Source: a sulfur-oxidizing endosymbiont of Gigantopelta aegis | GTDB taxonomy: Bacteria > Pseudomonadota > Gammaproteobacteria > GRL18 | Direction: 5' to 3' | DNA length: 64,000 bases | NCBI RefSeq assembly: GCF_016097415.1 | Contig: NZ_JAEHGE010000001.1 | Coordinates: 583,001-647,000 of the forward strand | Shown: piece by piece, positions 1 to 64,000 of the stretch | Position numbering within the stretch: the stretch's first letter is position 1 | How the letters are laid out: each line of letters starts with the position of its first letter | The notes under the pieces: generated by a model | Told to the model about the DNA's origin: nothing | Databases searched by the model: none | The model's input: only the letters and a program-made list of their open reading frames with translations | Program-made: the position numbers and the translations under genes

Positions 1-270
1 CAACAACTACTGAGACTATTAAAGTTACAGCGCATTGATGTGGCCTTATATACCTGCGTCGAAGGCCTTGCCTTAGCCAAACAACTTAATATCCAGCAGC
101 TGAAAATACTCAAGCCGTCCTTTATACAAGTGGGGATGTATATTTATCTTAATAAACGCCACGTAGATTTAGTGCCAAAACTAAGCCAAGCATTGCACGC
201 TATAAAAAAAAATGGTCGCTATGGTCAGCTCTATCAAGAAAAAATACGACCCTATTATGTTAACGAATAA
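1..270 (+). CDS. Solute-binding protein family 3, C-terminal part (cut by window edge)
   Basis: The reading frame is open from base 1 to the stop at 268-270, so only the last 89 codons are present and the GTG at 40 is probably not the true start. The visible part (RIDVALYTCVEGLALA, then a GMYIYLNKRH strand and a closing helix with a GRYGQLYQE turn) looks like the last lobe of a periplasmic amino-acid-type binding protein (PBPb/SBP_bac_3 fold). A hybrid sensor kinase starts 45 bases downstream on the same strand. The protein may therefore be a periplasmic sensor partner rather than a transporter subunit, but that is inference. The family call rests on a short fragment. Confidence 0.6.
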   Translation, partial: QQLLRLLKLQRIDVALYTCVEGLALAKQLNIQQLKILKPSFIQVGMYIYLNKRHVDLVPKLSQALHAIKKNGRYGQLYQEKIRPYYVNE

Positions 271-315
271 ATGAGACTATTATTCAACAACCATAAAATG
301 AGCATCACCAGTTAA

Positions 316-2526
316 ATGAAAAAAGTTATTCCTGCCCCCCTCACCAAGCGTTCGTCACTGGCGAAGCGACTCATTATTTACATGATATTGTTCAGTGCAT
401 CCATTACTTTACTGACCACTGCGGTGCAACTTTATGATGAGTATCAACGTGATATCAGCAGTATTGAAGCGCAATTCGAACAAGTTGAAAAAGTTCATCT
501 GCGTTCTATCACCCAATCACTCTGGGCAACCAATGAACAAGAACTGCGCATTCAAATGGAAGGGCTAGTCAAACGCCCCAACGTGATTTATGCCTCGGTA
601 AAAAACAAAGAACAAGTCATCGCTGAATCCGGCAATATTAATTCAGAAAATATTATCAAACGTCAATTCCCGATGAAACACCTATTTTTAGATGTTCAGC
701 ATAACATTGGCACTTTAACCATCGTATCAACCTTAGACAATATCTATGCAGAACTGATCCGAGAAGCCATTACTATTTTCATCAGTAATGCCCTGCGTAC
801 TTTATTGGTAGTTATCTTTGTGTATTTTATTTTTCATCATTTAATCAGCCGACATATCAGCCGTATTTCTCAACACTTTCAGCAACTTGCCTTAAATCAA
901 AACTCCTTACTCGCCCTGGATAGAAAGCCACCTCAAAGCCCCGACGAACTTGATTTGCTCGTTGACTCAGTCAATAAAATGCAAGCCAGACTCAATACCA
1001 CTTTGCAGGCTTTTACTGAAAGCAAAAAGAAATATCGCACCCTAACCACGGTGGCTCCAGTGGGGATTTTTTATACTGACACTCAGGGCAATTGTTTATT
1101 TGTTAATAAAAAGTGGTCAGAAATATCAGGTATGTCAGCCAAAGAAGCCAAGGGCCAGGGTTGGATCAAAGGCTTACATCCGGATGATAAGCAACGCATA
1201 TTTTCCAGTTGGGATGCGTTTTCAAAAAATAATGCCAATTTTAAATTAGAATATCGATTCAAACATGGAGATAGCGTTCGCTGGGTTTTAGGTCAGGCCA
1301 CTGCAGAAAAATCAAACGATGGAAAAATTTTGGGTTATGTCGGAACGATTACAGACATCACCGAAAAAGTTACTATGGAAGAAAGCCTGAGGCGTAGCCA
1401 AAAAATGGATGCCTTAGGCAAACTAACGGGTGGTATTGCACATGATTACAATAATATGCTGGGTGTTGTTTTAGGCTATACCGACCTACTCTATGATTCA
1501 TTATCAGAGCATCCCAGATTACAAAATTATGTTGAAAAAATTAAACATGCCGGACAGCGCGGTGCTAAACTCACCAAAAAATTATTATTATTTTCCAGAA
1601 GACAATCTGCCGATGTTGAAACCATTAACATCAATGACTTGCTTCAGGAAGAAAAGCATATGCTGGAAAAAACCCTGACCTCGCGTATTCAATTACACTT
1701 TGAGCTTGAAGAAAATTTGTGGGGAGTACACTTAGATGTCAGCGAGCTAGAAGATGCCATTTTAAACATGTGCATTAATGCCATGCATGCTATCAATAAA
1801 AATGGTCAGCTGATCATTCGCACAAAAAATCGACAATTTAACGCTCAGGATGCCATAGAATTTGCTTTGCCCGTCGGAGATTATGTGCAACTCAATATTG
1901 AAGATACCGGCTGTGGTATGGATAAGCATTGCATGGAACAAATCTTTGATCCCTTTTATTCCACTAAGGGCGATAAAGGCACTGGCTTGGGCCTCAGCCA
2001 GGTTTATGGATTTATGAAACGCTGTAGTGGGGACATTAAAGTAAACTCTCAAATCCATCAGGGGACTCAATTCAGTTTGTTTTTCCCCCGTCATCATGGC
2101 CAGGATAATCAACATAAAGATATCACCACACCAGTAGTTGATTGGTCAGGCAATGAAAACATTCTGCTCGTTGATGATGAACCCGCTTTACTTGATTTGA
2201 ATTGTGAAATTTTAAGCAAACAGGGTTATCATCCTTTTAGTGCGGAGAATGCCAGCCAGGCACTTGAAATTCTTAAAACTGAAGCAATCGTTGTGATGGT
2301 TTCAGATGTTGTTATGCCTAAAGTGGATGGCTATGAATTAGCCAATATCGCCCATGAGCATTATCCCGATTTAAAGATACAACTCGTCAGTGGTTACTCC
2401 AGTGACAAGTATGCGCTGGAAGGAAACAGTTCAGAGTTTAATAAGCAATTATCGCAGGAATTATTACAGAAACCTTATAGTGCTGATGCATTGTTGGAAA
2501 AAATACGCACTTTATTGGATGGCTAA
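316..2526 (+). CDS. Hybrid sensor histidine kinase (TM-HAMP-PAS-HisKA-HATPase-REC)
   Basis: Inner-membrane sensor kinase of 736 residues. Order: TM1 about 17-37, a periplasmic loop to about 155, TM2 about 158-178, a HAMP-like linker, a PAS domain about 238-350, HisKA with phospho-acceptor H376 in GGIAHDYNN, HATPase_c with DTGCGM (D530) and GTGLGLS, and a C-terminal receiver about 615-735 with phospho-acceptor D664 in VSDVVMPKVDG. The receiver implies a phosphorelay to a histidine phosphotransfer protein or autoregulation, since no separate regulator lies beside it. It follows the binding-protein gene closely and may be co-transcribed with it, so the ligand could be delivered by that protein (inference). 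Length and domain order are normal for the class. The ATG at 316 opens a Lys/Arg-rich cytoplasmic tail before TM1. Confidence 0.9.
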   Translation: MKKVIPAPLTKRSSLAKRLIIYMILFSASITLLTTAVQLYDEYQRDISSIEAQFEQVEKVHLRSITQSLWATNEQELRIQMEGLVKRPNVIYASVKNKEQVIAESGNINSENIIKRQFPMKHLFLDVQHNIGTLTIVSTLDNIYAELIREAITIFISNALRTLLVVIFVYFIFHHLISRHISRISQHFQQLALNQNSLLALDRKPPQSPDELDLLVDSVNKMQARLNTTLQAFTESKKKYRTLTTVAPVGIFYTDTQGNCLFVNKKWSEISGMSAKEAKGQGWIKGLHPDDKQRIFSSWDAFSKNNANFKLEYRFKHGDSVRWVLGQATAEKSNDGKILGYVGTITDITEKVTMEESLRRSQKMDALGKLTGGIAHDYNNMLGVVLGYTDLLYDSLSEHPRLQNYVEKIKHAGQRGAKLTKKLLLFSRRQSADVETININDLLQEEKHMLEKTLTSRIQLHFELEENLWGVHLDVSELEDAILNMCINAMHAINKNGQLIIRTKNRQFNAQDAIEFALPVGDYVQLNIEDTGCGMDKHCMEQIFDPFYSTKGDKGTGLGLSQVYGFMKRCSGDIKVNSQIHQGTQFSLFFPRHHGQDNQHKDITTPVVDWSGNENILLVDDEPALLDLNCEILSKQGYHPFSAENASQALEILKTEAIVVMVSDVVMPKVDGYELANIAHEHYPDLKIQLVSGYSSDKYALEGNSSEFNKQLSQELLQKPYSADALLEKIRTLLDG

Positions 2527-2545
2527 GTTAGTATATTAAGCAAGA

Positions 2546-2571
2546 GCCATGATGCTTTGAAACATCATGGC
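2546..2571. terminator. Hairpin between convergent genes
   Basis: GCCATGATG (2546-2554) pairs with CATCATGGC (2563-2571) around an 8-base loop. It sits between the end of the hybrid kinase and the end of the convergent outer-membrane protein gene, where a shared terminator is expected. Neither side has a strong T-run, so termination is inferred from stem and position only. Confidence 0.5.
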
Positions 2572-2582
2572 CCTATACAAGC

Positions 2583-3173
2583 TTAGAAGTTATAACCGAC
2601 TTTAAACGTCGTTAATAAGTTATCTAAATCTTCTTTCTTATCACTGCCCTTATAAAACTTTTCACTTTCTGTCCACTGGTAGCGTGAACCGAAGCTAGCA
2701 TAGAGTTTTTCTTTTCTATATTCAAAGGCAAAACCAAACTGTCCTGCCAATAAATTAGGATCTCTGCCATTTTTCTTATCGGTCCAGATATAACCCAAGC
2801 CTGGTCCCATGCCCACTCTCATTTCATCAGAAAGGCTCCAGAAATAATGCGGATTGATTTCCAAAGTCGTCATTTCCAGACCATTATTGTCATAAAAATT
2901 CAAATCAATTTGTTGCAGAATGACATTTTTACCCGGTATGGTGAACACCGGGCAATTGAAGGCCAATTGAAAACCATAGGTTGCGCCACCGCCAGCCACA
3001 CTGCTGGAAATATCCATATAGCCCGTAGTGACTGCGAAAGCAGCATTAGCTTCCCAAGTGTCATCAAGGAAAGCCGGTAGTAAAACCAGTTCGTCAGTTT
3101 CTGCTATAGCAACAGAAGAAAGCATCAATGCGCCCAAGCAGGCACAGAGCTTCTTTTTGTAATTATTTTTCAT
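2583..3173 (-). CDS. Secreted outer-membrane beta-barrel-like protein, family unknown
   Basis: The protein has 196 residues and a clear signal peptide (lysines, a hydrophobic core, then a cut near SVAIAETDE). The mature part has alternating hydrophobic strands and Gly-rich turns (MGPGLGYIWTDKK, FGSRYQW) and ends in GYNF. A terminal aromatic residue is the usual BAM-recognition signal of outer-membrane barrels. It resembles small OmpW/MetA-pathway-like barrels, but I cannot place it in a named family. An AAGGA ribosome site lies about 10 bases before the ATG. It stands alone between a convergent kinase gene and the terminator of the two-component operon. Confidence 0.6.
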   Translation of the reverse strand: MKNNYKKKLCACLGALMLSSVAIAETDELVLLPAFLDDTWEANAAFAVTTGYMDISSSVAGGGATYGFQLAFNCPVFTIPGKNVILQQIDLNFYDNNGLEMTTLEINPHYFWSLSDEMRVGMGPGLGYIWTDKKNGRDPNLLAGQFGFAFEYRKEKLYASFGSRYQWTESEKFYKGSDKKEDLDNLLTTFKVGYNF

Positions 3174-3336
3174 TAGGGTGATGTTCCTTTAATTAGCAAT
3201 GTAAACGATCTTGTAACTATTCAGCCCGTAAACAATAAATTTTACACAGGTCTGTAGTGACTTATTTTTATTTAAGCATTATCTAATTTTCCCACACACA
3301 TAACAACACACCAAAGGTTCAGGAATTTTTAAAAAG

Positions 3337-3356
3337 TATTAGACTAAAGTCTAATA
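3337..3356 (-). terminator. Terminator of the two-component operon
   Basis: TATTAGACT and AGTCTAATA form a 9-bp stem with a 2-base loop just after the kinase stop codon. Read on the minus strand the stem is followed by CTTTTTAAAAATT, giving the T-rich tail expected of an intrinsic terminator. Confidence 0.7.
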
Positions 3357-3363
3357 ATACTGC

Positions 3364-4773
3364 TTAGTGTCCATCAATTTGGATAACAATACGTAGGCCT
3401 CCTAATGCTGATGAATGTTCAAGCTTAATCGACCCAGCATAGAGTTTGACAATATCATTGACGATGGATAAGCCTAGGCCATGACCATCTACTGATTCAT
3501 CAAGACGTGTACCTCGTTGCATTAAAGACGCTAATTGTGAATCATCAATTGGCTTACCATCATCTTCTACAATAATATTGATACTTTCAGCTTCAGTATG
3601 TCCATCTGAAGCGAGTTCACTGCTAAGCTGATCATTTTGAATATGACTGAGAATTTTAATATGAATCTCACTCTTGGCCCACTTACCGGCATTATCCAAT
3701 AAGTTACCCAATAGCTCTAGCATATCTTCCCGGTCGCCAAAGGTCGTTATTTGATCATCAATATGATAATTGATCTTCAGCTCACGATAGGCATAAATTT
3801 GTTTGATCACGGCAATCAGTTCGGGAATTTCTGCCTTGGGATTAAAGCGCTGCGTGGAACTGCCCTTGCCCGCCATTCGTGCACGTTTAAGTTCACGATT
3901 AATTAATTGATTAATACGTTCTAATTGTTTTTTTGCGGCAGCCTGTTTATCGAGTACTGTTTTATCAAGCTCTGGGTGCTTAGAATCAGTCTCTTCTGAT
4001 AGACGATCAAAATATTGAATCAATAAATTCAGTGGTGATTTAAGCGCATGAGATAAATTACCTAAGGCATTACGTGAACGTTGCAGGCGCTTTTCTAATA
4101 AGTTTAATAAGTGATTCACTTCTTGAACCAAGGGTAATACTTCAGAAGGTACATTGTCTGACAGAGTTAATAATTCGCCTTCTTCAAGACTTTTGATATC
4201 CGAACAAACGGATTCCAGACGTTTGAATGAGAGCCGTAAAATAATGCTTTGCAATAAGAGCAATAGCATTAAACCCAATAGCGACAGAATAAAAAAATAG
4301 CTTTTAAAACGTGTTTTTTGTTCATTAATAACCGTTAAGTCTTCGGCTAAGGCGATCACCAGATCTTTACCTTTTTTGTTAAAGCCCATATTAATTTGTA
4401 ATAACTTTTGTTTGTCAGGGCCATCAGTCACTATTAAAATGCGTTCACCCGTGTTAACTTTAGGTATTCTGAGCGTTTGATCCCATAATGAACGAGACAA
4501 AATTGAGGGTGTATTTTTCATGCTGATAACAAAATAATGCCCAGAAAATGGTTGTTGATAAACCGGCGGCATTCTATTTTTCTGCAACGTTAAAGCCTCA
4601 GGCATAACGTCAATAGCAGCTAACAAGCTTTCAACATCATGTTCTAAACGTGAGCCCACAAACTCATGCACCATGTCATTCATGGATTTTTGACCCAAAA
4701 ACCATAGTACGCTGAACAAGAGTAATAGACTCAGTGACAAGCCTATATGCAAGCGGTATTCAAGTGACTTCAC
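3364..4773 (-). CDS. Sensor histidine kinase (PhoQ/QseC-like)
   Basis: Inner-membrane kinase of 469 residues. TM1 is about residues 8-28, followed by a periplasmic sensor region to about 155, TM2 about 156-177 (a long Leu-rich run), a HAMP-like segment and HisKA with H242 in NLSHALKSP. The HATPase_c domain ends with GHGLGLSIV. It overlaps the response-regulator gene by 4 bases (ATGA type), so the two are translationally coupled. It is the last gene of a PepSY/regulator/kinase operon. The layout matches class I systems of the PhoPQ/QseBC type that sense envelope conditions. The actual signal cannot be read from sequence. Confidence 0.9.
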   Translation of the reverse strand: MKSLEYRLHIGLSLSLLLLFSVLWFLGQKSMNDMVHEFVGSRLEHDVESLLAAIDVMPEALTLQKNRMPPVYQQPFSGHYFVISMKNTPSILSRSLWDQTLRIPKVNTGERILIVTDGPDKQKLLQINMGFNKKGKDLVIALAEDLTVINEQKTRFKSYFFILSLLGLMLLLLLQSIILRLSFKRLESVCSDIKSLEEGELLTLSDNVPSEVLPLVQEVNHLLNLLEKRLQRSRNALGNLSHALKSPLNLLIQYFDRLSEETDSKHPELDKTVLDKQAAAKKQLERINQLINRELKRARMAGKGSSTQRFNPKAEIPELIAVIKQIYAYRELKINYHIDDQITTFGDREDMLELLGNLLDNAGKWAKSEIHIKILSHIQNDQLSSELASDGHTEAESINIIVEDDGKPIDDSQLASLMQRGTRLDESVDGHGLGLSIVNDIVKLYAGSIKLEHSSALGGLRIVIQIDGH

Positions 4774-5435
4774 GATAAGCTATCCATGAAAATATAGCCC
4801 TGACCTCTGCGTGTCACTATACGCTCTTTGCCCAGTTTGTCTCTCAGTCGTCTGATATAGACTTCAATGAGATTACTGTCCTTATCAAAGTCCTGTTCAT
4901 AAACATGTTCAATTAAACGGGTTTTTGATAATACCTTGCCCGCATTAAGCATAAAATAACGCAACAACCTGAATTCAGTACCGGTTAATAACTCAACCTT
5001 GCCATCAATAATGAGTTGCTGGGTTTCCTCATCTAATTTCAAGCCCTGACACTCTAAAGCTTGGCCTGCTTTATCATGGGTGCGACGCAATAAGGCCTGA
5101 ATACGCATCACCAGTTCTTCCACATGAAATGGCTTGCCTAAATAATCATCCGCTCCCGCTTTAAAACCATCAATACGCTCATGCCATGAATCTCGGGCGG
5201 TTAGAATAATGACTGGCAGGGTATTACCTTTTGTGCGCCAGTTGGTCAATACTTCCAGTCCTGAACGCTGTGGTAAGCCCAGATCTAAAATGACCAAATC
5301 ATAGGACTCTTCATCCCCCATAAACTCAGCATCAACACCATTGTGCACCACATCAACAGCAAAGCCTTTGCTTATGAGTGCCTTATGCAATGTGTCGGTT
5401 AATTCAATATCATCTTCAACTAATAATAGTCGCAT
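4770..5435 (-). CDS. OmpR-family response regulator
   Basis: DNA-binding response regulator of 221 residues. The receiver has the acidic pair D8/D9, phospho-acceptor D51 in VILDLGLP, Thr in ILTAR and Lys in GKPFHVEEL. The C-terminal winged helix (Trans_reg_C) shows the usual TGTEFRLLRYFMLNAGKVLSK and VYIRRLRDKLG segments. It lies between a PepSY protein 3 bases upstream and the kinase it overlaps by 4 bases, so the three form one operon. It probably controls its own operon and envelope genes. Its binding site was not identified. Confidence 0.93.
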   Translation of the reverse strand: MRLLLVEDDIELTDTLHKALISKGFAVDVVHNGVDAEFMGDEESYDLVILDLGLPQRSGLEVLTNWRTKGNTLPVIILTARDSWHERIDGFKAGADDYLGKPFHVEELVMRIQALLRRTHDKAGQALECQGLKLDEETQQLIIDGKVELLTGTEFRLLRYFMLNAGKVLSKTRLIEHVYEQDFDKDSNLIEVYIRRLRDKLGKERIVTRRGQGYIFMDSLS

Positions 5436-5438
5436 TGT

Positions 5439-5792
5439 TTAATGTTCTTCATCTGTGTCTATCACTTGTGATGTTAAAGCATCCACTTCAATCTCAACCA
5501 CAACACCCTTCTCATTGATGTATTCTATTTCATAAATATAGCGATGGATATTATCATCTGAGCTTTTATCGTGAGTTTCACTTTTTAACTCAATTTCTAA
5601 AATACGACTAATATCATGACTCGCCAATTCTGCCAGAATTTTTTCCAATGACATTATTTTTCCGGCATCTTTAAGTGCTTTTAGTGTTTCAATTTCCTCA
5701 TCACCATAGACTTGAGAGTGATCGGCGACACTATTTTGTGCAATAAACAGGCTGAAAATGACCACAATAACATTTAATTTTTTAATAAACAT
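5439..5792 (-). CDS. Small periplasmic PepSY-domain protein
   Basis: The protein has 117 residues with a signal peptide (FIKKLNVIVVIFSLFIAQNSVA). It carries one PepSY-like unit: a helix KALKDAGKIMSLEKILAEL followed by strands ending EVDALTSQVI, the typical close of this fold. It is the first gene of an operon with an OmpR-type regulator and a histidine kinase. PepSY proteins encoded next to such pairs are thought to modulate the sensor or a peptidase in the periplasm. That role is taken from family context and not shown here. Confidence 0.8.
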   Translation of the reverse strand: MFIKKLNVIVVIFSLFIAQNSVADHSQVYGDEEIETLKALKDAGKIMSLEKILAELASHDISRILEIELKSETHDKSSDDNIHRYIYEIEYINEKGVVVEIEVDALTSQVIDTDEEH

Positions 5793-5988
5793 GATAAAAA
5801 CACTCGAAATAGTCTGAAAATTGAAATAAGACTATCTGACTGAGATGAACTGAAGCTGAACACGGGGAATTAAGTTGAATATCACGGGTATAGCTATTGG
5901 GAGCAGAGGCAGGATGGCCTTGTTTCTAGCATGGCTGGTGCTATAGAAAATGATGATAGGTTTTTTATGTTTAACGATGCGACAATTT

Positions 5989-6020
5989 GTAGGTTGGTGC
6001 TAAGCGTAGCACCAACCTAC
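5989..6020. repeat. Short palindromic repeat (GTAGGTTGGTGCT type)
   Basis: A perfect 13-bp inverted repeat, GTAGGTTGGTGCT and its complement, around a 6-base loop AAGCGT. It lies in the 262-base gap 5793-6054, where no gene is seen. It resembles the other GTAGG-initiated palindromes in this window (11889, 27383, 56256, 60153), as REP-like elements do. It also stands just downstream of the SYLF gene on the minus strand and could act as its terminator. Confidence 0.7.
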
Positions 6021-6054
6021 GAAAAAGGCCTAAACAATATTTCTGCGATGAATC

Positions 6055-6675
6055 TTATTTATTCAATTGGGGATCTTTAAGAAATTCTGTTGCACCCCAA
6101 TTTGCTTGTAGCACCAGACCGGTATCCACTAATTGATACAATGATACACCCGGCACTAATGAAGCAGACTCACTGGCATTAACACCACGACCCGCTACTT
6201 TCACCATCGCATCACCCGAAGCACTCACTTGCAGGCCAATGGTAGTAAATTGATTAAATACTGTTTCATTGTCAAAAATAACCACGCCATGAACAGATTT
6301 ATAGCCCACACCAGGACCCGTTCCTGCTCTGATCGCATTCATATAAATAGGGGTTTTGGTTTTATTATCAAAAACAACACCCAGTCCTTTACCAGCAACA
6401 TACATGATTAAATTCACTGACTGACCTTCAAAAACGCCATAACCATAGGCATTCTTAATTTCTTCTTTTGTATCTGGATGTTCCTTATATAAACGCTCTA
6501 AGGTTTCATCAGCCATTTTCAACAGCTCTTGACGTGTTTTCTCAAGATCTTCCGATGTCACCGTATCATAGCTATCGCGTTGCTCTGTAAGAAACTCTTC
6601 ATTGGCAAACACCGTGCCTTGCATTGCGCTCAAAAGAAAAAAACAGCCGATCAGTTTTATCGTCATATTGCTCAT
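6055..6675 (-). CDS. Secreted SYLF (YSC84/DUF500)-like protein
   Basis: The protein has 206 residues and a signal peptide (IKLIGCFFLLSAMQGTVFA). After a charged helical stretch (about 30-70) comes a Gly-rich strand-forming domain with AYGYGVFEGQ, GKGLGVVFDN, GVGYKSVHGVVIF and ASGDAMVKVAG. These are the features of the SYLF/YSC84 fold, which binds lipids in characterised members. It has no obvious operon partner: the AraC-type gene starts divergently about 100 bases away. Its function in this organism is unknown. The family call is moderately sure because the segments are diverged. Confidence 0.6.
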   Translation of the reverse strand: MSNMTIKLIGCFFLLSAMQGTVFANEEFLTEQRDSYDTVTSEDLEKTRQELLKMADETLERLYKEHPDTKEEIKNAYGYGVFEGQSVNLIMYVAGKGLGVVFDNKTKTPIYMNAIRAGTGPGVGYKSVHGVVIFDNETVFNQFTTIGLQVSASGDAMVKVAGRGVNASESASLVPGVSLYQLVDTGLVLQANWGATEFLKDPQLNK

Positions 6676-6777
6676 GCAAATTCCTTATTCTCATTAAAAA
6701 AACAATTGTAGCATGACAAATAGTGAAATAATTGTTATTTTAGCTCAATATTTTAACTATTTGGTCTGAGGATCTAA

Positions 6778-7776
6778 ATGAAGCTAGAACTTTTACCTGG
6801 AGCATGGACGCTTGAAGCATTCCGTCGTGGTGGGGTCGATATTGAAGAGCTCACTCGCTTATTACCCGATGATGTCCGGGAAATTCTTTATCATATCAAC
6901 CGTATTAGCCCTGAACGAGTCGATATTCTACTGACAATGTGTGCCAAACTCAGTGGCAATAAAAATTTTGGCCTCACCATGAATGAGCGGATTGATGTCA
7001 CTATGTACGGCTTATTTGGTTATTTACTACTCAATAGTAGTACTGTGCAGGATTTGTTTAATACCATTGAACATTATTATCCCATTTTGTATGCCGGTGG
7101 TGCCTCATTCAAGATAGTCAATTACAATAAGCAAGTACATATCAGCTTTATCACCAAGACTGATGCACAGGCATCGCATCGACACCTTACCGAATGGAGC
7201 CTGGGGTTTATACCATATTATCTACAAATAGCATTAGGTGAAATCGGGATACCACAAAGTGCTCATTTTACCCATAAAGAAGTCGTTGACAAAGAAAAAC
7301 TCAGCAGTGTTTTTGGGCCAAAAATAAGCTTTGATCAAGACAGCAATCAATTATTTTATCCACGCAGTATACTCAAGCAACATCTGAGCAATGTCGATGC
7401 AGGCTTATTAAAAATACTCCGGGTTCAGGCCGACAAAGCCCTGAGAATATATATCAAAGATGATTCTTTGGCCGCTAAAATACGTCTATTATTGCTTGAA
7501 AATCTAGGCATTGGTGATGCCACAGCAGCCGGCATAGCCCATGAACTCAACTTAACCCTCAGCACTTTTAAGCGCAAACTTGGACAGGAGAAAATTGATT
7601 TTAAACAAATCAAGGCCAGTGTTAGAAATGATCTAGCAATAGAAATGCTCAGCCAAACAAGGGTTAGCATTAATGATATTGCCAGAAAAACAGGTTTTTC
7701 AGATCAGAGTTCGTTTACTCGGTTTTTTATCCGCTGCAATCACACCACACCGAAAAAATTCCGTCAGCAACACTAA
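6778..7776 (+). CDS. AraC-family transcriptional regulator (Arabinose_bd type)
   Basis: DNA-binding regulator of 332 residues. The N-terminal two thirds match the ligand-binding/dimerisation region of the OruR/ArgR-like AraC subfamily (FGLTMNERIDVTMYGLFGYLLLNSS, LTEWSLGFIPYYL). The C-terminus holds two helix-turn-helices, with GIAHELNLTLSTFKRKL and IARKTGFSDQSSFTRFFIR, then TPKKFR. A GAGG ribosome site precedes the ATG. It is divergent from the SYLF gene, which may be a target, though that is only positional. A second member of the same subfamily lies at 14755. Confidence 0.88.
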   Translation: MKLELLPGAWTLEAFRRGGVDIEELTRLLPDDVREILYHINRISPERVDILLTMCAKLSGNKNFGLTMNERIDVTMYGLFGYLLLNSSTVQDLFNTIEHYYPILYAGGASFKIVNYNKQVHISFITKTDAQASHRHLTEWSLGFIPYYLQIALGEIGIPQSAHFTHKEVVDKEKLSSVFGPKISFDQDSNQLFYPRSILKQHLSNVDAGLLKILRVQADKALRIYIKDDSLAAKIRLLLLENLGIGDATAAGIAHELNLTLSTFKRKLGQEKIDFKQIKASVRNDLAIEMLSQTRVSINDIARKTGFSDQSSFTRFFIRCNHTTPKKFRQQH

Positions 7777-7777
7777 A

Positions 7778-7800
7778 ACGGCGCCTTTAAAGCGCGCCGT
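7778..7800 (-). terminator. Terminator of the DUF2092/patatin operon
   Basis: ACGGCGC (7778-7784) pairs with GCGCCGT (7794-7800). On the minus strand the stem is followed by TTTTAG. It lies between the convergent AraC gene and the last gene of the minus-strand operon. Confidence 0.65.
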
Positions 7801-7805
7801 AAGAA

Positions 7806-8273
7806 TCAGGGCTGATCAACCACGATATACACAATCTTATTAGACTGAAATGCAGGCCTATAATAAACCCCGCCACAAGAATGATAAGTAGCGCCAGTCG
7901 AGGTCAGCGTTTGACAACCACTAGGTAAAACTGCCACCGTTGTACCTATCGCAACTGCCGCTGCTGCAGGTGCAACAACAACTGGAGCAGGAGCAACGAC
8001 CACAGGCGCTGCCACTACTGGCGCAGCAACGACCACAGGAGTAGCGACAACCGCTGCCGTTGCTACCGCAGTACGTCGTCGAGTACGACGTCTAACACCT
8101 GCAACACTCACTGGTGTCAATGGCCGACCGACAACCGCTTCGGCATCCTGGATGACTTTAAAATTGAACTGTGTTGCTTCATCAAAATCAGCGCTAAAAA
8201 ATAACACCCCGATTGCCAGAAAGAAAAATGTTCTGGTTATGCTTCTCATAACTTTTTTGCTAGTAATGTTCAT
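7806..8273 (-). CDS. Ala/Val/Pro-rich membrane-anchored or secreted protein
   Basis: The protein has 155 residues with an N-terminal hydrophobic segment (about 15-28) that may be a signal peptide or anchor. A basic patch (RRRTRRR, about 61-67) is followed by a low-complexity run of Ala, Val and Pro (about 70-110) and a compact end with two cysteines in LPSGCQTL and YHSCGGVYYRP. The terminal Cys-Gly-Gly-Val-Tyr-Tyr module recurs in small envelope proteins encoded beside DUF2092 genes, and here the DUF2092 gene lies 18 bases upstream. The function is unknown. The low-complexity centre is a likely flexible linker through the periplasm or cell wall. Confidence 0.6.
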   Translation of the reverse strand: MNITSKKVMRSITRTFFFLAIGVLFFSADFDEATQFNFKVIQDAEAVVGRPLTPVSVAGVRRRTRRRTAVATAAVVATPVVVAAPVVAAPVVVAPAPVVVAPAAAAVAIGTTVAVLPSGCQTLTSTGATYHSCGGVYYRPAFQSNKIVYIVVDQP

Positions 8274-8291
8274 TGTTATTTTCCTTGCGCT

Positions 8292-9056
8292 TTATTGGCC
8301 AGTGCCGCGTAATAATAAGTCAATTTTCTCAGCCTTTTCAGGGACAATAAATTGGAATGTTTTGTCCGCTAAATCTGGCTTGGTATTCCAGTTCATGGTC
8401 AGAGAAAATTGTGGACTACCGGTTATCCAGCGAGAGCTAACAACATAACGCTTGGGCAAGGGTTTATCGCCCGTTTGAATCCATATCTGCCAATCAACTT
8501 CGGCATTGCGAAAAGCCAGATGATGACACTCAACACCATCAATCATACTTTTTCCCACATAAAAACCTGAAATCAGCCCCTTAGAAAGCCTTGTATAACT
8601 GTCTTTATAGAGCAAATCAGCACCGGGTGCCGTCAGGTCAAATTGGTTTATCGCCTGATCCAGTGCCGCAGTCAGATTATCAGCTGCTGCAACGCTGGCA
8701 TAGTAGTTATGCGCCTTGCTATAAAGGGTAAATTGCTTGCCATCATAATAAAATTTTTGTTCTACTGCATCGCCCATACGGGTACTGAATAATTTATTAG
8801 GACGACTCACCGAGGTTTCATTATCATGATCCAACATGATTTTTTGACCTGAATCGAGCATGGATTCAATCGTTGAATGACTGCTAACGGTAAATTGCTG
8901 TAAACCAGCAATATAAGTACTCATATTTTTTAATAGGCTGTCGGCCTGTGCTTCGACTTCTTCTGCTGATTGCACCACAGAAGTGGTCAATAAACTGGCA
9001 CAAAAAGATAAACTGACAACACCAGCATAGTGGCTTAGTTTTGTTCGCAGAGACAT
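8292..9056 (-). CDS. DUF2092 (LolA-like fold) periplasmic protein
   Basis: I place the start at the ATG ending at 9056. It has an AAGGA site 6 bases upstream and begins a clean signal peptide (SLRTKLSHYAG...VVQSAEE). A longer frame to 9110 adds 18 residues with no such features. The mature protein matches DUF2092: an early helix, strands around KLFSTRMGDAVEQKFYYDGK, a central helical segment and WQIWIQTGDKPLPKRYVVS. This family has a half-barrel fold like LolA/LprG that holds lipids. It is the third gene of an operon with a patatin-type lipoprotein, an Arg/Asp-rich protein and an Ala/Val-rich protein, which suggests lipid handling in the envelope. Confidence 0.8.
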   Translation of the reverse strand: MSLRTKLSHYAGVVSLSFCASLLTTSVVQSAEEVEAQADSLLKNMSTYIAGLQQFTVSSHSTIESMLDSGQKIMLDHDNETSVSRPNKLFSTRMGDAVEQKFYYDGKQFTLYSKAHNYYASVAAADNLTAALDQAINQFDLTAPGADLLYKDSYTRLSKGLISGFYVGKSMIDGVECHHLAFRNAEVDWQIWIQTGDKPLPKRYVVSSRWITGSPQFSLTMNWNTKPDLADKTFQFIVPEKAEKIDLLLRGTGQ

Positions 9057-9135
9057 ATAAATTCCTTGTTTATAGGCATTAGCACTAGGCCAATACTTAC
9101 ATCGGTTCAACTTACATTATAATTAACACACTGTT

Positions 9136-9483
9136 TTAAAAACGACGATCACGTCTGTCATCAACACGTTCTTCAGCACGTTCCATAGTGTCCTGACGCT
9201 TGTCCTGTCTATTATCGGAACGACAATCAGCACCATGACCGGTACAATCGCGGCGTTCTTCGCGGAATTCCTGTTTGTCATGTACGCGATCAGAAGTATT
9301 ATCACGACGATCAACTCTTCTATCAACCCGATCCACGATGCCGACTGCGACTTTTACTTCATTGGCAGCATAATTTGTTTCATCCAGTAAACGATGCATA
9401 ACTTCATTGTCATAAGCTAAAACGCTTTGACTCAATGTTGTAGCAACGCCGAGTAATAATGCACCGGTTAAAATTTTGTTCAT
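9136..9483 (-). CDS. Secreted Arg/Asp-rich low-complexity protein
   Basis: The protein has 115 residues with a signal peptide cut near SVLAYDNE. From about residue 50 it is a highly charged repeat-like chain (VDRVDRRVDRRDNTSDR, then EERVDDRRDRRF) with two cysteines (CTGHGADC). No catalytic motif is visible. It lies between the patatin gene and the DUF2092 gene on the same strand, with gaps of 18 and 79 bases. Such chains may bind polyanions or metal ions, but I know no assigned function. A GGAAT-type ribosome site precedes the ATG. Confidence 0.6.
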   Translation of the reverse strand: MNKILTGALLLGVATTLSQSVLAYDNEVMHRLLDETNYAANEVKVAVGIVDRVDRRVDRRDNTSDRVHDKQEFREERRDCTGHGADCRSDNRQDKRQDTMERAEERVDDRRDRRF

Positions 9484-9501
9484 CTGTATTCCTTATTTAG
9501 A

Positions 9502-10713
9502 TCATTTTTCGTTAGTAGACAGAGTACTGTCTTTAATAAAGCCCGGAGGACCTTTTTTCCATGTATAGCCTTTTACAGCCATGTTATAACCATGCTGATA
9601 AAGCTTTGTCATATAAACCGGGTCAAAACCTTCGGTGGGTTTATCTGTAAAGTCAGAGGGTATATAGGCGAGGTTGAACTCATTGCCATCACGCTCACAG
9701 AGAGCATAAATCTGGTACAAATCACCGACACCCTGAGTTCTTATCAATGAGTCGATAGAACGCGAAGCAATAGGCATCAAGCTGGGTATAATGCCATTGT
9801 AGTCTGGATCAAGAAATGAATTTCTAATGATATACACCTCTGGCTTACCCTGCACTTTAAGTTTTCGGGTAATTTGCTGCCAATCAACGGCTGCAGGATA
9901 AACAAAAACTTGCGAGCCCGTGCCGCCATCGACGTGCATTTCATCATATTGTCTGCCATTCACTTCCACTGGGATCATAACCGGAGGAAAAGCAACCGGG
10001 ATGGCAGCTGAGGCGCGTAACACTTCATGAATTAAATCAACTTTACCGGGGTAATCACTGCTGGCAATCGCTCCGATATTCCATATCACTGAGCGTGAGG
10101 CATCCAGATTAACCGTGCCTACAAATAAGCGTCGCCCGCGTAGATGCTCTTTGGCTATAGCTGCGATAACATCTTCACTGACATAGCGTTGAATGAGTTT
10201 TTTCAACGGTGCTGTATCAGCCAGGGAATCACTGAGCATGCCTGAAATTAAATTTCGATCAATCGCAATATCACTGGTTTTTGTTGTTGTATAGACTTTT
10301 TTTAGTTCATCATCGTAATCAGCCCCCAAGAATGCAAAAGGTGCTGTTAAAGCACCCGTACTCACTCCCGTCACCATGGTAAATTCAGGTCGTGTGCCTG
10401 TTGCCGCCCACCCTGCCAGTAATCCAGCACCAAAAGCGCCATTAGAACCACCACCAGAAATTGCCAGATAATTATGCGGCCTATTATAGACACCTGAAAA
10501 GAGCTTGTTCATATCCTCTTCAGTCATGGTATCAAATCGTTTTATAGAAAATTTAGGCCATTCATCTGCCCAGAAACGAGCATTGGGGATACCGGGAATG
10601 CTGGCCTTTGACATCAATTCAACTGGCAAAGGATTGCGCTGTGCGGTCGTCGAACATCCTGCGACAATGAGCAAAATAAGGCTCATAAAAAGTAATTGGA
10701 GTTTTTTATTCAT
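9502..10713 (-). CDS. Patatin-like phospholipase lipoprotein
   Basis: The protein has 403 residues with a lipoprotein signal ending in VAGC (Cys20). The patatin fold is clear: the oxyanion loop SGGGSNGAFG (from residue 86), the nucleophile S118 in GVSTG, and the Asp of the catalytic dyad in VDGG (D262). Patatin enzymes cleave acyl chains from lipids. Lipidation places it at a membrane facing the periplasm. It heads a minus-strand operon with an Arg/Asp-rich protein, a DUF2092 lipid-binding-type protein and an Ala/Val-rich protein, consistent with a shared envelope-lipid role. The substrate is unknown. Confidence 0.88.
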   Translation of the reverse strand: MNKKLQLLFMSLILLIVAGCSTTAQRNPLPVELMSKASIPGIPNARFWADEWPKFSIKRFDTMTEEDMNKLFSGVYNRPHNYLAISGGGSNGAFGAGLLAGWAATGTRPEFTMVTGVSTGALTAPFAFLGADYDDELKKVYTTTKTSDIAIDRNLISGMLSDSLADTAPLKKLIQRYVSEDVIAAIAKEHLRGRRLFVGTVNLDASRSVIWNIGAIASSDYPGKVDLIHEVLRASAAIPVAFPPVMIPVEVNGRQYDEMHVDGGTGSQVFVYPAAVDWQQITRKLKVQGKPEVYIIRNSFLDPDYNGIIPSLMPIASRSIDSLIRTQGVGDLYQIYALCERDGNEFNLAYIPSDFTDKPTEGFDPVYMTKLYQHGYNMAVKGYTWKKGPPGFIKDSTLSTNEK

Positions 10714-10888
10714 TTGCTTCTCTAGGTGCGTCTCTGATGAGCTTCTATTTATTATGAAATGAGCGTGGATAGAAATATAGCATGAAAGGTTTAGGAAATA
10801 TTGTTATTTTAGTTCATCCATTTATCTTTTTAATCCAAAATGAACGTTGCTTTGTTAATTTTGCCCGCTGAAGCATTAAATTCAGCTA

Positions 10889-11698
10889 TTACAATAAGCC
10901 CAATATCTGTTGTTGAGAAAAATTCGCCTGACTTTGTAAGGCCGTTGCGGCATCACGCAATAACAAATCTCGATTGCGCTCACTGACTGTGCGAGCATAA
11001 TCCGTATCAAGAATACGACTTTTTGCTGCTGACAGATTCTCATCCTTGTTCAATAAGTTACGGCCTATACTTTCAAAACGATTGATTGTTGCACCAAACT
11101 CGGCCCGTGACGTGTTGACATCGGTCAAAGATGAATCGAGTGAGGCCAGGGCATTTGCAGCCCCATTTTGAGTTGATAAATCCGCAGTAAAAAAGCCATT
11201 ATCGGTAAAGCTGCTGTCTAAATTAACGGTACTGATGGTCACCTGATCGCCGGCATTGGCATCAACCTGAAAGCTCAGGTCAGCATTGGTATTGAGTAAT
11301 TTCTGGCCATTAAATTCTGCCGAATTTGTAAGCCGTTTTACCTCATCCTGTACCATGGAAAATTCTGCTTGAAGCGCCGCTCGATCGGAATCATTGAGTA
11401 TGCCATTACCACTTTGCACCGCGAGTTCTCGACCACGTTGTATTAAATCGCTGATTTGTGAGCTGGCACCATCGGCTGTTTGCGCCAAAGAAATGCCATC
11501 ATTGACGTTGCGAAAGCCCTGATTAGTGCCTAAAATTTGTGCTGCAAAACGCTCAACAATCGCGAGGCCAGCGGCATTGTCCTTGGCACTATTAATTTGT
11601 TTACCGGAAGCGAGTCGAGCAAAAGAAGTGGCCAAATTATTATCATGCTTGCCAATCTGATTGCCAATAAATTTTGAATTGTTGATGCCAATAGCCAT
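10889..11698 (-). CDS. fliC: Flagellin, short form
   Basis: I use the ATG ending at 11698, which has a strong GGAGG site 7 bases upstream and gives the usual MAIGINNS-type start. The longer frame to 11752 has no support. At 269 residues it holds only the conserved D0/D1 helices: N-terminal with LASGKQINSAKDNAAGLAI and C-terminal with AAKSRILDTDYA and ending QQILGLL. The variable outer domains are nearly absent. No other flagellar gene lies in this window, so it is an orphan copy here. A sigma-28-like -10 element lies 35 bases upstream. Confidence 0.92.
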   Translation of the reverse strand: MAIGINNSKFIGNQIGKHDNNLATSFARLASGKQINSAKDNAAGLAIVERFAAQILGTNQGFRNVNDGISLAQTADGASSQISDLIQRGRELAVQSGNGILNDSDRAALQAEFSMVQDEVKRLTNSAEFNGQKLLNTNADLSFQVDANAGDQVTISTVNLDSSFTDNGFFTADLSTQNGAANALASLDSSLTDVNTSRAEFGATINRFESIGRNLLNKDENLSAAKSRILDTDYARTVSERNRDLLLRDAATALQSQANFSQQQILGLL

Positions 11699-11732
11699 GC
11701 TAACCTCCACAAAAAATAGAATCCATACGTTA

Positions 11733-11740
11733 TTATCGGC
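11733..11740 (-). promoter_or_regulatory. Sigma-28-type -10 element for flagellin
   Basis: On the minus strand these bases read GCCGATAA, the exact FliA -10 consensus, 35 bases before the flagellin ATG. A good TAAA -35 box at 15 bases is not seen because the region is a T-run. A 9-bp inverted repeat TGCCTATTT (11767-11775 with 11794-11802) lies just upstream and may be an operator. Confidence 0.65.
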
Positions 11741-11888
11741 CATAAAAAGCAAAAAAACACTATTTTTGCCTATTTTTTAAGCAAACTTTGATGAAATAGG
11801 CATTTTTTATCACAAAAGCCCTGCTGTTTCCCGCGATTCAACTAACTGGTGTCCATCCATTTATTCTAAAATTATTTGTTAATTTTGA

Positions 11889-11925
11889 CCGTAGGGTGGG
11901 CACGCTTTTTATGCCCACCCTACGG
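11889..11925. repeat. Palindromic repeat (GTAGGGTGGGC type)
   Basis: CCGTAGGGTGGGCA and its complement form a 14-bp perfect stem around a 9-base loop, a REP-like unit. It sits in the 293-base gap between the flagellin promoter and the aldehyde dehydrogenase gene. Similar stems occur at 56256 and, as one half only, at 60153. Confidence 0.75.
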
Positions 11926-11930
11926 TTCTT

Positions 11931-11962
11931 TATATAAAAAAACCTATTTACGGATGGGCACT
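11931..11962. repeat. Dispersed repeat, copy A (ATTTACGGATGGGCACT)
   Basis: TATAAAAAAACCTATTTACG continuing to GGATGGGCACT recurs with one mismatch at 60166-60196. In both places it follows a GTAGGGTGGGC sequence. A loosely inverted partner (GGTGTCCATCCATTTAT) occurs upstream at about 11850, so 11850-11962 could be a small MITE-like element with imperfect ends. Confidence 0.55.
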
Positions 11963-11991
11963 AACTACCTCATTCAACTAACAAGCTATGT

Positions 11992-13365
11992 TCAACTTAC
12001 AACAATGGTTTTAATATTAACAAATTCATGAATACCGAACTCACCAATTTCACGACCATAGCCAGATTTTTTAATGCCGCCAAAGGGTAGGCGGGGATCA
12101 CTTTTGACAAAACCATTCACCACACAGGTTCCGGTATCAATAACATCTCGGGCTAAACGACGGCCTTTTTCTACATCACGGGTAAAGATAGCACCACCTA
12201 AACCAAATTCTGTGTCATTGGCAATGGCAATGGCATCGGCTTCATCTTTGGCGCTGATAATCGTTGAGACGGGGCCAAACAGCTCTTCGCTATAAGCTAA
12301 CATGCCTTTTTTGACCCCGGTTAATACTGTAGCGGGATACCAGGCACCGGGTTTATCGGGAATTTCACCGCCCAATTTCAATTGCGCACCCTGCTCCACA
12401 CTGCGCATCACTTGTTGGTGTAATTCATCACGCAATTTAGGTTTGGCCATAGGGCCGAAATTAGTGCTGACATCCAAGGGATCGCCCAATTGATACGTTT
12501 GCATCAATTGAATCACCTTAGCTTCAAATTCTTCACGTATCGACTCAACCACAATAAAACGCTTTGCCGCCACACAAACCTGACCACCATTAAGCATTCT
12601 GGATGCAGCACAACTGGCAACCGCCAAATCAATGTCGGCATCTTCTAAAATAATATAGGGATCACTACCGCCCAATTCTAAAACGCTTTTTTTCAGATTG
12701 CGCCCCGCTTCAGATGCCACTTGCACTCCAGCACGTTCACTGCCCGTTAAAGTGACAGCACGTATTTTAGGATGGGCAATAATATCGGCTGAAGTGCGCG
12801 AACCCGTCAATAAGCTGCTAAAAACATTGTCCGGAAAACCGGCTTCTTTAAATACATCTTCAATTGCCACCGCACAGCCAAACACGTTGGAGGCGTGTTT
12901 GAGCACAATAGTATTACCCGCCATGATCGTTGGCGCAGCACCACGAATCACTTGCCAGAAGGGAAAATTCCACGGCATGATCATATAAATCACCCCCAGG
13001 GGCTTAAACGTCACAAAGCTTTCTGTGTTTTCTGTTTCAATCACCCGATCAGCCAGATATTCAGCACTATGTTGTGCATAATGCTCACATACCCAGGCAC
13101 ATTTTTCGATTTCAGCCTCACCCTGACTGACCGGCTTGCCCATTTCATTGGCCATAATGCGCGCATATTCACTTTTTCGCTCGCGGAGTATCGTGGCCAT
13201 ATTGGTAAAATAAACAGCCCGGGAAGCATAATCTTGGCTTTGCCATTGTACAAAAGCCTCATGATTGGCATCAATCACCGGATTTATTTTGTCCATGTCC
13301 CAGTCGGGAAATTCTTCAACGATGCTTTCATTGGCGGGATTAATTGATTTTATGGTGCGATTCAT
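11992..13365 (-). CDS. NAD(P)-dependent aldehyde dehydrogenase (succinate-semialdehyde type)
   Basis: Cytoplasmic enzyme of 457 residues oxidising an aldehyde to the acid. The ALDH fold is complete: PWNFPFWQ (131-138), the cofactor region VLKHASN, TGSERAGV, the general base E230 in LELGGSDP and the nucleophile C264 in GGQVCVAAKRF, closing with PFGGIKKSGYGRE. Its short length, its N-terminus and its Cys context resemble the Sad/YneI succinate-semialdehyde dehydrogenase group. The substrate is inferred and other small aldehydes are possible. It stands alone, with a short gap to the divergent DUF4136 lipoprotein gene. Confidence 0.88.
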   Translation of the reverse strand: MNRTIKSINPANESIVEEFPDWDMDKINPVIDANHEAFVQWQSQDYASRAVYFTNMATILRERKSEYARIMANEMGKPVSQGEAEIEKCAWVCEHYAQHSAEYLADRVIETENTESFVTFKPLGVIYMIMPWNFPFWQVIRGAAPTIMAGNTIVLKHASNVFGCAVAIEDVFKEAGFPDNVFSSLLTGSRTSADIIAHPKIRAVTLTGSERAGVQVASEAGRNLKKSVLELGGSDPYIILEDADIDLAVASCAASRMLNGGQVCVAAKRFIVVESIREEFEAKVIQLMQTYQLGDPLDVSTNFGPMAKPKLRDELHQQVMRSVEQGAQLKLGGEIPDKPGAWYPATVLTGVKKGMLAYSEELFGPVSTIISAKDEADAIAIANDTEFGLGGAIFTRDVEKGRRLARDVIDTGTCVVNGFVKSDPRLPFGGIKKSGYGREIGEFGIHEFVNIKTIVVS

Positions 13366-13454
13366 TGTCTTTCCATGCTCAGTTTTAGTGACTATTTTTT
13401 TAAAACCCTATACTATTTATAGCAACCTATAGTTTATTTATCCAGGATTACTTT

Positions 13455-14090
13455 ATGTCCCTTACTCGTACCCAGCAACAATTTACCTTTTATGTTTTTT
13501 TTAGTCTGTTTCTCGGCATTTTTATCAGTGGTTGTTCGTCTGTGAGTTCTTTGGTCGGTGGCCGCCATAAACATGATTATGCACAGAATTTTGAAGCCAT
13601 GCAGCGCTATAATTTTAAACCGCAAGTGGAGGCACTTAAAACAGATAATAAGTTTCTTTTTATTCAAGCATCCGGGGCGACACTGGCCATTGAAAATCGC
13701 ATGGCAACTAAAAAGCTACGCAAAGAACGTAATATGGCTCCTGATTTTTGGGTGAATTATTATTTTACCGGTGAGCAGGGAATGAATGTCGGTGAGCTCA
13801 ATCGTTTATTTAACTATAACCTTGGACTGGCCTGGGATGATAAGTATGGTACCGGCAAGGGCATTGCTAATAGCAACTATAGTTTTTCTAAGCGTACCTT
13901 GATTGTGGATATTGTTTCCAAAGACAATAACCGTTTAATTTGGCGCGGCTCAGCACCCACAGGCATTACCCCTGAGGATAGCGAAAGAAGTAGACGTAGG
14001 GCCTTAGAAAAAGCGGTCAAAGTCATTCTTTCTCCCTTTCCACCCAAAAATAACTTTGAATCTTTGAAGACCCCGGTTTTTGATGAGTAG
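13455..14090 (+). CDS. DUF4136-type lipoprotein
   Basis: Outer- or inner-membrane lipoprotein of 211 residues with the lipobox FISGC at about residues 23-27. The mature part fits DUF4136: an N-terminal YNFKPQ-like strand, an FWVNYYFTG strand, SFSKRTLIVDIVSKDNNRLIWRG and an Arg/Lys-rich helix leading to ILSPFPP. DUF4136 proteins are common envelope lipoproteins of unknown function. The gene is alone on its strand. It is transcribed away from the aldehyde dehydrogenase and convergent with the next small gene. Confidence 0.75.
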   Translation: MSLTRTQQQFTFYVFFSLFLGIFISGCSSVSSLVGGRHKHDYAQNFEAMQRYNFKPQVEALKTDNKFLFIQASGATLAIENRMATKKLRKERNMAPDFWVNYYFTGEQGMNVGELNRLFNYNLGLAWDDKYGTGKGIANSNYSFSKRTLIVDIVSKDNNRLIWRGSAPTGITPEDSERSRRRALEKAVKVILSPFPPKNNFESLKTPVFDE

Positions 14091-14123
14091 AGGTACTTGC
14101 AAAAGAACTCCATCGCTCATGCA

Positions 14124-14594
14124 TTAATGCTTAAGCGGTGAAGTACCTTCGATTCTGTTCACCCATTCATTGCTTGACATCTTTTTTGACATCAGAGTGC
14201 TTTGATTCAAATCTTGCAGCACGCATTTAAGCCAGTCCAAGGCATCAGGCTGGTTTTTAAATGATTGACTGTATTTAATACAATCTTCAATATAAGCCTG
14301 CCAAACATCGGTTAAATTAAACTGTAAGTAGTTTGATTCAATCACCGCAATTGCTATATCAGCATTTAATTGCGTCAATTTACAGTCCAATTCAGCCAGC
14401 TTTCGCACTTCAGTGGCCGTCACATCATATTCAAGACACCATGATTTATCAATAATATGATACTGTTGCGTGACCGACTGATGAGAACGATAAATTTCAT
14501 CATGAATATTAATCATCTCCTGCCCCGTCACCCGATTTGATAAGCGTATTAATACCCCTCTTTTGCCATCAATATAATCCACTTCTATTGTCAT
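14124..14594 (-). CDS. Small cytoplasmic protein, possible STAS-like fold
   Basis: The protein has 156 residues, no signal peptide and no membrane segment. An AGGGA ribosome site lies 7 bases before the ATG. The first 60 residues (strand GVLIRLSNRVTGQEMINIHDEIY, then strand YHIIDKSWC) and the following helix/strand pattern resemble the SpoIIAA/STAS_like fold seen in small regulatory proteins. The match is weak and I assign no function. It is convergent with the DUF4136 gene and divergent from the second AraC gene. Confidence 0.5.
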   Translation of the reverse strand: MTIEVDYIDGKRGVLIRLSNRVTGQEMINIHDEIYRSHQSVTQQYHIIDKSWCLEYDVTATEVRKLAELDCKLTQLNADIAIAVIESNYLQFNLTDVWQAYIEDCIKYSQSFKNQPDALDWLKCVLQDLNQSTLMSKKMSSNEWVNRIEGTSPLKH

Positions 14595-14754
14595 TTGATT
14601 TGTCCCTAGCTAAACCTAAAGAAATGTTCGTTTACATCACTAGGAACTATTATCCCGATACGAGTAATTATTGCTTGTCATTTCTCGCCAATCGTTTGAC
14701 ATTTGGTGCCAAAATAACATAAATTTAGACTTCATTCATTAAACGAGTTTTGCT

Positions 14755-15786
14755 ATGCACCTATCTTACTTTGCCCCGGCTCTTGAAGTGTTGTGGAAGC
14801 TTTTAAAAGCAAACCATGTTGATCCAGCTAAATTGTTCTCTCAATATGGCTTAAAATACCGGGATCTGCTTGATCCAGAAATCAGAGTATCATTAAAGCT
14901 TATTCCTCAGCTTTGGGATGATGCCTATGAACTCATCGACTCTCACAGCTTTGGGCTAGACGCGTATAAATACTGGCATCCCAGTTATATGGGGGCTTTG
15001 GGCTATGCCTGGTTGAGCAGTGAAACATTAAGAGAAGCTTTTAAGCGGATGCAACGCTTTATCAGCATCATCAGCGATAGCGGTGAAATTATAATTGAAG
15101 AAAATGCATCACATTTCAAAGTCAGCTTTAATTATCAACAACTGGGTTATAATCCCGCTCGCTCAGATAATGCAATGTCGATAGTCTTGCACATGTGCAG
15201 AATAAATTATCAGGACAGCTTGCACCCGAGCCTCGTCACTTTTAGCCACCCTGAGCCGGATGATATCGGTGACTATTATGCTTATTTTCAATCTAAACTT
15301 AGCTTTTCAGAAGTTTATGACAGTCTAACTTTTCCGCTTGAAGTCATTGATAGCCGACTGCCTGGGGCAAATAAACAACTCGCCCAATTGAATGATCAGG
15401 TCATGCGCCAATACCTTAAATCACTTGAAAGCAAAGTAAAAAAATCTCCTGCCAATAAGAAATTATTGAATGATGCCCTCATTGATAAAATCAACACCAT
15501 TATTGTAAAAAAAATGCCCTCGGGTTTGGTAACAGGGCAGATTGTGGCCAAGGATATAGGCATGAGCTATCGCAGTTTACAAAGAAAGCTTGCCGAGTCG
15601 AATACAACATTTAAGGATCTATTTGAGCAAAGTCGCCATGAGTTGGCAGAAGAATACATATTGGATGATCATTTAAGTATGACTGAAATTACTTTTATGC
15701 TGGGCTTTTCTGAATTAAGTTCGTTTTCCCGCGCTTATAGACGCTGGACGGGCGTTAGTCCGCGCAGCGCTGAAATACACTATTAA
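14755..15786 (+). CDS. AraC-family transcriptional regulator (Arabinose_bd type)
   Basis: The protein has 343 residues and the same architecture as the regulator at 6778. The N-terminal ligand/dimer region contains SHSFGLDAYKYWHPSYMGALG. The C-terminal paired helix-turn-helix has VAKDIGMSYRSLQRKLAE and ITFMLGFSELSSFSRAYRRW, then TGVSPRSA. Divergent small gene 14124-14594 and convergent gene 15824-16300 are its neighbours. No operator was recognised. Members of this subfamily sense amino acids, lipids or aromatic compounds, so the effector cannot be predicted. Confidence 0.88.
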   Translation: MHLSYFAPALEVLWKLLKANHVDPAKLFSQYGLKYRDLLDPEIRVSLKLIPQLWDDAYELIDSHSFGLDAYKYWHPSYMGALGYAWLSSETLREAFKRMQRFISIISDSGEIIIEENASHFKVSFNYQQLGYNPARSDNAMSIVLHMCRINYQDSLHPSLVTFSHPEPDDIGDYYAYFQSKLSFSEVYDSLTFPLEVIDSRLPGANKQLAQLNDQVMRQYLKSLESKVKKSPANKKLLNDALIDKINTIIVKKMPSGLVTGQIVAKDIGMSYRSLQRKLAESNTTFKDLFEQSRHELAEEYILDDHLSMTEITFMLGFSELSSFSRAYRRWTGVSPRSAEIHY

Positions 15787-15823
15787 AGCAATAAGAGAAA
15801 AGCTCAGGGTGAAAATTTAGCGT

Positions 15824-16300
15824 TTAAACGTAAACATTGACAGGTAATGTTGTAGGTCTGTCATTAGTAGGCGCATTTCCAGAACCTGCGCTTAGATTTT
15901 CATATAAGGCAACACCCAAGGCTCTTTTTTGCACTGTTTGTAAGCCATTATTCACTGCTGCTGCATCAAAGGTATAAACATTACTATTATCACTACTATA
16001 AGTATCGCTGTATATACTACTGGAGTCACTACTGGAATCACTGCCCGTTGTATAAGAAGGCGCATTTTCTGATGCTTTCGTATAAGTCTCAACGGCTTGC
16101 TTTTGTAGGCTTTGTGAATAGAGTGCCACGCCGGTTTCCCGGGCTGAATCTCTTATCTGTTGGTTAGAGGCTTGCAATTGCTCAACATCAACAGGCTTTC
16201 CTGTCTGTTTAGCATCTACCACCTGAGTCACGGTATTACGACGGGTAGCACCTTGTACTAGATTAAGGTAATCAGAACTTGTTCCGCTTATAGCATTCAT
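15824..16300 (-). CDS. Ser-rich hypothetical protein
   Basis: The protein has 158 residues. A GGGAG site 8-9 bases before the ATG supports the start. The first 75 residues look helical and polar (QLQASNQQIRDSARETGVALYSQSLQKQAVETY). A Ser/Asp/Tyr-rich low-complexity stretch (about 85-110) follows, then a short helix. There is no signal peptide or membrane segment. I do not recognise the family. The pattern is reminiscent of short flagellum- or surface-associated proteins, but nothing here proves it. Confidence 0.5.
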   Translation of the reverse strand: MNAISGTSSDYLNLVQGATRRNTVTQVVDAKQTGKPVDVEQLQASNQQIRDSARETGVALYSQSLQKQAVETYTKASENAPSYTTGSDSSSDSSSIYSDTYSSDNSNVYTFDAAAVNNGLQTVQKRALGVALYENLSAGSGNAPTNDRPTTLPVNVYV

Positions 16301-16925
16301 TTCTTAGCACTCCCGTTTCTTGATAGCGTTTTAACTTAACCACTTGTATGCCTTGTACTATATCGTAAACAACAATTAATTACTTGTCTTTATGTGCCAA
16401 AATATTGACTGAACGCGCCATTTTATCAATAACACTACAAAACCGGTGACATTAAATAAAATAATCGGCTCACCAGTTTAAACCAAAGCGGGCGTTGTGA
16501 AAAATTCTCTATACTATCAAGATAGCAGTGTTTGAAGTCATATTCCAACATTTCAGCCACTTGTTGCGCAAATTTTCTATCTGCAATATAGGCTACTATT
16601 TCAAAATTCAAATGGATCGAGCGATTATCCAAATTAACTGTGCCCACTCCGGCCAATTCATTGTCCACTAAGATCACTTTTTGGTGGGTAAAGCCCTTGG
16701 TATAACGGAATATTTTAATGTCATAGCCCTGTAACTCACGATAATAGGCAAAGGAAGTGAGATAGATAAAATAATGATCGTATTTTTCCGGCAATATGAT
16801 GCGCACATCGACGCCCCTCAGTGCAGCATTTTTTAGGGCATTAATTACCTCGGGATCGGGTACAAAATAAGGGGTTGTCAACCATAATCGTTCATTGGCC
16901 TGATTGATCAAAGCACATAAAAACA

Positions 16926-17978
16926 CTTGATTACCCATAAAGCTCCGCCATTTTTAGGAGCTTTCCATTCATAGGTGGCGTTTTCATCGCCACGCATAAA
17001 AACCTTGGCATCATGTCTTTTTAAGTTAAAGCGTCTATTAAACCGATAACAAAATTCAGCAAGATACCGAGGTAAATGTTTTGAGTTAATGGAATGATAG
17101 CTTCCCTTCATAGAGTTTTTAATATTACCTATCATAGTGTTAACCCAGATAAACTCAATTTTATCAACACTTGCCGCACCACCACCCGTGACGATTGGAA
17201 CATGCTTACAGTCAGCTTCTTTAACCGCAGGAAAACAATTTAACCCATCTGAGTAAACAGTACTTCCAGGTGTTAAATGAGTTTGTGCCCATCGTTTTAT
17301 TTCACTGGATTTAAACCCTTTAAGCACATTTAAATTCATTGCAATCGGGTGTCCATCTTCATTAGTAGAAACGGCTGCAACGAACGGTGTTTTATTTTCT
17401 GAACCACGACCTCTGGAGCCGCCTCTGTGCTCACCACCCCAGTAGGCATCATCAATTTGAATGATGCCTGATAAAGGTTTACTGTCATCACGTTCTTTCA
17501 TAACCTGCATGATCTTTTGTTTCATACTCCAGGCTGTATTGTAGCTTACCTTAAGCTGTCTCTTTAATTCTAATGCTGAAACCGCTGTCTTCAATTGAGT
17601 CATAAGATGAATCGCTAAAACCACTTAGATAAAGGCAGTTTGGTACTATCAAATATTGTCCCACAGGTTGCTGATGTCTGATGATGACAATGGTGGCACT
17701 GATAAAGATGGCGATGTTCTAGAGTGCAATAAGTCTTATTGCCACACTCTGGGCAAACAAATCCATCAGGAAATTTCCATTTAAATAAGGCTTGTCGGCA
17801 CTGTTTGTCAGTGCCATAATCATTAAAAAGCTCAAATAAACTATAACCTTCTTGAAACTGAATTTTATTTTTTGACATCATTCTACTCCACACATAATCT
17901 ATACTTTAATTATAGTATAATTATAGTATAATTATAGTATAATTATCGAAATATGGCGGAGCTTTGTGGGTAATCAAG
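16926..17978 (-). mobile_element. IS1595-family (ISXO2-like) insertion sequence, copy 1
   Basis: The element has 1053 bp with terminal inverted repeats starting CTTGATTACCCA and running to CTCCGCCAT, with one mismatch. It is flanked by an exact 8-bp target duplication TAAAAACA (16918-16925 and 17979-17986). It inserted in the cardiolipin synthase gene. Both ends are intact, but the transposase carries two frameshifts relative to copy 2. Next to the right end lie tandem 11-base units containing TATAAT-like sequences. Confidence 0.95.
16931..17881 (-). pseudogene. ISXO2-like transposase with two frameshifts
   Basis: Compared with the intact copy at 32991-33941, one A is missing from an A5 run (A4 at 17617-17620) and one T is added to a T4 run (T5 at 17018-17022). 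The first change ends the N-terminal zinc-ribbon part (CPECGNKTYC, CHHC) early, after LPLSKWF. The second scrambles the C-terminus after FNLK. The DDE-type catalytic region between (IDDAYWGGEHRGG, VYSDGLNCF) is still encoded but has no natural start. Homopolymer errors in assembly are an alternative explanation. Confidence 0.9.
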
Positions 17979-19045
17979 TAAAAACAAGGAACACACGGGC
18001 AGACTATCCGCGGGACCAGTGTCAAGTACCATAATATTTTGTTCGCCGGGACACTTATCGGGAGCTTCTATTGTCCAATTTAATTCTGGCACAGTGCCTA
18101 CGCTCCAGTACCAGTCTTTTACAAACACCCCTTGTGTTGCCTGAACTGAAGGCCCTTCAAGCATGACATGGGTGTCTCGCCAATAGCCCATCGCTAGATC
18201 TTCACCCAAGTATTCCAGCCCCAGATTCAAGCCCCCAACAAAGGCTTTTAGACCATCGACGATAAGAATTTTACGGTGATTTCGAAAATTAATATGTAAG
18301 TACTTACCAACCCCTTCACGTTGATTAAATGAGGAAACATGTGCCCCTGCGTCTCGCAATTCTTGTAGATATCGCCTCGAAAGGCTATACGAGCCTAGGT
18401 TGTCATATAAAAAATAAACCCGCACTCCCTGCTGCATTTTTTCGGTCAATAAGCGGCGAAAAGCTTCCCCGACATGATCATTTTTAATGATATAAAATTG
18501 TAATAAAACATAGTCCTGAGCCTCTGTAATGGACTTGAACATCGCTTTGTAGGTACTTTCACCATTGATCAGCAATTGTGCTCTATTATGCGATGTAAAT
18601 GGTAGATGGTGTAAATTAGCCACTGTTCGCGTCACACTTTGCAAGTTTTCAATATCATGAGCATGATATTGCTCAAAGGCGATTCTAGCCGTTTCAATAT
18701 CGTCTAAACTTGCCTGTCGAAAGCTATCCTTATAACCATGAAAGCGTTTATTGCCAAACACCCAATACAAGGGCAATATCAATATAGGGATTATAATTAA
18801 ACTAATCGCCCAAGCGATGGCTGCCTGTGATGTACGGGTATTCAGTACTGCATGAAAAGCATAGTAAATAGCCACTATTTCTAGCAAAAAGTACAATATG
18901 CCAAATAAATAAAGCGATTCTGTTAGTAAACCTATGTCTGGCATTATCAACTTGTTCCTTTTGTTTCGTTGCTATTTCAATGTTCTTCAGGGCTTGCTTT
19001 CTTGCTATAATTGCTACGGTTCAACATAAGAAAGGGGTTTTTTCA

Positions 19046-19663
19046 TTGACTGCCAAGCAAAATTCTCAGCAAATAACCGGTCTCATTTTAGCCGGTGGCC
19101 GTTCCAGCCGAATGGATGGCAATGATAAGGGGCTACTCAAGCTTGGCAATAGCACCATGATTGAGCATGTTCTTAAACGTCTTGAAACACAAGTATCAAC
19201 GCTTTTAATCAGTGCCAATCGCCACCTTGAACGCTATCAGCAATTTAATTATCCGGTGCTGGTAGACGATTATGATGATTATCGTGGTCCTTTGGCTGGC
19301 ATGGCAAGAGGCCTGGCTCATAGCAAGAGTGATTACTTACTTACTGTACCCTGCGATGGCCCCTTATTACCCTTGGATTTAGCACAAAGAATGTCGCAGT
19401 TTGCCTATCAACAACAAGCACCGGCGGTATTGGCCTTTGATGGTCAATACCGCCAGCCCACTTATAATCTGATCCATAAGGACTTACTAGCCGCACTGAG
19501 TCTATCACTGGAAAACAATGAACATAAATTGGGTAAATGGTTAATGGACAATGGCGCTATTACTGTGGATTTTTCCGATCAAGCGGCTGCCTTCCTCAAC
19601 GTCAATACACCGGATGATTTAGAGTTGCTCAGTCAACAACTCCTTTTAGACTCGATAAGTTAA
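19046..19663 (+). CDS. mobA: Molybdenum cofactor guanylyltransferase MobA
   Basis: It transfers GMP from GTP to molybdopterin to make the guanine dinucleotide cofactor in the cytoplasm. The signature LAGGRSSRMDGNDKGLLKL near the N-terminus, the DDYDDYRGPLAGM segment and VPCDGPLLP are typical. I choose the TTG at 19046, with AAAGGGG 8 bases upstream, because it puts the signature about 10 residues from the start as in known MobA proteins. An ATG frame from 18980 would add 22 hydrophobic residues with no such site. No molybdoenzyme or other moa/mob gene is in the window. Confidence 0.88.
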   Translation: MTAKQNSQQITGLILAGGRSSRMDGNDKGLLKLGNSTMIEHVLKRLETQVSTLLISANRHLERYQQFNYPVLVDDYDDYRGPLAGMARGLAHSKSDYLLTVPCDGPLLPLDLAQRMSQFAYQQQAPAVLAFDGQYRQPTYNLIHKDLLAALSLSLENNEHKLGKWLMDNGAITVDFSDQAAAFLNVNTPDDLELLSQQLLLDSIS

Positions 19664-19716
19664 TTGACTGCGATGTCGGAGTAAAATGTCATTTGACTCC
19701 CCCCTTATCCAAACAA

Positions 19717-20688
19717 TTAATCCTCATCCAATACTTTCAACGCATTGCTGGCAATCATGTTAACTTTCTTATCCTTGCTGATAGCCAGAATTTGCTCAAA
19801 GGCTTCAATTGACTGCCCAATCAAGTCATCCATATAGGCCACCACAGCTACTGCTTCCTGCATTCCTTCTACCAATTGTTTAATTTCAACCGGCAAGCTC
19901 GGATCATTGAGTAATTCATCCGTGGCTTTTTCAAGATCAGTGTCACCCAGGCTGAGGCCATCTTCAGCCATTGCCTCTAATGCCATGCCTTCAGAAGATA
20001 AATCATAGCTAGCATCATAAAGCGGACTAGTGCTTTGTATCCGTTGCAATTCTTTATCTAAACCACCTTTGGCATTAAACACTTCATTCTCAAAAAAATC
20101 CTCAAGTATTTCATTGATGTCATCAATATCAAAATACTCTGGAGAAATTTCACCACCCAACCATTCCAATAAATCTTCCCGGTCTTCACTATTCTCAGTG
20201 TCAGCCAATTGTTCGAGAAGGTTTTGATAACCCCAGGGACCACCGCAATTTTCGGGTGGGCAGGCACGTTTACCCTTGATACAAACCACTGGCAATTGAT
20301 TTTTTTGGTGCGGTAGAATTTTTTCTAAAATAATTTTGTGTTCCCAGCCATCACCAAAATCATATTCATAACGCATCCAGTCTTTTTCATTTTTCAGCAC
20401 TTCATTGAGCAAGACCAAGGATTCGTCCATATTGTGATCATCACTCAGCCCCGATAACTCTATCTCTCCATAAATACCGTCATCTCTATCAATAAATTGA
20501 TGCATGTGCTCATCATCCCAGCCCATACTAATTTGAATCGAATCGTGCAAAGCCGCCAGTGAAATGCGACTATCAACAATCAAACGTCGCCAAATAGGGG
20601 GTTTAATATGAGTCATCATCACTTTAATCTGATAATTTTGACGCAGATGTACTATATTGTTCTCTGATCCCATTCCATTTGTTCTCAA
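19717..20688 (-). CDS. PRiA4b ORF-3-like domain protein
   Basis: Cytoplasmic protein of 323 residues. Residues about 15-210 match the PRiA4_ORF3 domain: IKPPIWRRLIVDSRISLAALHDSIQISMGW, then MHQF, YEYDFGDGWEHKI, the Cys-rich KRACPPENCGGPWGY and the acidic GGEISPEYFDIDDIN. An extra acidic helical tail (about 220-323) is not part of the domain. The family is widespread on plasmids and chromosomes with no settled function. It stands alone between mobA (convergent) and exbB (divergent). Confidence 0.82.
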   Translation of the reverse strand: MRTNGMGSENNIVHLRQNYQIKVMMTHIKPPIWRRLIVDSRISLAALHDSIQISMGWDDEHMHQFIDRDDGIYGEIELSGLSDDHNMDESLVLLNEVLKNEKDWMRYEYDFGDGWEHKIILEKILPHQKNQLPVVCIKGKRACPPENCGGPWGYQNLLEQLADTENSEDREDLLEWLGGEISPEYFDIDDINEILEDFFENEVFNAKGGLDKELQRIQSTSPLYDASYDLSSEGMALEAMAEDGLSLGDTDLEKATDELLNDPSLPVEIKQLVEGMQEAVAVVAYMDDLIGQSIEAFEQILAISKDKKVNMIASNALKVLDED

Positions 20689-20816
20689 TCATTAAAAACA
20701 CCATTTTAACACTGAATAAGCCTCATCAAAAAGTCTATTCTATATCAAGACAATTATTTTACATTTCGGGTAGAATAATGGCTTCTTTTTACTCAATTGG
20801 CATTTAAGAACTCATT

Positions 20817-21479
20817 ATGATTGTGACCGATATTTTTGACAAAGGCGGCATTATTGTCTGGATTTTAGCTGGCTATTCCTTCATTGCTCTCACTATCTTG
20901 TTTGAACGCAGCCTGCGTTTTTTATTAATGGGACGACCGGGGAACAATACCGAAGCCAATTTATTAACAGCCCTGCGAAACAAGCAACCTGAAACCATAA
21001 TTAATGCTTTGAGCGGTCCAGAAGGACGCTTATTGCAAGGTATTTTACAGGCATCCAAGGAAGGTATTGAAGATTTAAACCGGGTCGCTACACGACTGGG
21101 CAGCCTGGAGCTCAATCAAATGGAAAAAGGCTTCCGTACCCTGTCTTTTCTAGGCAATACTGCACCATTATTAGGTCTCTTAGGCACCATCATCGGTATG
21201 ATAAAGGCCTTTATGGTGATCGAACAAGCCGGTGGACAGGTCGATGCTCAAGCGCTTGCCGGTGGTATCTGGGAAGCCATGCTAACCACGGGCGTTGGGC
21301 TGGCAGTTGCCATTCCGGTATTACTGCTATTGCACGTTCTGGAATCAATGGCCGATAAGCGCGCCCATAGTATGCGTTATTATGCATCACTCGTATTGGA
21401 ATATTTACCCCATTGCTCGGGCAACGAGGATACAGCGACTGCAACACATCACCGTCAGGGCGTAACTCATGCAGTTTGA
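20817..21479 (+). CDS. exbB: ExbB/TolQ-type proton channel subunit
   Basis: Inner-membrane protein of 220 residues with three membrane segments (about 13-30, 110-135 and 150-175). The MotA/TolQ/ExbB domain is clear in FRTLSFLGNTAPLLGLLGTIIGMIKAF and WEAMLTTGVGLAVAIPVLL. With ExbD it forms the proton-driven motor that energises TonB for outer-membrane uptake. The next gene overlaps its end by 11 bases, which indicates coupled translation. This is the first gene of a three-gene exbB-exbD-tonB operon. Confidence 0.93.
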   Translation: MIVTDIFDKGGIIVWILAGYSFIALTILFERSLRFLLMGRPGNNTEANLLTALRNKQPETIINALSGPEGRLLQGILQASKEGIEDLNRVATRLGSLELNQMEKGFRTLSFLGNTAPLLGLLGTIIGMIKAFMVIEQAGGQVDAQALAGGIWEAMLTTGVGLAVAIPVLLLLHVLESMADKRAHSMRYYASLVLEYLPHCSGNEDTATATHHRQGVTHAV

Positions 21480-21900
21480 AGGACGGCGACGTACCAGCCA
21501 TATTCCTAATCTGACCCCTTTAATTGATATTGTGTTTCTGTTATTAGTATTTTTTATGCTGACCTCACACTTCGTGCGTGATGAAGTGCTTAATATTGAC
21601 CTGCCCGAAGCAGAAAGTGGTGATGCACTGGATAAGCCACAGCAAATTGAGGTACTTATTACTGAAGCCGGTGAATACTCTATCAATAGTCAAATTGTCA
21701 GTCTGGAAGCTTTAGAAGCCATATTAATTGATGAAATTAAAGCTCAAAAAGAAAAAGTGGTACGTATCAGAGGTGATAAGCATGTAGATCTCGGTATTGC
21801 CATTGGTGCCTTTGATGCCGCCCGCCAGGCCGGTGCATCGGGTATTGACATTGTCACCGTTGAACAGTCGATTAGTCCCCCTGCCAGTATTAAGCCCTAA
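21469..21900 (+). CDS. exbD: ExbD/TolR biopolymer transport protein
   Basis: The protein has 143 residues: a short cytoplasmic tail ending PNLTPLIDIVFLLLVFFML, where the membrane helix carries the essential Asp of the proton path, followed by a periplasmic domain. It overlaps exbB by 11 bases and is directly followed by tonB (next codon). It is the motor partner of ExbB. The conserved LTPLID entry into the membrane helix confirms the family. Confidence 0.93.
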   Translation: MQFEGRRRTSHIPNLTPLIDIVFLLLVFFMLTSHFVRDEVLNIDLPEAESGDALDKPQQIEVLITEAGEYSINSQIVSLEALEAILIDEIKAQKEKVVRIRGDKHVDLGIAIGAFDAARQAGASGIDIVTVEQSISPPASIKP

Positions 21901-22710
21901 ATGATGCACGCTGATTCATCCAATAGCCATTGGCTATCTTCCAATCATACTATTTGGTTTTTTGCCATTGCACTTTCCCTCAGCGCTCATGCGCTATTAT
22001 TACTGCAAAGTAAGACGCTTTATCAGGCTGCCCCTGCGATGGTTATTCAAGAAACAATCACTCAGGTACGCTTTGCCAATAGTTCACCACCACCTGTAAC
22101 CGTTATTGAAACTAAGCCCAAAGAAGTCCCTGTGGAAGCAGTCATTATTCCCCCCAAAACACCTGAACCTGAAGTAAAAATTAGCAAACCTGAACCGAAA
22201 ATAGTTAAAAAAACACCACGGGTAAAAAAGAAAGCTAAAACCAAGAAAGTGAGTCCAAAGAAGCGCGTTGTAAAGCAGCCTAAAGTAAAAGTAACGCCGC
22301 AGAAAAAATCTACAACTAAAAAAACATCCAACAAGCCACCGGCTTCAACCTTAAATAATAAGCCTAAGATCAATCAGGCAGTGAAGGCTTCACCACTGGT
22401 ATCACAATCCGATCAACGCTTGCTGGAACAAACACGAAAAAACTACCATGCATTACTCATGCGTCATATTGAAGTGCAAAAACATTATCCTCGTATTGCT
22501 CGAAAGCGTAAAATTGAAGGTAAAATAATTGTCAGCTTTACTTTATTGGCCAATGGCAAGATTAAAAATTTACTTATCAATGGTCAGCGCAGCATTCTTA
22601 ATAAGGCCTCTAAAAACGCCGTCATGAGCGCCCTGCCTATGCCTAAACCACCCCATGATTTAACGATGCCCATGGAAATTAAGTTTGCTATGAATTATTT
22701 TTTGAAATAG
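21901..22710 (+). CDS. tonB: TonB energy-transducing protein
   Basis: The protein has 269 residues. One N-terminal anchor (about 19-40) with the SLSAH motif expected for ExbB contact is followed by a long Pro/Lys-rich periplasm-spanning region (about 60-165) and a C-terminal TonB domain (YPRIARKRKIEGKIIVSFTLLANGKI). It starts immediately after the exbD stop. It transmits proton-motive energy to TonB-dependent receptors such as the one at 38721. The linker is unusually rich in lysine. Confidence 0.92.
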   Translation: MMHADSSNSHWLSSNHTIWFFAIALSLSAHALLLLQSKTLYQAAPAMVIQETITQVRFANSSPPPVTVIETKPKEVPVEAVIIPPKTPEPEVKISKPEPKIVKKTPRVKKKAKTKKVSPKKRVVKQPKVKVTPQKKSTTKKTSNKPPASTLNNKPKINQAVKASPLVSQSDQRLLEQTRKNYHALLMRHIEVQKHYPRIARKRKIEGKIIVSFTLLANGKIKNLLINGQRSILNKASKNAVMSALPMPKPPHDLTMPMEIKFAMNYFLK

Positions 22711-22814
22711 TCAACTTAAGCTGTCATTTATCAATAACTGAGCTTTCTTTTCTAGCAACTTTTGACTAAAGTTAATGGATATGAACTTTTTTCATGACTT
22801 AATGAGAGGTACAC

Positions 22815-23633
22815 ATGGCTAAGCAAGACAAAAAGAGTAAGAGTACTAAAAAAATAGCAAACTCACTATATGAAAAAGAACTGCTCAAATTGCAAAACGA
22901 ATTAGTTAAGTTACAAGCTTGGGTAATTAAGGAAGGGCTTAAAGTGGTCGTTGTTTTTGAAGGCCGGGATGCTGCCGGAAAGGGTGGTGTCATCAAGCGT
23001 ATGACCCAGCATTTAAGTCCTCGCATCTGCCGTGTGGCAGCCCTGCCCTCACCCACAGAAAGAGAAAAAAGCCAGTGGTATTTTCAACGCTATGTTTCAC
23101 ACTTACCAGCGAAAGGTGAAATAGTGCTCTTTGATCGCAGTTGGTACAATCGTGCCGGGGTTGAAAAGGTCATGGGCTTTTGTACCGATGATGAGTATCG
23201 TGAATTTCTCCGTTCCTGTCCGGAATTTGAACGTATGTTAGTACGCTCAGGTATTATTTTGATCAAATACTGGTTTTCAGTCTCTGATGATGAACAGGAC
23301 AAACGTTTTCACAGCCGTTTGGTCGAACCCTTAAAGCGCTGGAAACTCAGCCCGATGGATCTGGAGTCACGCTCTCGCTGGGCAGAATATTCACGCGCCA
23401 AGGATGATATGTTTGCCCATACCGATATCAAGCAAGCGCCTTGGTACGTAGTCAACTCTGACATAAAAAAACATGCGCGCTTAAACTGTATCGCGCATTT
23501 TCTCAGCCTGATCCCCTATGAGGATATCACCCCTGAACGCATTAAACTGCCCAAACTTGAGCGTTCGATAGGTTATATCAGACCACCGATCACCGATCAA
23601 ACATTTGTGCCTGAGCTTTACCCGAAACTTTAG
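22815..23633 (+). CDS. ppk2: Polyphosphate kinase 2 (PPK2 family)
   Basis: Cytoplasmic enzyme of 272 residues that transfers phosphate between polyphosphate and nucleotides. The Walker A loop EGRDAAGKGG (49-58), Walker B with D107 in VLFDRSWYNR and the lid region LVEPLKRWKLSPMDLESR are all present. Single-domain length and N-terminus fit class I PPK2, which usually makes NTP from NDP with polyphosphate, although nucleotide preference cannot be read directly. A GAGAGGT site precedes the ATG and a strong terminator follows. It is a single-gene unit. Confidence 0.93.
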   Translation: MAKQDKKSKSTKKIANSLYEKELLKLQNELVKLQAWVIKEGLKVVVVFEGRDAAGKGGVIKRMTQHLSPRICRVAALPSPTEREKSQWYFQRYVSHLPAKGEIVLFDRSWYNRAGVEKVMGFCTDDEYREFLRSCPEFERMLVRSGIILIKYWFSVSDDEQDKRFHSRLVEPLKRWKLSPMDLESRSRWAEYSRAKDDMFAHTDIKQAPWYVVNSDIKKHARLNCIAHFLSLIPYEDITPERIKLPKLERSIGYIRPPITDQTFVPELYPKL

Positions 23634-23657
23634 CTCTATCCAAAAATTAATTTTTCC

Positions 23658-23697
23658 AAAAAAAAGCACCGAACAGTTACCTGTTCAGTGCTTTTTT
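23658..23697. terminator. Strong bidirectional terminator
   Basis: AAAAAAGCAC-c-GAACAG pairs with CTGTTC-a-GTGCTTTTTT around a 4-base TTAC loop. A-run and T-run flank the stem, so it works for ppk2 (+) and hcp (-). Confidence 0.9.
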
Positions 23698-23722
23698 TAG
23701 GTAAAAACTTTAATTCAAAGAA

Positions 23723-24238
23723 TTAAGCTTTTAGCACTCTCCAGTCATCATGGCCAGAAGTACCTGATACTTCATGAGTCCAGGTGATTTTACGATAAGT
23801 AAAAGCCACTGTTTCTAAGTGAGTGAAATGTGCTTGACCAGGATCCTGACAATTAGGCATAGTGGCCTGAATGTCTACGATAATGGCATCTTCAAGTTCA
23901 ATTGAAAAATAATGCTCTTGAGTACCGGTAGCAGATGTTCTGTACCAGTCAATTTTACACTTGCTCATACGCTCACCACTTGTCAGTGCTGCATATAATA
24001 AAGGTGAAGACTTATCAAAAACTTTAGTAATTTCTACTGGACCATGAACACGTTGACCTGAAGGCTGACCGCTTTGTGGGTCACGTGGTAGTGTCACGTT
24101 GTGATCAAATGCTTCAACCAGAATTTGATCTTCATGACCTTCCTGATAAACATTACCGACAGACTCTTCAGTGAAAGTACCTGCAGTGATTAAACCTTGA
24201 AGTTCACCTTCGATTGTCATATACGCGGGAGTTGGCAT
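23723..24238 (-). CDS. hcp: Hcp-family type VI secretion tube protein
   Basis: The protein has 171 residues with no signal peptide. Hcp features are clear: MTIEGELQGLITAGTF at the start, the VEAFDHNV strand, the PVEITKVFDKSSPLLYAALTSGE block and LETVAFTYRKITWTHE near the end. Hcp hexamers stack into the type VI tube and are exported. No other type VI gene lies in the window, so this is an orphan or satellite hcp that would need an apparatus encoded elsewhere. An AAGGATAT site precedes the ATG. It shares a terminator with ppk2. Confidence 0.88.
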   Translation of the reverse strand: MPTPAYMTIEGELQGLITAGTFTEESVGNVYQEGHEDQILVEAFDHNVTLPRDPQSGQPSGQRVHGPVEITKVFDKSSPLLYAALTSGERMSKCKIDWYRTSATGTQEHYFSIELEDAIIVDIQATMPNCQDPGQAHFTHLETVAFTYRKITWTHEVSGTSGHDDWRVLKA

Positions 24239-24468
24239 AGTTTATATCCTTATAATAATATTGGTGCCTATAATAGGCTCTTAAAAATAACTCTCCTTAG
24301 TTAAAGCAAGCATGATGCCAACTTTTTTATTACCTTTATTATCAATCGTTTAACATTTTTAACCTGTCTCATCTTTTTTAATATTGTTTTTTTAAGCTTG
24401 TTTTGAGCAAGAACTTGCTCAATAAAAAAGAGGCTTTGGTAAATTATTGCTCTATGGCTGATTGTTTT

Positions 24469-25227
24469 TTAATCATAATAAAAACGATACCAATAGCGTC
24501 CCACAATTTCATGCATGGCCAGAAAATTTTTCCACAGGGAGTAACTATGGGGGAAAAAAGTACCAAATTCATAGTCACTTGTTTGCGAATAAAAACTCAT
24601 GGGGGCGGGAATAACACGATTATTTTGCTTGCTAAACACTTCTAGCGCACGCTTCATGTGAAAGGCATTGGTCACTAGATAATAACGCTGATAATGTTGT
24701 TGCTGCATAATCGCATTGCTGTATTGGGCATTCTCAAAGGTATTTTGACTGCGATTTTCTACCCAGATTGTGACTGTAATTTCATATTCATTGCGCAAAA
24801 CTTTTTTCATCAATTCGGCTTCAGTCACCCCCTCTTCATCAATACCCCCTGTGACAATCATGGGCAGGCCGGTCTTTTTTTGTAACCAAGCGGCATAGCG
24901 TAAGCGCCCATTAGTAAAGTAAGCGATATCCGGCCCATGATATTCATTAGCATGAGCAGTGATACCACCGGCTAATAATATAATCACATCAGCCTGTGAA
25001 TTTTTTATTTGTGTTTCGCTCAGAGCAGGACTATTTTCTAATTGTGCAAATAAGATATCAGTGGTAAAAGGGATACTTAATAAATAAATGACCACTATTT
25101 GTAACATTAAGACCCACTTCATTACTCTAAGACTTTTAACTAAGAAAATACTCAGCAGTAAAAAAGTAATAAATAATCCCGGTGGCACTAAAAATATTGA
25201 AAAAATTTGCCTTAGAATTTCACTCAC
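24469..25227 (-). CDS. DUF218 / YdcF-ElyC-like membrane protein
   Basis: The protein has 252 residues. Two N-terminal membrane segments (about 10-30 and 37-55) are followed by a DUF218 domain with ADVIILLAGGI, GRLRYAAWLQKKTGLPMIVTGG, ENRSQNTFENA and VTNAFHMKRA. ElyC-type proteins in this family affect peptidoglycan and undecaprenyl-phosphate balance, and others are of unknown role. The gene stands alone. The 230 bases between it and hcp contain no gene that I can see. topB is divergent. Confidence 0.83.
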   Translation of the reverse strand: MSEILRQIFSIFLVPPGLFITFLLLSIFLVKSLRVMKWVLMLQIVVIYLLSIPFTTDILFAQLENSPALSETQIKNSQADVIILLAGGITAHANEYHGPDIAYFTNGRLRYAAWLQKKTGLPMIVTGGIDEEGVTEAELMKKVLRNEYEITVTIWVENRSQNTFENAQYSNAIMQQQHYQRYYLVTNAFHMKRALEVFSKQNNRVIPAPMSFYSQTSDYEFGTFFPHSYSLWKNFLAMHEIVGRYWYRFYYD

Positions 25228-25344
25228 TCCATTTTCCTTTTATCTTTTTAGCTGTTCAATGTATTGTAGCGTAGCGATAGAGTATCCTGTATGATTATCG
25301 AATCTAAATTCATAGCCTACATTGCATTTTAAACAGGATTCACT

Positions 25345-27345
25345 TTGGCCGTTAAACATAATAACACTTTCGAGCTTTATCTCTGCGAAAAACCCTCTCA
25401 GGGGCGTGATATAGCCAAGGCATTAGGCGCAAATCAGAGAAATGACGGCTATTTACAGGGCAATGGCTTATTAGTCACTTGGTGTATTGGCCATTTGTTG
25501 GAAATGATACCCCCTGATGGCTATGATAGCCGCTATAAACGCTGGTCAATCAATGATCTCCCCATTCTGCCCCAGCAATGGCAATTAGCGGCTAAAAAAT
25601 CCACCCGGAAGCAGTTAAACGTCATTAAAAAGCTCTTAAAACAATGTCATAGCGTGGTTATCGCAACCGATGCGGATAGAGAGGGTGAAACCATTGCCCG
25701 TGAAGTATTGGATTTTCATCATTTTCAAGGCAGTACACGGCGCCTCTGGTTGTCCGCATTGGATCCCATCAGTATTCAACGCGCTTTAAAAACTATTCGC
25801 AATAGCGAAGAGACCTTACCACTCTATCATTCTGGACTTGCCCGAGGCCGTGCTGACTGGCTCATTGGCATGAATCTTACCCGTGCTTATACCCTTTTGG
25901 GCAATGATCGCCAAGTGCGCTCAGTCGGTCGGGTGCAAACACCGACCTTAGCCTTAATTGTGCAACGTGATCGCGCCATTGCCCACTTTAAGCCCGAAGC
26001 TTATTATGAAGTGCTGGCCTTTTTTGAAACTCAGCCCGGCAATAGGCAAAGTTTGTTAGAGACAAAATGGCAAATACCCAGAACCAATAAAGCCCAGGAT
26101 AAACAACATTGTTTTGATCAACAACAGGCTCAGGCTGTGGTCGATCGTTGCCAGCAACAATTTGGTCAGGTGATGACTGCCAGCACCCAAAGAAAAAAAC
26201 AGCCTGCCCCTTTGTTATACAACTTATCAGCCTTGCAACAGGAAGCCTCACGACGTTGGGGCTATGGTGCTCAGGAAGTCCTCAATATTGCCCAGGCCTT
26301 GTATGAAACATACAAGCTCACCTCTTATCCCAGAAGTGATAGTGAATACCTGCCTATGAGCCAATTCAACGATGTCGGGGTGATTTTATCGGCCCTGGGT
26401 CACAATGATCCCAGCCTGCTTGACTTGCTCAAGCAGGCTAATCAAAAACAACGTTCACGGGTCTGGAATGATAAAAAAATCACCGCTCACCATGCGATTA
26501 TTCCCACTCAGAACAACAAGGGCTATCAGCGTTTAAATGCTAAAGAACGCAATGTTTATGATTTGATTCGACGGCGCTATATTGCCCAGTTTTTTCCGGA
26601 CTATGAATATGATCAGAGTATTATTATGGTGGCCATTGCTGAGGACAAATTTAAGGCCAGTGGCCGAATCCCCCGTGTTCAAGGTTGGAAATTGGTACTC
26701 ACACAAACAACCAATCGGACTAATAATGATGAAAAAGAACTCCCTGCCGTTGAAAAAGGTCAGGCCTTATTATGTGATCACCTCAACATAGAAAATAAAT
26801 TAACCAAGCCACCCAAGCATTTTACTGAGGGCACTTTAATCAAAGCGATGGAGACTATTGGTTCTGAAGTCACGGATAAAGTGATGAAAAAAATTCTCCG
26901 TGAAACTGCTGGGCTAGGTACACAGGCAACTCGAGCTAATATTATTCAAACCTTATTTCAGCGCAAGTTTATTCGTAGCGAAAAGAAATTACTCAAGGCC
27001 ACTGAATTAGGTTTTTCTTTGTGTGATGCTGTCCCTGAAACCATTAAAGACCCGCTACTTACCGCACAATGGGAGCAACAATTGGATGACATTGCCCATA
27101 ATAAGGGTCAAACTATCGATGGATTTTTACAGCAGCAAAAAAATCTATTAAATAGTATCATTCAACAAATAAAACAGCCTGTCCCTGCTAAAAAAACAAG
27201 TAATAGTCACTATAAAGCAGGCGATGCTTGCCCTGAGTGTCAACAGCCATTAGAAATTCGTCAGGCGGTTAAGGGAAAAAAGATAGGTCAGGATTATATT
27301 GGCTGTAGTCACTTCCCAGAGTGCCGTTTTTATTCATGGTTATAA
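25345..27345 (+). CDS. topB: DNA topoisomerase III
   Basis: Type IA topoisomerase of 666 residues that relaxes and decatenates DNA by cutting one strand. The Toprim domain has E15 in LCEKPSQG and D109/D111 in TDADREGE. The catalytic tyrosine is Y328 in TSYPRSDSEYLP, the same number as in the E. coli enzyme. A C-terminal zinc ribbon (CPECQQPL ... CSHFPEC) closes the chain. Translation starts at TTG, supported by AGGA 6-7 bases upstream. A long hairpin element follows the gene. Confidence 0.95.
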   Translation: MAVKHNNTFELYLCEKPSQGRDIAKALGANQRNDGYLQGNGLLVTWCIGHLLEMIPPDGYDSRYKRWSINDLPILPQQWQLAAKKSTRKQLNVIKKLLKQCHSVVIATDADREGETIAREVLDFHHFQGSTRRLWLSALDPISIQRALKTIRNSEETLPLYHSGLARGRADWLIGMNLTRAYTLLGNDRQVRSVGRVQTPTLALIVQRDRAIAHFKPEAYYEVLAFFETQPGNRQSLLETKWQIPRTNKAQDKQHCFDQQQAQAVVDRCQQQFGQVMTASTQRKKQPAPLLYNLSALQQEASRRWGYGAQEVLNIAQALYETYKLTSYPRSDSEYLPMSQFNDVGVILSALGHNDPSLLDLLKQANQKQRSRVWNDKKITAHHAIIPTQNNKGYQRLNAKERNVYDLIRRRYIAQFFPDYEYDQSIIMVAIAEDKFKASGRIPRVQGWKLVLTQTTNRTNNDEKELPAVEKGQALLCDHLNIENKLTKPPKHFTEGTLIKAMETIGSEVTDKVMKKILRETAGLGTQATRANIIQTLFQRKFIRSEKKLLKATELGFSLCDAVPETIKDPLLTAQWEQQLDDIAHNKGQTIDGFLQQQKNLLNSIIQQIKQPVPAKKTSNSHYKAGDACPECQQPLEIRQAVKGKKIGQDYIGCSHFPECRFYSWL

Positions 27346-27370
27346 AATATGAGGCAGGTCAAACTTATTG

Positions 27371-27476
27371 TTACACTTCGGCGGTAGGATGTGGTGAGTG
27401 CAACGAACCGCATCAAAGGTTTCTAGCTTTAAGGCCATTGATGCGGTTCGTTCCTCACCACATCCTACCAGTGTAA
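27371..27476. repeat. Long composite palindromic element
   Basis: Three nested perfect stems form one 106-base hairpin: TTACACT/AGTGTAA (outer), GGTAGGATGTGGTGAG with its complement (27383-27398 and 27454-27469), and AACGAACCGCATCAA with its complement (27402-27416 and 27438-27452). The loop is about 21 bases. It lies in the 213-base gap between topB and the antiporter gene, both on the plus strand. No coding sequence is inside. It looks like a REP/BIME-type or MITE-type unit and would also fold in RNA. Confidence 0.85.
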
Positions 27477-27558
27477 AGATAAATTAATTTATTTGAGCTG
27501 CCCCTAAAATTTAAACACTTAAAATCACATAGTAATTAATCAATAAGGATTATTATCA

Positions 27559-28800
27559 ATGACATTGGAAAACATTCTGGCGCTGTTAATCACCCTCACG
27601 GCATTATTCAGTTACCTCAATGCCCGTTGGTTAAAATTACCCAATACCATTGGTATCATGCTCAGCGCGTTGGCATTTTCCCTAGCCTTGATCGCATTGG
27701 CCAAACTAGGCTTTGTCGATATAGGCCATTACGCAAAATTGCTTATCTCGCAAATTGATTTTAATGAAACCCTGATGCATGGCATGTTAAGTTTTTTGTT
27801 ATTTGCCGGTGCCTTACATGTCAATTTGGATGATTTAGCCAAACAAAAATATGTGATAGGCATTATGGCCACCCTGGGAGTCGTTATCTCCACGTTTTTA
27901 ATTGGCACTCTCACCTGGTTTATTTTTGACTGGATGCAATTACCGGTCAGTTATCTCTATTGTCTGGTTTTTGGTGCATTAATTTCACCGACTGACCCCA
28001 TTGCAGTGCTGGGCATTCTTAAAACTGCTGGCGCAAGCAAGAGTCTAGAAACCAAGATCACGGGGGAGTCCTTATTTAATGATGGCGTTGGTGTGGTGGT
28101 TTTTATTGTCTTATTAGGCCTTGCCACGGGCACAGAAGAGGTCAGTAGTTCATCCATTGCCTTATTATTTGTTGCAGAAACCGTTGGCGGCATTCTCTAT
28201 GGCCTGCTCATTGGCTATATTGCCTATACAATGATTAAATCCTTGGATAATTATACCGTTGAGATCCTAATCACTCTGGCGCTGGTCATGGGCGGCTATG
28301 CCTTTGCTAGTCTCATTCACGTTTCCGGCCCCATTGCCATTGTAGTGGCTGGATTATTAATGGGCAATCATGGTCGTCGTTTGGCCATGTCAGATAAAAC
28401 CCGTGAGCATATTGATACTTTTTGGGAGTTATTAGATGAAATCTTAAATGCGATTTTATTTGTCTTGATTGGCCTGGAAGTCTTGATTCTTAGTTTTGAG
28501 CAGAGTTATTTATTTGCGGCATTAATTTTAATTCCCTTTGTCTTATTATCACGCTTTATTGCGGTCGGCTTACCCGTGAAGCTATTGCATAATTTTCGGG
28601 AATTTTCTCCTCATGCCATTAAGATTATGACCTGGGGTGGTTTACGTGGGGGAATTTCGGTTGCTTTGGCATTATCACTACCAACAGGTTTTGAACGGGA
28701 GGTGATTCTAAGTATTACTTATGTAATTGTTATTTTTTCTATTGTTGTGCAGGGACTTACGATTGGACGACTGATTAGGCGTTCGAAAGGTAATTTTTAG
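27559..28800 (+). CDS. Na+/H+ antiporter, CPA1 (NhaP-like)
   Basis: Inner-membrane protein of 413 residues with about 12 hydrophobic segments. Family marks are FGALISPTDPIAVLGILK, TGESLFNDGVGVVVFIV (with the Asp of the ion site) and TWGGLRGGISVALALSLP. It exchanges protons for sodium or another cation and controls pH and salt balance. The gene has no visible partner. A 28-base hairpin lies between its end and the convergent pyruvate kinase gene. Confidence 0.9.
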   Translation: MTLENILALLITLTALFSYLNARWLKLPNTIGIMLSALAFSLALIALAKLGFVDIGHYAKLLISQIDFNETLMHGMLSFLLFAGALHVNLDDLAKQKYVIGIMATLGVVISTFLIGTLTWFIFDWMQLPVSYLYCLVFGALISPTDPIAVLGILKTAGASKSLETKITGESLFNDGVGVVVFIVLLGLATGTEEVSSSSIALLFVAETVGGILYGLLIGYIAYTMIKSLDNYTVEILITLALVMGGYAFASLIHVSGPIAIVVAGLLMGNHGRRLAMSDKTREHIDTFWELLDEILNAILFVLIGLEVLILSFEQSYLFAALILIPFVLLSRFIAVGLPVKLLHNFREFSPHAIKIMTWGGLRGGISVALALSLPTGFEREVILSITYVIVIFSIVVQGLTIGRLIRRSKGNF

Positions 28801-28810
28801 GGGTTAAATC

Positions 28811-28842
28811 AGAAGGAGTCCAAGCACCGCCTGCCTCCTTCT
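28811..28842. terminator. Hairpin between antiporter and pyruvate kinase genes
   Basis: AGAAGGAG (28811-28818) pairs with CTCCTTCT (28835-28842) around a 16-base loop, between two convergent gene ends. There is no T-run, so this is a weak terminator call. Confidence 0.4.
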
Positions 28843-28898
28843 TACCCACATCACATTTCTCACTGGGAGTGGAAAAGAAAAATCAAGAGTCAAAGCCT

Positions 28899-30365
28899 CT
28901 ATGGTACAGTCAACACTCGTACCATATTCGTACCACCGGCTTCCTGACCTGGCCCCGCAGTTACCACAATAATATCCTGAGAGCGAATATAACCCAGACG
29001 TTTGCCTTCTTCTAAAGCAAATTCCAGTTTTTCATCATTGCTCGCCCCTTCTTTATAGAGGATGGAATGCACACCCCAGTTCATTGAGGAGCGAAGTACC
29101 ACTGATTCTGAACCCGTTACTGCTAGAATCAGTGACTCTGGACGGTATTTAGAAATCTGCCGTGAGGTAAAGCCGGATTCGGTTAAACTAATGATGGCTG
29201 AGGCTTTGAGATGATTGGCCATAGTGATAGCGGCCTGACTCACCGCCTCTGTCACTATATTGCTACTATGTGGCTTAATTTTCTGTAAATAACCAAATTC
29301 TTTCAGTGAGGCTTCGGCGCGTATCGCCAGCGAGGCCATCATTCTAACTGACTCGACAGGGTATTTGCCCATCGCTGTTTCACCCGAGAGCATAATCGCC
29401 GAACTACCATCCAAGATAGCATTGGCGACATCACTGGCTTCAGCCCGTGTCGGCTTTGGATTGGTTTCCATAGAGGCCAACATTTCTGTGGCGGTGATCA
29501 CTGGCTTGCCACTGGTGACTGTGGACTGAATAATGCGTTTTTGCATTGCAGGGACATCAGCCAAGGGTAGTTCAACACCTAAATCGCCACGAGCCACCAT
29601 CGTACCATCAGCAACGGCAACAATGGCCTTGAGGTTTTCGATACCGGCTCGATTCTCAATCTTGGCGATAATGGGGATATCAACGCCCTTATCTCGCAAA
29701 ATCGCCCGCATTTTTATGACATCTTCAGCATCTTGCACAAAAGAAGCGGCCACATATTCGACATTGTTTTCTGCCGCAAAGCTCAGTTCCCGGTAAATTT
29801 CTTCTTGGTTTTCGGGACTCACCGCACTCATTTCGAGCTGTGTATCAGGCAGGTTGACGCTTTTATTTTCGCGTAATAAGCCGCCATGAATGACCCGACA
29901 ATGTACTTCACCACCATGGGTTTGAATTATTTCTTCAACTTCTAATTCAATCGCACCATCATTAAGAAAAATCAGTGTACCGACACTGACTTCATTGTGC
30001 AGATTGCTATAGTTGACTGAAACACCCTGTGCCGAGCCTTCTCTAGTATAGGAATACAGTATAAAGGTTTCTCCAGCAAGCAATTCAGCTCTCGCATCAG
30101 CTAATTTACCCGTGCGAATTTCAATGCCCTTGGTATCAGCCATAATAGCAATAGGACAGCCCATCTCTTTGGCAACCTGACGGATTAGATCGAGACGATT
30201 TTGTTGCACTTCATCAACGCCAAAGGACATATTTAAACGCGCGACATTCATGCCAGCTTCTATCATTTGTTTGATAATTTCTGGTGAATCGCTGGCGGGG
30301 CCAATAGTGGCAATAATTTTTGTCTTACGTGGAACGGCTTTGTTTGTCATAGTTGTTTGTTTCAT
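28899..30365 (-). CDS. pyk: Pyruvate kinase
   Basis: Glycolytic enzyme of 488 residues making pyruvate and ATP from phosphoenolpyruvate and ADP. Visible are the N-terminal KTKIIATIGPASDS and MNVARLNMSFG, the metal/substrate region IPIIAKIENRAGI, VARGDLGVELP, and TATEMLASMETNPKPTRAE. The C-terminal effector domain has ISLTESGFTSRQISKYRP and ends near GTNMVRVLTVP. In MNMSFG, Met/Phe replace the more common SHG of many pyruvate kinases, a pattern found in some bacterial subfamilies. It is a single-gene unit. Confidence 0.93.
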   Translation of the reverse strand: MKQTTMTNKAVPRKTKIIATIGPASDSPEIIKQMIEAGMNVARLNMSFGVDEVQQNRLDLIRQVAKEMGCPIAIMADTKGIEIRTGKLADARAELLAGETFILYSYTREGSAQGVSVNYSNLHNEVSVGTLIFLNDGAIELEVEEIIQTHGGEVHCRVIHGGLLRENKSVNLPDTQLEMSAVSPENQEEIYRELSFAAENNVEYVAASFVQDAEDVIKMRAILRDKGVDIPIIAKIENRAGIENLKAIVAVADGTMVARGDLGVELPLADVPAMQKRIIQSTVTSGKPVITATEMLASMETNPKPTRAEASDVANAILDGSSAIMLSGETAMGKYPVESVRMMASLAIRAEASLKEFGYLQKIKPHSSNIVTEAVSQAAITMANHLKASAIISLTESGFTSRQISKYRPESLILAVTGSESVVLRSSMNWGVHSILYKEGASNDEKLEFALEEGKRLGYIRSQDIIVVTAGPGQEAGGTNMVRVLTVP

Positions 30366-30451
30366 CTATATAGGAGGAGAAAAATCTGCATATCAATAAT
30401 ATACCAAGCATTTTACCTCATTTTGCCTGTTTTATATTCATGTATACAAAA

Positions 30452-30482
30452 AAACCCCGACTAAATAGCTTAATCGGGGTTT
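30452..30482 (-). terminator. Terminator of the GGDEF-EAL gene
   Basis: AAACCCCGA (30452-30460) pairs with TCGGGGTTT (30474-30482). On the minus strand the stem is followed by a T-run (TTTTTTTGTATAC). It lies 80 bases after the stop of the GGDEF-EAL gene and upstream of pyruvate kinase. Confidence 0.85.
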
Positions 30483-32985
30483 AAATCTAAATAAATCCGT
30501 TGCAGTGCAGCAAAGATCATCAGAGTGCGACGGATATAAGGCTTTACAGATTATTTTACATATCACCAAAGCATACGTTGTCTCAGTATTGCGGTCATTT
30601 TTTCCACCTCAAGTGGCCTATGGAAGACATAGCCCTGCATTTTTTCACAGTGCTCAGCCAATAAAAAAGCCTGCTGCTCTGCGGTTTCAACACCCTCAGC
30701 AATAACCTCTAAGCTCAAACTTTTCGCCAGAGAGATAATCAGCCTGACAATGGCTTCATCTTCCTCATCACCGGGCAAATCCCGCACAAAAGACTGATCG
30801 ATTTTAAGTTCATCTAAGGGCAAGCGTTTAAGGTAAGACAAGGATGAATAACCGGTACCAAAATCATCAATCGAGATAGAAAATTTAAGTGCCTTAAGTT
30901 CCTTAAGTGTCTTAATCGCCAGCTCCGGATCGGTCATAATATAACTTTCTGTCACTTCAAAACGAATGTCTTGCGGTTGATACTGATAGGACTCCAAAGT
31001 AGCGACTATTTTTTGAATAAAATCAGCGTCCTGAATCTGTTTTACAGACAAATTAATTGAAATATGTGCATAGCTATAACCGGCTGCTCGCCATTGAAGA
31101 TGTTGTTTAATCACCCTGTCAATCACCTGCCAGCCAATCTCTATAATCATGCCGGTTTCTTCGGCAATAGGAATGAATTCAGCGGGAGAAATTAAGCCCT
31201 TTGTCGGATGATGCCAACGCAGTAAGGCTTCCATGCCAACAATTTCTTTGCTTTGAGCATTGAATTGCGGTTGATAATAAACCTCAAACTCATTATTTTT
31301 AATAGCACTACGGAGATTTTTTTCCAAGGCGATACGGGCGATAGCCTGATCGGTCATTTGCTGCGTATAAAATTGATAATTATTACGTCCCTGTTCTTTG
31401 GCATGATACATTGCCGAATCAGAGTTTCTTAGTAAAATATCAGTTTCCTTGCCATCATCGGGATAAAGACTGATGCCGATACTGGCTGTCACATAAAGTT
31501 CATTTTCACCATACATGATTTTTTGGGCTAATACTTCAACCAGATCTTGTGCAATTTTCATCACCGAGGATAGGTGATGAATATTGGCTAAGATCAAGGT
31601 AAATTCATCGCCACCCAAGCGAGCAACCGTATCAACATTACGAATGGCATCCTTTAATCGTTGCGCCACTTCAATCAATACCTTATCACCTACATTGTGC
31701 CCTAAGGTATCATTAATTTCTTTGAAGCGATCTAGATCAATAAAAAGAATAGCAATTTTAGTTTGCTCTCTTTTCGCCAATTTAATTGCCTGATCCACCC
31801 GGTCAACAAACAACACACGATTGGGTAAGCCTGTTAGCGCATCATTTTCCGCCTGATAGGAAAGCAGTTCTTTTTGTTCCTTAAGTTGTTCATGAACCAA
31901 AATATGATCGGTAATATCATGCCCCAGCTCAATGATTGCCTCTACTTCACCCGCCTCATTAAAGAGTGGGCTCGCAGTAATTTCTATAAATAAAGTTTTT
32001 CCTTCATCCGATAGGTAATTATGTACTACTTTACTTTGCTTGCCAGTACTAAACACATCATTATGAGGACACTTATTAGCTTTTGAACGACAATTTTTTT
32101 CATGATGACGAGCAGTGTCATAGCACTTAATTTTTTCATCGTCTAATAAGGTGTAACCAGAATTATTTTGAGCCACTTTGTTCATCAATGTCACATTGTA
32201 TTGCTTATCAATGACTGTGACCGCATTGGATACGCCGTCTAAAATACTTTGTAAAAAAGCCCCTTGTTCGATTAGTTCTCTATTTTTTAGAGAGACTTTT
32301 TCTTCCAAATGGACGTTAATTTCTTTAATTTTTTTTGTTAAATGCTGATTCGATAAATAGCGTAATACAACAATCAATAAGACAATTAAAAAAACAAAAA
32401 TAGTGAGTAATTGATTGCGAGCATTATAAATATCATCGACATAAACCTTGTCCAAGGGCATAAACAAAATAAAATGCCCCATGGGTTTATGGTTTATATC
32501 AGGTATGTCAAAATAAGTAATTAACAGGTTGTTTGCGACATCAATAATATAATTATTCTCTGGTTGAATGTATGTTTCAACTTGATTTGTCTTTATGATG
32601 TTTAAATATTTTTCTTTAACATTACTATTGGTTACATAATAGTTTTGGATAAAAGTCCCTGTCGATGCCTTTGTTAATTGTGGCTTATAATGTTTATCCA
32701 CTAAAAAAACCGCATCAATACCTTCTTTTTCTAACTTATCCGCAATTGAATTAAACTTGGCAATCACCTCAAAAATACCAATAAAGCCTTCTTCATCGTA
32801 GATAGGCACCATTGCTTTAAAGGTCAAATCAAATTTGCCCGTGCTGATCGATGTTAATATTTCTGGAGATTTCAAGACCGAAGCAATATCCAGTCTGTTG
32901 TTGGCAATTTTATCGCCCCTTTTATCTGTCCAACTACGATAAAAACTATCACCGTCTTTGGTAATAATTTGAAACCATAAATTTT

Positions 32986-34015
32986 CTTGATTACCCATAA
33001 AGCTCCGCCATTTTTAGGAGCTTTCCATTCATAGGTGGCGTTTTCATCGCCACGCATAAAAACCTTGGCATCATGTCTTTTAAGTTAAAGCGTCTATTAA
33101 ACCGATAACAAAATTCAGCAAGATACCGAGGTAAATGTTTTGAGTTAATGGAATGATAGCTTCCCTTCATAGAGTTTTTAATATTACCTATCATAGTGTT
33201 AACCCAGATAAACTCAATTTTATCAACACTTGCCGCACCACCACCCGTGACGATTGGAACATGCTTACAGTCAGCTTCTTTAACCGCAGGAAAACAATTT
33301 AACCCATCTGAGTAAACAGTACTTCCAGGTGTTAAATGAGTTTGTGCCCATCGTTTTATTTCACTGGATTTAAACCCTTTAAGCACATTTAAATTCATTG
33401 CAATCGGGTGTCCATCTTCATTAGTAGAAACGGCTGCAACGAACGGTGTTTTATTTTCTGAACCACGACCTCTGGAGCCGCCTCTGTGCTCACCACCCCA
33501 GTAGGCATCATCAATTTGAATGATGCCTGATAAAGGTTTACTGTCATCACGTTCTTTCATAACCTGCATGATCTTTTGTTTCATACTCCAGGCTGTATTG
33601 TAGCTTACCTTAAGCTGTCTCTTTAATTCTAATGCTGAAACCGCTGTCTTCAATTGAGTCATAAGATGAATCGCTAAAAACCACTTAGATAAAGGCAGTT
33701 TGGTACTATCAAATATTGTCCCACAGGTTGCTGATGTCTGATGATGACAATGGTGGCACTGATAAAGATGGCGATGTTCTAGAGTGCAATAAGTCTTATT
33801 GCCACACTCTGGGCAAACAAATCCATCAGGAAATTTCCATTTAAATAAGGCTTGTCGGCACTGTTTGTCAGTGCCATAATCATTAAAAAGCTCAAATAAA
33901 CTATAACCTTCTTGAAACTGAATTTTATTTTTTGACATCATTCTACTCCACACATAATCTATACTTTAATTATAGTATAATTATAGTATAATTATAGTAT
34001 AATTATAGTATCAAG
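32986..34015 (-). mobile_element. IS1595-family (ISXO2-like) insertion sequence, copy 2
   Basis: The element has 1030 bp, with an exact 8-bp target duplication TAAATTTT (32978-32985 and 34016-34023). The left inverted repeat (CTTGATTACCCATAAAG...) is complete. The right one is reduced to its last five bases TCAAG, joined directly to the TATAAT-type 11-base units. The remaining 23-base difference from copy 1 is this lost end. The transposase is intact, so it could act on other copies although this copy may be immobile. Confidence 0.95.
32991..33941 (-). CDS. ISXO2-like (IS1595 family) transposase, intact
   Basis: The protein has 316 residues from the ATG ending at 33941, which has GGAG 6 bases before it. 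An upstream ATG would add four residues. An N-terminal zinc ribbon (CPECGNKTYC ... CHHC, about 40-65) is followed by a helix-turn-helix-like region (MTQLKTAVSALELKRQL) and a DDE-type catalytic core (IQIDDAYWGGEHRGG, STVYSDGLNCF, EFIWVNTMIGNIKNSM). The stop codon lies inside the left inverted repeat. It is the only one of the three copies in the window with an unbroken frame. Confidence 0.93.
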   Translation of the reverse strand: MMSKNKIQFQEGYSLFELFNDYGTDKQCRQALFKWKFPDGFVCPECGNKTYCTLEHRHLYQCHHCHHQTSATCGTIFDSTKLPLSKWFLAIHLMTQLKTAVSALELKRQLKVSYNTAWSMKQKIMQVMKERDDSKPLSGIIQIDDAYWGGEHRGGSRGRGSENKTPFVAAVSTNEDGHPIAMNLNVLKGFKSSEIKRWAQTHLTPGSTVYSDGLNCFPAVKEADCKHVPIVTGGGAASVDKIEFIWVNTMIGNIKNSMKGSYHSINSKHLPRYLAEFCYRFNRRFNLKDMMPRFLCVAMKTPPMNGKLLKMAELYG

Positions 34016-34573
34016 TAAATTTTTTAATGAGGTGTGCACTGAAAAGCGTTTTGTGAAGTGCGTAAAGTCGAGCATATTAGGATCGTGCCAATTCAATGAT
34101 TCACGAATTTTTAAATCCCTGCTCATTGACAAAGCGATTAATAAAATCGCCTCTTTTTTTTCATCGATCAATAATTCTGTCTGCTCATAAATCTCATGGG
34201 AGGTTGAAGCATAGCGCTTTTGCAGTGAGGTATCAATACGGCTATAATAAAAAGCCATAGAAAAAATACTGATACATAGCAAAGCAATCAGTAATAACTG
34301 CCGGACATTGAGGCTTGATTTTAGTTTTATTGAATTAGTCAAATATTATTCACTTTTACAGCGGCATAAAAGCCTTATATATTAATGATTTATAACAAAT
34401 CTATCCTTGATTGTTAAATAAAAAATCCACATCGTGATTTAATCATAAAATTGGGTTGTATTTCCTCCCTTATTCCATATACTTTAGTAATCATATACGC
34501 TTTTAGCAACTATTATGTGCAAGTAAATGCAAACTCATTCACAGTGTTGTTTTATTGCCTTCAGGATCAGTAT

Positions 34574-35164
34574 TTGTTGATTTTTTTACGTCAATTTTTT
34601 ATCCATTCTTTACTGACCATTAGCATGGTGAGTATCATCCTGATCCCTTTAAAATTACCGGCCGACAACACCAAGACGCACAATTCTCAAGCCCAGGAAT
34701 ATTTATTAAAAGCCGCTTTTTTATATAACTTCGCCCGCCTGATTGATTGGCCTGAAAACACCTTCAAGCACAACTCAGACCCTTTTCGCTTATGTTTAAT
34801 AGGCAATGATCCATTTGGAGCAGCACTAGAATCTCTTCACAATAAAAAAGTGCGTGGACATCCACTGACCATACAACGCCATCTACGTCTCAATAACATC
34901 GATCAGTGCCAAATGCTTTTTATCAGTCGACAAGAAGAAGAACAAATTCCCACTATTTTAAAGACAATTAATCATGCCCCCACTCTCACCATCAGTGAAG
35001 TGCCTTTGTTTGCAGAAAAAAGTGGTCACATTCGTTTTTTCTTAAATAATAATAAACTCAGCCTCGAGGTGAATCTTAATGCGATAAATCAGTCTGGGCT
35101 CAAAATCAGTTCCCGCATATTATCACTGGCAAAAATTGTCTCTTCTGAGGAGACAACACAATGA
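34574..35164 (+). CDS. YfiR-family (DUF4154) periplasmic protein
   Basis: I choose the TTG at 34574, with AGGA 7 bases upstream, which opens a signal peptide (FLRQFFIHSLLTISMVSIIL). A frame to 34451 adds residues with no support. The mature domain shows YLLKAAFLYNFARLIDWPE, LCLIGNDPFG, ISRQEEEQIPTIL and the IRFFLNNNKLSLEVNLNAI strand, as in YfiR. YfiR binds and silences a membrane partner in the periplasm in characterised systems. Here the partner encoded next, overlapping by 4 bases, is a hybrid kinase with a matching sensor and not a plain diguanylate cyclase. The two probably form one signalling unit. Confidence 0.85.
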   Translation: MLIFLRQFFIHSLLTISMVSIILIPLKLPADNTKTHNSQAQEYLLKAAFLYNFARLIDWPENTFKHNSDPFRLCLIGNDPFGAALESLHNKKVRGHPLTIQRHLRLNNIDQCQMLFISRQEEEQIPTILKTINHAPTLTISEVPLFAEKSGHIRFFLNNNKLSLEVNLNAINQSGLKISSRILSLAKIVSSEETTQ

Positions 35165-37404
35165 TACGCCTCACAAAGTTTTTAAAAAACCTCTCCATTA
35201 AAAATAAACTGATTATTACTATTATGGGTATTAGTAGTTTCATGCTTCTCTCAGCATTGAGTATTTTTATCACCAGTGAATTAATCACCTTGAAAAAAAA
35301 TATGCATGATGATCTCTCTACACTTGCGGATTTAGTAGGCAAAAACACTTATGCAGCGATCATGTTCTACGATCAAAAAGCAGCCAATGAAAACTTAATG
35401 GCGCTTAACGCTAAGTCACATATTGTGAGCGCACATTTATTCACTGAAGAGGGTGAAATTTTTGCACAATACCATCGCAATCATCTTATAAACAATACTG
35501 AAAACATCTCCAAACATAAAATTCCGACAGCCATTATCAAGCTCTTAAAAAACAAGGCTGAGGGTGACTACATCACTAATAACCATATTTACATACTTAA
35601 AAAAGTTATCTTCAATGTCGATAAGACTCTGCTCGGATTTATCCATATTGAATCTGACCGGGATGTTTATTGGGGTCAAATCAAACAATATATTTATACC
35701 ACGCTGATGATATTAGTAATTGCCTTATTCGCCACCTTAGTGTTCGCCTATCAGGCACAAAAAATATTTACCGCCCCCTTGTTACAACTGCTTAAATCTA
35801 TGCAGCATGTCACTCTAGCGCATAAATATACAGCCACGATAAAAAATAATTACGATGATGAATTCGGCGAATTGATCGACGGTTATAATAGTATGCTCGC
35901 CCAACTAGAACAGCACAATCAGCTCAATACACATTATCAAATCAATCTCGAAAATCGGGTTGAAGAACGTACTCTGCAATTACGCAAAGCACGCGACGAA
36001 GCACTTTCTGCCAGCCGTTTGAAGAGTATTTTTCTGGCCAATATGTCACACGAAATCAGAACGCCGATGAATGCTATTTTAGGCTATACACAATTATTAC
36101 AACAAAGTAACTTAGATGATGAGCAATTACGAAAACTGACCATTATCGATAAAAGTGGTAATCATTTATTATTATTAATCAATGATATTCTGGAATTATC
36201 CAAAATTGAAGCCGGTTCTCTGGAATTGACTAATAGTGACTTTGATCTACATGACTTAATTCTCAATGTAGAGAACATGTTTCAAATACGCTGTGATCAA
36301 AAAAACATTCATTGGCGGATGGAGTTTTTTTCACAGGAACCCATTCTAGTGAATGGTGATCAAGGCAAGCTGAGACAAATACTGATCAACCTTTTAAGCA
36401 ATGCCTGTAAATTTACCGAGCAGGGTGAAGTACTGCTCAAGGTTAATGTGATTGCAGACAATCATTATCAATTCCTGGTCAAAGACACTGGCTCTGGCAT
36501 TGAAGAAAAAGCTCTGGCACGTGTTTTTGATGCTTTTCATCAGGAAAAGCTTGGCTTACAAAAAGGCGGAACAGGTCTGGGATTAAATATCAGTCAACGC
36601 TATGTTGAATTAATGGGTGGTCAATTGCGTGTTGAATCCAGTCTGGGAGAAGGCGCTTGCTTCTACTTTGACATCAAACTAATACCTGCCAGTGAGCATT
36701 TTGTTCAACATGAAAACGAAGCAATCACACATTATATGATGCCTTCTAATAAATGCTTTAAAGCATTAATTGTGGAAGACAATAAAGAAAACACTGAATT
36801 ACTTTTTAATATCTTATCACAATTGGGTTTCGACATAGCCTGTGCAGAAAATGGTCAACAGGGGCTCAACGCCATTGAAAACGACTTTCCGGATATTATT
36901 TTTATGGATATTCGTATGCCGGTGATGGATGGCATTGAAGCTATAGAAATTATTCGTCAGCAATATAGCTCTGCACAACTCAAATGTGTCGCAGTGACAG
37001 CATCGACCTTACAACATTCTTCTGAACATTTTTTACAGGCTGGATTTGATTTATTTATTTCTAAACCCTTTCGCTTTGATGAAATATGTTATGCCGTTAA
37101 GCACATGCTAGGTGTTGACTTGCAAATAAAATCTAACAGCACCAACAACACAGACAAGCAAGCATCCAACGAAGCATTAGATGCTTCTATTCCCGCTCAA
37201 TTACAACTGGATCCCATACTAATCAAAGCATTAGTACAAGCAACTGAATACAGTCAACTTTCTGAATTAAAAAATCTATTAAAGCAATTGCAACAATACG
37301 GTGACGATGGTAAACACGTTGCCAAATATCTAAACAGACTCATCAATAGTGCTGATTTAGATGGTATTTTTCAATATGTCGAGGCTTTAGCTAATGAGCA
37401 ATAA
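35161..37404 (+). CDS. Hybrid histidine kinase with CHASE8-like sensor
   Basis: The protein has 747 residues. TM1 (about 20-40) is followed by a periplasmic CHASE8-like region (to about 175, with LADLVGKNTYAAIMFYD and GFIHIESDRDVYW), TM2 (about 182-200), HAMP, and HisKA with H297 in NMSHEIRTPMNA. The HATPase_c domain has DTGSGI and GTGLGLNIS. The receiver (about 535-650) has D583 in FMDIRMPVMDG, followed by a tail of about 90 residues without a clear domain. The sensor type is the one found in YfiN, the usual YfiR partner, but the output is a kinase. The gene overlaps yfiR by 4 bases and the next gene by 11 bases, so three genes are coupled. Confidence 0.88.
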   Translation: MIRLTKFLKNLSIKNKLIITIMGISSFMLLSALSIFITSELITLKKNMHDDLSTLADLVGKNTYAAIMFYDQKAANENLMALNAKSHIVSAHLFTEEGEIFAQYHRNHLINNTENISKHKIPTAIIKLLKNKAEGDYITNNHIYILKKVIFNVDKTLLGFIHIESDRDVYWGQIKQYIYTTLMILVIALFATLVFAYQAQKIFTAPLLQLLKSMQHVTLAHKYTATIKNNYDDEFGELIDGYNSMLAQLEQHNQLNTHYQINLENRVEERTLQLRKARDEALSASRLKSIFLANMSHEIRTPMNAILGYTQLLQQSNLDDEQLRKLTIIDKSGNHLLLLINDILELSKIEAGSLELTNSDFDLHDLILNVENMFQIRCDQKNIHWRMEFFSQEPILVNGDQGKLRQILINLLSNACKFTEQGEVLLKVNVIADNHYQFLVKDTGSGIEEKALARVFDAFHQEKLGLQKGGTGLGLNISQRYVELMGGQLRVESSLGEGACFYFDIKLIPASEHFVQHENEAITHYMMPSNKCFKALIVEDNKENTELLFNILSQLGFDIACAENGQQGLNAIENDFPDIIFMDIRMPVMDGIEAIEIIRQQYSSAQLKCVAVTASTLQHSSEHFLQAGFDLFISKPFRFDEICYAVKHMLGVDLQIKSNSTNNTDKQASNEALDASIPAQLQLDPILIKALVQATEYSQLSELKNLLKQLQQYGDDGKHVAKYLNRLINSADLDGIFQYVEALANEQ

Positions 37405-38716
37405 GATCCTTATCGTTGATGATACGGCAGAAAACATCACTTTATTAACAGAAATTCTACAATTAAAAGCGTACCAGATTTCTGCCGCTAAAGAGGGTGA
37501 GCGTGCCATTAAAATTGCCTGTCACATCCAACCTGATCTTATTTTGCTGGACATCATGATGCCTGGTATTGATGGCTTTGAAACCTGTAGACGCTTAAAA
37601 AATAATCCTTTGACTAAAGATATTCCGGTTATTTTCATTTCAGCTAAAACCGATGTTGATGATTTAGTGATGGGTTTTTCTGTGGGTGGCAAAGATTACA
37701 TCAACAAACCTTTTCATGAGCAGGAAATTTACGCTCGTGTGGCCAATCAACTGCAAATACAAGCACTGAACAATCAACTTGCCTGTTCAGAAAAAGACCT
37801 GCGTAAATTACTTGAGGAACATCAGCAACAGTCAAAACAATTACAGCAAATTGTGGCACTGGTTATTGATGGCATCTTGGAGCTTGATTGCTATGGCAAT
37901 ATACAAACTGCCAACCCTGCCATTGCAAAATTGTTTGGTGTCAACGCTCAAGCCATTCATTCTTTAAACATTACCCAATTTTTTGCAGAACCATTTAAAA
38001 CGCAGTACAACATTCTGTTTGAACATCATGCCAATCGCCCAGAACAAGTATTTACTCAGCAAACCAGTATAGAAATTATTGCCCGACAAACATCAGGACG
38101 TGAATTTCCAATTGAATTTTCATTAATGAAAATTCCCGCCAATGAGAATCGCTATCTTGCTGTCATCCATGATATTACCGCACATAAAAACAAAGAAGAA
38201 AAACTACGCCATCTTTCCTATATTGACTCTCTAACGAATCTATCTAATCGCAGACGTTTTGATGAGGAATATGAAAAAGCCTGGTTGCAAGGACAACGTA
38301 ACAAAAGTCGGATTGCATTTATTATGATCGATATTGATTTTTTTAAACAATTTAATGACACCTATGGTCATCAGGAAGGAGATGTCTGCCTGCAAAAAAT
38401 TGCTCAGGCACTAAAAAATGAAATTAAACGTCCCGGCGATATTGTCGCCCGAATTGGCGGAGAAGAGTTTGCTGTCATTTTGCCCGAAACATCAAGAGAA
38501 GGCGTTACTCAGGTCGCTGACCAACTAAGAAGTATCATTCAAGCGTTAAAGATACCTCATAAAACGTCCAAGCATCATATTGTCACCGTCAGTCTGGGCG
38601 TCGCCATTACCACTATTGGTGAAGAATGTTATTCTTCCAGTATGCTTTATCAAATGGCTGATAAAGCACTTTATCAAGCGAAACAAAATGGTAGAAATCA
38701 GTACTCATTTTTCTAG
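37394..38716 (+). CDS. Response regulator diguanylate cyclase (REC-PAS-GGDEF)
   Basis: Cytoplasmic enzyme of 440 residues that makes c-di-GMP. The receiver (1-120) has D53 in LILLDIMMPGIDGFE. A coiled-coil and a PAS domain (about 150-270, with VIDGILELDCYGNI and YLAVIHDITAHK) precede the GGDEF domain with the active motif GGEEF at 355-359 and no obvious degenerate residue. It overlaps the upstream hybrid kinase by 11 bases and is the likely phosphate acceptor of that kinase, through its own receiver or a separate carrier. The TonB-dependent receptor gene ends 4 bases after it on the other strand. Confidence 0.9.
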   Translation: MSNKILIVDDTAENITLLTEILQLKAYQISAAKEGERAIKIACHIQPDLILLDIMMPGIDGFETCRRLKNNPLTKDIPVIFISAKTDVDDLVMGFSVGGKDYINKPFHEQEIYARVANQLQIQALNNQLACSEKDLRKLLEEHQQQSKQLQQIVALVIDGILELDCYGNIQTANPAIAKLFGVNAQAIHSLNITQFFAEPFKTQYNILFEHHANRPEQVFTQQTSIEIIARQTSGREFPIEFSLMKIPANENRYLAVIHDITAHKNKEEKLRHLSYIDSLTNLSNRRRFDEEYEKAWLQGQRNKSRIAFIMIDIDFFKQFNDTYGHQEGDVCLQKIAQALKNEIKRPGDIVARIGGEEFAVILPETSREGVTQVADQLRSIIQALKIPHKTSKHHIVTVSLGVAITTIGEECYSSSMLYQMADKALYQAKQNGRNQYSFF

Positions 38717-38720
38717 CAAT

Positions 38721-40670
38721 TTAGAATTTATACAGTACTTCCGCATAAAAATTACGTTCTGCTAAAGGCAAGTCCTTAGGCACTGAAGCCCCGGTATGTT
38801 CGCGGGCATCTTCATCAAATAAATTGCGTACCGATGCAGTGAGTTCCCATTGGCTAAAACCGGTATAGCGTAAGGTGGTATCCGCCACCGTATAATCCGC
38901 CAGATTGCTACGCATATCTCCCATTGCACGCTCCCTATCCGCTATCCAATTTGCCTGAACATTCCAGTTCCAATGGGGGTGAAAGCGCCAGTCGGAACGA
39001 AGATAGGCATCCTGTCCTGGTTCTGATATCTGCCGAAACTTATTATCATCTGGATCGCGATAAGTGTAATTCCCCGAAAAGCTCAGATTTTTACTTGCCT
39101 GCCAACGCGCTTCCATTTCTATACCCATAATCTTATTTCTACCGGTATTTTGATATTGCCTGCGACTCTGGCCAACATCTTGAGCACTGATAAAATCAGT
39201 AATAACAAATTTAAATAAATTAACGCCTAATTCCAGCGCATGACTGACCTGATAAGACAAAGCCAATTCCAGAGTCTCTGACTCCTCCGGATCTAAACTT
39301 GAATTAGCCAAGGTGCGAGAGGTATCTGCATACAACTCTTGAAAAGAAGGGGCGCGAAATCCTTGGCCATACATGAGTTTAGTCGTCAGTTTCTCAGAGG
39401 TTTGCCAAATCAAAGCGACACGGGGATTCATGGTATCGCCAAAGTCAGAGTAATCATCATAGCGTGCTCCCATGGTCAACTCCCAATCCTCAGCGAAAGA
39501 CCAGACATCCTGAATATAAACATGCTTGATTCTACGGGTTCGTTCTGGCGCAAAAGCATAAGGGGTATCTGAAATGTCAACTAAAGGGCCACCCGGTGGT
39601 AATGGCAGGCCATCAGATCCTGTACCAAAATTAACCTGTTGTTCAACATGGTATAAGTCCTGCCAATTATAACCCGCGCCAATACGTACTTGATGAGCAT
39701 TAAAACCGGAATATAAGCCACTGGCTTCAAAGCTGGCCTGACGTTCTGAAGATTCCATTTGATTCAACTTGCCATTCGGGTAGCTTACGCTCGGTGGTGC
39801 TTCCTGAAAGCCATTACCTGAAGCATATTCTAAATCCTGATAATGTAGCTTGGCATCAAGCCCCCAGTTATCGCTGAAATTATCATTTTTATAGATCAAG
39901 TCCATATCAAAGCGCTCATCTTCAGCGCTCGTTATCGGATCTAAAAAACCTGCACCAGACATACCCGTTTCAAGATTATCGTGGCGCATATAGTTTGCCA
40001 GCAATTGCCAGTTTTTATTGGCCATGGAAAAGCGTAAATCTTTATTATCCCAGCCATATTGTGCTGTGCCTCGTGTACCCGCTTTATCTTGCTCAATAGT
40101 TGGATCATGTCCATCGGTGGTGGAAAACTCTGCGGTCATACCGAGGTCGAAACCATTCCATTCACCACCGGTTTGCATAAACGCTGAGCGAGTATCAAAA
40201 CTGCCTGCACGAATACCTACTTGTGTATCGGTGATTTTTCCAGCCGTTTTAGTAATAATATTGATCACCCCGGCACTGGCATCAGCACCATATAGCGCAG
40301 AACCAGGGCCACGAATAACTTCAATGCGTTCAATAGCACTGACCGGAATGCCTTTCCAAAAAATACCAAAGGCCCACATGAGATCGCGGGTATCATTGCC
40401 ATTGACCATCAGCAGGGTTTGAAAGCTGCCAGTACCACGCATGTGTACCAGCGGCCTAAAACCAAAGTTATTGCTATTGATATGGACACCAGGAACAGTT
40501 TCTAACACTTCGGTAATATTGCTTGCACCGGTTTTTCTTATTTCGTCAGCGGTGATAACGGTAACAGTTGCAGGGGCTTTAGCCAGTGATTGTTCAGTGC
40601 CGGAAGCAATGATAACTTTAACCTGAGTTAATTCTTCCCAGCTTAGAGCCAGTAGATCCTCATCGCTCAT
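38721..40670 (-). CDS. TonB-dependent receptor (start unclear)
   Basis: Outer-membrane receptor of at least 649 residues. The plug domain begins after a short Ton-box-like stretch (VKVIIASGTEQSLAKAPATVTVITADEIRKTG) and shows VHMRGTGSFQTLLMVNGND and IEVIRGPGSALYGADASAGVINIITK. The barrel ends in YAEVLYKF, an aromatic terminus. The first ATG (40670) has no signal peptide before it. One is encoded in frame upstream at 40674-40772 (KKSVKLFG, then CCLLLSVF, cut near YSYANS) but without an ATG, GTG or TTG in that frame, as set out in the findings. The ligand is unknown. A convergent signalling operon ends 4 bases away. Confidence 0.88.
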   Translation of the reverse strand: MSDEDLLALSWEELTQVKVIIASGTEQSLAKAPATVTVITADEIRKTGASNITEVLETVPGVHINSNNFGFRPLVHMRGTGSFQTLLMVNGNDTRDLMWAFGIFWKGIPVSAIERIEVIRGPGSALYGADASAGVINIITKTAGKITDTQVGIRAGSFDTRSAFMQTGGEWNGFDLGMTAEFSTTDGHDPTIEQDKAGTRGTAQYGWDNKDLRFSMANKNWQLLANYMRHDNLETGMSGAGFLDPITSAEDERFDMDLIYKNDNFSDNWGLDAKLHYQDLEYASGNGFQEAPPSVSYPNGKLNQMESSERQASFEASGLYSGFNAHQVRIGAGYNWQDLYHVEQQVNFGTGSDGLPLPPGGPLVDISDTPYAFAPERTRRIKHVYIQDVWSFAEDWELTMGARYDDYSDFGDTMNPRVALIWQTSEKLTTKLMYGQGFRAPSFQELYADTSRTLANSSLDPEESETLELALSYQVSHALELGVNLFKFVITDFISAQDVGQSRRQYQNTGRNKIMGIEMEARWQASKNLSFSGNYTYRDPDDNKFRQISEPGQDAYLRSDWRFHPHWNWNVQANWIADRERAMGDMRSNLADYTVADTTLRYTGFSQWELTASVRNLFDEDAREHTGASVPKDLPLAERNFYAEVLYKF

Positions 40671-40985
40671 ATTGGAATTGGAATTCGTATTGGAGTTGGC
40701 ATAGGAATAGTTGAGCGGGGAAAAGACGCTGAGTAATAAACAGCAACTCCCGAAAAGCTTGACACTTTTTTTATTATTTTGATTGTTGATAATAGCTCAC
40801 CCACATAAATCACTTCTAAAATCGTTTATAGAAATAATCAGTTAATACCACCGCTGACAAAAGCCTACTATTATCAGGGTTAATAGTAGCTTAGTATTTT
40901 TTCCATAAATTATTTTAAGAGTAGCAGAAGCGCTCTTAAATAACAGCATTTGAACCTATTATAACGATAAAACCTTTAGATTTCC
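40671..40985. other. Gap with receptor leader sequence and two hairpins
   Basis: This 315-base stretch between the SNF2 helicase stop and the receptor ATG holds an in-frame signal-peptide-coding stretch (40674-40772). It also has an A7/T7 run at 40766-40772, a hairpin CTACTATTA/TAATAGTAG (40865-40889) and a hairpin TTAAGAG/CTCTTAA (40915-40939). The second may end the helicase transcript. No clear Fur box was found. Confidence 0.5.
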
Positions 40986-43900
40986 TTAAGAGTTTAAAGG
41001 GTTCAATAAATCCATTAACTCTTGTTGGGAAAATTGCGGTCCTTTTTTTGCTATATTTTTTACTATAGTACCCTTATCGCCTGGTTTTTTCCCCTGAGCC
41101 TTTTCATCTTGATAGAGTCCGTCAGCCAATTTTTGCTTGGCATTTTGCATGGCTAGAATTTTTTCTTCCACGGTTTCTTCGGTCAGTAGTTTATACACAA
41201 ATACCGGTTTATCCTGGCCTATTCGATAGGCTCTATCCGTTGCCTGGCGTTCCACTGCCGGATTCCACCAGGGATCATAATGAATTACCGTATCTGCTGC
41301 CGTCAGGTTCAAGCCAACACCACCTGCCTTGAGGCTGATTAAGAACACTTCCGCATCACCTTCCTGAAAATCCATGATCACATCATCACGATTACGGGTT
41401 TGTCCCGTCAATAGACTATAGCTGATATCGTGTTTTTTGAGTTCTTCTTCAATAAAGCCAAGCATTTTAACGAATTGCGAAAAGATAATGATTTTACGCC
41501 CTTCTTCAACCATTTCCGGCACCATTTCCATGAGCATATCCAGCTTGGCTGATTGCTGCACATCCTTGGCACTGCTCAGGGATAATAGCCGTGGATCACA
41601 ACAGGTTTGACGAAGTTTTAATAAGGCATCAAGGATCATTATCTGACTGCGTGCCAGACCTTTTTTACTGATTTCTTCTCGTACTTTTTCATCCATGGCC
41701 AAACGCACGGTTTCATATAAATCCCGTTGCTTGCCGGTCAGAGGAATAGTACGGATCATCTCGGTTTTTTCTGGCAACTCGGTCGCGACCATTTCTTTGG
41801 TACGACGTAACATAAAGGGCTTAATGCGCTGATGCAATTGTTGTTGGCGATCAGCATCACCCTGCTTTTCTATCGGGGAGCGGAACAAGCGATTAAAGCG
41901 CTCCTGGGTGCCCAAAAATCCCGGCATCAAAAAGTGAAATAATGACCAGAGTTCACCCAGATGATTTTCCATCGGTGTACCCGTCATACAGAGGCGATGC
42001 TTGGCCTTGAGTTTAAAAATCACCTGCGATGTTTTAGAGCGGGCATTTTTAATATTTTGTGATTCATCTAAAATCACAAAGTTATATTTTTGTTCACTAT
42101 GAAACTCTTTGTCTCGTAGCATCAAAGCATAAGTGGTCAGGATCACATCGCAATTTTCTATTTCTGAAAATAATGCCTTGCGTGATGGCCCATGTAGCAA
42201 TAACACGTTTAACTCTGGCGTAAAACGTTTGGCTTCACGCTTCCAATTACCCATGAGACTTGTCGGTGCAATCACTAGGGATGGGAGTTCAGCTTTGTCA
42301 TTGCCCTCTCTTTGCTTTTCATGCAGTAAATGCACCAAGGCTTGCACAGTTTTACCCAAGCCCATGTCATCAGCCAATATGCCGTTAAACTGGTATTCAC
42401 GCATAAATTGTAACCAGTTTAATCCCTGTTGCTGATAGTCTCTGAGTTCTGTTTGCAAGCCTTCAGGCGGTTCAACATGCTCTATGCCCTTAAAGTTTTG
42501 AATTTTTTTACTCAAGGCCTGTAATTGTTCCGCCCCTTTCCATTTAAGCGCTGGATCATTGAGTAAGGCGCGTAATTGTAGCCCCTGATGCTTGCTGAAC
42601 AATAAGTTACCGGAGTCATTTAAGGCATGGGTATCATACAACTCCACCAAGGTGTCAAAAATGCCCATAATTCGGGCTGAGGGCAGTTTCACCCAACGCG
42701 GATTATGTTCATCTGCGGCATTTTCTGTGACCGGCAAAATAATAAATTCGCGTAATAAAATCCGCTCACGCATTTGTGCCGGATCACTTTCCAGGGACAA
42801 AAGCTCCACCAAAGAGGGCAGTAAATTAATGGTTTGACCGTTTAATTCAATCCCCAAACTGATTTCAAACCATTCCTGATTATCCTGTTCTTCCAGTTCG
42901 CCATACCACTCATCCGCTTCTTCAATTTGCATATTGAAGCTTTCATCAAAGTGAAACTGCCAGCCTTGCGCCTGTAGTTCTGGTACGACATCATATTGAA
43001 AATCGTGCCAATGCCAGAGGCTTGCCGTAGCCGAATCAGCCATAATGGTTTGTTGCAATTGATTGAATTGTGTCAGTCCTAATGAAGCCGCTGAGACAAA
43101 GTGACTTTGTTGCAACTGAGTCAAACATTGCAGCTCAAATGCAGCATCACGATTGATCTGATATTGCTGACCCTCTTTAAGAAAACGATAGCTTGAGCTG
43201 GTTTTTTCTGGCTGTATCACATGACCGTCATAATTAAAACGTAAATTGAGCAGGTGGACACGCCGCCCCTCCAGCTCAATTGAATGCATAATAACATCGG
43301 CTATGGGCTTGCTATCAATAAATATTGTTTCATCACTGAGGCTCACCGGCATGGGTACATCATATTCCGGCCAGGCCTGAAGTAACTGCTCACTTACCTT
43401 TTTAGCCATCTCTTCCGGCACTGGCGGTGCATTAAGAATTTGTTCGATTTGTTGGTCGCTTAACTCACTATGTTGCGCCTGACCAATTTGATTGTGTTCA
43501 CTATCCAGATAGAAGAAGTGTTTTAAATGAAACAACTCTACAGCCTTGGGAGTCACTTCTGCACTGATCTGGTATTGTTGTTGCTCGAGCATCTGAGTTT
43601 CTTGCCAGGACAATTTAAAGTCACGCACCGCACCGAATTGCAATGGCTGGTTTAATTCCTGAGTTTTCCAGAAACAACGTTGGGTGGATAATAATTTTTC
43701 CAGTGTTAATTCACCAATATCACCCTTGATGGCATAGACATTTTGCCGATAAAACAAGCCTCGCCCGGTCATGCTATAAAGTAATCCGGCTATTTCTACA
43801 TCCAGTTCATTATGTTCAAAATTAATATGTAAGGAATAGCCATCAACCATGTCTTCCAAGCTTTGCGGACGACTTTTTCCATAACCGCCTTTTTTTAAGC

Positions 43901-44453
43901 GTCGCGCCACAATGGTGATGATTTCCATATCCTTGCCATCTTCGCTGGGATTTAATAGGTAAAGCAGGACATTGTTATAACCCGGATTAGCATCAGGGGC
44001 TGATTCGATAACATGGCTTGCATCCTGTTTTTGCGTCAGAGAAGTCAGCCATTGCTCAACCTGCTGTTCTGCCTGGTAGCTATCCATGCCTTCTAACTCA
44101 CCGCGTTCATTAATTGACTCAGCATTGCTCTGAGCAAATTTAAACACCGTAGCCACCGCGTGCTTGCAGCGAAAACCGACAGGACAATCACATTCACCAA
44201 TCACACTGGTATGATTTTGACCTATTTTTAGGGTCACAACGATATGATAGGCAAAGTCCATACTGCCAAACACATCGGCATGGATGGCAATATCCTGCCC
44301 TGTCAACGATTCTACCGAAGTGATCTCAACTCGATCACTTTCAAAATACTCGATACCACGATCCAACGTAGCCTGACTAAAGGAATTTTCTATTATTGCT
44401 TCCGAAATACCAACCTGAGCCAGTATTGCGATGTACTCTTCATTCATAAACAA
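40986..44453 (-). CDS. SWIM-domain SNF2/RapA-type helicase
   Basis: ATP-driven DNA/RNA-polymerase remodeller of 1155 residues. An N-terminal SWIM zinc finger (CDCPVGFRCKH, about 90-100) is followed by a long SNF2-associated region and the SNF2 ATPase: motif I DDMGLGKTVQ near 697-706, motif II LDESQNIKN, and TGTPMENHLGELWSL. The helicase C lobe has LLTGQTRNRDDV, LKAGGVGLNLTAADTV and YDPWWNPAVERQATDRAYRIGQ. This family is found in many proteobacteria and is often called HepA/RapA-like. The role is probably transcription recycling or DNA-damage response. The gene is single. Confidence 0.9.
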   Translation of the reverse strand: MFMNEEYIAILAQVGISEAIIENSFSQATLDRGIEYFESDRVEITSVESLTGQDIAIHADVFGSMDFAYHIVVTLKIGQNHTSVIGECDCPVGFRCKHAVATVFKFAQSNAESINERGELEGMDSYQAEQQVEQWLTSLTQKQDASHVIESAPDANPGYNNVLLYLLNPSEDGKDMEIITIVARRLKKGGYGKSRPQSLEDMVDGYSLHINFEHNELDVEIAGLLYSMTGRGLFYRQNVYAIKGDIGELTLEKLLSTQRCFWKTQELNQPLQFGAVRDFKLSWQETQMLEQQQYQISAEVTPKAVELFHLKHFFYLDSEHNQIGQAQHSELSDQQIEQILNAPPVPEEMAKKVSEQLLQAWPEYDVPMPVSLSDETIFIDSKPIADVIMHSIELEGRRVHLLNLRFNYDGHVIQPEKTSSSYRFLKEGQQYQINRDAAFELQCLTQLQQSHFVSAASLGLTQFNQLQQTIMADSATASLWHWHDFQYDVVPELQAQGWQFHFDESFNMQIEEADEWYGELEEQDNQEWFEISLGIELNGQTINLLPSLVELLSLESDPAQMRERILLREFIILPVTENAADEHNPRWVKLPSARIMGIFDTLVELYDTHALNDSGNLLFSKHQGLQLRALLNDPALKWKGAEQLQALSKKIQNFKGIEHVEPPEGLQTELRDYQQQGLNWLQFMREYQFNGILADDMGLGKTVQALVHLLHEKQREGNDKAELPSLVIAPTSLMGNWKREAKRFTPELNVLLLHGPSRKALFSEIENCDVILTTYALMLRDKEFHSEQKYNFVILDESQNIKNARSKTSQVIFKLKAKHRLCMTGTPMENHLGELWSLFHFLMPGFLGTQERFNRLFRSPIEKQGDADRQQQLHQRIKPFMLRRTKEMVATELPEKTEMIRTIPLTGKQRDLYETVRLAMDEKVREEISKKGLARSQIMILDALLKLRQTCCDPRLLSLSSAKDVQQSAKLDMLMEMVPEMVEEGRKIIIFSQFVKMLGFIEEELKKHDISYSLLTGQTRNRDDVIMDFQEGDAEVFLISLKAGGVGLNLTAADTVIHYDPWWNPAVERQATDRAYRIGQDKPVFVYKLLTEETVEEKILAMQNAKQKLADGLYQDEKAQGKKPGDKGTIVKNIAKKGPQFSQQELMDLLNPLNS

Positions 44454-44485
44454 TCAACGCTTAATTATTATTTCGTATCGGGAAA

Positions 44486-45613
44486 TTATTCTGATGTGCC
44501 CTGGGGTGCCAACTCTTTTCGCTCAGAGCCGGAATGTGCTTCCACTTGAGGTAGCTGCTTGCCGCCAAAAATATTATCAAAGCGCCAATTCATGAATTCG
44601 GGTGTCTGTATATAGGTTTTATTGACAATAAATTCCAGCACGTTTTTCAGACGATAGACATGAGCCACGGATTCAATTCGGATGATTTCATTGCCTCTTT
44701 CATCAAATGCAATCAGGGTTGGTGCATAGAATAAATTCAGTTGTTCTGCCCACTGTCGTGCTGTAATGCGCTGTCCATTGGGGGTAATGATAGGGGTATC
44801 GGAGTGCATATCCAGTTGTACGATTTCAAAATGCGACAGCAATTTTCGGGTTTCTTCAAACTCCAAAGGATCTGAATGTAGCACATCGCAGGCATGACAG
44901 TCCTGCTGTTCAAAAAACACCAGCAAGGGCTCTTGCGCTTTAAAGTGACTACGATCCAGTGCATACGGAGGCATCATAAAAAAGTCTTCATTGTTAAGCG
45001 CTGAGACTTCAAAGCGTGGTGGTGGGTTAGCCCTAAACATATAGTCACGCAATGACTCTTCTTTGTAATAGCCCTGCTCAACATATTCCATGGCAGCCCG
45101 AAATTTATACGGTGGATAAAAGCCTCTTAGCATGAGCGCTTTTTCACCTTTTTCATTGTAGAAAATCAGCGTCGGGGTAAAGTTGGCTCGTTCACGTAAG
45201 GCATATTCACGCTCAGTCATCACCTGCCCATCCGGTGTGGTTACTTCATTACTACCCCAAATATTGACCGCAATTACATCAAAGTTTTTTCGGGTATACA
45301 TTTCTATGTCTTTACGGCCAAAATCTTGTTCCATTAGTGCCTGACAATAGGCACAGTGTTTCTGACCGAAATAAACAATAATACCCTTTTTACCGTTTTC
45401 TACGGCTTCAGTGATATCTTCGGGTAACACCATAAAGCTTTTTTTAAACCATTCCGGTGTTGCGACTTCGGGAATGACGGGTCTGTCATCAAAACCATTT
45501 TCCCATTCTTCATCCCAGTCATCAGCCGCCGTACCTGCGGCATAGAGAGCATGAGAAAACATAATTGCCAATAAAATAATTACAATTTTTTTCATTAATT
45601 TATCTGTCTTCAT
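44486..45613 (-). CDS. Periplasmic tandem-thioredoxin protein (SoxW/DsbD-C-like)
   Basis: I start at the ATG ending at 45613, which opens a signal peptide (MKTDKLMKKIVIILLAIMF, cut near ALYAAG). A frame to 45691 adds 26 polar residues with no support. Two thioredoxin-like domains follow: the first has CAYC (in GQKHCAYCQAL), the second has CHAC (in QQDCHACDVL). Each has the cis-Pro context FTPTLIF or YAPTLIAF. The two active sites imply a periplasmic thiol reductase or electron relay. SoxW-type proteins support sulfur oxidation or cytochrome maturation, but no such genes are nearby and the role is inferred. Confidence 0.82.
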   Translation of the reverse strand: MKTDKLMKKIVIILLAIMFSHALYAAGTAADDWDEEWENGFDDRPVIPEVATPEWFKKSFMVLPEDITEAVENGKKGIIVYFGQKHCAYCQALMEQDFGRKDIEMYTRKNFDVIAVNIWGSNEVTTPDGQVMTEREYALRERANFTPTLIFYNEKGEKALMLRGFYPPYKFRAAMEYVEQGYYKEESLRDYMFRANPPPRFEVSALNNEDFFMMPPYALDRSHFKAQEPLLVFFEQQDCHACDVLHSDPLEFEETRKLLSHFEIVQLDMHSDTPIITPNGQRITARQWAEQLNLFYAPTLIAFDERGNEIIRIESVAHVYRLKNVLEFIVNKTYIQTPEFMNWRFDNIFGGKQLPQVEAHSGSERKELAPQGTSE

Positions 45614-46016
45614 TGAACATAATTCATCACCAACGCTTAAACCATTAAGCAATCGTCCATTATAAAGCAATTTGTCCTCTAAGTGGCGCAATGATGAAAG
45701 AATTTTATCTCTTTATTAGGCGTTATTGCTATGCTTCGTGCCTCAATCACAGCCTACGGGCAAACTCAGAGATGGAGGGAAACACTATTCGAGGAAGTTA
45801 ATGACTGGTATTAAACAGGGAGGGTGTAATTTCACTAATTTTTTTAGGTTTATTAGATGCTATTTTTTTAGCAGGGATTTCAACTAATCTTGGAGCATTC
45901 TATAGCAACTGGGCGTTTTCAAAATCAATACCATGTTTGGCATAGTTTTGTTTGCTTTTATTTTCATCGTACTCAAATAACAACATAGTATAAAATATAT
46001 ACCTATTTTAAACTTA
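45614..46016. other. Gene-poor gap with a possible degenerate membrane ORF
   Basis: These 403 bases hold no intact gene of recognised family. At 45796-45940 a hydrophobic frame (LIFLGLLDAIFLAGISTNLG ... SIPCLA) follows an ATG in another frame at 45801 with GAGGAAG before it. A single frameshift would join them into a protein of about 50 residues, so this may be a decayed small membrane protein. Confidence in this is low. Confidence 0.3.
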
Positions 46017-46352
46017 TTACAATGACTCTTGACTGCCAAGGAGAATAATCAACATACCGGATAAGGCCACTGCCACGCCAATAATATCCCATCGAGTGGG
46101 TTGTACGCCGTCAATCCACCACAGCCACATAATGGCAGTTGTTACATAAACACCACCATAGGCGGCATAGACTCGACCGGATTCGGTCGGGTGTAGACTC
46201 AATAGCCAGACAAACAGCATCAAACTGAGCCCAGCGGGGATCAGTAGCCAAATAGAACCGTTTTCCCGAAGCCAGAGATAGGGTAAATAACAGCCTATTA
46301 TTTCTGCCAGTGCGGTTAGAAAAAACAGTAAAGTCGTTTGTAAAATAAGCAT
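46017..46352 (-). CDS. YnfA/UPF0060-family small membrane protein
   Basis: I choose the ATG ending at 46352, which gives 111 residues, the usual length, starting at [20 protein letters not shown]. Upstream ATGs at 46370 and 46409 are possible but lengthen the family's normal start. Four membrane helices are visible, with the marks [30 protein letters not shown] and [23 protein letters not shown]. The family has a small-multidrug-resistance-like fold and its substrate is not established. It is divergent from the metal-type operon that starts at 46513. Confidence 0.85.
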
Positions 46353-46444
46353 TGAGTTCTCGCTATCCATATTTAAATTCTTTAGCTTAAAAAATAACTG
46401 TAAATGCATCTCAACACAAGGCTTATTAATAATTCATTTTTTTC

Positions 46445-46475
46445 TTGACTTGGAGCTAACTCCAGATTGTAAACT
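46445..46475 (+). promoter_or_regulatory. MerR-family-type promoter/operator 1
   Basis: -35 TTGACT (46445-46450) and -10 TAAACT (46470-46475) are separated by a 19-bp spacer, the overlong spacing of promoters activated by MerR-family regulators. The spacer holds the dyad TGGAG-ctaa-CTCCA. The half-sites resemble ZntR-type boxes (CTGGAG...CTCCAG). It precedes the MerT-like gene at 46513 by 37 bases. No MerR-family gene is in the window. Confidence 0.88.
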
Positions 46476-46512
46476 CGATGCCATTATTGAGAGATTACTT
46501 GGATAAAAGCAC

Positions 46513-46935
46513 ATGAACGTCACCCATCACCTACAAAAAGTTCTAAAAAAAGAGCAACAAAAAGAACAAACTATCACCTGGCTTACCTTATTTACCACCA
46601 CGGGCACATTGGTTTGTTGTGCTTTACCCATTATTTTTGTCACTTTGGGGCTTGGGGCAACTGTTGCCGCCATGACTTCAGCTTTTCCAATTTTAGTCAC
46701 CATGAGCAAATATAAAATCTGGGTATTTGCTTTTTCTGGCTTCATGTTATTACTTTCCGGTTGGTCGATGTATCGTCCCGGACGACAATGCCCAACGGAT
46801 AAAGCACTAGGCCAAGCCTGTAGTCGCGCTTATTTATGGAACAAGCGCATCTACTGGAGTTCTGTGTTCATCTGGTCTATTGGTGCTTTTGCTGCCTTTC
46901 TTGCCTTACCCTTACGTATCTGGCTGGGGGTATAA
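46513..46935 (+). CDS. MerT-like metal transport membrane protein
   Basis: Inner-membrane protein of 140 residues with three hydrophobic segments (about 28-50, 70-85 and 118-135). The first carries the vicinal Cys pair in TLVCCALPIIFVTLG and the loop after the second has a further pair in RQCPTDKALGQAC. This pattern of a Cys-Cys in TM1 and two cysteines in the cytoplasmic loop is that of mercuric transporter MerT. It lies directly behind a MerR-type promoter. The metal is not certain, since Hg, Zn, Cd and others are possible. The RND exporter gene starts 2 bases after its stop. Confidence 0.75.
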   Translation: MNVTHHLQKVLKKEQQKEQTITWLTLFTTTGTLVCCALPIIFVTLGLGATVAAMTSAFPILVTMSKYKIWVFAFSGFMLLLSGWSMYRPGRQCPTDKALGQACSRAYLWNKRIYWSSVFIWSIGAFAAFLALPLRIWLGV

Positions 46936-48383
46936 CGATGTTAGCACTTGCCCGTATTGCCACTGAATACAGTAAAATAATCTTATTATTACTCTTGCTC
47001 ATCACTTTGGGTTTTGCCTCACAATTACGACACCTGCAAATTGATGATGATATTTTAAATATGATCCCTACGGATCATCCAGCGCGCTTATTACAGGAAA
47101 ATATCGAACAGCAATTTGGCCTACGTGATCTGGTTATTCTGGCAGTTGAAAATCCTCAGGGAGCATTTAATGTTGAATCACTCGCCCGAATTAAGTCACT
47201 TAGTGATTATTTACAATCCCTGCCCGAAATTATTGCCGAAGATGTCACGAGTCTAGCGACAACCGATAATATCGTTGCTCATAATGATGACTTATTAATT
47301 CGTCCGCCATTAAGCAAGCTCCCTCATAATGATACTCAAGCCAAAGCCGTTTTTCAGGAAATTAAAGACAATCCATTATTTCTTAATCGTCTGGTTTCTG
47401 CTGATGCGAAGGTCATTGCAATTTTTGCCCCCCTAGCAAAAAATACCACCCGCCGCTCAGTCTATGAACAAGTCAGTCAGCATCTTGCGCAATTAGCACC
47501 AGCCAAAAATGGCGACCAAATTCTGGTCTCCGGTAATGTGATGATTGAAGGTGCTCTGGGCTTTTCCATGCGCAGTGATTTACGCCGATTAGGGCCGGTG
47601 ATTATAGTGGTTTTATTATTATTACTGAGCATCTATTTTAAACATTTCAAACTCGCCTTATTACCCATTCTGACGGGCATTATTTCTGTCATTTGGACTA
47701 TGGGCTTGCTATCAATTCTGCAAATACCGGTTTATTTACCAACCACATTAATTCCTGTGATGCTATTGGTGATTGGTATTACCGATGAGGTGCATTTAAT
47801 TGCGGTCTATAAAAATCTGGGACTGAATGAAGACCGCCATAAGAGTATTTTCAACGCCTTGAAAAAAATCATTCGTCCTATTGGCCTGACCTCTATGACC
47901 ACGGGAGTCGGCTTTGTGGCATTAAGTTTCAGCCCTATTTTACCCTTAAAACATTTTGGCTTATTCACCGCCTTTGGCATTATGGTTGCCTATTTTCTTA
48001 CCTTTAGCCTAACGCCTGCATTTTTAGCACTCATGCACCGCCCTAAAGCCTGGGCTCACTCCAATGCACTGCAGAAAAAATCCCTCATTATCTGGTTATG
48101 GTTGTCACAATTGTCTGCCAAAAACATTAGTATCAGTTTGATCTTTATCAGTTTCACGATTGCTTGGGGCGCATCAGGTATTCGTGTTGACGAAAATTGG
48201 GTTAATCGCTTTAAGTCCGGGACAATTTTATATGAATCCGATGCCCGACTTAATCAATCACTGGGTGGAACCAGCATGCTTTATGGCTATATTGTCAGCG
48301 ACCAGGGTACGCTTAAAAAACCTTTCGTATTGCAAGGTATTGAGCAATTACAACAGGCTATCAGTCAGTTAGATAACATAGGC

Positions 48384-50290
48384 GTAACTTCTCAATAAGT
48401 CTGTGCAAAACTTGAAATAAAAACAAAAAAAGTCTTGACAGCATTTTAGAGGACAAAAATTGCATTTTCACTGCCCCATGTAATTTATCCCTATAAATGA
48501 TCCTGTCGATCTGTCTCAGATCGAAATAGAATATTTTTGAATATTATCTTAACTGAGAGGGAGTTTGATCAACACAGGGCAAACTAAAGAGCCTTAAAAA
48601 GCCATGATACAATTGTTTTATTGAAAACAACCTGTATTGATTATAGTGAAAAAATTACCTCCAATTCCAGAGATACCTGAAGAAGAAAAAGACACCGGTA
48701 GTCCGATTACTCCTTGCTTTCATGGAGCAACAACAGGAAATCATTCAAAACCAACAGGTTGAAATCGATGCCCTTAAAACAGAAGTTGCTAAGCTTAAAA
48801 AGCTACCTCCAAAGCCTAAAATAAGAGCCAGTAAATTGCCAAAGGATGATGACAATGATAATCCGACAGGTCATTCAGGAAGCAAGAAAAACAACTCAGG
48901 AAATGGGACTAGTAAAAGTCGTAAACGAAAGAAGAAATTGGCTATTCATAAAACCACCGTTATCAAACCAGATAACCTGCCAGAACATTCACGTTTTTTA
49001 GGGTATCAGGATTATTTTGTTCAGGAGCTGCTGATTAAGCCTTTCAATACTCGTTATCGATTGGCTCGCTATAAAACACCCGATGGTGATACCTGTATAG
49101 GAAAATTGAGCTTTGATACACATATAGGACATTTTGGCCATACATTACAGAGTTATATCGTTTATCAATATTATCACCAGAGAGTGACTCAGCCATTGAT
49201 AATACAACAATTAACAGAATTAGGTTTTGATATTTCAACGGGTCAGATCAATGAGATTTTAATCCATGACAAAGACCATTTTCATACTGAAAAAATACAT
49301 TGCTAACTGCCGGTATCAACAATAGTACTTATATCCATGTTGATGATACGGGTAGTCGTCATGATGGAAAGAATGGTTATTGTACTCACGTTGGCAATGA
49401 AACCTTTGCCTGGTTTTCAAGTACTCGATATAAGAGCCGGATTAATTTTCTACAATTGTTACGAGGTGCTGCTGTTGATTATACGCTCAACGATGCAGCA
49501 CTTGATTATATGAGAGCAGAAAAATTACCTCACAAGCCATTGAGCGTTATTGAACAAAGTCATCAGACTTGCTTTGATAATGAAGAAGCCTGGAAATACT
49601 ATCTGCAGAACAATAGTATCATAACACAACGGCATGTTCGCATTGCCACAGAAGGCGCTTTACTGGGGGCATTAATTAACAGTGGCTTTCCAAGTGATTT
49701 GGTGATTGTGAGTGATGATGCAGGACAATTTGATATTTTGTTGCACGCATTATGTTGGATACATGCAGACAGAGTGTTTCAGCGGATACTACCACTCAAT
49801 GAGCGACATGATAAAGAACTGAACTGGGTACATACTCAGATTTGGGAACTATTTTATGATCTCAAACAATATAAACTTGAGCCAGATGATCCGTTGAAGT
49901 CAGCGATTGCTGAACATTTTGATGAATTGTGCCGGACTAAAACAAGCTTTGAAACGTTGAATCAGGCACTGAAACGATTGGCAAGAAATAAAACAGAATT
50001 ACTGCTGGTATTGGAACGGCCTGATATTCCTCTTCATAATAATTTGAGTGAAAATGATATTCGAGAATATGTTATTAAGCGTAAAATTAGTGGTAGTACA
50101 CGCTCAAAGGATGGGCAACTTTGCAGAGATACCTTTGTCAGTTTAAAGAAAACTTGTTTGAAACAAGGAATTTCATTCTGGGATTTTATTAATGACCGGA
50201 TCAGCAAGAGAAATTTGATCCCATATCTGCCTGAGTTGCTGAAAGGTAAAGTTTGTGCTGTTTAAATGCACAGACTTATTGAGAAGTTAC
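48384..50290 (+). mobile_element. IS66-type insertion sequence (single-transposase, ISBst12-like)
   Basis: The element has 1907 bp. Perfect 24-base inverted ends begin GTAACTTCTCAATAAGTC and are flanked by an exact 8-bp target duplication ACATAGGC (48376-48383 and 50291-50298). The GTAA tips and 8-bp duplication are typical of the IS66 family. Only one transposase gene is present and there is no tnpA or tnpB, as in the ISBst12 subgroup. The transposase is frameshifted. Confidence 0.92.
48646..50265 (+). pseudogene. IS66-family TnpC-like transposase with two frameshifts
   Basis: The protein begins at GTG 48646 (KKLPPIPEIPEEEK). The frame then shifts by one near 48690, so that PVVRLLLAFMEQQQEIIQ continues in the next frame. 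It shifts back near 49300, after HFHTEKIHC. The parts together show the leucine-rich N-terminus, a basic linker and the IS66 catalytic region (HVDDTGSRHDGKNGYCTHVG, VIVSDDAGQFDILLHALCWIHADR, LSENDIREYVIKRKISG). The first and third parts share one frame, so the two shifts compensate each other. The enzyme is likely dead unless programmed frameshifting occurs. Confidence 0.9.
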
Positions 50291-51121
50291 ACATAGGCAA
50301 GGTAACGTCCATTATTGATTTACTCAAGCGCAGCAATCGGGTATTAAACAATGATGATCCGCTAATGGAAATTTTGCCGGCATCAGAACAAGCCATCGCA
50401 CAACAATTGTTACTACTTGAATCCAGTGGTGATCCTAATGATTTAGAAGTATGGATTGATAACCAACAGCAGCAAGCATTATTGTGGATACAAATTAAAG
50501 ATCCCTATGCCTCCACAACCCGACAAATTTTACCTCAGCTAGAACAATTAGTTAAACAGTATATTCCTGAACTCAAGGTCTATTTTGGTGGCCCGGCACA
50601 AGTGAATGTCGCCATGGCTGATATGGTCGTCAGTAGTCAATTAAGTAGTTTAGGCCTCTCTTTTGTTGCTATTTTTCTAGTGCTAATGCTTATTTATCGC
50701 TCCCTCAGCTGGACATTTCTGGCAATGTTACCCTTAACCATCGCCCTTTTGAGTATCTTTGCCATACTGGCTATTACTGATCGCTACATTGATATACCGC
50801 TGGCAGTTCTGGCATCTATCAGTCTTGGCTTAGCAATTGATTATGCTATTTATGTGTTAGATCGTTATCGTCAGGCTCGCCTCGATGGTCAAGCACAAGC
50901 GGTACAACACAGTCTGTCTCAAAGTGGTTCTATTGTGCTTTTAAACAGCATCATTCTTGCCATTGGTTTCAGTATTCTAGTACTCTCACAGTTTGCCCCA
51001 CTGACGGCCATTGGCTTATTAACCGCTGGAGTGCTACTTATCAGTGCTAGCATTTCATTGCTATTGCCGATTTTGGCATCGCATCTATCTCTTAAATAGC
51101 CCTTAAACAACCCTTTAAAAA

Positions 51122-51934
51122 GTGAACAATAAACTTATGCCCTATTCTCTGAGTTTTTACGGTTTTATATTGATCGGCCTACTTTCTGTCAAGGGGCATG
51201 AATTGCAGGCAATGGAACAAACATCTTCGCCCGATGCTTTGACCCTGATGCTAGCAGAAAAATTGCGTGATACGGGAAATAATGAACGCGCCGATATTAG
51301 CATGATACTCATTGATGCTAAAGGAGCACAACGAGAAAGAAAACTCATTCGCCTACGTGTGAGCGATGGTCGTGAACAAAAGATTCGACTGCAATTCCAA
51401 TTTCCACCGGATCTACGTGATACAGCTTTATTGTTACATGATCATTCCGACCGTGATGATGATCGCTGGCTTTACCTACCCACCTTACGCAAAGCAAAAC
51501 GTATCTCCGGCGCTCAGAAATACCGTCATTTTCTGGGTACTGATTTTACCTATGATGAACTCGGTGGCCGTGAACCTGAGGAAGATAAACATCAACTACT
51601 GGGTGAAGAAATACTGGATAACAAAGTGGTTTATAAAATAAAAAGTATACCCATAGAACAAGAAAATCCTTATCAGTATCGTCTTACCTGGTTAGAAAAA
51701 ACAACATCCATTATTTTAAAAGAAGAATATTTTGATCGTCATGGTCGTTTAAAAAAACGTATGCTCGTTAATAATATTCAAAGCCTACAAGGTATTCCAA
51801 CCATACTGGAACGAGAAATGCAGGACATACAACAGCAACATCGTACTGTTTTGAAATTTTCTCAAGTAAAATATAATACTGATATTAGCTCACGTTTTTT
51901 TCATTCACGCCAGCTTGATCGCCCCATTAAATAA
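51122..51934 (+). CDS. LolA-like outer-membrane lipoprotein-sorting protein (PF17131 type)
   Basis: The protein has 270 residues from GTG 51122, with an ATG 15 bases later as an alternative. It has a signal peptide (SLSFYGFILIGLLSVKG). The mature part shows the LolA-like half-barrel used with MMPL exporters: MILIDAKGAQRERKLIRLRV, DTALLLHDHSDRDDDRWLYLPTLRKAKRIS and GTDFTYDELGGRE. It is probably the periplasmic lipid-carrier partner of the RND exporter encoded just upstream (22-base gap). Its stop overlaps the ATG of the next gene by one base. Confidence 0.85.
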   Translation: MNNKLMPYSLSFYGFILIGLLSVKGHELQAMEQTSSPDALTLMLAEKLRDTGNNERADISMILIDAKGAQRERKLIRLRVSDGREQKIRLQFQFPPDLRDTALLLHDHSDRDDDRWLYLPTLRKAKRISGAQKYRHFLGTDFTYDELGGREPEEDKHQLLGEEILDNKVVYKIKSIPIEQENPYQYRLTWLEKTTSIILKEEYFDRHGRLKKRMLVNNIQSLQGIPTILEREMQDIQQQHRTVLKFSQVKYNTDISSRFFHSRQLDRPIK

Positions 51935-53166
51935 TGTGCTATCGTTTTAGCCATAGCTTTTATCATAGCTTAGTCTTAGTCTGCATTCTTTTAAACAGCA
52001 ACCAAGTCCTCGCTGATAAACCACGCTGGCACTATACCTTATCAAATGATAGCGCTATTGCACTTGATGATGGCAAGACGCAAAAATTTCGCACCGTGTT
52101 TGCGCCTGAAGTGGCTTGGGATATTGTTGATGACTGGCGTTTTCGTACTCAGGCACGACTATTAAGTGATCCACAATTTGATGGTTGGAGTCATGAGTCA
52201 TCGCTGCGCGAATTCACTCTGGACTGGGCAAATGATGATAGCCGTGTACGGCTAGGTTTACAGCAAGTCGTCTGGGGACAAGCATCTGGATTTCTCTCTA
52301 GCTTTGATGTCTTTCACCCACAGGATCAACGTGAATGGCTATTACCCGCCTTTGATTTTTTGCGTAGGCCTCTGTGGATGGCACAAGCACAGCAGTTTTT
52401 TGGCGATTGGATGCTTGAGGCGCTTTGGTCACCAGAGGACAAAGTCAATCGTAGTGCCAATCAGGGTGATATTTTTTATCTCGGAAGTAAACCAGCACCT
52501 ATAGGCCAAGATATTATCGCCTACAAAAAAAAGCGTGATCATCAACGTTTGGCTCTACGTTTATCCACCAGTTTTGATAGCTTAGATCTCGCATTTATAT
52601 ATATGTCCGTACCGCAAAATAAAGCCATTATTAGTTATGAACCCGTCAGCCCCGGACAGTTAAAACAGGTCAAGCGCTATCAGCGCTATGACATATTGGG
52701 CTTGTCTCTTTCGCAACAATTAAATAATGCCATATTGCGCAGTGAGTTAAGCTATTATTCCAATATTGAAGTGCAAACAAGTAGTCTTTCAGGTGTCACT
52801 CAAAGTGATAAATTGAATTTTATCTTAGGTATGGATATGACTCTGCTCACGAATATGGATATTACTATTGAGGCTGGGCAGTATACCTTTTTGAATTATC
52901 AGGGCAACTTTATCGAACGCAAACACACCACTCGCGCTATGTTTCAGATCAGTAAAACGTTTCGCCACGATACTTTGATTCCTCGTCTGAGTATGGTCAG
53001 TGATTTACGCCAAGGCAATCTTTTATTTCGCCCCGCACTGCAATGGCGCGTGACCGATCAATTCATTGTCACTACAGGGCTGGACATTATCAGTGGTAAT
53101 GGTCAACCGTTTCAAGCCTTAGGTGATACTGATCGAGGTTTTATTCAGCTTGAATTTCGGCAATAA
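51934..53166 (+). CDS. DUF1302-like outer-membrane beta-barrel protein
   Basis: The protein has 410 residues with a signal peptide (SFYHSLVLVCILLNSNQVLA). Barrel-type strands follow, with aromatic residues at their ends (WHYTLSNDSAIAL, RLLSDPQFDGWSHESSLREFTLDWA, VWGQASGFLSSFDVF). The last strands end GFIQLEFRQ. It resembles DUF1302 proteins, which are often encoded with MMPL transporters and a LolA-like or DUF1329 protein. It is the fourth gene of the operon and follows the LolA-like gene without a gap. The role is presumably the outer-membrane exit or anchor. Confidence 0.75.
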   Translation: MCYRFSHSFYHSLVLVCILLNSNQVLADKPRWHYTLSNDSAIALDDGKTQKFRTVFAPEVAWDIVDDWRFRTQARLLSDPQFDGWSHESSLREFTLDWANDDSRVRLGLQQVVWGQASGFLSSFDVFHPQDQREWLLPAFDFLRRPLWMAQAQQFFGDWMLEALWSPEDKVNRSANQGDIFYLGSKPAPIGQDIIAYKKKRDHQRLALRLSTSFDSLDLAFIYMSVPQNKAIISYEPVSPGQLKQVKRYQRYDILGLSLSQQLNNAILRSELSYYSNIEVQTSSLSGVTQSDKLNFILGMDMTLLTNMDITIEAGQYTFLNYQGNFIERKHTTRAMFQISKTFRHDTLIPRLSMVSDLRQGNLLFRPALQWRVTDQFIVTTGLDIISGNGQPFQALGDTDRGFIQLEFRQ

Positions 53167-53197
53167 CTTATGAATTAGCAAAAATTTAAAATAAAGC

Positions 53198-53228
53198 TTG
53201 ATCTGGAGTTGACTCCAGATAGTAATAT
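53198..53228 (+). promoter_or_regulatory. MerR-family-type promoter/operator 2
   Basis: -35 TTGATC (53198-53203) and -10 TAATAT (53223-53228) have a 19-bp spacer holding TGGAG-ttga-CTCCA inside the longer palindrome CTGGAGTTGACTCCAG. It is the same design as promoter 1 and closer to ZntR boxes. It lies 51 bases before the MerP-like gene. Confidence 0.9.
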
Positions 53229-53278
53229 GTAACTATGTTAAAGAAATAGCTCAGATAAATAATATTGGAGAATTAATC

Positions 53279-53581
53279 ATGAAATCATTACTCATTAGCC
53301 TCAGCTTGCTTTTCTTCTTGGTGCTTTCGAGCCTTGCATCAGGCAAACAGGTCGTAAACATTGATATTAACGGCATGAGCTGTAAATTTTGTGCTTATAG
53401 TGTGCAAAAAAGTCTCAACACATTGCCTGGCGTTGAAAAGGCTGACGTGAATATCGATACGAATAAAGCCCAAGTGGTAATGGTTGATGGTCATGAAGCC
53501 GATATTGAATTGATCAAAAAGAAAATTATTGAATCCGGCTTTAGCCCTGCTAAAGTCACCCTAAGTAATAAAGATAACTAA
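53279..53581 (+). CDS. MerP-like periplasmic HMA metal-binding protein
   Basis: The protein has 100 residues with a signal peptide cut near LASGKQ. The mature part is one HMA domain: VVNIDINGMSCKFCAYSVQK, with the metal site CKFC, then LPGVEKADVNIDTNKAQVVM and IIESGFSP. This matches MerP, the periplasmic mercury carrier that works with MerT, whose homologue is encoded 6.3 kb upstream under a sister promoter. The thioredoxin gene follows 15 bases later. The metal specificity is unproven. Confidence 0.85.
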   Translation: MKSLLISLSLLFFLVLSSLASGKQVVNIDINGMSCKFCAYSVQKSLNTLPGVEKADVNIDTNKAQVVMVDGHEADIELIKKKIIESGFSPAKVTLSNKDN

Positions 53582-53793
53582 ACAAAGAGAAAAACGATGA
53601 ATATTGAAATTTTCTCCTCTCCCGGTTGTGGTAAATGCGGCCATGCCAAAGTGGTATTAAGTGAACTAGCAAACGAAATTGGTGGTGATAAAATCAATTG
53701 GCGTGAGGTTAATATTCTCGAAGAGATTGATTATGCCGTTGAACTTGGCGTAATGACAACACCGTCAATTGCCATTGATGGTGAATTAATTTT

Positions 53794-54837
53794 CTTGATT
53801 ACCCACAAAGCTCCGCCATATTTCGATAACTATACTATAATTATACTATAATTAAAGTATAGATTATGTGTGGAGTAGAATGATGTCAAAAAATAAAATT
53901 CAGTTTCAAGAAGGTTATAGTTTATTTGAGCTTTTTAATGATTATGGCACTGACAAACAGTGCCGACAAGCCTTATATTTAAATGGAAATTTCCTGATGG
54001 ATTTGTTTGCCCAGAGTGTGGCAATAAGACTTATTGCACTCTAGAACATCGCCATCTTTATCAGTGCCACCATTGTCATCATCAGACATCAGCAACCTGT
54101 GGGACAATATTTGATAGTACCAAACTGCCTTTATCTAAGTGGTTTTTAGCGATTCATCTTATGACTCAATTGAAGACAGCGGTTTCAGCATTAGAATTAA
54201 AGAGACAGCTTAAGGTAAGCTACAATACAGCCTGGAGTATGAAACAAAAGATCATGCAGGTTATGAAAGAACGTGATGACAGTAAACCTTTATCAGGCAT
54301 CATTCAAATTGATGATGCCTACTGGGGTGGTGAGCACAGAGGCGGCTCCAGAGGTCGTGGTTCAGAAAATAAAACACCGTTCGTTGCAGCCGTTTCTACT
54401 AATGAAGATGGACACCCGATTGCAATGAATTTAAATGTGCTTAAAGGGTTTAAATCCAGTGAAATAAAACGATGGGCACAAACTCATTTAACACCTGGAA
54501 GTACTGTTTACTCAGATGGGTTAAATTGTTTTCCTGCGGTTAAAGAAGCTGACTGTAAGCATGTTCCAATCGTCACGGGTGGTGGTGCGGCAAGTGTTGA
54601 TAAAATTGAGTTTATCTGGGTTAACACTATGATAGGTAATATTAAAAACTCTATGAAGGGAAGCTATCATTCCATTAACTCAAAACATTTACCTCGGTAT
54701 CTTGCTGAATTTTGTTATCGGTTTAATAGACGCTTTAACTTAAAAGACATGATGCCAAGGTTTTTATGCGTGGCGATGAAAACGCCACCTATGAATGGAA
54801 AGCTCCTAAAAATGGCGGAGCTTTATGGGTAATCAAG
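53794..54837 (+). mobile_element. IS1595-family (ISXO2-like) insertion sequence, copy 3
   Basis: The element has 1044 bp in the opposite orientation to copies 1 and 2. It has inverted ends CTTGATTACCCA and an exact 8-bp duplication TTAATTTT (53786-53793 and 54838-54845). It has one 11-base TATAAT-type unit fewer than copy 1 and a 2-base insertion in the transposase gene, which together account for the 9-base size difference. Confidence 0.95.
53880..54832 (+). pseudogene. ISXO2-like transposase with a 2-base insertion
   Basis: Compared with the intact copy (32991-33941), an extra AT at about 53975-53978 (CTTATATTTAAATGG in place of CTTATTTAAATGG) shifts the frame after residue 30 or so. The remaining frame starts at an out-of-context ATG and keeps the zinc ribbon and the DDE core. 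The native start (GGAG then ATGATG) is present but reads out of frame after the insertion. Confidence 0.9.
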
Positions 54838-54921
54838 TTAATTTTTGCCGGCCTGCCCTCGGCGAAAAAACTACGTATCGAACTCGAACAACGACTTCAG
54901 GCTGAGAAAGCGGAGTAACTT

Positions 54922-56226
54922 ATGATTACCTTATTATTATTAAGTGCAACACTATTAGGCTTACTGGCTTTTTTTGAACCTTGCACCATTGCCACCCATA
55001 CTTTGTTTTCTGTGCGCGTTAACCAAGCCAATGATCGCCAGGCCTACTATGATTTATTTCTTGTTTGGCTCAGCCGCACACTCTTATTAATAGGTTTACT
55101 CACACTTGCTGTGATCTTAATCGAGCCCCCTCAATGGGGAATTTATACCCCCAGCATCATTTTATCTATCATGGCGATGGTCTATGTCATTTCACGTTTC
55201 ACCTATATTCCCGTGCCCCATTTGGAGTTTTTCAAATTACTGCCCGGCGCTCAAAATTTACCCTTTTCGTTACAATTAGGCCTGACTCTACCCGCCTGTA
55301 CTCTGCCCTTAGTCGTGGTCACCATGGGCATGGCTGTCACGGTTAATTCCATTGGCTTTGCTATCCTGTCTGGCTTTTTGTTTGCTACTTTATTTACCCT
55401 GCCCTTGTTCATTACCGCCTATAAAGGTGTCCATGACGAGACTAAACAATTACTCAATCAGGCCGCTAAAAGCAGCCCCTATCTAACGGCATTATTGTTA
55501 CTTGGAACCGCCTTATATTTGTTAATGCCAAGCATGAACATCACTGCTGAAGCACTCAAGCAAACCTTGCAAACAGCCAGTTGGGCAGGTATCGGCCTGT
55601 CATTTATGGCGGGACTTGTCTTCAGTTTTAATCCCGTTTCTTTCGCCTCTGTGCCCGTTATGCTTGCTTATGTTACCAAGGCGCATGAACCTAAACGTGC
55701 GGTATTGATGGGAGGGGCATTTGTCTTTGGTATGCTAACGACTCATGTAGTGCTTGGTGTTGCAGCTGCGTTGGGTGGTGAATGGGTGCAAAGTATCATG
55801 GGTAGGCAATGGGGTTTATTATTAGGCCCTGTATTAATTATTATGGGATTGATGTGGTCTGGACTCATTAATATTCGCCTACCCTGGTTTGGTGTTAAGG
55901 GAAGAAAAGTCACGGGAATTTGGGGTGCTTTTTTATTGGCGATTCCATTTTCTGTTGCCGTTTGCCCCTTCTGTACACCCGCCTTATTGGTTACTCTAAC
56001 CGCCAGTGCTGCAATAGGCTCAGTCAGCTTTGGCTTTGTTTTATTGTTGGCCTTTGCTCTGGGGCGCAGTATCCCCATTATTTTAGGCGCATGGAGTATG
56101 GGCTGGCTGGAATCCCTGCAAGTGTTGTCCCGACATCAAAAAATATTTGAAATCAGTGCCGGTGTTGTGTTAATTCTGGCTGGCTTCTATATGCTAAATG
56201 AGTATTTTTTACTGATTGAATATTAA
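54922..56226 (+). CDS. Duplicated CcdA/DsbD-like thiol transporter
   Basis: Inner-membrane protein of 434 residues with about 12 helices that reads as two CcdA-like halves. The first half (about 1-200) has the Cys pair in FFEPCTIATH and LTLPACTLP. The second half (about 225-434) has SFNPVSFASVP, where the usual Cys is Val, and VAVCPFCTPALL. CcdA moves electrons from cytoplasmic thioredoxin to the periplasm. It follows the broken thioredoxin gene by 3 bases and shares MerR-type promoter 2. The pair could keep the thiols of the MerP-like protein reduced or load it (inference). A hairpin of the GTAGGGTGGG type follows. Confidence 0.8.
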   Translation: MITLLLLSATLLGLLAFFEPCTIATHTLFSVRVNQANDRQAYYDLFLVWLSRTLLLIGLLTLAVILIEPPQWGIYTPSIILSIMAMVYVISRFTYIPVPHLEFFKLLPGAQNLPFSLQLGLTLPACTLPLVVVTMGMAVTVNSIGFAILSGFLFATLFTLPLFITAYKGVHDETKQLLNQAAKSSPYLTALLLLGTALYLLMPSMNITAEALKQTLQTASWAGIGLSFMAGLVFSFNPVSFASVPVMLAYVTKAHEPKRAVLMGGAFVFGMLTTHVVLGVAAALGGEWVQSIMGRQWGLLLGPVLIIMGLMWSGLINIRLPWFGVKGRKVTGIWGAFLLAIPFSVAVCPFCTPALLVTLTASAAIGSVSFGFVLLLAFALGRSIPIILGAWSMGWLESLQVLSRHQKIFEISAGVVLILAGFYMLNEYFLLIEY

Positions 56227-56255
56227 GGTAAAAAAAATTACCCTTCAGCGCATTT

Positions 56256-56289
56256 GTAGGGTGGGTATGGCTTTATCTGCCCACCCTAC
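56256..56289. repeat. Palindromic repeat (GTAGGGTGGG type)
   Basis: GTAGGGTGGG (56256-56265) pairs with CCCACCCTAC (56280-56289). It lies between the convergent CcdA-like and cptA genes and can also work as their terminator. It shares its core with the elements at 11889 and 60153. Confidence 0.7.
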
Positions 56290-56291
56290 TT

Positions 56292-58091
56292 TCAAATTTC
56301 CTGTTGACTGCGATTGTTTATCATGAGATTAGTTTGTCCTTTGCCAGGAATTTCAGGACGTGCTAAAAAAGGTTCTTTTCTTAAATCACGTAAACTTTTT
56401 GGCTTATTTGGATCTCCGATCCAAATAGGGTGCTTAGTAAAGTCGGCATTAACAATACTACGTGTCGCATCAAAGTCTTTAAAATCAATGCCTGCCAAGT
56501 CGGTCCAGGTATATATAAAATCAGATGAACTATAAAATCGATGGACTACTTTCTCAACATCTAGCTTAGAATGATGCTTTTTCTTCCATGAATCACTCTG
56601 CCAGACAAAAAATGGAATGGTATACATGGGTCCTGTCGGAGCAGCTTCATTACGCCCGGTAAAAAGCCGCTTTGAATTATCATAGACTTCTTCACCATGA
56701 TCGGATAAATAAGCTAAAAAGCCATTATTGCCACTCTCTTTCAAAGTATTAATTAGGCCTGATAAAACTAAATCATTAAAGTGAATGGCATTATCATAAG
56801 CGTTATATTCTTCTACCTGACTTTCATTAAGCCACTTTGGCAAATCTTTATTACTTTGAAACACTGTTGAGTCTTCGGGATAACGATAACTATATTTTCT
56901 ATGTGTTCCCAACAAATGAATCACTATAAATTTTTTTCTCTGGTCGTTTTTGTTGCTAAATTTAGGGTTTTCTAAAATCGCTTTAAAGGGTCTTAAAACC
57001 ACATCATCATAGTGTGCCGAATTTTGATTTCTATCATTGTTTAAATAAATTTGCTCATCGGCCTGTTTAGAAAATGTTGTCAGCATGGTATTACGCTTGG
57101 TTTGTGTTTGCTGATTGGTTATCCAATAGGTTCTATAGCCCGCCTGTTTCATTAGGTTCATCAGTGTTGGCCGACTTAAATAGACATCTGGATTTTTTTC
57201 ATCTGCAAAACTAAGCACCTGCTCTAAAGTTTCTATGGTATAGGGCCGAGGTGAAAAAACTTGATCAAATATAATTAAGTCATCTTTCATGGCATCAAGC
57301 TGCGGTGTTGTTGGGCGATGATAACCATATAAACTCATCCGCTGTCGATTAGTTGACTCACCTATCACTAACACCAGTGTATTCGATGTTTCATTGTTAT
57401 TATCATGCAAGCCTTGCAGGGGTGGTAGTTTCTTATTGGCCAGCAAATTTTGTTCGATATCATGAAGTTGTTCTTTATATTTTATATAACCCGCAATCAA
57501 ATGCCAGGGAGCTGCGGGTTCCATACGATTCATCTGTGCATGTAAAGCCTGTTTTAAAGTGCTATGCTTGACCAAGAGTCGATCATAAGTGGGCCATGCC
57601 ACGATAGCGAGTATAGAGATGGTTAATGCCATTCGCATTGTTGCCTCAGAGTGAAGTGGTTTTATTTTTGTCCATAAAAAAACCGCCAATGCAGTATAAA
57701 TAAAAAACCCTAAGACAATCCACCAACTAAAATACGATTCGAGGTATTCACTGCCTTCACTGATATTCGATTCAAATAAGATAAATAGCACACTTTGGGA
57801 AAAGTTTTGCCCATAAACGGCATAATAACCAATCAAAACTAATGATGTAGACCAGAGAATGATGCCAAAAATAGCAGACAAACTTTTCGTCTGCCGAGGA
57901 AAGAGTATTAATGGAATGAGCCATAAAAAGCTCATGTAGACGGTTTGGCGAAAGCCGTTAAAGCCTGACTGATGACTGAGATATAAAAATAGTTGATAAA
58001 ACCCAGAAAAATAAAAGAAAAACAGATAGGCGAACCAAAAATGAGACCATGAAAAAGTAAACTGTTGGAATGATTTTTCTGTTGACAGCAT
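56292..58091 (-). CDS. cptA: Phosphoethanolamine transferase, CptA type
   Basis: Inner-membrane enzyme of 599 residues. Several N-terminal helices include GQNFSQSVLFILFESNISEGSEYLESYFS. A periplasmic sulfatase-fold domain follows with the Thr nucleophile in VLVIGESTNRQRMSLYGYHRPTTP, and with YWITNQQTQTKRNTMLT and DHGEEVYD. Segment order and sequence resemble E. coli CptA, which adds phosphoethanolamine to heptose I of the lipopolysaccharide core. The modification reduces negative charge and can raise tolerance to cationic peptides. The gene lies at the start of an envelope-modification region. The acceptor is inferred from the family. Confidence 0.9.
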   Translation of the reverse strand: MLSTEKSFQQFTFSWSHFWFAYLFFFYFSGFYQLFLYLSHQSGFNGFRQTVYMSFLWLIPLILFPRQTKSLSAIFGIILWSTSLVLIGYYAVYGQNFSQSVLFILFESNISEGSEYLESYFSWWIVLGFFIYTALAVFLWTKIKPLHSEATMRMALTISILAIVAWPTYDRLLVKHSTLKQALHAQMNRMEPAAPWHLIAGYIKYKEQLHDIEQNLLANKKLPPLQGLHDNNNETSNTLVLVIGESTNRQRMSLYGYHRPTTPQLDAMKDDLIIFDQVFSPRPYTIETLEQVLSFADEKNPDVYLSRPTLMNLMKQAGYRTYWITNQQTQTKRNTMLTTFSKQADEQIYLNNDRNQNSAHYDDVVLRPFKAILENPKFSNKNDQRKKFIVIHLLGTHRKYSYRYPEDSTVFQSNKDLPKWLNESQVEEYNAYDNAIHFNDLVLSGLINTLKESGNNGFLAYLSDHGEEVYDNSKRLFTGRNEAAPTGPMYTIPFFVWQSDSWKKKHHSKLDVEKVVHRFYSSSDFIYTWTDLAGIDFKDFDATRSIVNADFTKHPIWIGDPNKPKSLRDLRKEPFLARPEIPGKGQTNLMINNRSQQEI

Positions 58092-58203
58092 AATAAACTC
58101 TTTTATCGTTGAGATAGCTGTCTAGACTAACAATTGAAGATTAAGATAGGCTTAAAATTGCTTTATGCAGAGGAAAGACCCTGTGAATTTACTTTAAATA
58201 CGT

Positions 58204-58488
58204 TTACTTTTTCTCGTTCTCCAGAGCTTTGTCTGTAATAGTTTTACACAAGACTAACACTTTCATAATAATCTGCTTAAGCTCGTCATCCGCAGATTTT
58301 GAAAAATGTTCATTCTTTTTAGCATCTGTAAAAACTTCATCTAAAAAAGCAATATCATAAGCATCAAGTTTCTCACCATCATTTACTTTATTTTTTATAT
58401 CCATTAACCTTGGTAAACGGTGTTTTTCAAATCGTTCTAATAATACTTCCAGAATAAGTTTGTCTTTCATTTTGTTTGGCATGTTCAT
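58204..58488 (-). CDS. Small hypothetical protein
   Basis: The protein has 94 residues and is helical, charged and cytoplasmic. An AAGGAG site 6 bases before the ATG gives good support for translation. No motif was recognised in LEVLLERFEKHRLPRLMDI or AFLDEVFTDAKKNEHF. It lies about 40 bases downstream of the HD-GYP gene on the same strand and could be a small partner of it. The function is unknown. Confidence 0.6.
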   Translation of the reverse strand: MNMPNKMKDKLILEVLLERFEKHRLPRLMDIKNKVNDGEKLDAYDIAFLDEVFTDAKKNEHFSKSADDELKQIIMKVLVLCKTITDKALENEKK

Positions 58489-58530
58489 CTCCTTTTAGCC
58501 ATGTACTTCCAAATATCATAGCTATATTTT

Positions 58531-59991
58531 TTATTCAAACACATCTTTATACTGATCTCTGACAGAAAAGAATCTATCAACATTAGCAATAAATAAGCTC
58601 ACCAGTTCTGGATCAAAATGCTTACCACTTTGTGATTTAATAAAATCAATAATTTTTTTATCCGGCCATGATTTTTTATAACAGCGATCCGATGCCAAAG
58701 CATCAAACACATCAACCACCGCAGTAATGCGACCAAAGATATGAATATCTTTGCCTTTTAAGCCTCTGGGATAACCACTGCCATCCCATTTTTCATGGTG
58801 TTCATGGGCAACGATTGCTGCCGCTTTAACTAAAGGTTTATTAGAAAACTTTAGCATATCATAGCCCTGAGTGGTATGTGTGTCCATCACCGCACGTTCT
58901 TCATCGGTTAGCTTGCCTGGCTTATTTAAAATGCTATCAGGTATCGCAATTTTGCCAATATCATGCATGGGCGAAACTTCTTTAAGCATTTCTGCTTCAC
59001 TATTTTTTAGCCCATATTCCAAGGCCAATATACGCGAGAATTCGGCTACCCGTTTGACATGGTTGCCGGTTTCTTTAGAGCGGCTTTCGCCAATAGCGCC
59101 CATCGTTAGCACAACTTCACTTTGAGTTTCTTCTATTTCATGGTTGAGATTTTTTATTTCCGCGATACCTGCTTCAACCCTTTCTTCTAAATTTTCATTC
59201 AGATCCTTAAGTTGGTTTTGCGCAATCAAACGCGCATCAATCATTTCATTGGCCATATCAGCCATTTTTTTAAACTCGGTATAGGTGAATTTTTTTCCGT
59301 CTAAATGTTTATAGGAGGTTTTGGCCTGCTTAAAAAACAATAGAAACTTATCAAAGGACTGTGCTAATGAGCGAAAAATTAAAAGAATACTTAATAATAA
59401 AATACACCCAGTAATGACTATTATTATGGTACTGGTACGCTTACTTTGAACCAAACTTTCATCAAAATGCGGCGTAAGTTCTTGCTTCATGCGCGTTAAA
59501 CTTTCCTCAATCATATCGGCAGCAAAATTTAATTCGGTATAGCGGGTCAATCGCTGCTCGGGTAATGCCATTGCCGTATTGTTGATATAACTATAGAAGC
59601 GGCGCTCATAATCCTTGATAAGCGGTTGCAAAATGGGTAAATCATCATTGTTGGCTTTGACCCGTTTGGCCAAAGAAATAAGACGTTGCAGGGTTTGTTG
59701 AAAGCTGGCTAAATATTTTTTATGCTGCGCTAAATAATGAGAATTTTGTTCTACGAAATATTTCTTTTCTGCATGACGTAATTGCAGAATATCCACGTTC
59801 ATACTTAGAATTTCATTATTAGCCGTATTATAAAGTTCGATTTGTTTCAAATAAAACACTTGATTCAAATACAGTACCAACATACTTGCCAAGCTAATAA
59901 TCAATACCAAAAACAGTCTCAACTTAACAGAATTCATTAAAAACCCTATCAATTTTGTCTTCAATTTGAATAAATAATGCCTGATGCTCAA
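58531..59991 (-). CDS. HD-GYP domain c-di-GMP phosphodiesterase, membrane sensor
   Basis: The protein has 486 residues from the ATG ending at 59991. A later ATG (59940), with AGGG before it and followed by the membrane helix, is an alternative. TM1 (about 25-45), a periplasmic helical region (about 50-185), TM2 (about 188-207) and a coiled-coil precede the HD-GYP domain. It has H343-D344 in MHDIGKIAIPDSIL, HEHHEKWDGSGYPRGLKG and DVFDALASDRCYKKSW. It would hydrolyse c-di-GMP, opposing the cyclases at 37394 and in the broken 30563 gene. A small coding sequence overlaps its start. Confidence 0.9.
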   Translation of the reverse strand: MSIRHYLFKLKTKLIGFLMNSVKLRLFLVLIISLASMLVLYLNQVFYLKQIELYNTANNEILSMNVDILQLRHAEKKYFVEQNSHYLAQHKKYLASFQQTLQRLISLAKRVKANNDDLPILQPLIKDYERRFYSYINNTAMALPEQRLTRYTELNFAADMIEESLTRMKQELTPHFDESLVQSKRTSTIIIVITGCILLLSILLIFRSLAQSFDKFLLFFKQAKTSYKHLDGKKFTYTEFKKMADMANEMIDARLIAQNQLKDLNENLEERVEAGIAEIKNLNHEIEETQSEVVLTMGAIGESRSKETGNHVKRVAEFSRILALEYGLKNSEAEMLKEVSPMHDIGKIAIPDSILNKPGKLTDEERAVMDTHTTQGYDMLKFSNKPLVKAAAIVAHEHHEKWDGSGYPRGLKGKDIHIFGRITAVVDVFDALASDRCYKKSWPDKKIIDFIKSQSGKHFDPELVSLFIANVDRFFSVRDQYKDVFE

Positions 59992-60046
59992 AAGCGCTTA
60001 AAAACATGATGGCCGGGCTTACCAATCCGTGCTGTATTTTATCCAT
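59924..60046 (-). CDS. Possible 40-residue leader ORF overlapping the HD-GYP start
   Basis: It begins at the ATG ending at 60046 with AAGGA 9 bases upstream, the best ribosome site in this area. It encodes MDKIQHGLVSPAIMFLSAF... ending NEFC, in a different frame from the HD-GYP gene. It ends 17 bases past the alternative HD-GYP start at 59940, so termination could be coupled to it. No family was recognised and the ORF may be chance. It is shorter than typical gene-finding cut-offs. Confidence 0.4.
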   Translation of the reverse strand: MDKIQHGLVSPAIMFLSAFEHQALFIQIEDKIDRVFNEFC

Positions 60047-60152
60047 TTACTTATATCCTTGTTAGTGGCATTTGATACAACGCCACTATTGATAATAATG
60101 GATACAAGTTCAAAGATAAAGTGAATTTTTTCAACTATCTGCGTTTAGACCA

Positions 60153-60196
60153 CCGTAGGGTGGGCATATAAAAAAATCTATTTACGGATGGGCACT
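60153..60196. repeat. Dispersed repeat, copy B, with half palindrome
   Basis: CCGTAGGGTGGGCA (60153-60166) is one arm of the palindrome seen at 11889, and its partner arm is absent. It runs straight into TATAAAAAAATCTATTTACG continuing GGATGGGCACT, which matches 11931-11962 with one mismatch. This copy looks like a shortened version of the 11889-11962 element. The 163-base gap holds nothing else. Confidence 0.6.
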
Positions 60197-60209
60197 CATT
60201 AACTTCAAT

Positions 60210-62129
60210 TCAACAATCTTTGCAAATAAACTGGCTACCCTGCTCATAAATTTTGTCTATTGCAGACTTATAATTCTCTGCCACAATAATGCTTTCTGCC
60301 TTAGTCACTAACTTGTCATTCGCGGTTCTAATGGCAATGCGATTCGCGCTTTTACCCGTGAAAGGAAATGTCAGCTTGTACTTCTCATCAATATAGGAGA
60401 GATAATTATAATTGCCGGCAACAAAAAACTTTCTATGATCAGTCAATAAGCTCTGCCCGAAGGAATAGCTTTCCGGTGCTGAGAGCACACCAATTAAGGG
60501 TAAAATAGTGGCTGGGATATCCAGATGAGAAGTTAAATAATTGATTGATCTAGCTGGCTCACCTGGAATAGCCATGACCATTGGCACTCGAATTTGTTCT
60601 TCTGGAAAAACAGCATTATGGCCATGCCCCCAATGACCTTTTTCCATAAACTCTTCACCATGATCGCCGGTAATGATGACAATGGTATTGTTATCCAATT
60701 GCATCGCCTTAAGTGCTTCCAATAACCGCCCCACTTGGCTGTCTACATAATGCGAGGCATTAATATAACGGTTTTTTATCAAGCCAATATTATTGCGTAA
60801 ATTTAATTTCGCATAATTCATTTCTTCAATATACTCTTTTCGAATAGCCGATGACTCAGGAAATTGATAGGGCGCGTGAGTTGCTTCAAAGAACATAAAA
60901 CTAAAAAATGGCTTATTCACATCACGATTTTTAATCGCACTAATAATATCAGTAATATTCTGCTCATCTCGTCGCCATGTATCCGGATCTTCATTTAAGG
61001 CCTGCATATCTTCTTTTGGCACATTAACAAAAATCGTGTTATTTAACTCAGGATAAGTAAAACTTTGGCTGGTATTGATTTGCAATTGATAACCTTGTGC
61101 CATTAAAGCATCAAGAATAGGACTACTGATCCGTTGCTCTTCAAAGGTATACCAATACGGTGCATAGAGACCATAAAACATAGAAAAAAGCCCCATTCGG
61201 GTACGATTACCACCGCTATAATGTCTGTTGAAGCGTAGATTTTGTTCTGAATACGCCCATGTTTTAGGCATAATTTCCGGTGTTAGCATATCCCAACGCA
61301 GTGATTCAGCCACTAACCAGACAATATTAGGCTTATTTGTTTTTATAGAAGAGCCGGTTTTATAGGAGTCTGCTTTATACACCAGAGGGGTCGATGGATA
61401 CTTAACTTTTCCATGAGACATTTTTCTAACTGATGAAGCCGGCTTAAAACCTGAACGCTTAAGAAATGAATTAAACGTCGTATTGAGATTTAAAGGAAAA
61501 GTGCTTGATGCGCTAACAATTTCAAATTCGCCTAAGGAAGCAAGCACACCATGTGACACCTCTTCTAGTGCAAAAAATAATAAAAACAACCAGAGCACAC
61601 TACGTGCTTTAATTTTTATCTCAAAAAAACGTTTTTCCTTCACTATAATTTGTTGATGCAGAATATAAAAAAATCCCAGCATTGCACTGATAAAAAACAC
61701 CACTTGAATCGTCATCGTTTGTATCGTCGCATTGGTCACACCCAACGATTCAATGCCACCCGGTGTCATGATTAAATTAATGACAAAACTGTCAATATGA
61801 TAGCCATATAAGTTATATAAATAATAATCTGAATATAAAAATAATAGCGTCAGAATGCTGATCAACAAAATAGTGGCAAAAATAAATTTCAGTATCTTTT
61901 CATTGGAAGCATAACGGTGATATAAAAACAGCAATGTTTTTGCTATGAAAAAAGTCGGTAAGAGATAATAAAATGAATAGCTCAGCCAGACATACAAAGT
62001 AAAAAAATTGGTTGATACACTCGTACTGTCAATTTCAGCCATAAATTGAGCTGTCAATACTAATATAAGTAAATAAACAGCGATAAGAAAAACATTAATG
62101 AAGTAATTGTTATTATTTTTATTGGTCAT
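60210..62129 (-). CDS. YejM/PbgA-like membrane sulfatase-fold protein
   Basis: The protein has 639 residues. Five membrane helices (about 10-30, 42-62, 80-100, 135-160 and 180-197) are followed by a periplasmic sulfatase-fold domain (about 265-600) with NIVWLVAESLRWDMLTPEI, ATHAPYQFP and VIITGDHGEEFMEKGHWGHG. The segment LYGYHIDSFVINLIMTPGG is like the equivalent in YejM/PbgA, a regulator of lipopolysaccharide synthesis. Whether it is catalytic cannot be judged here. The Ser/Thr of the nucleophile position appears as Ser in AESLRWD. Its neighbours are a PAP2 phosphatase and a sulfatase fragment on the same strand. Confidence 0.8.
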   Translation of the reverse strand: MTNKNNNNYFINVFLIAVYLLILVLTAQFMAEIDSTSVSTNFFTLYVWLSYSFYYLLPTFFIAKTLLFLYHRYASNEKILKFIFATILLISILTLLFLYSDYYLYNLYGYHIDSFVINLIMTPGGIESLGVTNATIQTMTIQVVFFISAMLGFFYILHQQIIVKEKRFFEIKIKARSVLWLFLLFFALEEVSHGVLASLGEFEIVSASSTFPLNLNTTFNSFLKRSGFKPASSVRKMSHGKVKYPSTPLVYKADSYKTGSSIKTNKPNIVWLVAESLRWDMLTPEIMPKTWAYSEQNLRFNRHYSGGNRTRMGLFSMFYGLYAPYWYTFEEQRISSPILDALMAQGYQLQINTSQSFTYPELNNTIFVNVPKEDMQALNEDPDTWRRDEQNITDIISAIKNRDVNKPFFSFMFFEATHAPYQFPESSAIRKEYIEEMNYAKLNLRNNIGLIKNRYINASHYVDSQVGRLLEALKAMQLDNNTIVIITGDHGEEFMEKGHWGHGHNAVFPEEQIRVPMVMAIPGEPARSINYLTSHLDIPATILPLIGVLSAPESYSFGQSLLTDHRKFFVAGNYNYLSYIDEKYKLTFPFTGKSANRIAIRTANDKLVTKAESIIVAENYKSAIDKIYEQGSQFICKDC

Positions 62130-62196
62130 TATTATCTAATTTGAATTTTGTTAAAGAACACATGGCATAGCATAAACTGCAATACTTAACACAAGC

Positions 62197-62916
62197 TTAA
62201 ATTGTTGGTTCTTTTGCTAAAAAATAACGATAAAAGAATAAATTGATCATCCAACAAATAAATACTGTCGTTACATCATGGGATATAAAATGTGCTCCTC
62301 TCAATTGCTGAGAAAAACCAAAGATCAGCCCTGCACTAGCAACAACAAGCAATACTTTCCATGCCTGTTTAGGGAAATAATGATAAGCAAAAAAATACAA
62401 TGAAAAAAAGGCATAAGCAGCACTGGCATGACCTGAAGGAAAACATTTGCCCCCGTTATCTGCTACAAACAAGCGATTCAGCCAGTCATAATAGGCAATA
62501 TCACCACCCAATCCTGATATTGACCACGGACAATCTATTTGGGTGAGTGATTTTAACAACGTGATACTCAGCGTTGCCACTATGGTACTGATAACCAGAT
62601 ACTCGAGACCTTTATGATAGGCTTGAGCAAGCCTTATAGGACATCGTTTAAAGAATGATATTATATAAAGGAATGTTAACAATAGATAACCAGCAATAGC
62701 CAAGTATTTACCATAGTGATGAATGATGACCTCAGTATAAAAATTATCCTTTAAAAGCCAAGCGCCATTTTGCATATCATAAAAATATAATGATAGGCTA
62801 TAATCCCATTGCAGTTGATAAATCATAAAGATTGCAACAATGTAAATTATAAGCGGCAAAAACAAGTGGCTCATAAAGAACGTATTTTTAACAGTGTTTT
62901 TAACAGTCATGCACAC
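62197..62916 (-). CDS. PAP2-family membrane phosphatase
   Basis: The protein has 239 residues and about six membrane helices. PAP2 motifs are visible: a Lys-start motif KSLTQIDCPW (Cys-Pro in place of the usual Arg-Pro), CFPSGHASAAYAF and LRGAHFISHD. Enzymes of this type remove phosphate from lipids such as lipid A, undecaprenyl diphosphate or phosphatidylglycerol phosphate. It sits between the YejM-like gene and a sulfatase fragment, overlapping the latter by 17 bases, which suggests one operon for lipid A or core modification. Confidence 0.82.
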   Translation of the reverse strand: MCMTVKNTVKNTFFMSHLFLPLIIYIVAIFMIYQLQWDYSLSLYFYDMQNGAWLLKDNFYTEVIIHHYGKYLAIAGYLLLTFLYIISFFKRCPIRLAQAYHKGLEYLVISTIVATLSITLLKSLTQIDCPWSISGLGGDIAYYDWLNRLFVADNGGKCFPSGHASAAYAFFSLYFFAYHYFPKQAWKVLLVVASAGLIFGFSQQLRGAHFISHDVTTVFICWMINLFFYRYFLAKEPTI

Positions 62917-63502
62917 CTATAGCTGCAGACTTCCTATTACATACGTTAATGCTTGAGGCCTTGATTTTTTCATTATTCACAGACCAAGCATTCATTCTGT
63001 TTTTCAATAAATACGCTGCGGTTTGATAGTAGGCAATCGTTTTTTCCAACAAGGAAAAATTCTGTTCTGCTAATGCTTTATTACTTGGCTCAAGTAAGCT
63101 TGTTGTATATTGTACGGTTTGTTTTTTTGGCTTTAAAATACTCAGTATATCCTGTTGATAGAGACCTAAGTATTGATAATTACCAATCAATGCCAATGAG
63201 TTTTCTCTTCTTTCAGACAACATATCCTGACCAAAGAACCATGATTCATAATCCATGTTTAAGATGGCAAGAATTGTCGGTGCCACATCAATCTGTCCAC
63301 CACGTTTTGCTATCATTTGAGCCTCTAAATGCTTAGGACTGTATATCCAAAGAGGAATTTGATATTTCTTAATGGGTAAATTTTCTCTACCAGCACTGCC
63401 GGCATTGTGATCCGCTAAAATAACAAACACCGTATCTTCAAACCAAGCCGATAAATAAAGGTGTTGATAAATGCGATAAATTAAGCTATTATTCTTGTAA
63501 AA
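62900..63502 (-). pseudogene. Sulfatase/phosphoethanolamine-transferase-like C-terminal fragment
   Basis: The reading frame is open to about 63502, beyond the first GTG at 63430. Residues LIYRIYQHLYLSAWFEDT and VFVILADHNAGSAGRENLP match the end of a sulfatase-fold domain (LTA-synthase or EptA-like: TVFVILADHN, then PLWIYSP and QIDVAPTILAILN). The N-terminal two thirds with membrane helices and the nucleophile are missing. Upstream sequence switches abruptly to a plus-strand zinc-ribbon gene, so it was probably cut by an insertion. The tail overlaps the PAP2 gene by 17 bases. Confidence 0.72.
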
Positions 63503-63525
63503 TCAACATTTAAGGGGATATCTAA

Positions 63526-64000
63526 ATGGATAAAATATCTTCTGATATAAAACAACCAAGAATTCCAGTTGAAATTAACGATATTCAGGTTAATTTTTGC
63601 AAAAATCCATTGTGCCAAAATTATGGTGTTCCTGCCAGCACAGAAAGCCAAGTTAAACTCCATAAATCACAAAAAGACTGCTACAAATTATCAAGTGGTA
63701 GTCGAAAGCCAGTTACTAAACTGATTTGCAAGTCTTGTAATGAGTTATTCCCAGTTAAGAGCAATCAAGGAATTTGGGATGAATTACAGCGAATTGAAGA
63801 ATATTTAAAAGAAACTCCAGAGGTGTCATGCCCTGATAATTCATGTAAAAATAATCTCATTAGTATTAAGTTAGGAAAAGAATTTTACCAGTCTTTTGGG
63901 AAAACAAAATCAGGTTCTAGTCGTTATCGATGCAAGTCTTGTAAGAAAACATTTTCAGTTAAACAATCTACAACTGGTCAAAAACAGCCTCATAAAAACA
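63526..64000 (+). CDS. Zinc-ribbon protein, probable transposase (cut by window edge)
   Basis: The ATG at 63526 has AAGGGG 8-9 bases upstream, and the frame stays open to the end of the window (158 codons). Three Cys-rich units are visible: NFCKNPLCQNYG, LICKSCNELFP and SCPDNSCKNN, with RCKSCKKTFSVKQS near the edge. Repeated zinc ribbons like these are typical N-termini of transposases. It begins exactly where the sulfatase gene is broken off, which supports a mobile element. The ends and the catalytic domain lie outside the window. Confidence 0.65.
   Translation, partial: MDKISSDIKQPRIPVEINDIQVNFCKNPLCQNYGVPASTESQVKLHKSQKDCYKLSSGSRKPVTKLICKSCNELFPVKSNQGIWDELQRIEEYLKETPEVSCPDNSCKNNLISIKLGKEFYQSFGKTKSGSSRYRCKSCKKTFSVKQSTTGQKQPHKN

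Follow-up and report, generated by a model that had tools for sequence, protein, structure and literature searches.

What is the role of a membrane protein that joins two CcdA-like halves with unequal cysteine sites and is encoded next to genes for thiol and metal-binding proteins? The question is raised by a 434-residue protein of the sulfur-oxidizing endosymbiont of Gigantopelta aegis, encoded in a stretch of 64,000 nucleotides that is called the window here. The initial annotation suggested that the two halves of this protein may have divided electron entry and exit, and that together with the adjacent thioredoxin and a MerP-like CxxC protein they could form a dedicated thiol relay for metal binding. 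The features of the window that bear on this proposal are listed in Table 1. Functional statements on CcdA, DsbD, MerT, and MerP draw on general knowledge of these proteins.

Table 1. Features of the window around the double CcdA-like protein
Feature	Position	Strand	Remarks
MerT-like membrane protein	46513..46935	+	CCALP motif; PF02411 score 15.9, below the cut-off of 32.9
MMPL/RND transporter gene, split	46836..51099	+	Interrupted by the IS66-like element
IS66-like element (named by eye)	48384-50290		Target duplication ACATAGGC; ends 24/25
LolA-like protein	51122..51934	+	In a block with MMPL and DUF1302
DUF1302 protein	51934..53166	+	In a block with MMPL and the LolA-like protein
HMA (MerP-like) protein	53279..53581	+	GMSCKFC motif; signal peptide, thus periplasmic, judged by eye
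Thioredoxin gene, 5' part	53597..53793	+	SPGCGKC active site; no signal peptide by eye
IS1595-family element	53794..54837	+	Inverted ends 24/25; 8-bp target duplication TTAATTTT; transposase 53960-54832
Thioredoxin gene, 3' tail	54838..54918	+	Continuation beyond the IS1595 element
Double CcdA-like protein	54922..56226	+	434 aa; ORF and AlphaFold2 model; 12 predicted long helices (2 x 6)
Half 1, residues 1-205	54922..55536	+	C21 (EPC, TM1), C126 (PAC, TM4); no Pfam or NCBIfam model
Half 2, residues 206-434	55537..56223	+	DsbD_TM family; TM1 Cys replaced (NPV); CPFC (C348, C351) at the TM4 break

Cysteines and predicted fold

All four motifs named in the initial annotation were present in the ORF, EPC and PAC in half 1 and NPV (residues 237–239) and VCPFC in half 2; their cysteines, C21, C126, C348, and C351, are the only ones of the protein. 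Homologues were collected from 73 related loci in the species genome collection; L074, which is frameshifted, and L080, which encodes another protein of the DsbD type, were dropped from the set. The alignment of the fused form comprised 50 full-length rows, or 47 distinct sequences after the removal of identical ones. All four cysteines were conserved in 47/47 of these, and N237, P238, and V239 were each conserved in at least 97%, which confirms that the cysteine pattern is kept more than by chance. Considered alone, half 1 retained C21 and C126 in each of 30 aligned sequences, 8 of which came from split genes.

The TM1 and TM4 motifs were surveyed in 122 loci: 100 of the family, 4 family loci cut before TM4, and 18 other CcdA/DsbD proteins. 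Both C348 and C351 were present in all 100 family loci with TM4 covered, repeats of the same gene being counted. The TM1 position of half 2 was occupied by Val nearly everywhere across the family, otherwise by Ile or Leu, and by Ser in the frameshifted L131. The other CcdA/DsbD proteins had the TM1 Cys in 17 of 18 cases (L117 was misregistered), and canonical CcdA hits read SPC and TPC.

The full-length AlphaFold2 model, built with 37 sequences (pLDDT 78.3, pTM 0.63), contained six plus six long helices, with helix breaks at or next to EPC, PAC, NPV, and VCPFC; the sides of the loops were judged by eye. With this model, the solved CcdA 5vkv was matched over half 2. This structure was the top row of the VIA-align search with the full model (residues 220–434, Z 7.0, rmsd 4.1, 193 aligned residues, 19% identity), by a small margin over unrelated transporters at Z 6.5 and below. 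The sequence-profile search for solved relatives, at E 1 or better, gave 5vkv alone (E 1.5e-5, residues 224–432). Foldseek with the whole model ranked it 16th (E 0.18), under unrelated transporters. The model of half 1 was better than the full-length one (pLDDT 89.5, pTM 0.84), and its helices, too, were broken at or close to the TM1 and TM4 motifs. Neither 5vkv nor another CcdA appeared among the listed matches of this model to solved structures; these were mostly MFS-type transporters with Z of 8.2 or less, the level of a possible common arrangement only. The assignment of half 1 as CcdA-type is therefore a prediction from sequence profiles and helix layout.

Two lineages of the CcdA superfamily

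Pfam recognized half 2 only: it scored 48.6 bits against PF02683 (DsbD_TM; cut-off 27.1) and 28 against PF13386 (cut-off 24.9). Half 1 sequences from the window, two split genes, and three solo genes gave no DsbD match in Pfam, with only unrelated models below threshold, and half 1 from the window, split, and solo genes reached no NCBIfam model. The score for DsbD (NF001419) was 25.2 bits, below the cut-off of 330. The profile of half 2 was close to canonical CcdA (hhalign P 9e-25), and that of half 1 was more distant (P 3e-5, probability 73%). Half 1 matched its solo relatives at P 1.5e-43, and these in turn matched canonical CcdA at P 3e-13. The alignment of half 1 against half 2 gave P 2e-5. 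The controls, for which profiles were reversed or replaced by four individual stretches from unrelated membrane proteins, did no better than P 0.028.

Profile alignment placed C21 and C126 onto the canonical SPC and TPC cysteines, so that half 1 has the canonical pair. Half 2 had lost both canonical positions: the TM1 Cys is matched by V239 and the TM4 Cys by F350, which C348 precedes by two residues and C351 directly follows. The loss of the TM1 Cys and the presence of two cysteines in VCPFC, as initially described, thus stand, with the correction that the canonical TM4 Cys aligns to Phe350 and is flanked by the pair. An earlier half-against-half comparison with fewer relatives gave P 0.001, covered TM4–TM6 only, and placed C126 on C351. 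The protein might also be an ordinary CcdA that acts in the maturation of cytochrome c or in periplasmic reduction at large, its metal-related neighbours being incidental. The DsbD_TM match agrees with this, and the absence of canonical cysteine positions from half 2 speaks against it.

In a tree of 51 rows, half 1 clustered with its solo relatives (100/99), and half 2 formed a group with its own solo counterparts and ArsG (96/84). The tree is rough, with the bootstrap not settled and with long-branch warnings. A tandem duplication of one CcdA was rejected, as the halves group separately in this rough tree. To judge by the sequences, both halves are members of the CcdA superfamily and belong to two different lineages; because of the tree grouping and the profile scores, the 434-residue protein looks like a fusion of two paralogous CcdA-family lineages. 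The initial description as a double CcdA accordingly holds, with the halves from two lineages and not from one duplicated copy.

The grouping with ArsG introduces the main rival of the thiol relay, metal permeation by half 2. According to it, half 2 is an ArsG-type metal or organometal permease, in which the CPxC binds a soft metal in the membrane, thioredoxin is the cytosolic metal-thiol partner, and half 1 keeps the site reduced. We consider this possible, though on the unlikely side. Besides the tree position and the loss of both canonical redox cysteines from half 2, it is favoured by ArsG of locus L170, whose TM4 Cys lies in a CP motif and aligns with C348, and which has a thioredoxin-like ORF (ArsE-like by eye) nearby. 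Most fused relatives also have cysteines behind TM1, at positions 41 and 42 (34/47 and 31/47, respectively); against the permease, the protein of the window has Ala-Tyr there and thus no CC pair. The ArsG model (NF040495) gave half 2 only 61.6 bits, far under the cut-off of 200, by which strict membership of half 2 in ArsG was rejected. Moreover, ArsG stands on a long branch, its profile is about equally near to half 2 (P 8e-11) and to canonical CcdA (P 4e-10), and it has the TM1 Cys that half 2 lacks. Compared with the profile of the solo half 1 genes, ArsG reached P 0.14, the level of the controls. Finally, the invariant canonical pair of half 1 favours a redox function of the fused form.

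Neighbourhood, distribution, and state of the locus

A thioredoxin gene was located directly upstream in 66/66 loci with room for it, 65 of them found by script and L021, with overlapping genes, by inspection. These thioredoxins had no visible signal peptide, and the active site read PGCxxC in 66 of 67 matches. MerR-family regulators accompanied 45 of 54 loci, at up to 1.1 kb on the upstream or 0.8 kb on the downstream side, and were absent from this range in 9. Control loci of canonical CcdA, with flanks of about 1.4 kb, gave 0/31 both for the same thioredoxin query and for MerR, while family loci of similar size gave 13/15 and 9/15, respectively. This difference is a further argument against an ordinary CcdA. 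With limits of 4 kb on the upstream and 2 kb on the downstream side, 26 of the 42 testable loci had HMA/MerP genes and 20 had MerT or MerT-like genes; MerA was encoded somewhere in 14 of 48 loci. Apart from the control comparison, the neighbour counts omit L001, L075–L080, and loci with too little flank. The pair of thioredoxin and CcdA genes was divergent from a mer operon in some loci, e.g., L024 and L029. MerT-like, HMA/MerP, P-type ATPase, and mer genes are frequent and not constant neighbours. The proposed relay with thioredoxin and a metal-binding partner is borne out as a gene association across relatives, with a MerP-like partner near part of the loci only.

The regulator beside one fused form scored best as CueR and that beside one split form as a Zn-type regulator, both under the cut-off, so the metal is not fixed by them. 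An unsystematic look at the operons recognized no periplasmic acceptor of the thioredoxin fold. In the window itself, a 401-residue ORF at 44486-45691 (minus strand) contained two CxxC-bearing stretches, thioredoxin-like by eye, and is a possible periplasmic thiol partner.

The modules occurred in several natural versions. In addition to the fused form, a split form was found in 13 loci, where the frame of half 1 stops after about 204 residues and is followed by half 2; 9 of the 13 records bore the label Thiobacillus or Hydrogenophilales, and L059 was a partial locus. Thiobacillus denitrificans (L069) is an example of the split form with the operon intact. Half 2 without half 1 in the locus was found in 8 of the 73 related loci, with further cases in L093 and L101 from other genomes of the class and on plasmids. 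Because half 2 with thioredoxin recurs in this way, it need not have a fused half 1. This agrees with a permease, since metal operons retain half 2 by itself, and counts against a carrier that works through both modules. Solo genes resembling half 1 (EPC ... NIPAC) were present in L156, L157, and L158, near HMA, MerR, or P-type ATPase ORFs by eye. An open 561-residue frame in L031 (5953-7635) joined the double CcdA to a MerR-type regulator and is either a real fusion or a sequence error.

Plasmids gave 16 hits, 13 of them in Proteobacteria. Of the 13 proteobacterial regions, 8 were examined, and each showed, as consecutive genes, a MerR-type regulator, a gene in the thioredoxin position, and the CcdA gene (half 2). 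These genes were surrounded by others for P-type ATPase, HMA, MFS, or MerT/MerP proteins, and 3 of the regions also had an operon with merA in the vicinity. The 8 regions are not independent, as two pairs have near-identical genes in common; the two Cupriavidus regions encode identical proteins, and two regions come from one strain. The gene in the thioredoxin position was annotated as hypothetical in one plasmid region, and the CcdA gene of L131 was broken up, being frameshifted upstream. The annotation of plasmid half 2 genes as cytochrome c biogenesis protein CcdA could be taken in favour of an ordinary CcdA; for half 2 alone this label is probably misleading. Of the 3 actinobacterial plasmid hits, two (L139 and L140) were rejected as members of the half 2 subfamily, as their CcdA regions have the canonical SPC and TPC motifs.

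Records of the half 1 and half 2 families were labelled Gammaproteobacteria and Betaproteobacteria and, on plasmids, Alphaproteobacteria. Strong half 1 matches were found in 13 of 229 genomes of the class-wide sample, decayed remnants in 2, and distant solo half 1 genes in 3. A phylum-wide sample gave matches at E 1e-10 in 31 of 398 genomes, of which 29 were only at the level of canonical CcdA (E 1e-14 or weaker, 28–35% identity); the remaining two were the window genome and L102, with a stop inside the frame. In the order of the window genome, 7 of 24 genomes matched, one merely with a distant DsbD-type protein. No match to the double CcdA-like protein was found in 15 genomes of the same genus, several of which are incomplete. 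Such a patchy distribution, with strong half 1 matches in few genomes of the class, also argues against an ordinary CcdA, a reading that we regard as very improbable. The contigs of the homologues in L028, L039, and L049 had been assigned by binning to Phycisphaerales, Marinimicrobia, and Bacteroidetes, through lateral transfer or binning error. By eye, L154 and L155 were decayed double CcdA genes: in one, EPC was changed and the frame stopped early, and the other had a large internal loss.

The thioredoxin gene that the initial annotation placed beside the double CcdA-like protein is there, cut by the IS1595-family element. The ORF seen at 53597-53851 is a chimera of 66 thioredoxin residues and 18 residues read from the element. 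With the intact thioredoxin of a relative as a query (E 0.01), only the two pieces were found in the whole genome and no intact copy. The truncated ORF, the sole sequence scanned, scored 30.7 with the ArsE-type model TIGR00412 (cut-off 62). The transposase had 89 matches in the 4.9-Mb genome, fragments counted, and many were 99–100% identical, which reflects a recent and heavy expansion; the break of the thioredoxin gene is thus probably recent. As the thioredoxin gene is cut, the thiol relay of this genome is probably crippled, being either defective or dependent on a substitute donor.

The MerP-like CxxC protein proved real, with an HMA domain (PF00403, 48.2 bits, cut-off 24.8); its score for MerP (TIGR02052) was 46.3, below the cut-off of 92.55. 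No MerR gene was identified next to the thioredoxin–CcdA pair of the window, and a mercuric reductase above the cut-off was encoded about 70 kb downstream of the window. The MerT-like CCALP family, under the Pfam cut-off for MerT, recurs near the pair in some other loci. A block of MMPL, LolA-like, and DUF1302 genes precedes the pair in three loci, i.e., the window (50266-53166), L009, and L028. Two genes resembling membrane sulfatases or phosphoethanolamine transferases lie downstream on the minus strand (56292-58091 and 60210-62129; only the first was scanned), the first having an apparent counterpart beside the pair in L002.

For the window genome only, and compatibly with any of the readings of function, the gene may be a relic of an acquired operon that decays under the expansion of IS elements, which we rate somewhat short of an even chance. 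The thioredoxin and MMPL genes are each split by an IS element with intact target duplications; the many transposase matches, the lack of matches in the same genus, and the decayed copies in L154 and L155 point in the same direction. Against decay, the CcdA-like ORF is intact and 82% identical to its relatives, with dN 0.11 and dS 3.4 (saturated) in comparison with L002; dS was not computable for four other pairs tried.

Putative function and comparison with known systems

The explanation that we put first, with a chance of about one half, is a metal-induced, two-module transmembrane thiol carrier for defence against soft metals, probably of the mercury group or Cu(I), with the system in this endosymbiont probably defective or served by a substitute donor. 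Thioredoxin would exchange thiols with the CPxC pair of half 2, and half 1, with its canonical TM1/TM4 pair, would carry reducing equivalents across the membrane. The acceptors may be metal-binding thiols, e.g., the CxxC of the HMA (MerP-like) protein or the CC pair of a MerT-like protein, which would have to stay reduced for metal binding. Neither of these is an obligate acceptor, as they are near only part of the loci. The thiol relay is favoured because of the constant thioredoxin, the canonical cysteine pair of half 1, and the metal context; the invariance of all four cysteines and the helix breaks near the TM1 and TM4 motifs of the models also count for it. A division of electron entry and exit between the halves, as first suggested, is possible. 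Against the relay, half 2 may not be a redox carrier, since both of its canonical redox positions are gone; among named proteins, the tree places it closest to ArsG, which has a permease annotation and a long branch; MerR is absent near some loci and near the pair in the window; the operons showed no recognized periplasmic acceptor of the thioredoxin fold; and the listed fold matches of half 1 included no CcdA.

The two ideas could also be combined. The protein would then correspond to a heterodimeric transmembrane metal-thiol exchanger with its two partners fused, in which the CPxC of half 2 passes a soft metal to or from the dedicated cytosolic thioredoxin and half 1 resets the site by moving electrons; we hold this to be unlikely. 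If it were true, a known electron-carrier fold would have been turned into a metal conduit. A conduit of this kind would put the CcdA fold to metal transport, and the thiol relay would represent a dedicated thiol supply for metal defence. On either reading, half 1 represents a recurring module of the CcdA type for which Pfam and NCBIfam have no model, and half 2 a CcdA subfamily with rearranged cysteines, both tied to one thioredoxin and to metal regulators. The fused, split, and half-only versions make the question directly testable by gene removal.

Among the open-licence PMC matches listed, no title or abstract opening dealt with the thioredoxin–CcdA pair or a double CcdA. In the accessible part of PMC12195606, actinomycete CcdA and TrxA proteins are tabulated as mercury transporters. 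The accessible part of PMC8261052 contains neither "DsbD" nor "cytochrome c biogenesis", and no CcdA is among its matches listed. In the accessible text of PMC9144182, ArsG is named an efflux transporter and Chen, Zhang and Rosen 2019 is cited on ArsEFG; the accessible text of PMC10190100 cites it likewise.

Compared with known systems, the protein shares with CcdA (PF02683/PF13386; 5vkv) a module of six helices that is interrupted at the motifs of TM1 and TM4, and its half 2 is over the Pfam cut-offs. It differs from CcdA in combining two modules in one chain, in a half 1 that Pfam does not recognize, in its metal-operon setting, and in a half 2 without the TM1 Cys and with CPxC around the TM4 position. 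With ArsG of the ArsEFG system (NF040495), it has in common a DsbD_TM-type gene near a thioredoxin-like ORF and the alignment of the CP-motif Cys with C348; unlike in ArsG, half 2 lacks the TM1 Cys, has a second cysteine, C351, and is accompanied by half 1 and by MerR, HMA, and mer neighbours. DsbD and ScsB transfer thiols across the membrane. The DsbD_TM core is common to them and to our protein, which at 434 residues has no fused periplasmic domains and scores far below the DsbD cut-off. The mer operon with MerT and MerP likewise combines a CC-type membrane protein with an HMA CxxC protein nearby, and mer genes are adjacent in some of our loci; here, however, the constant core is thioredoxin with the CcdA-like protein, and the MerT-like protein of the window is under the MerT cut-off.
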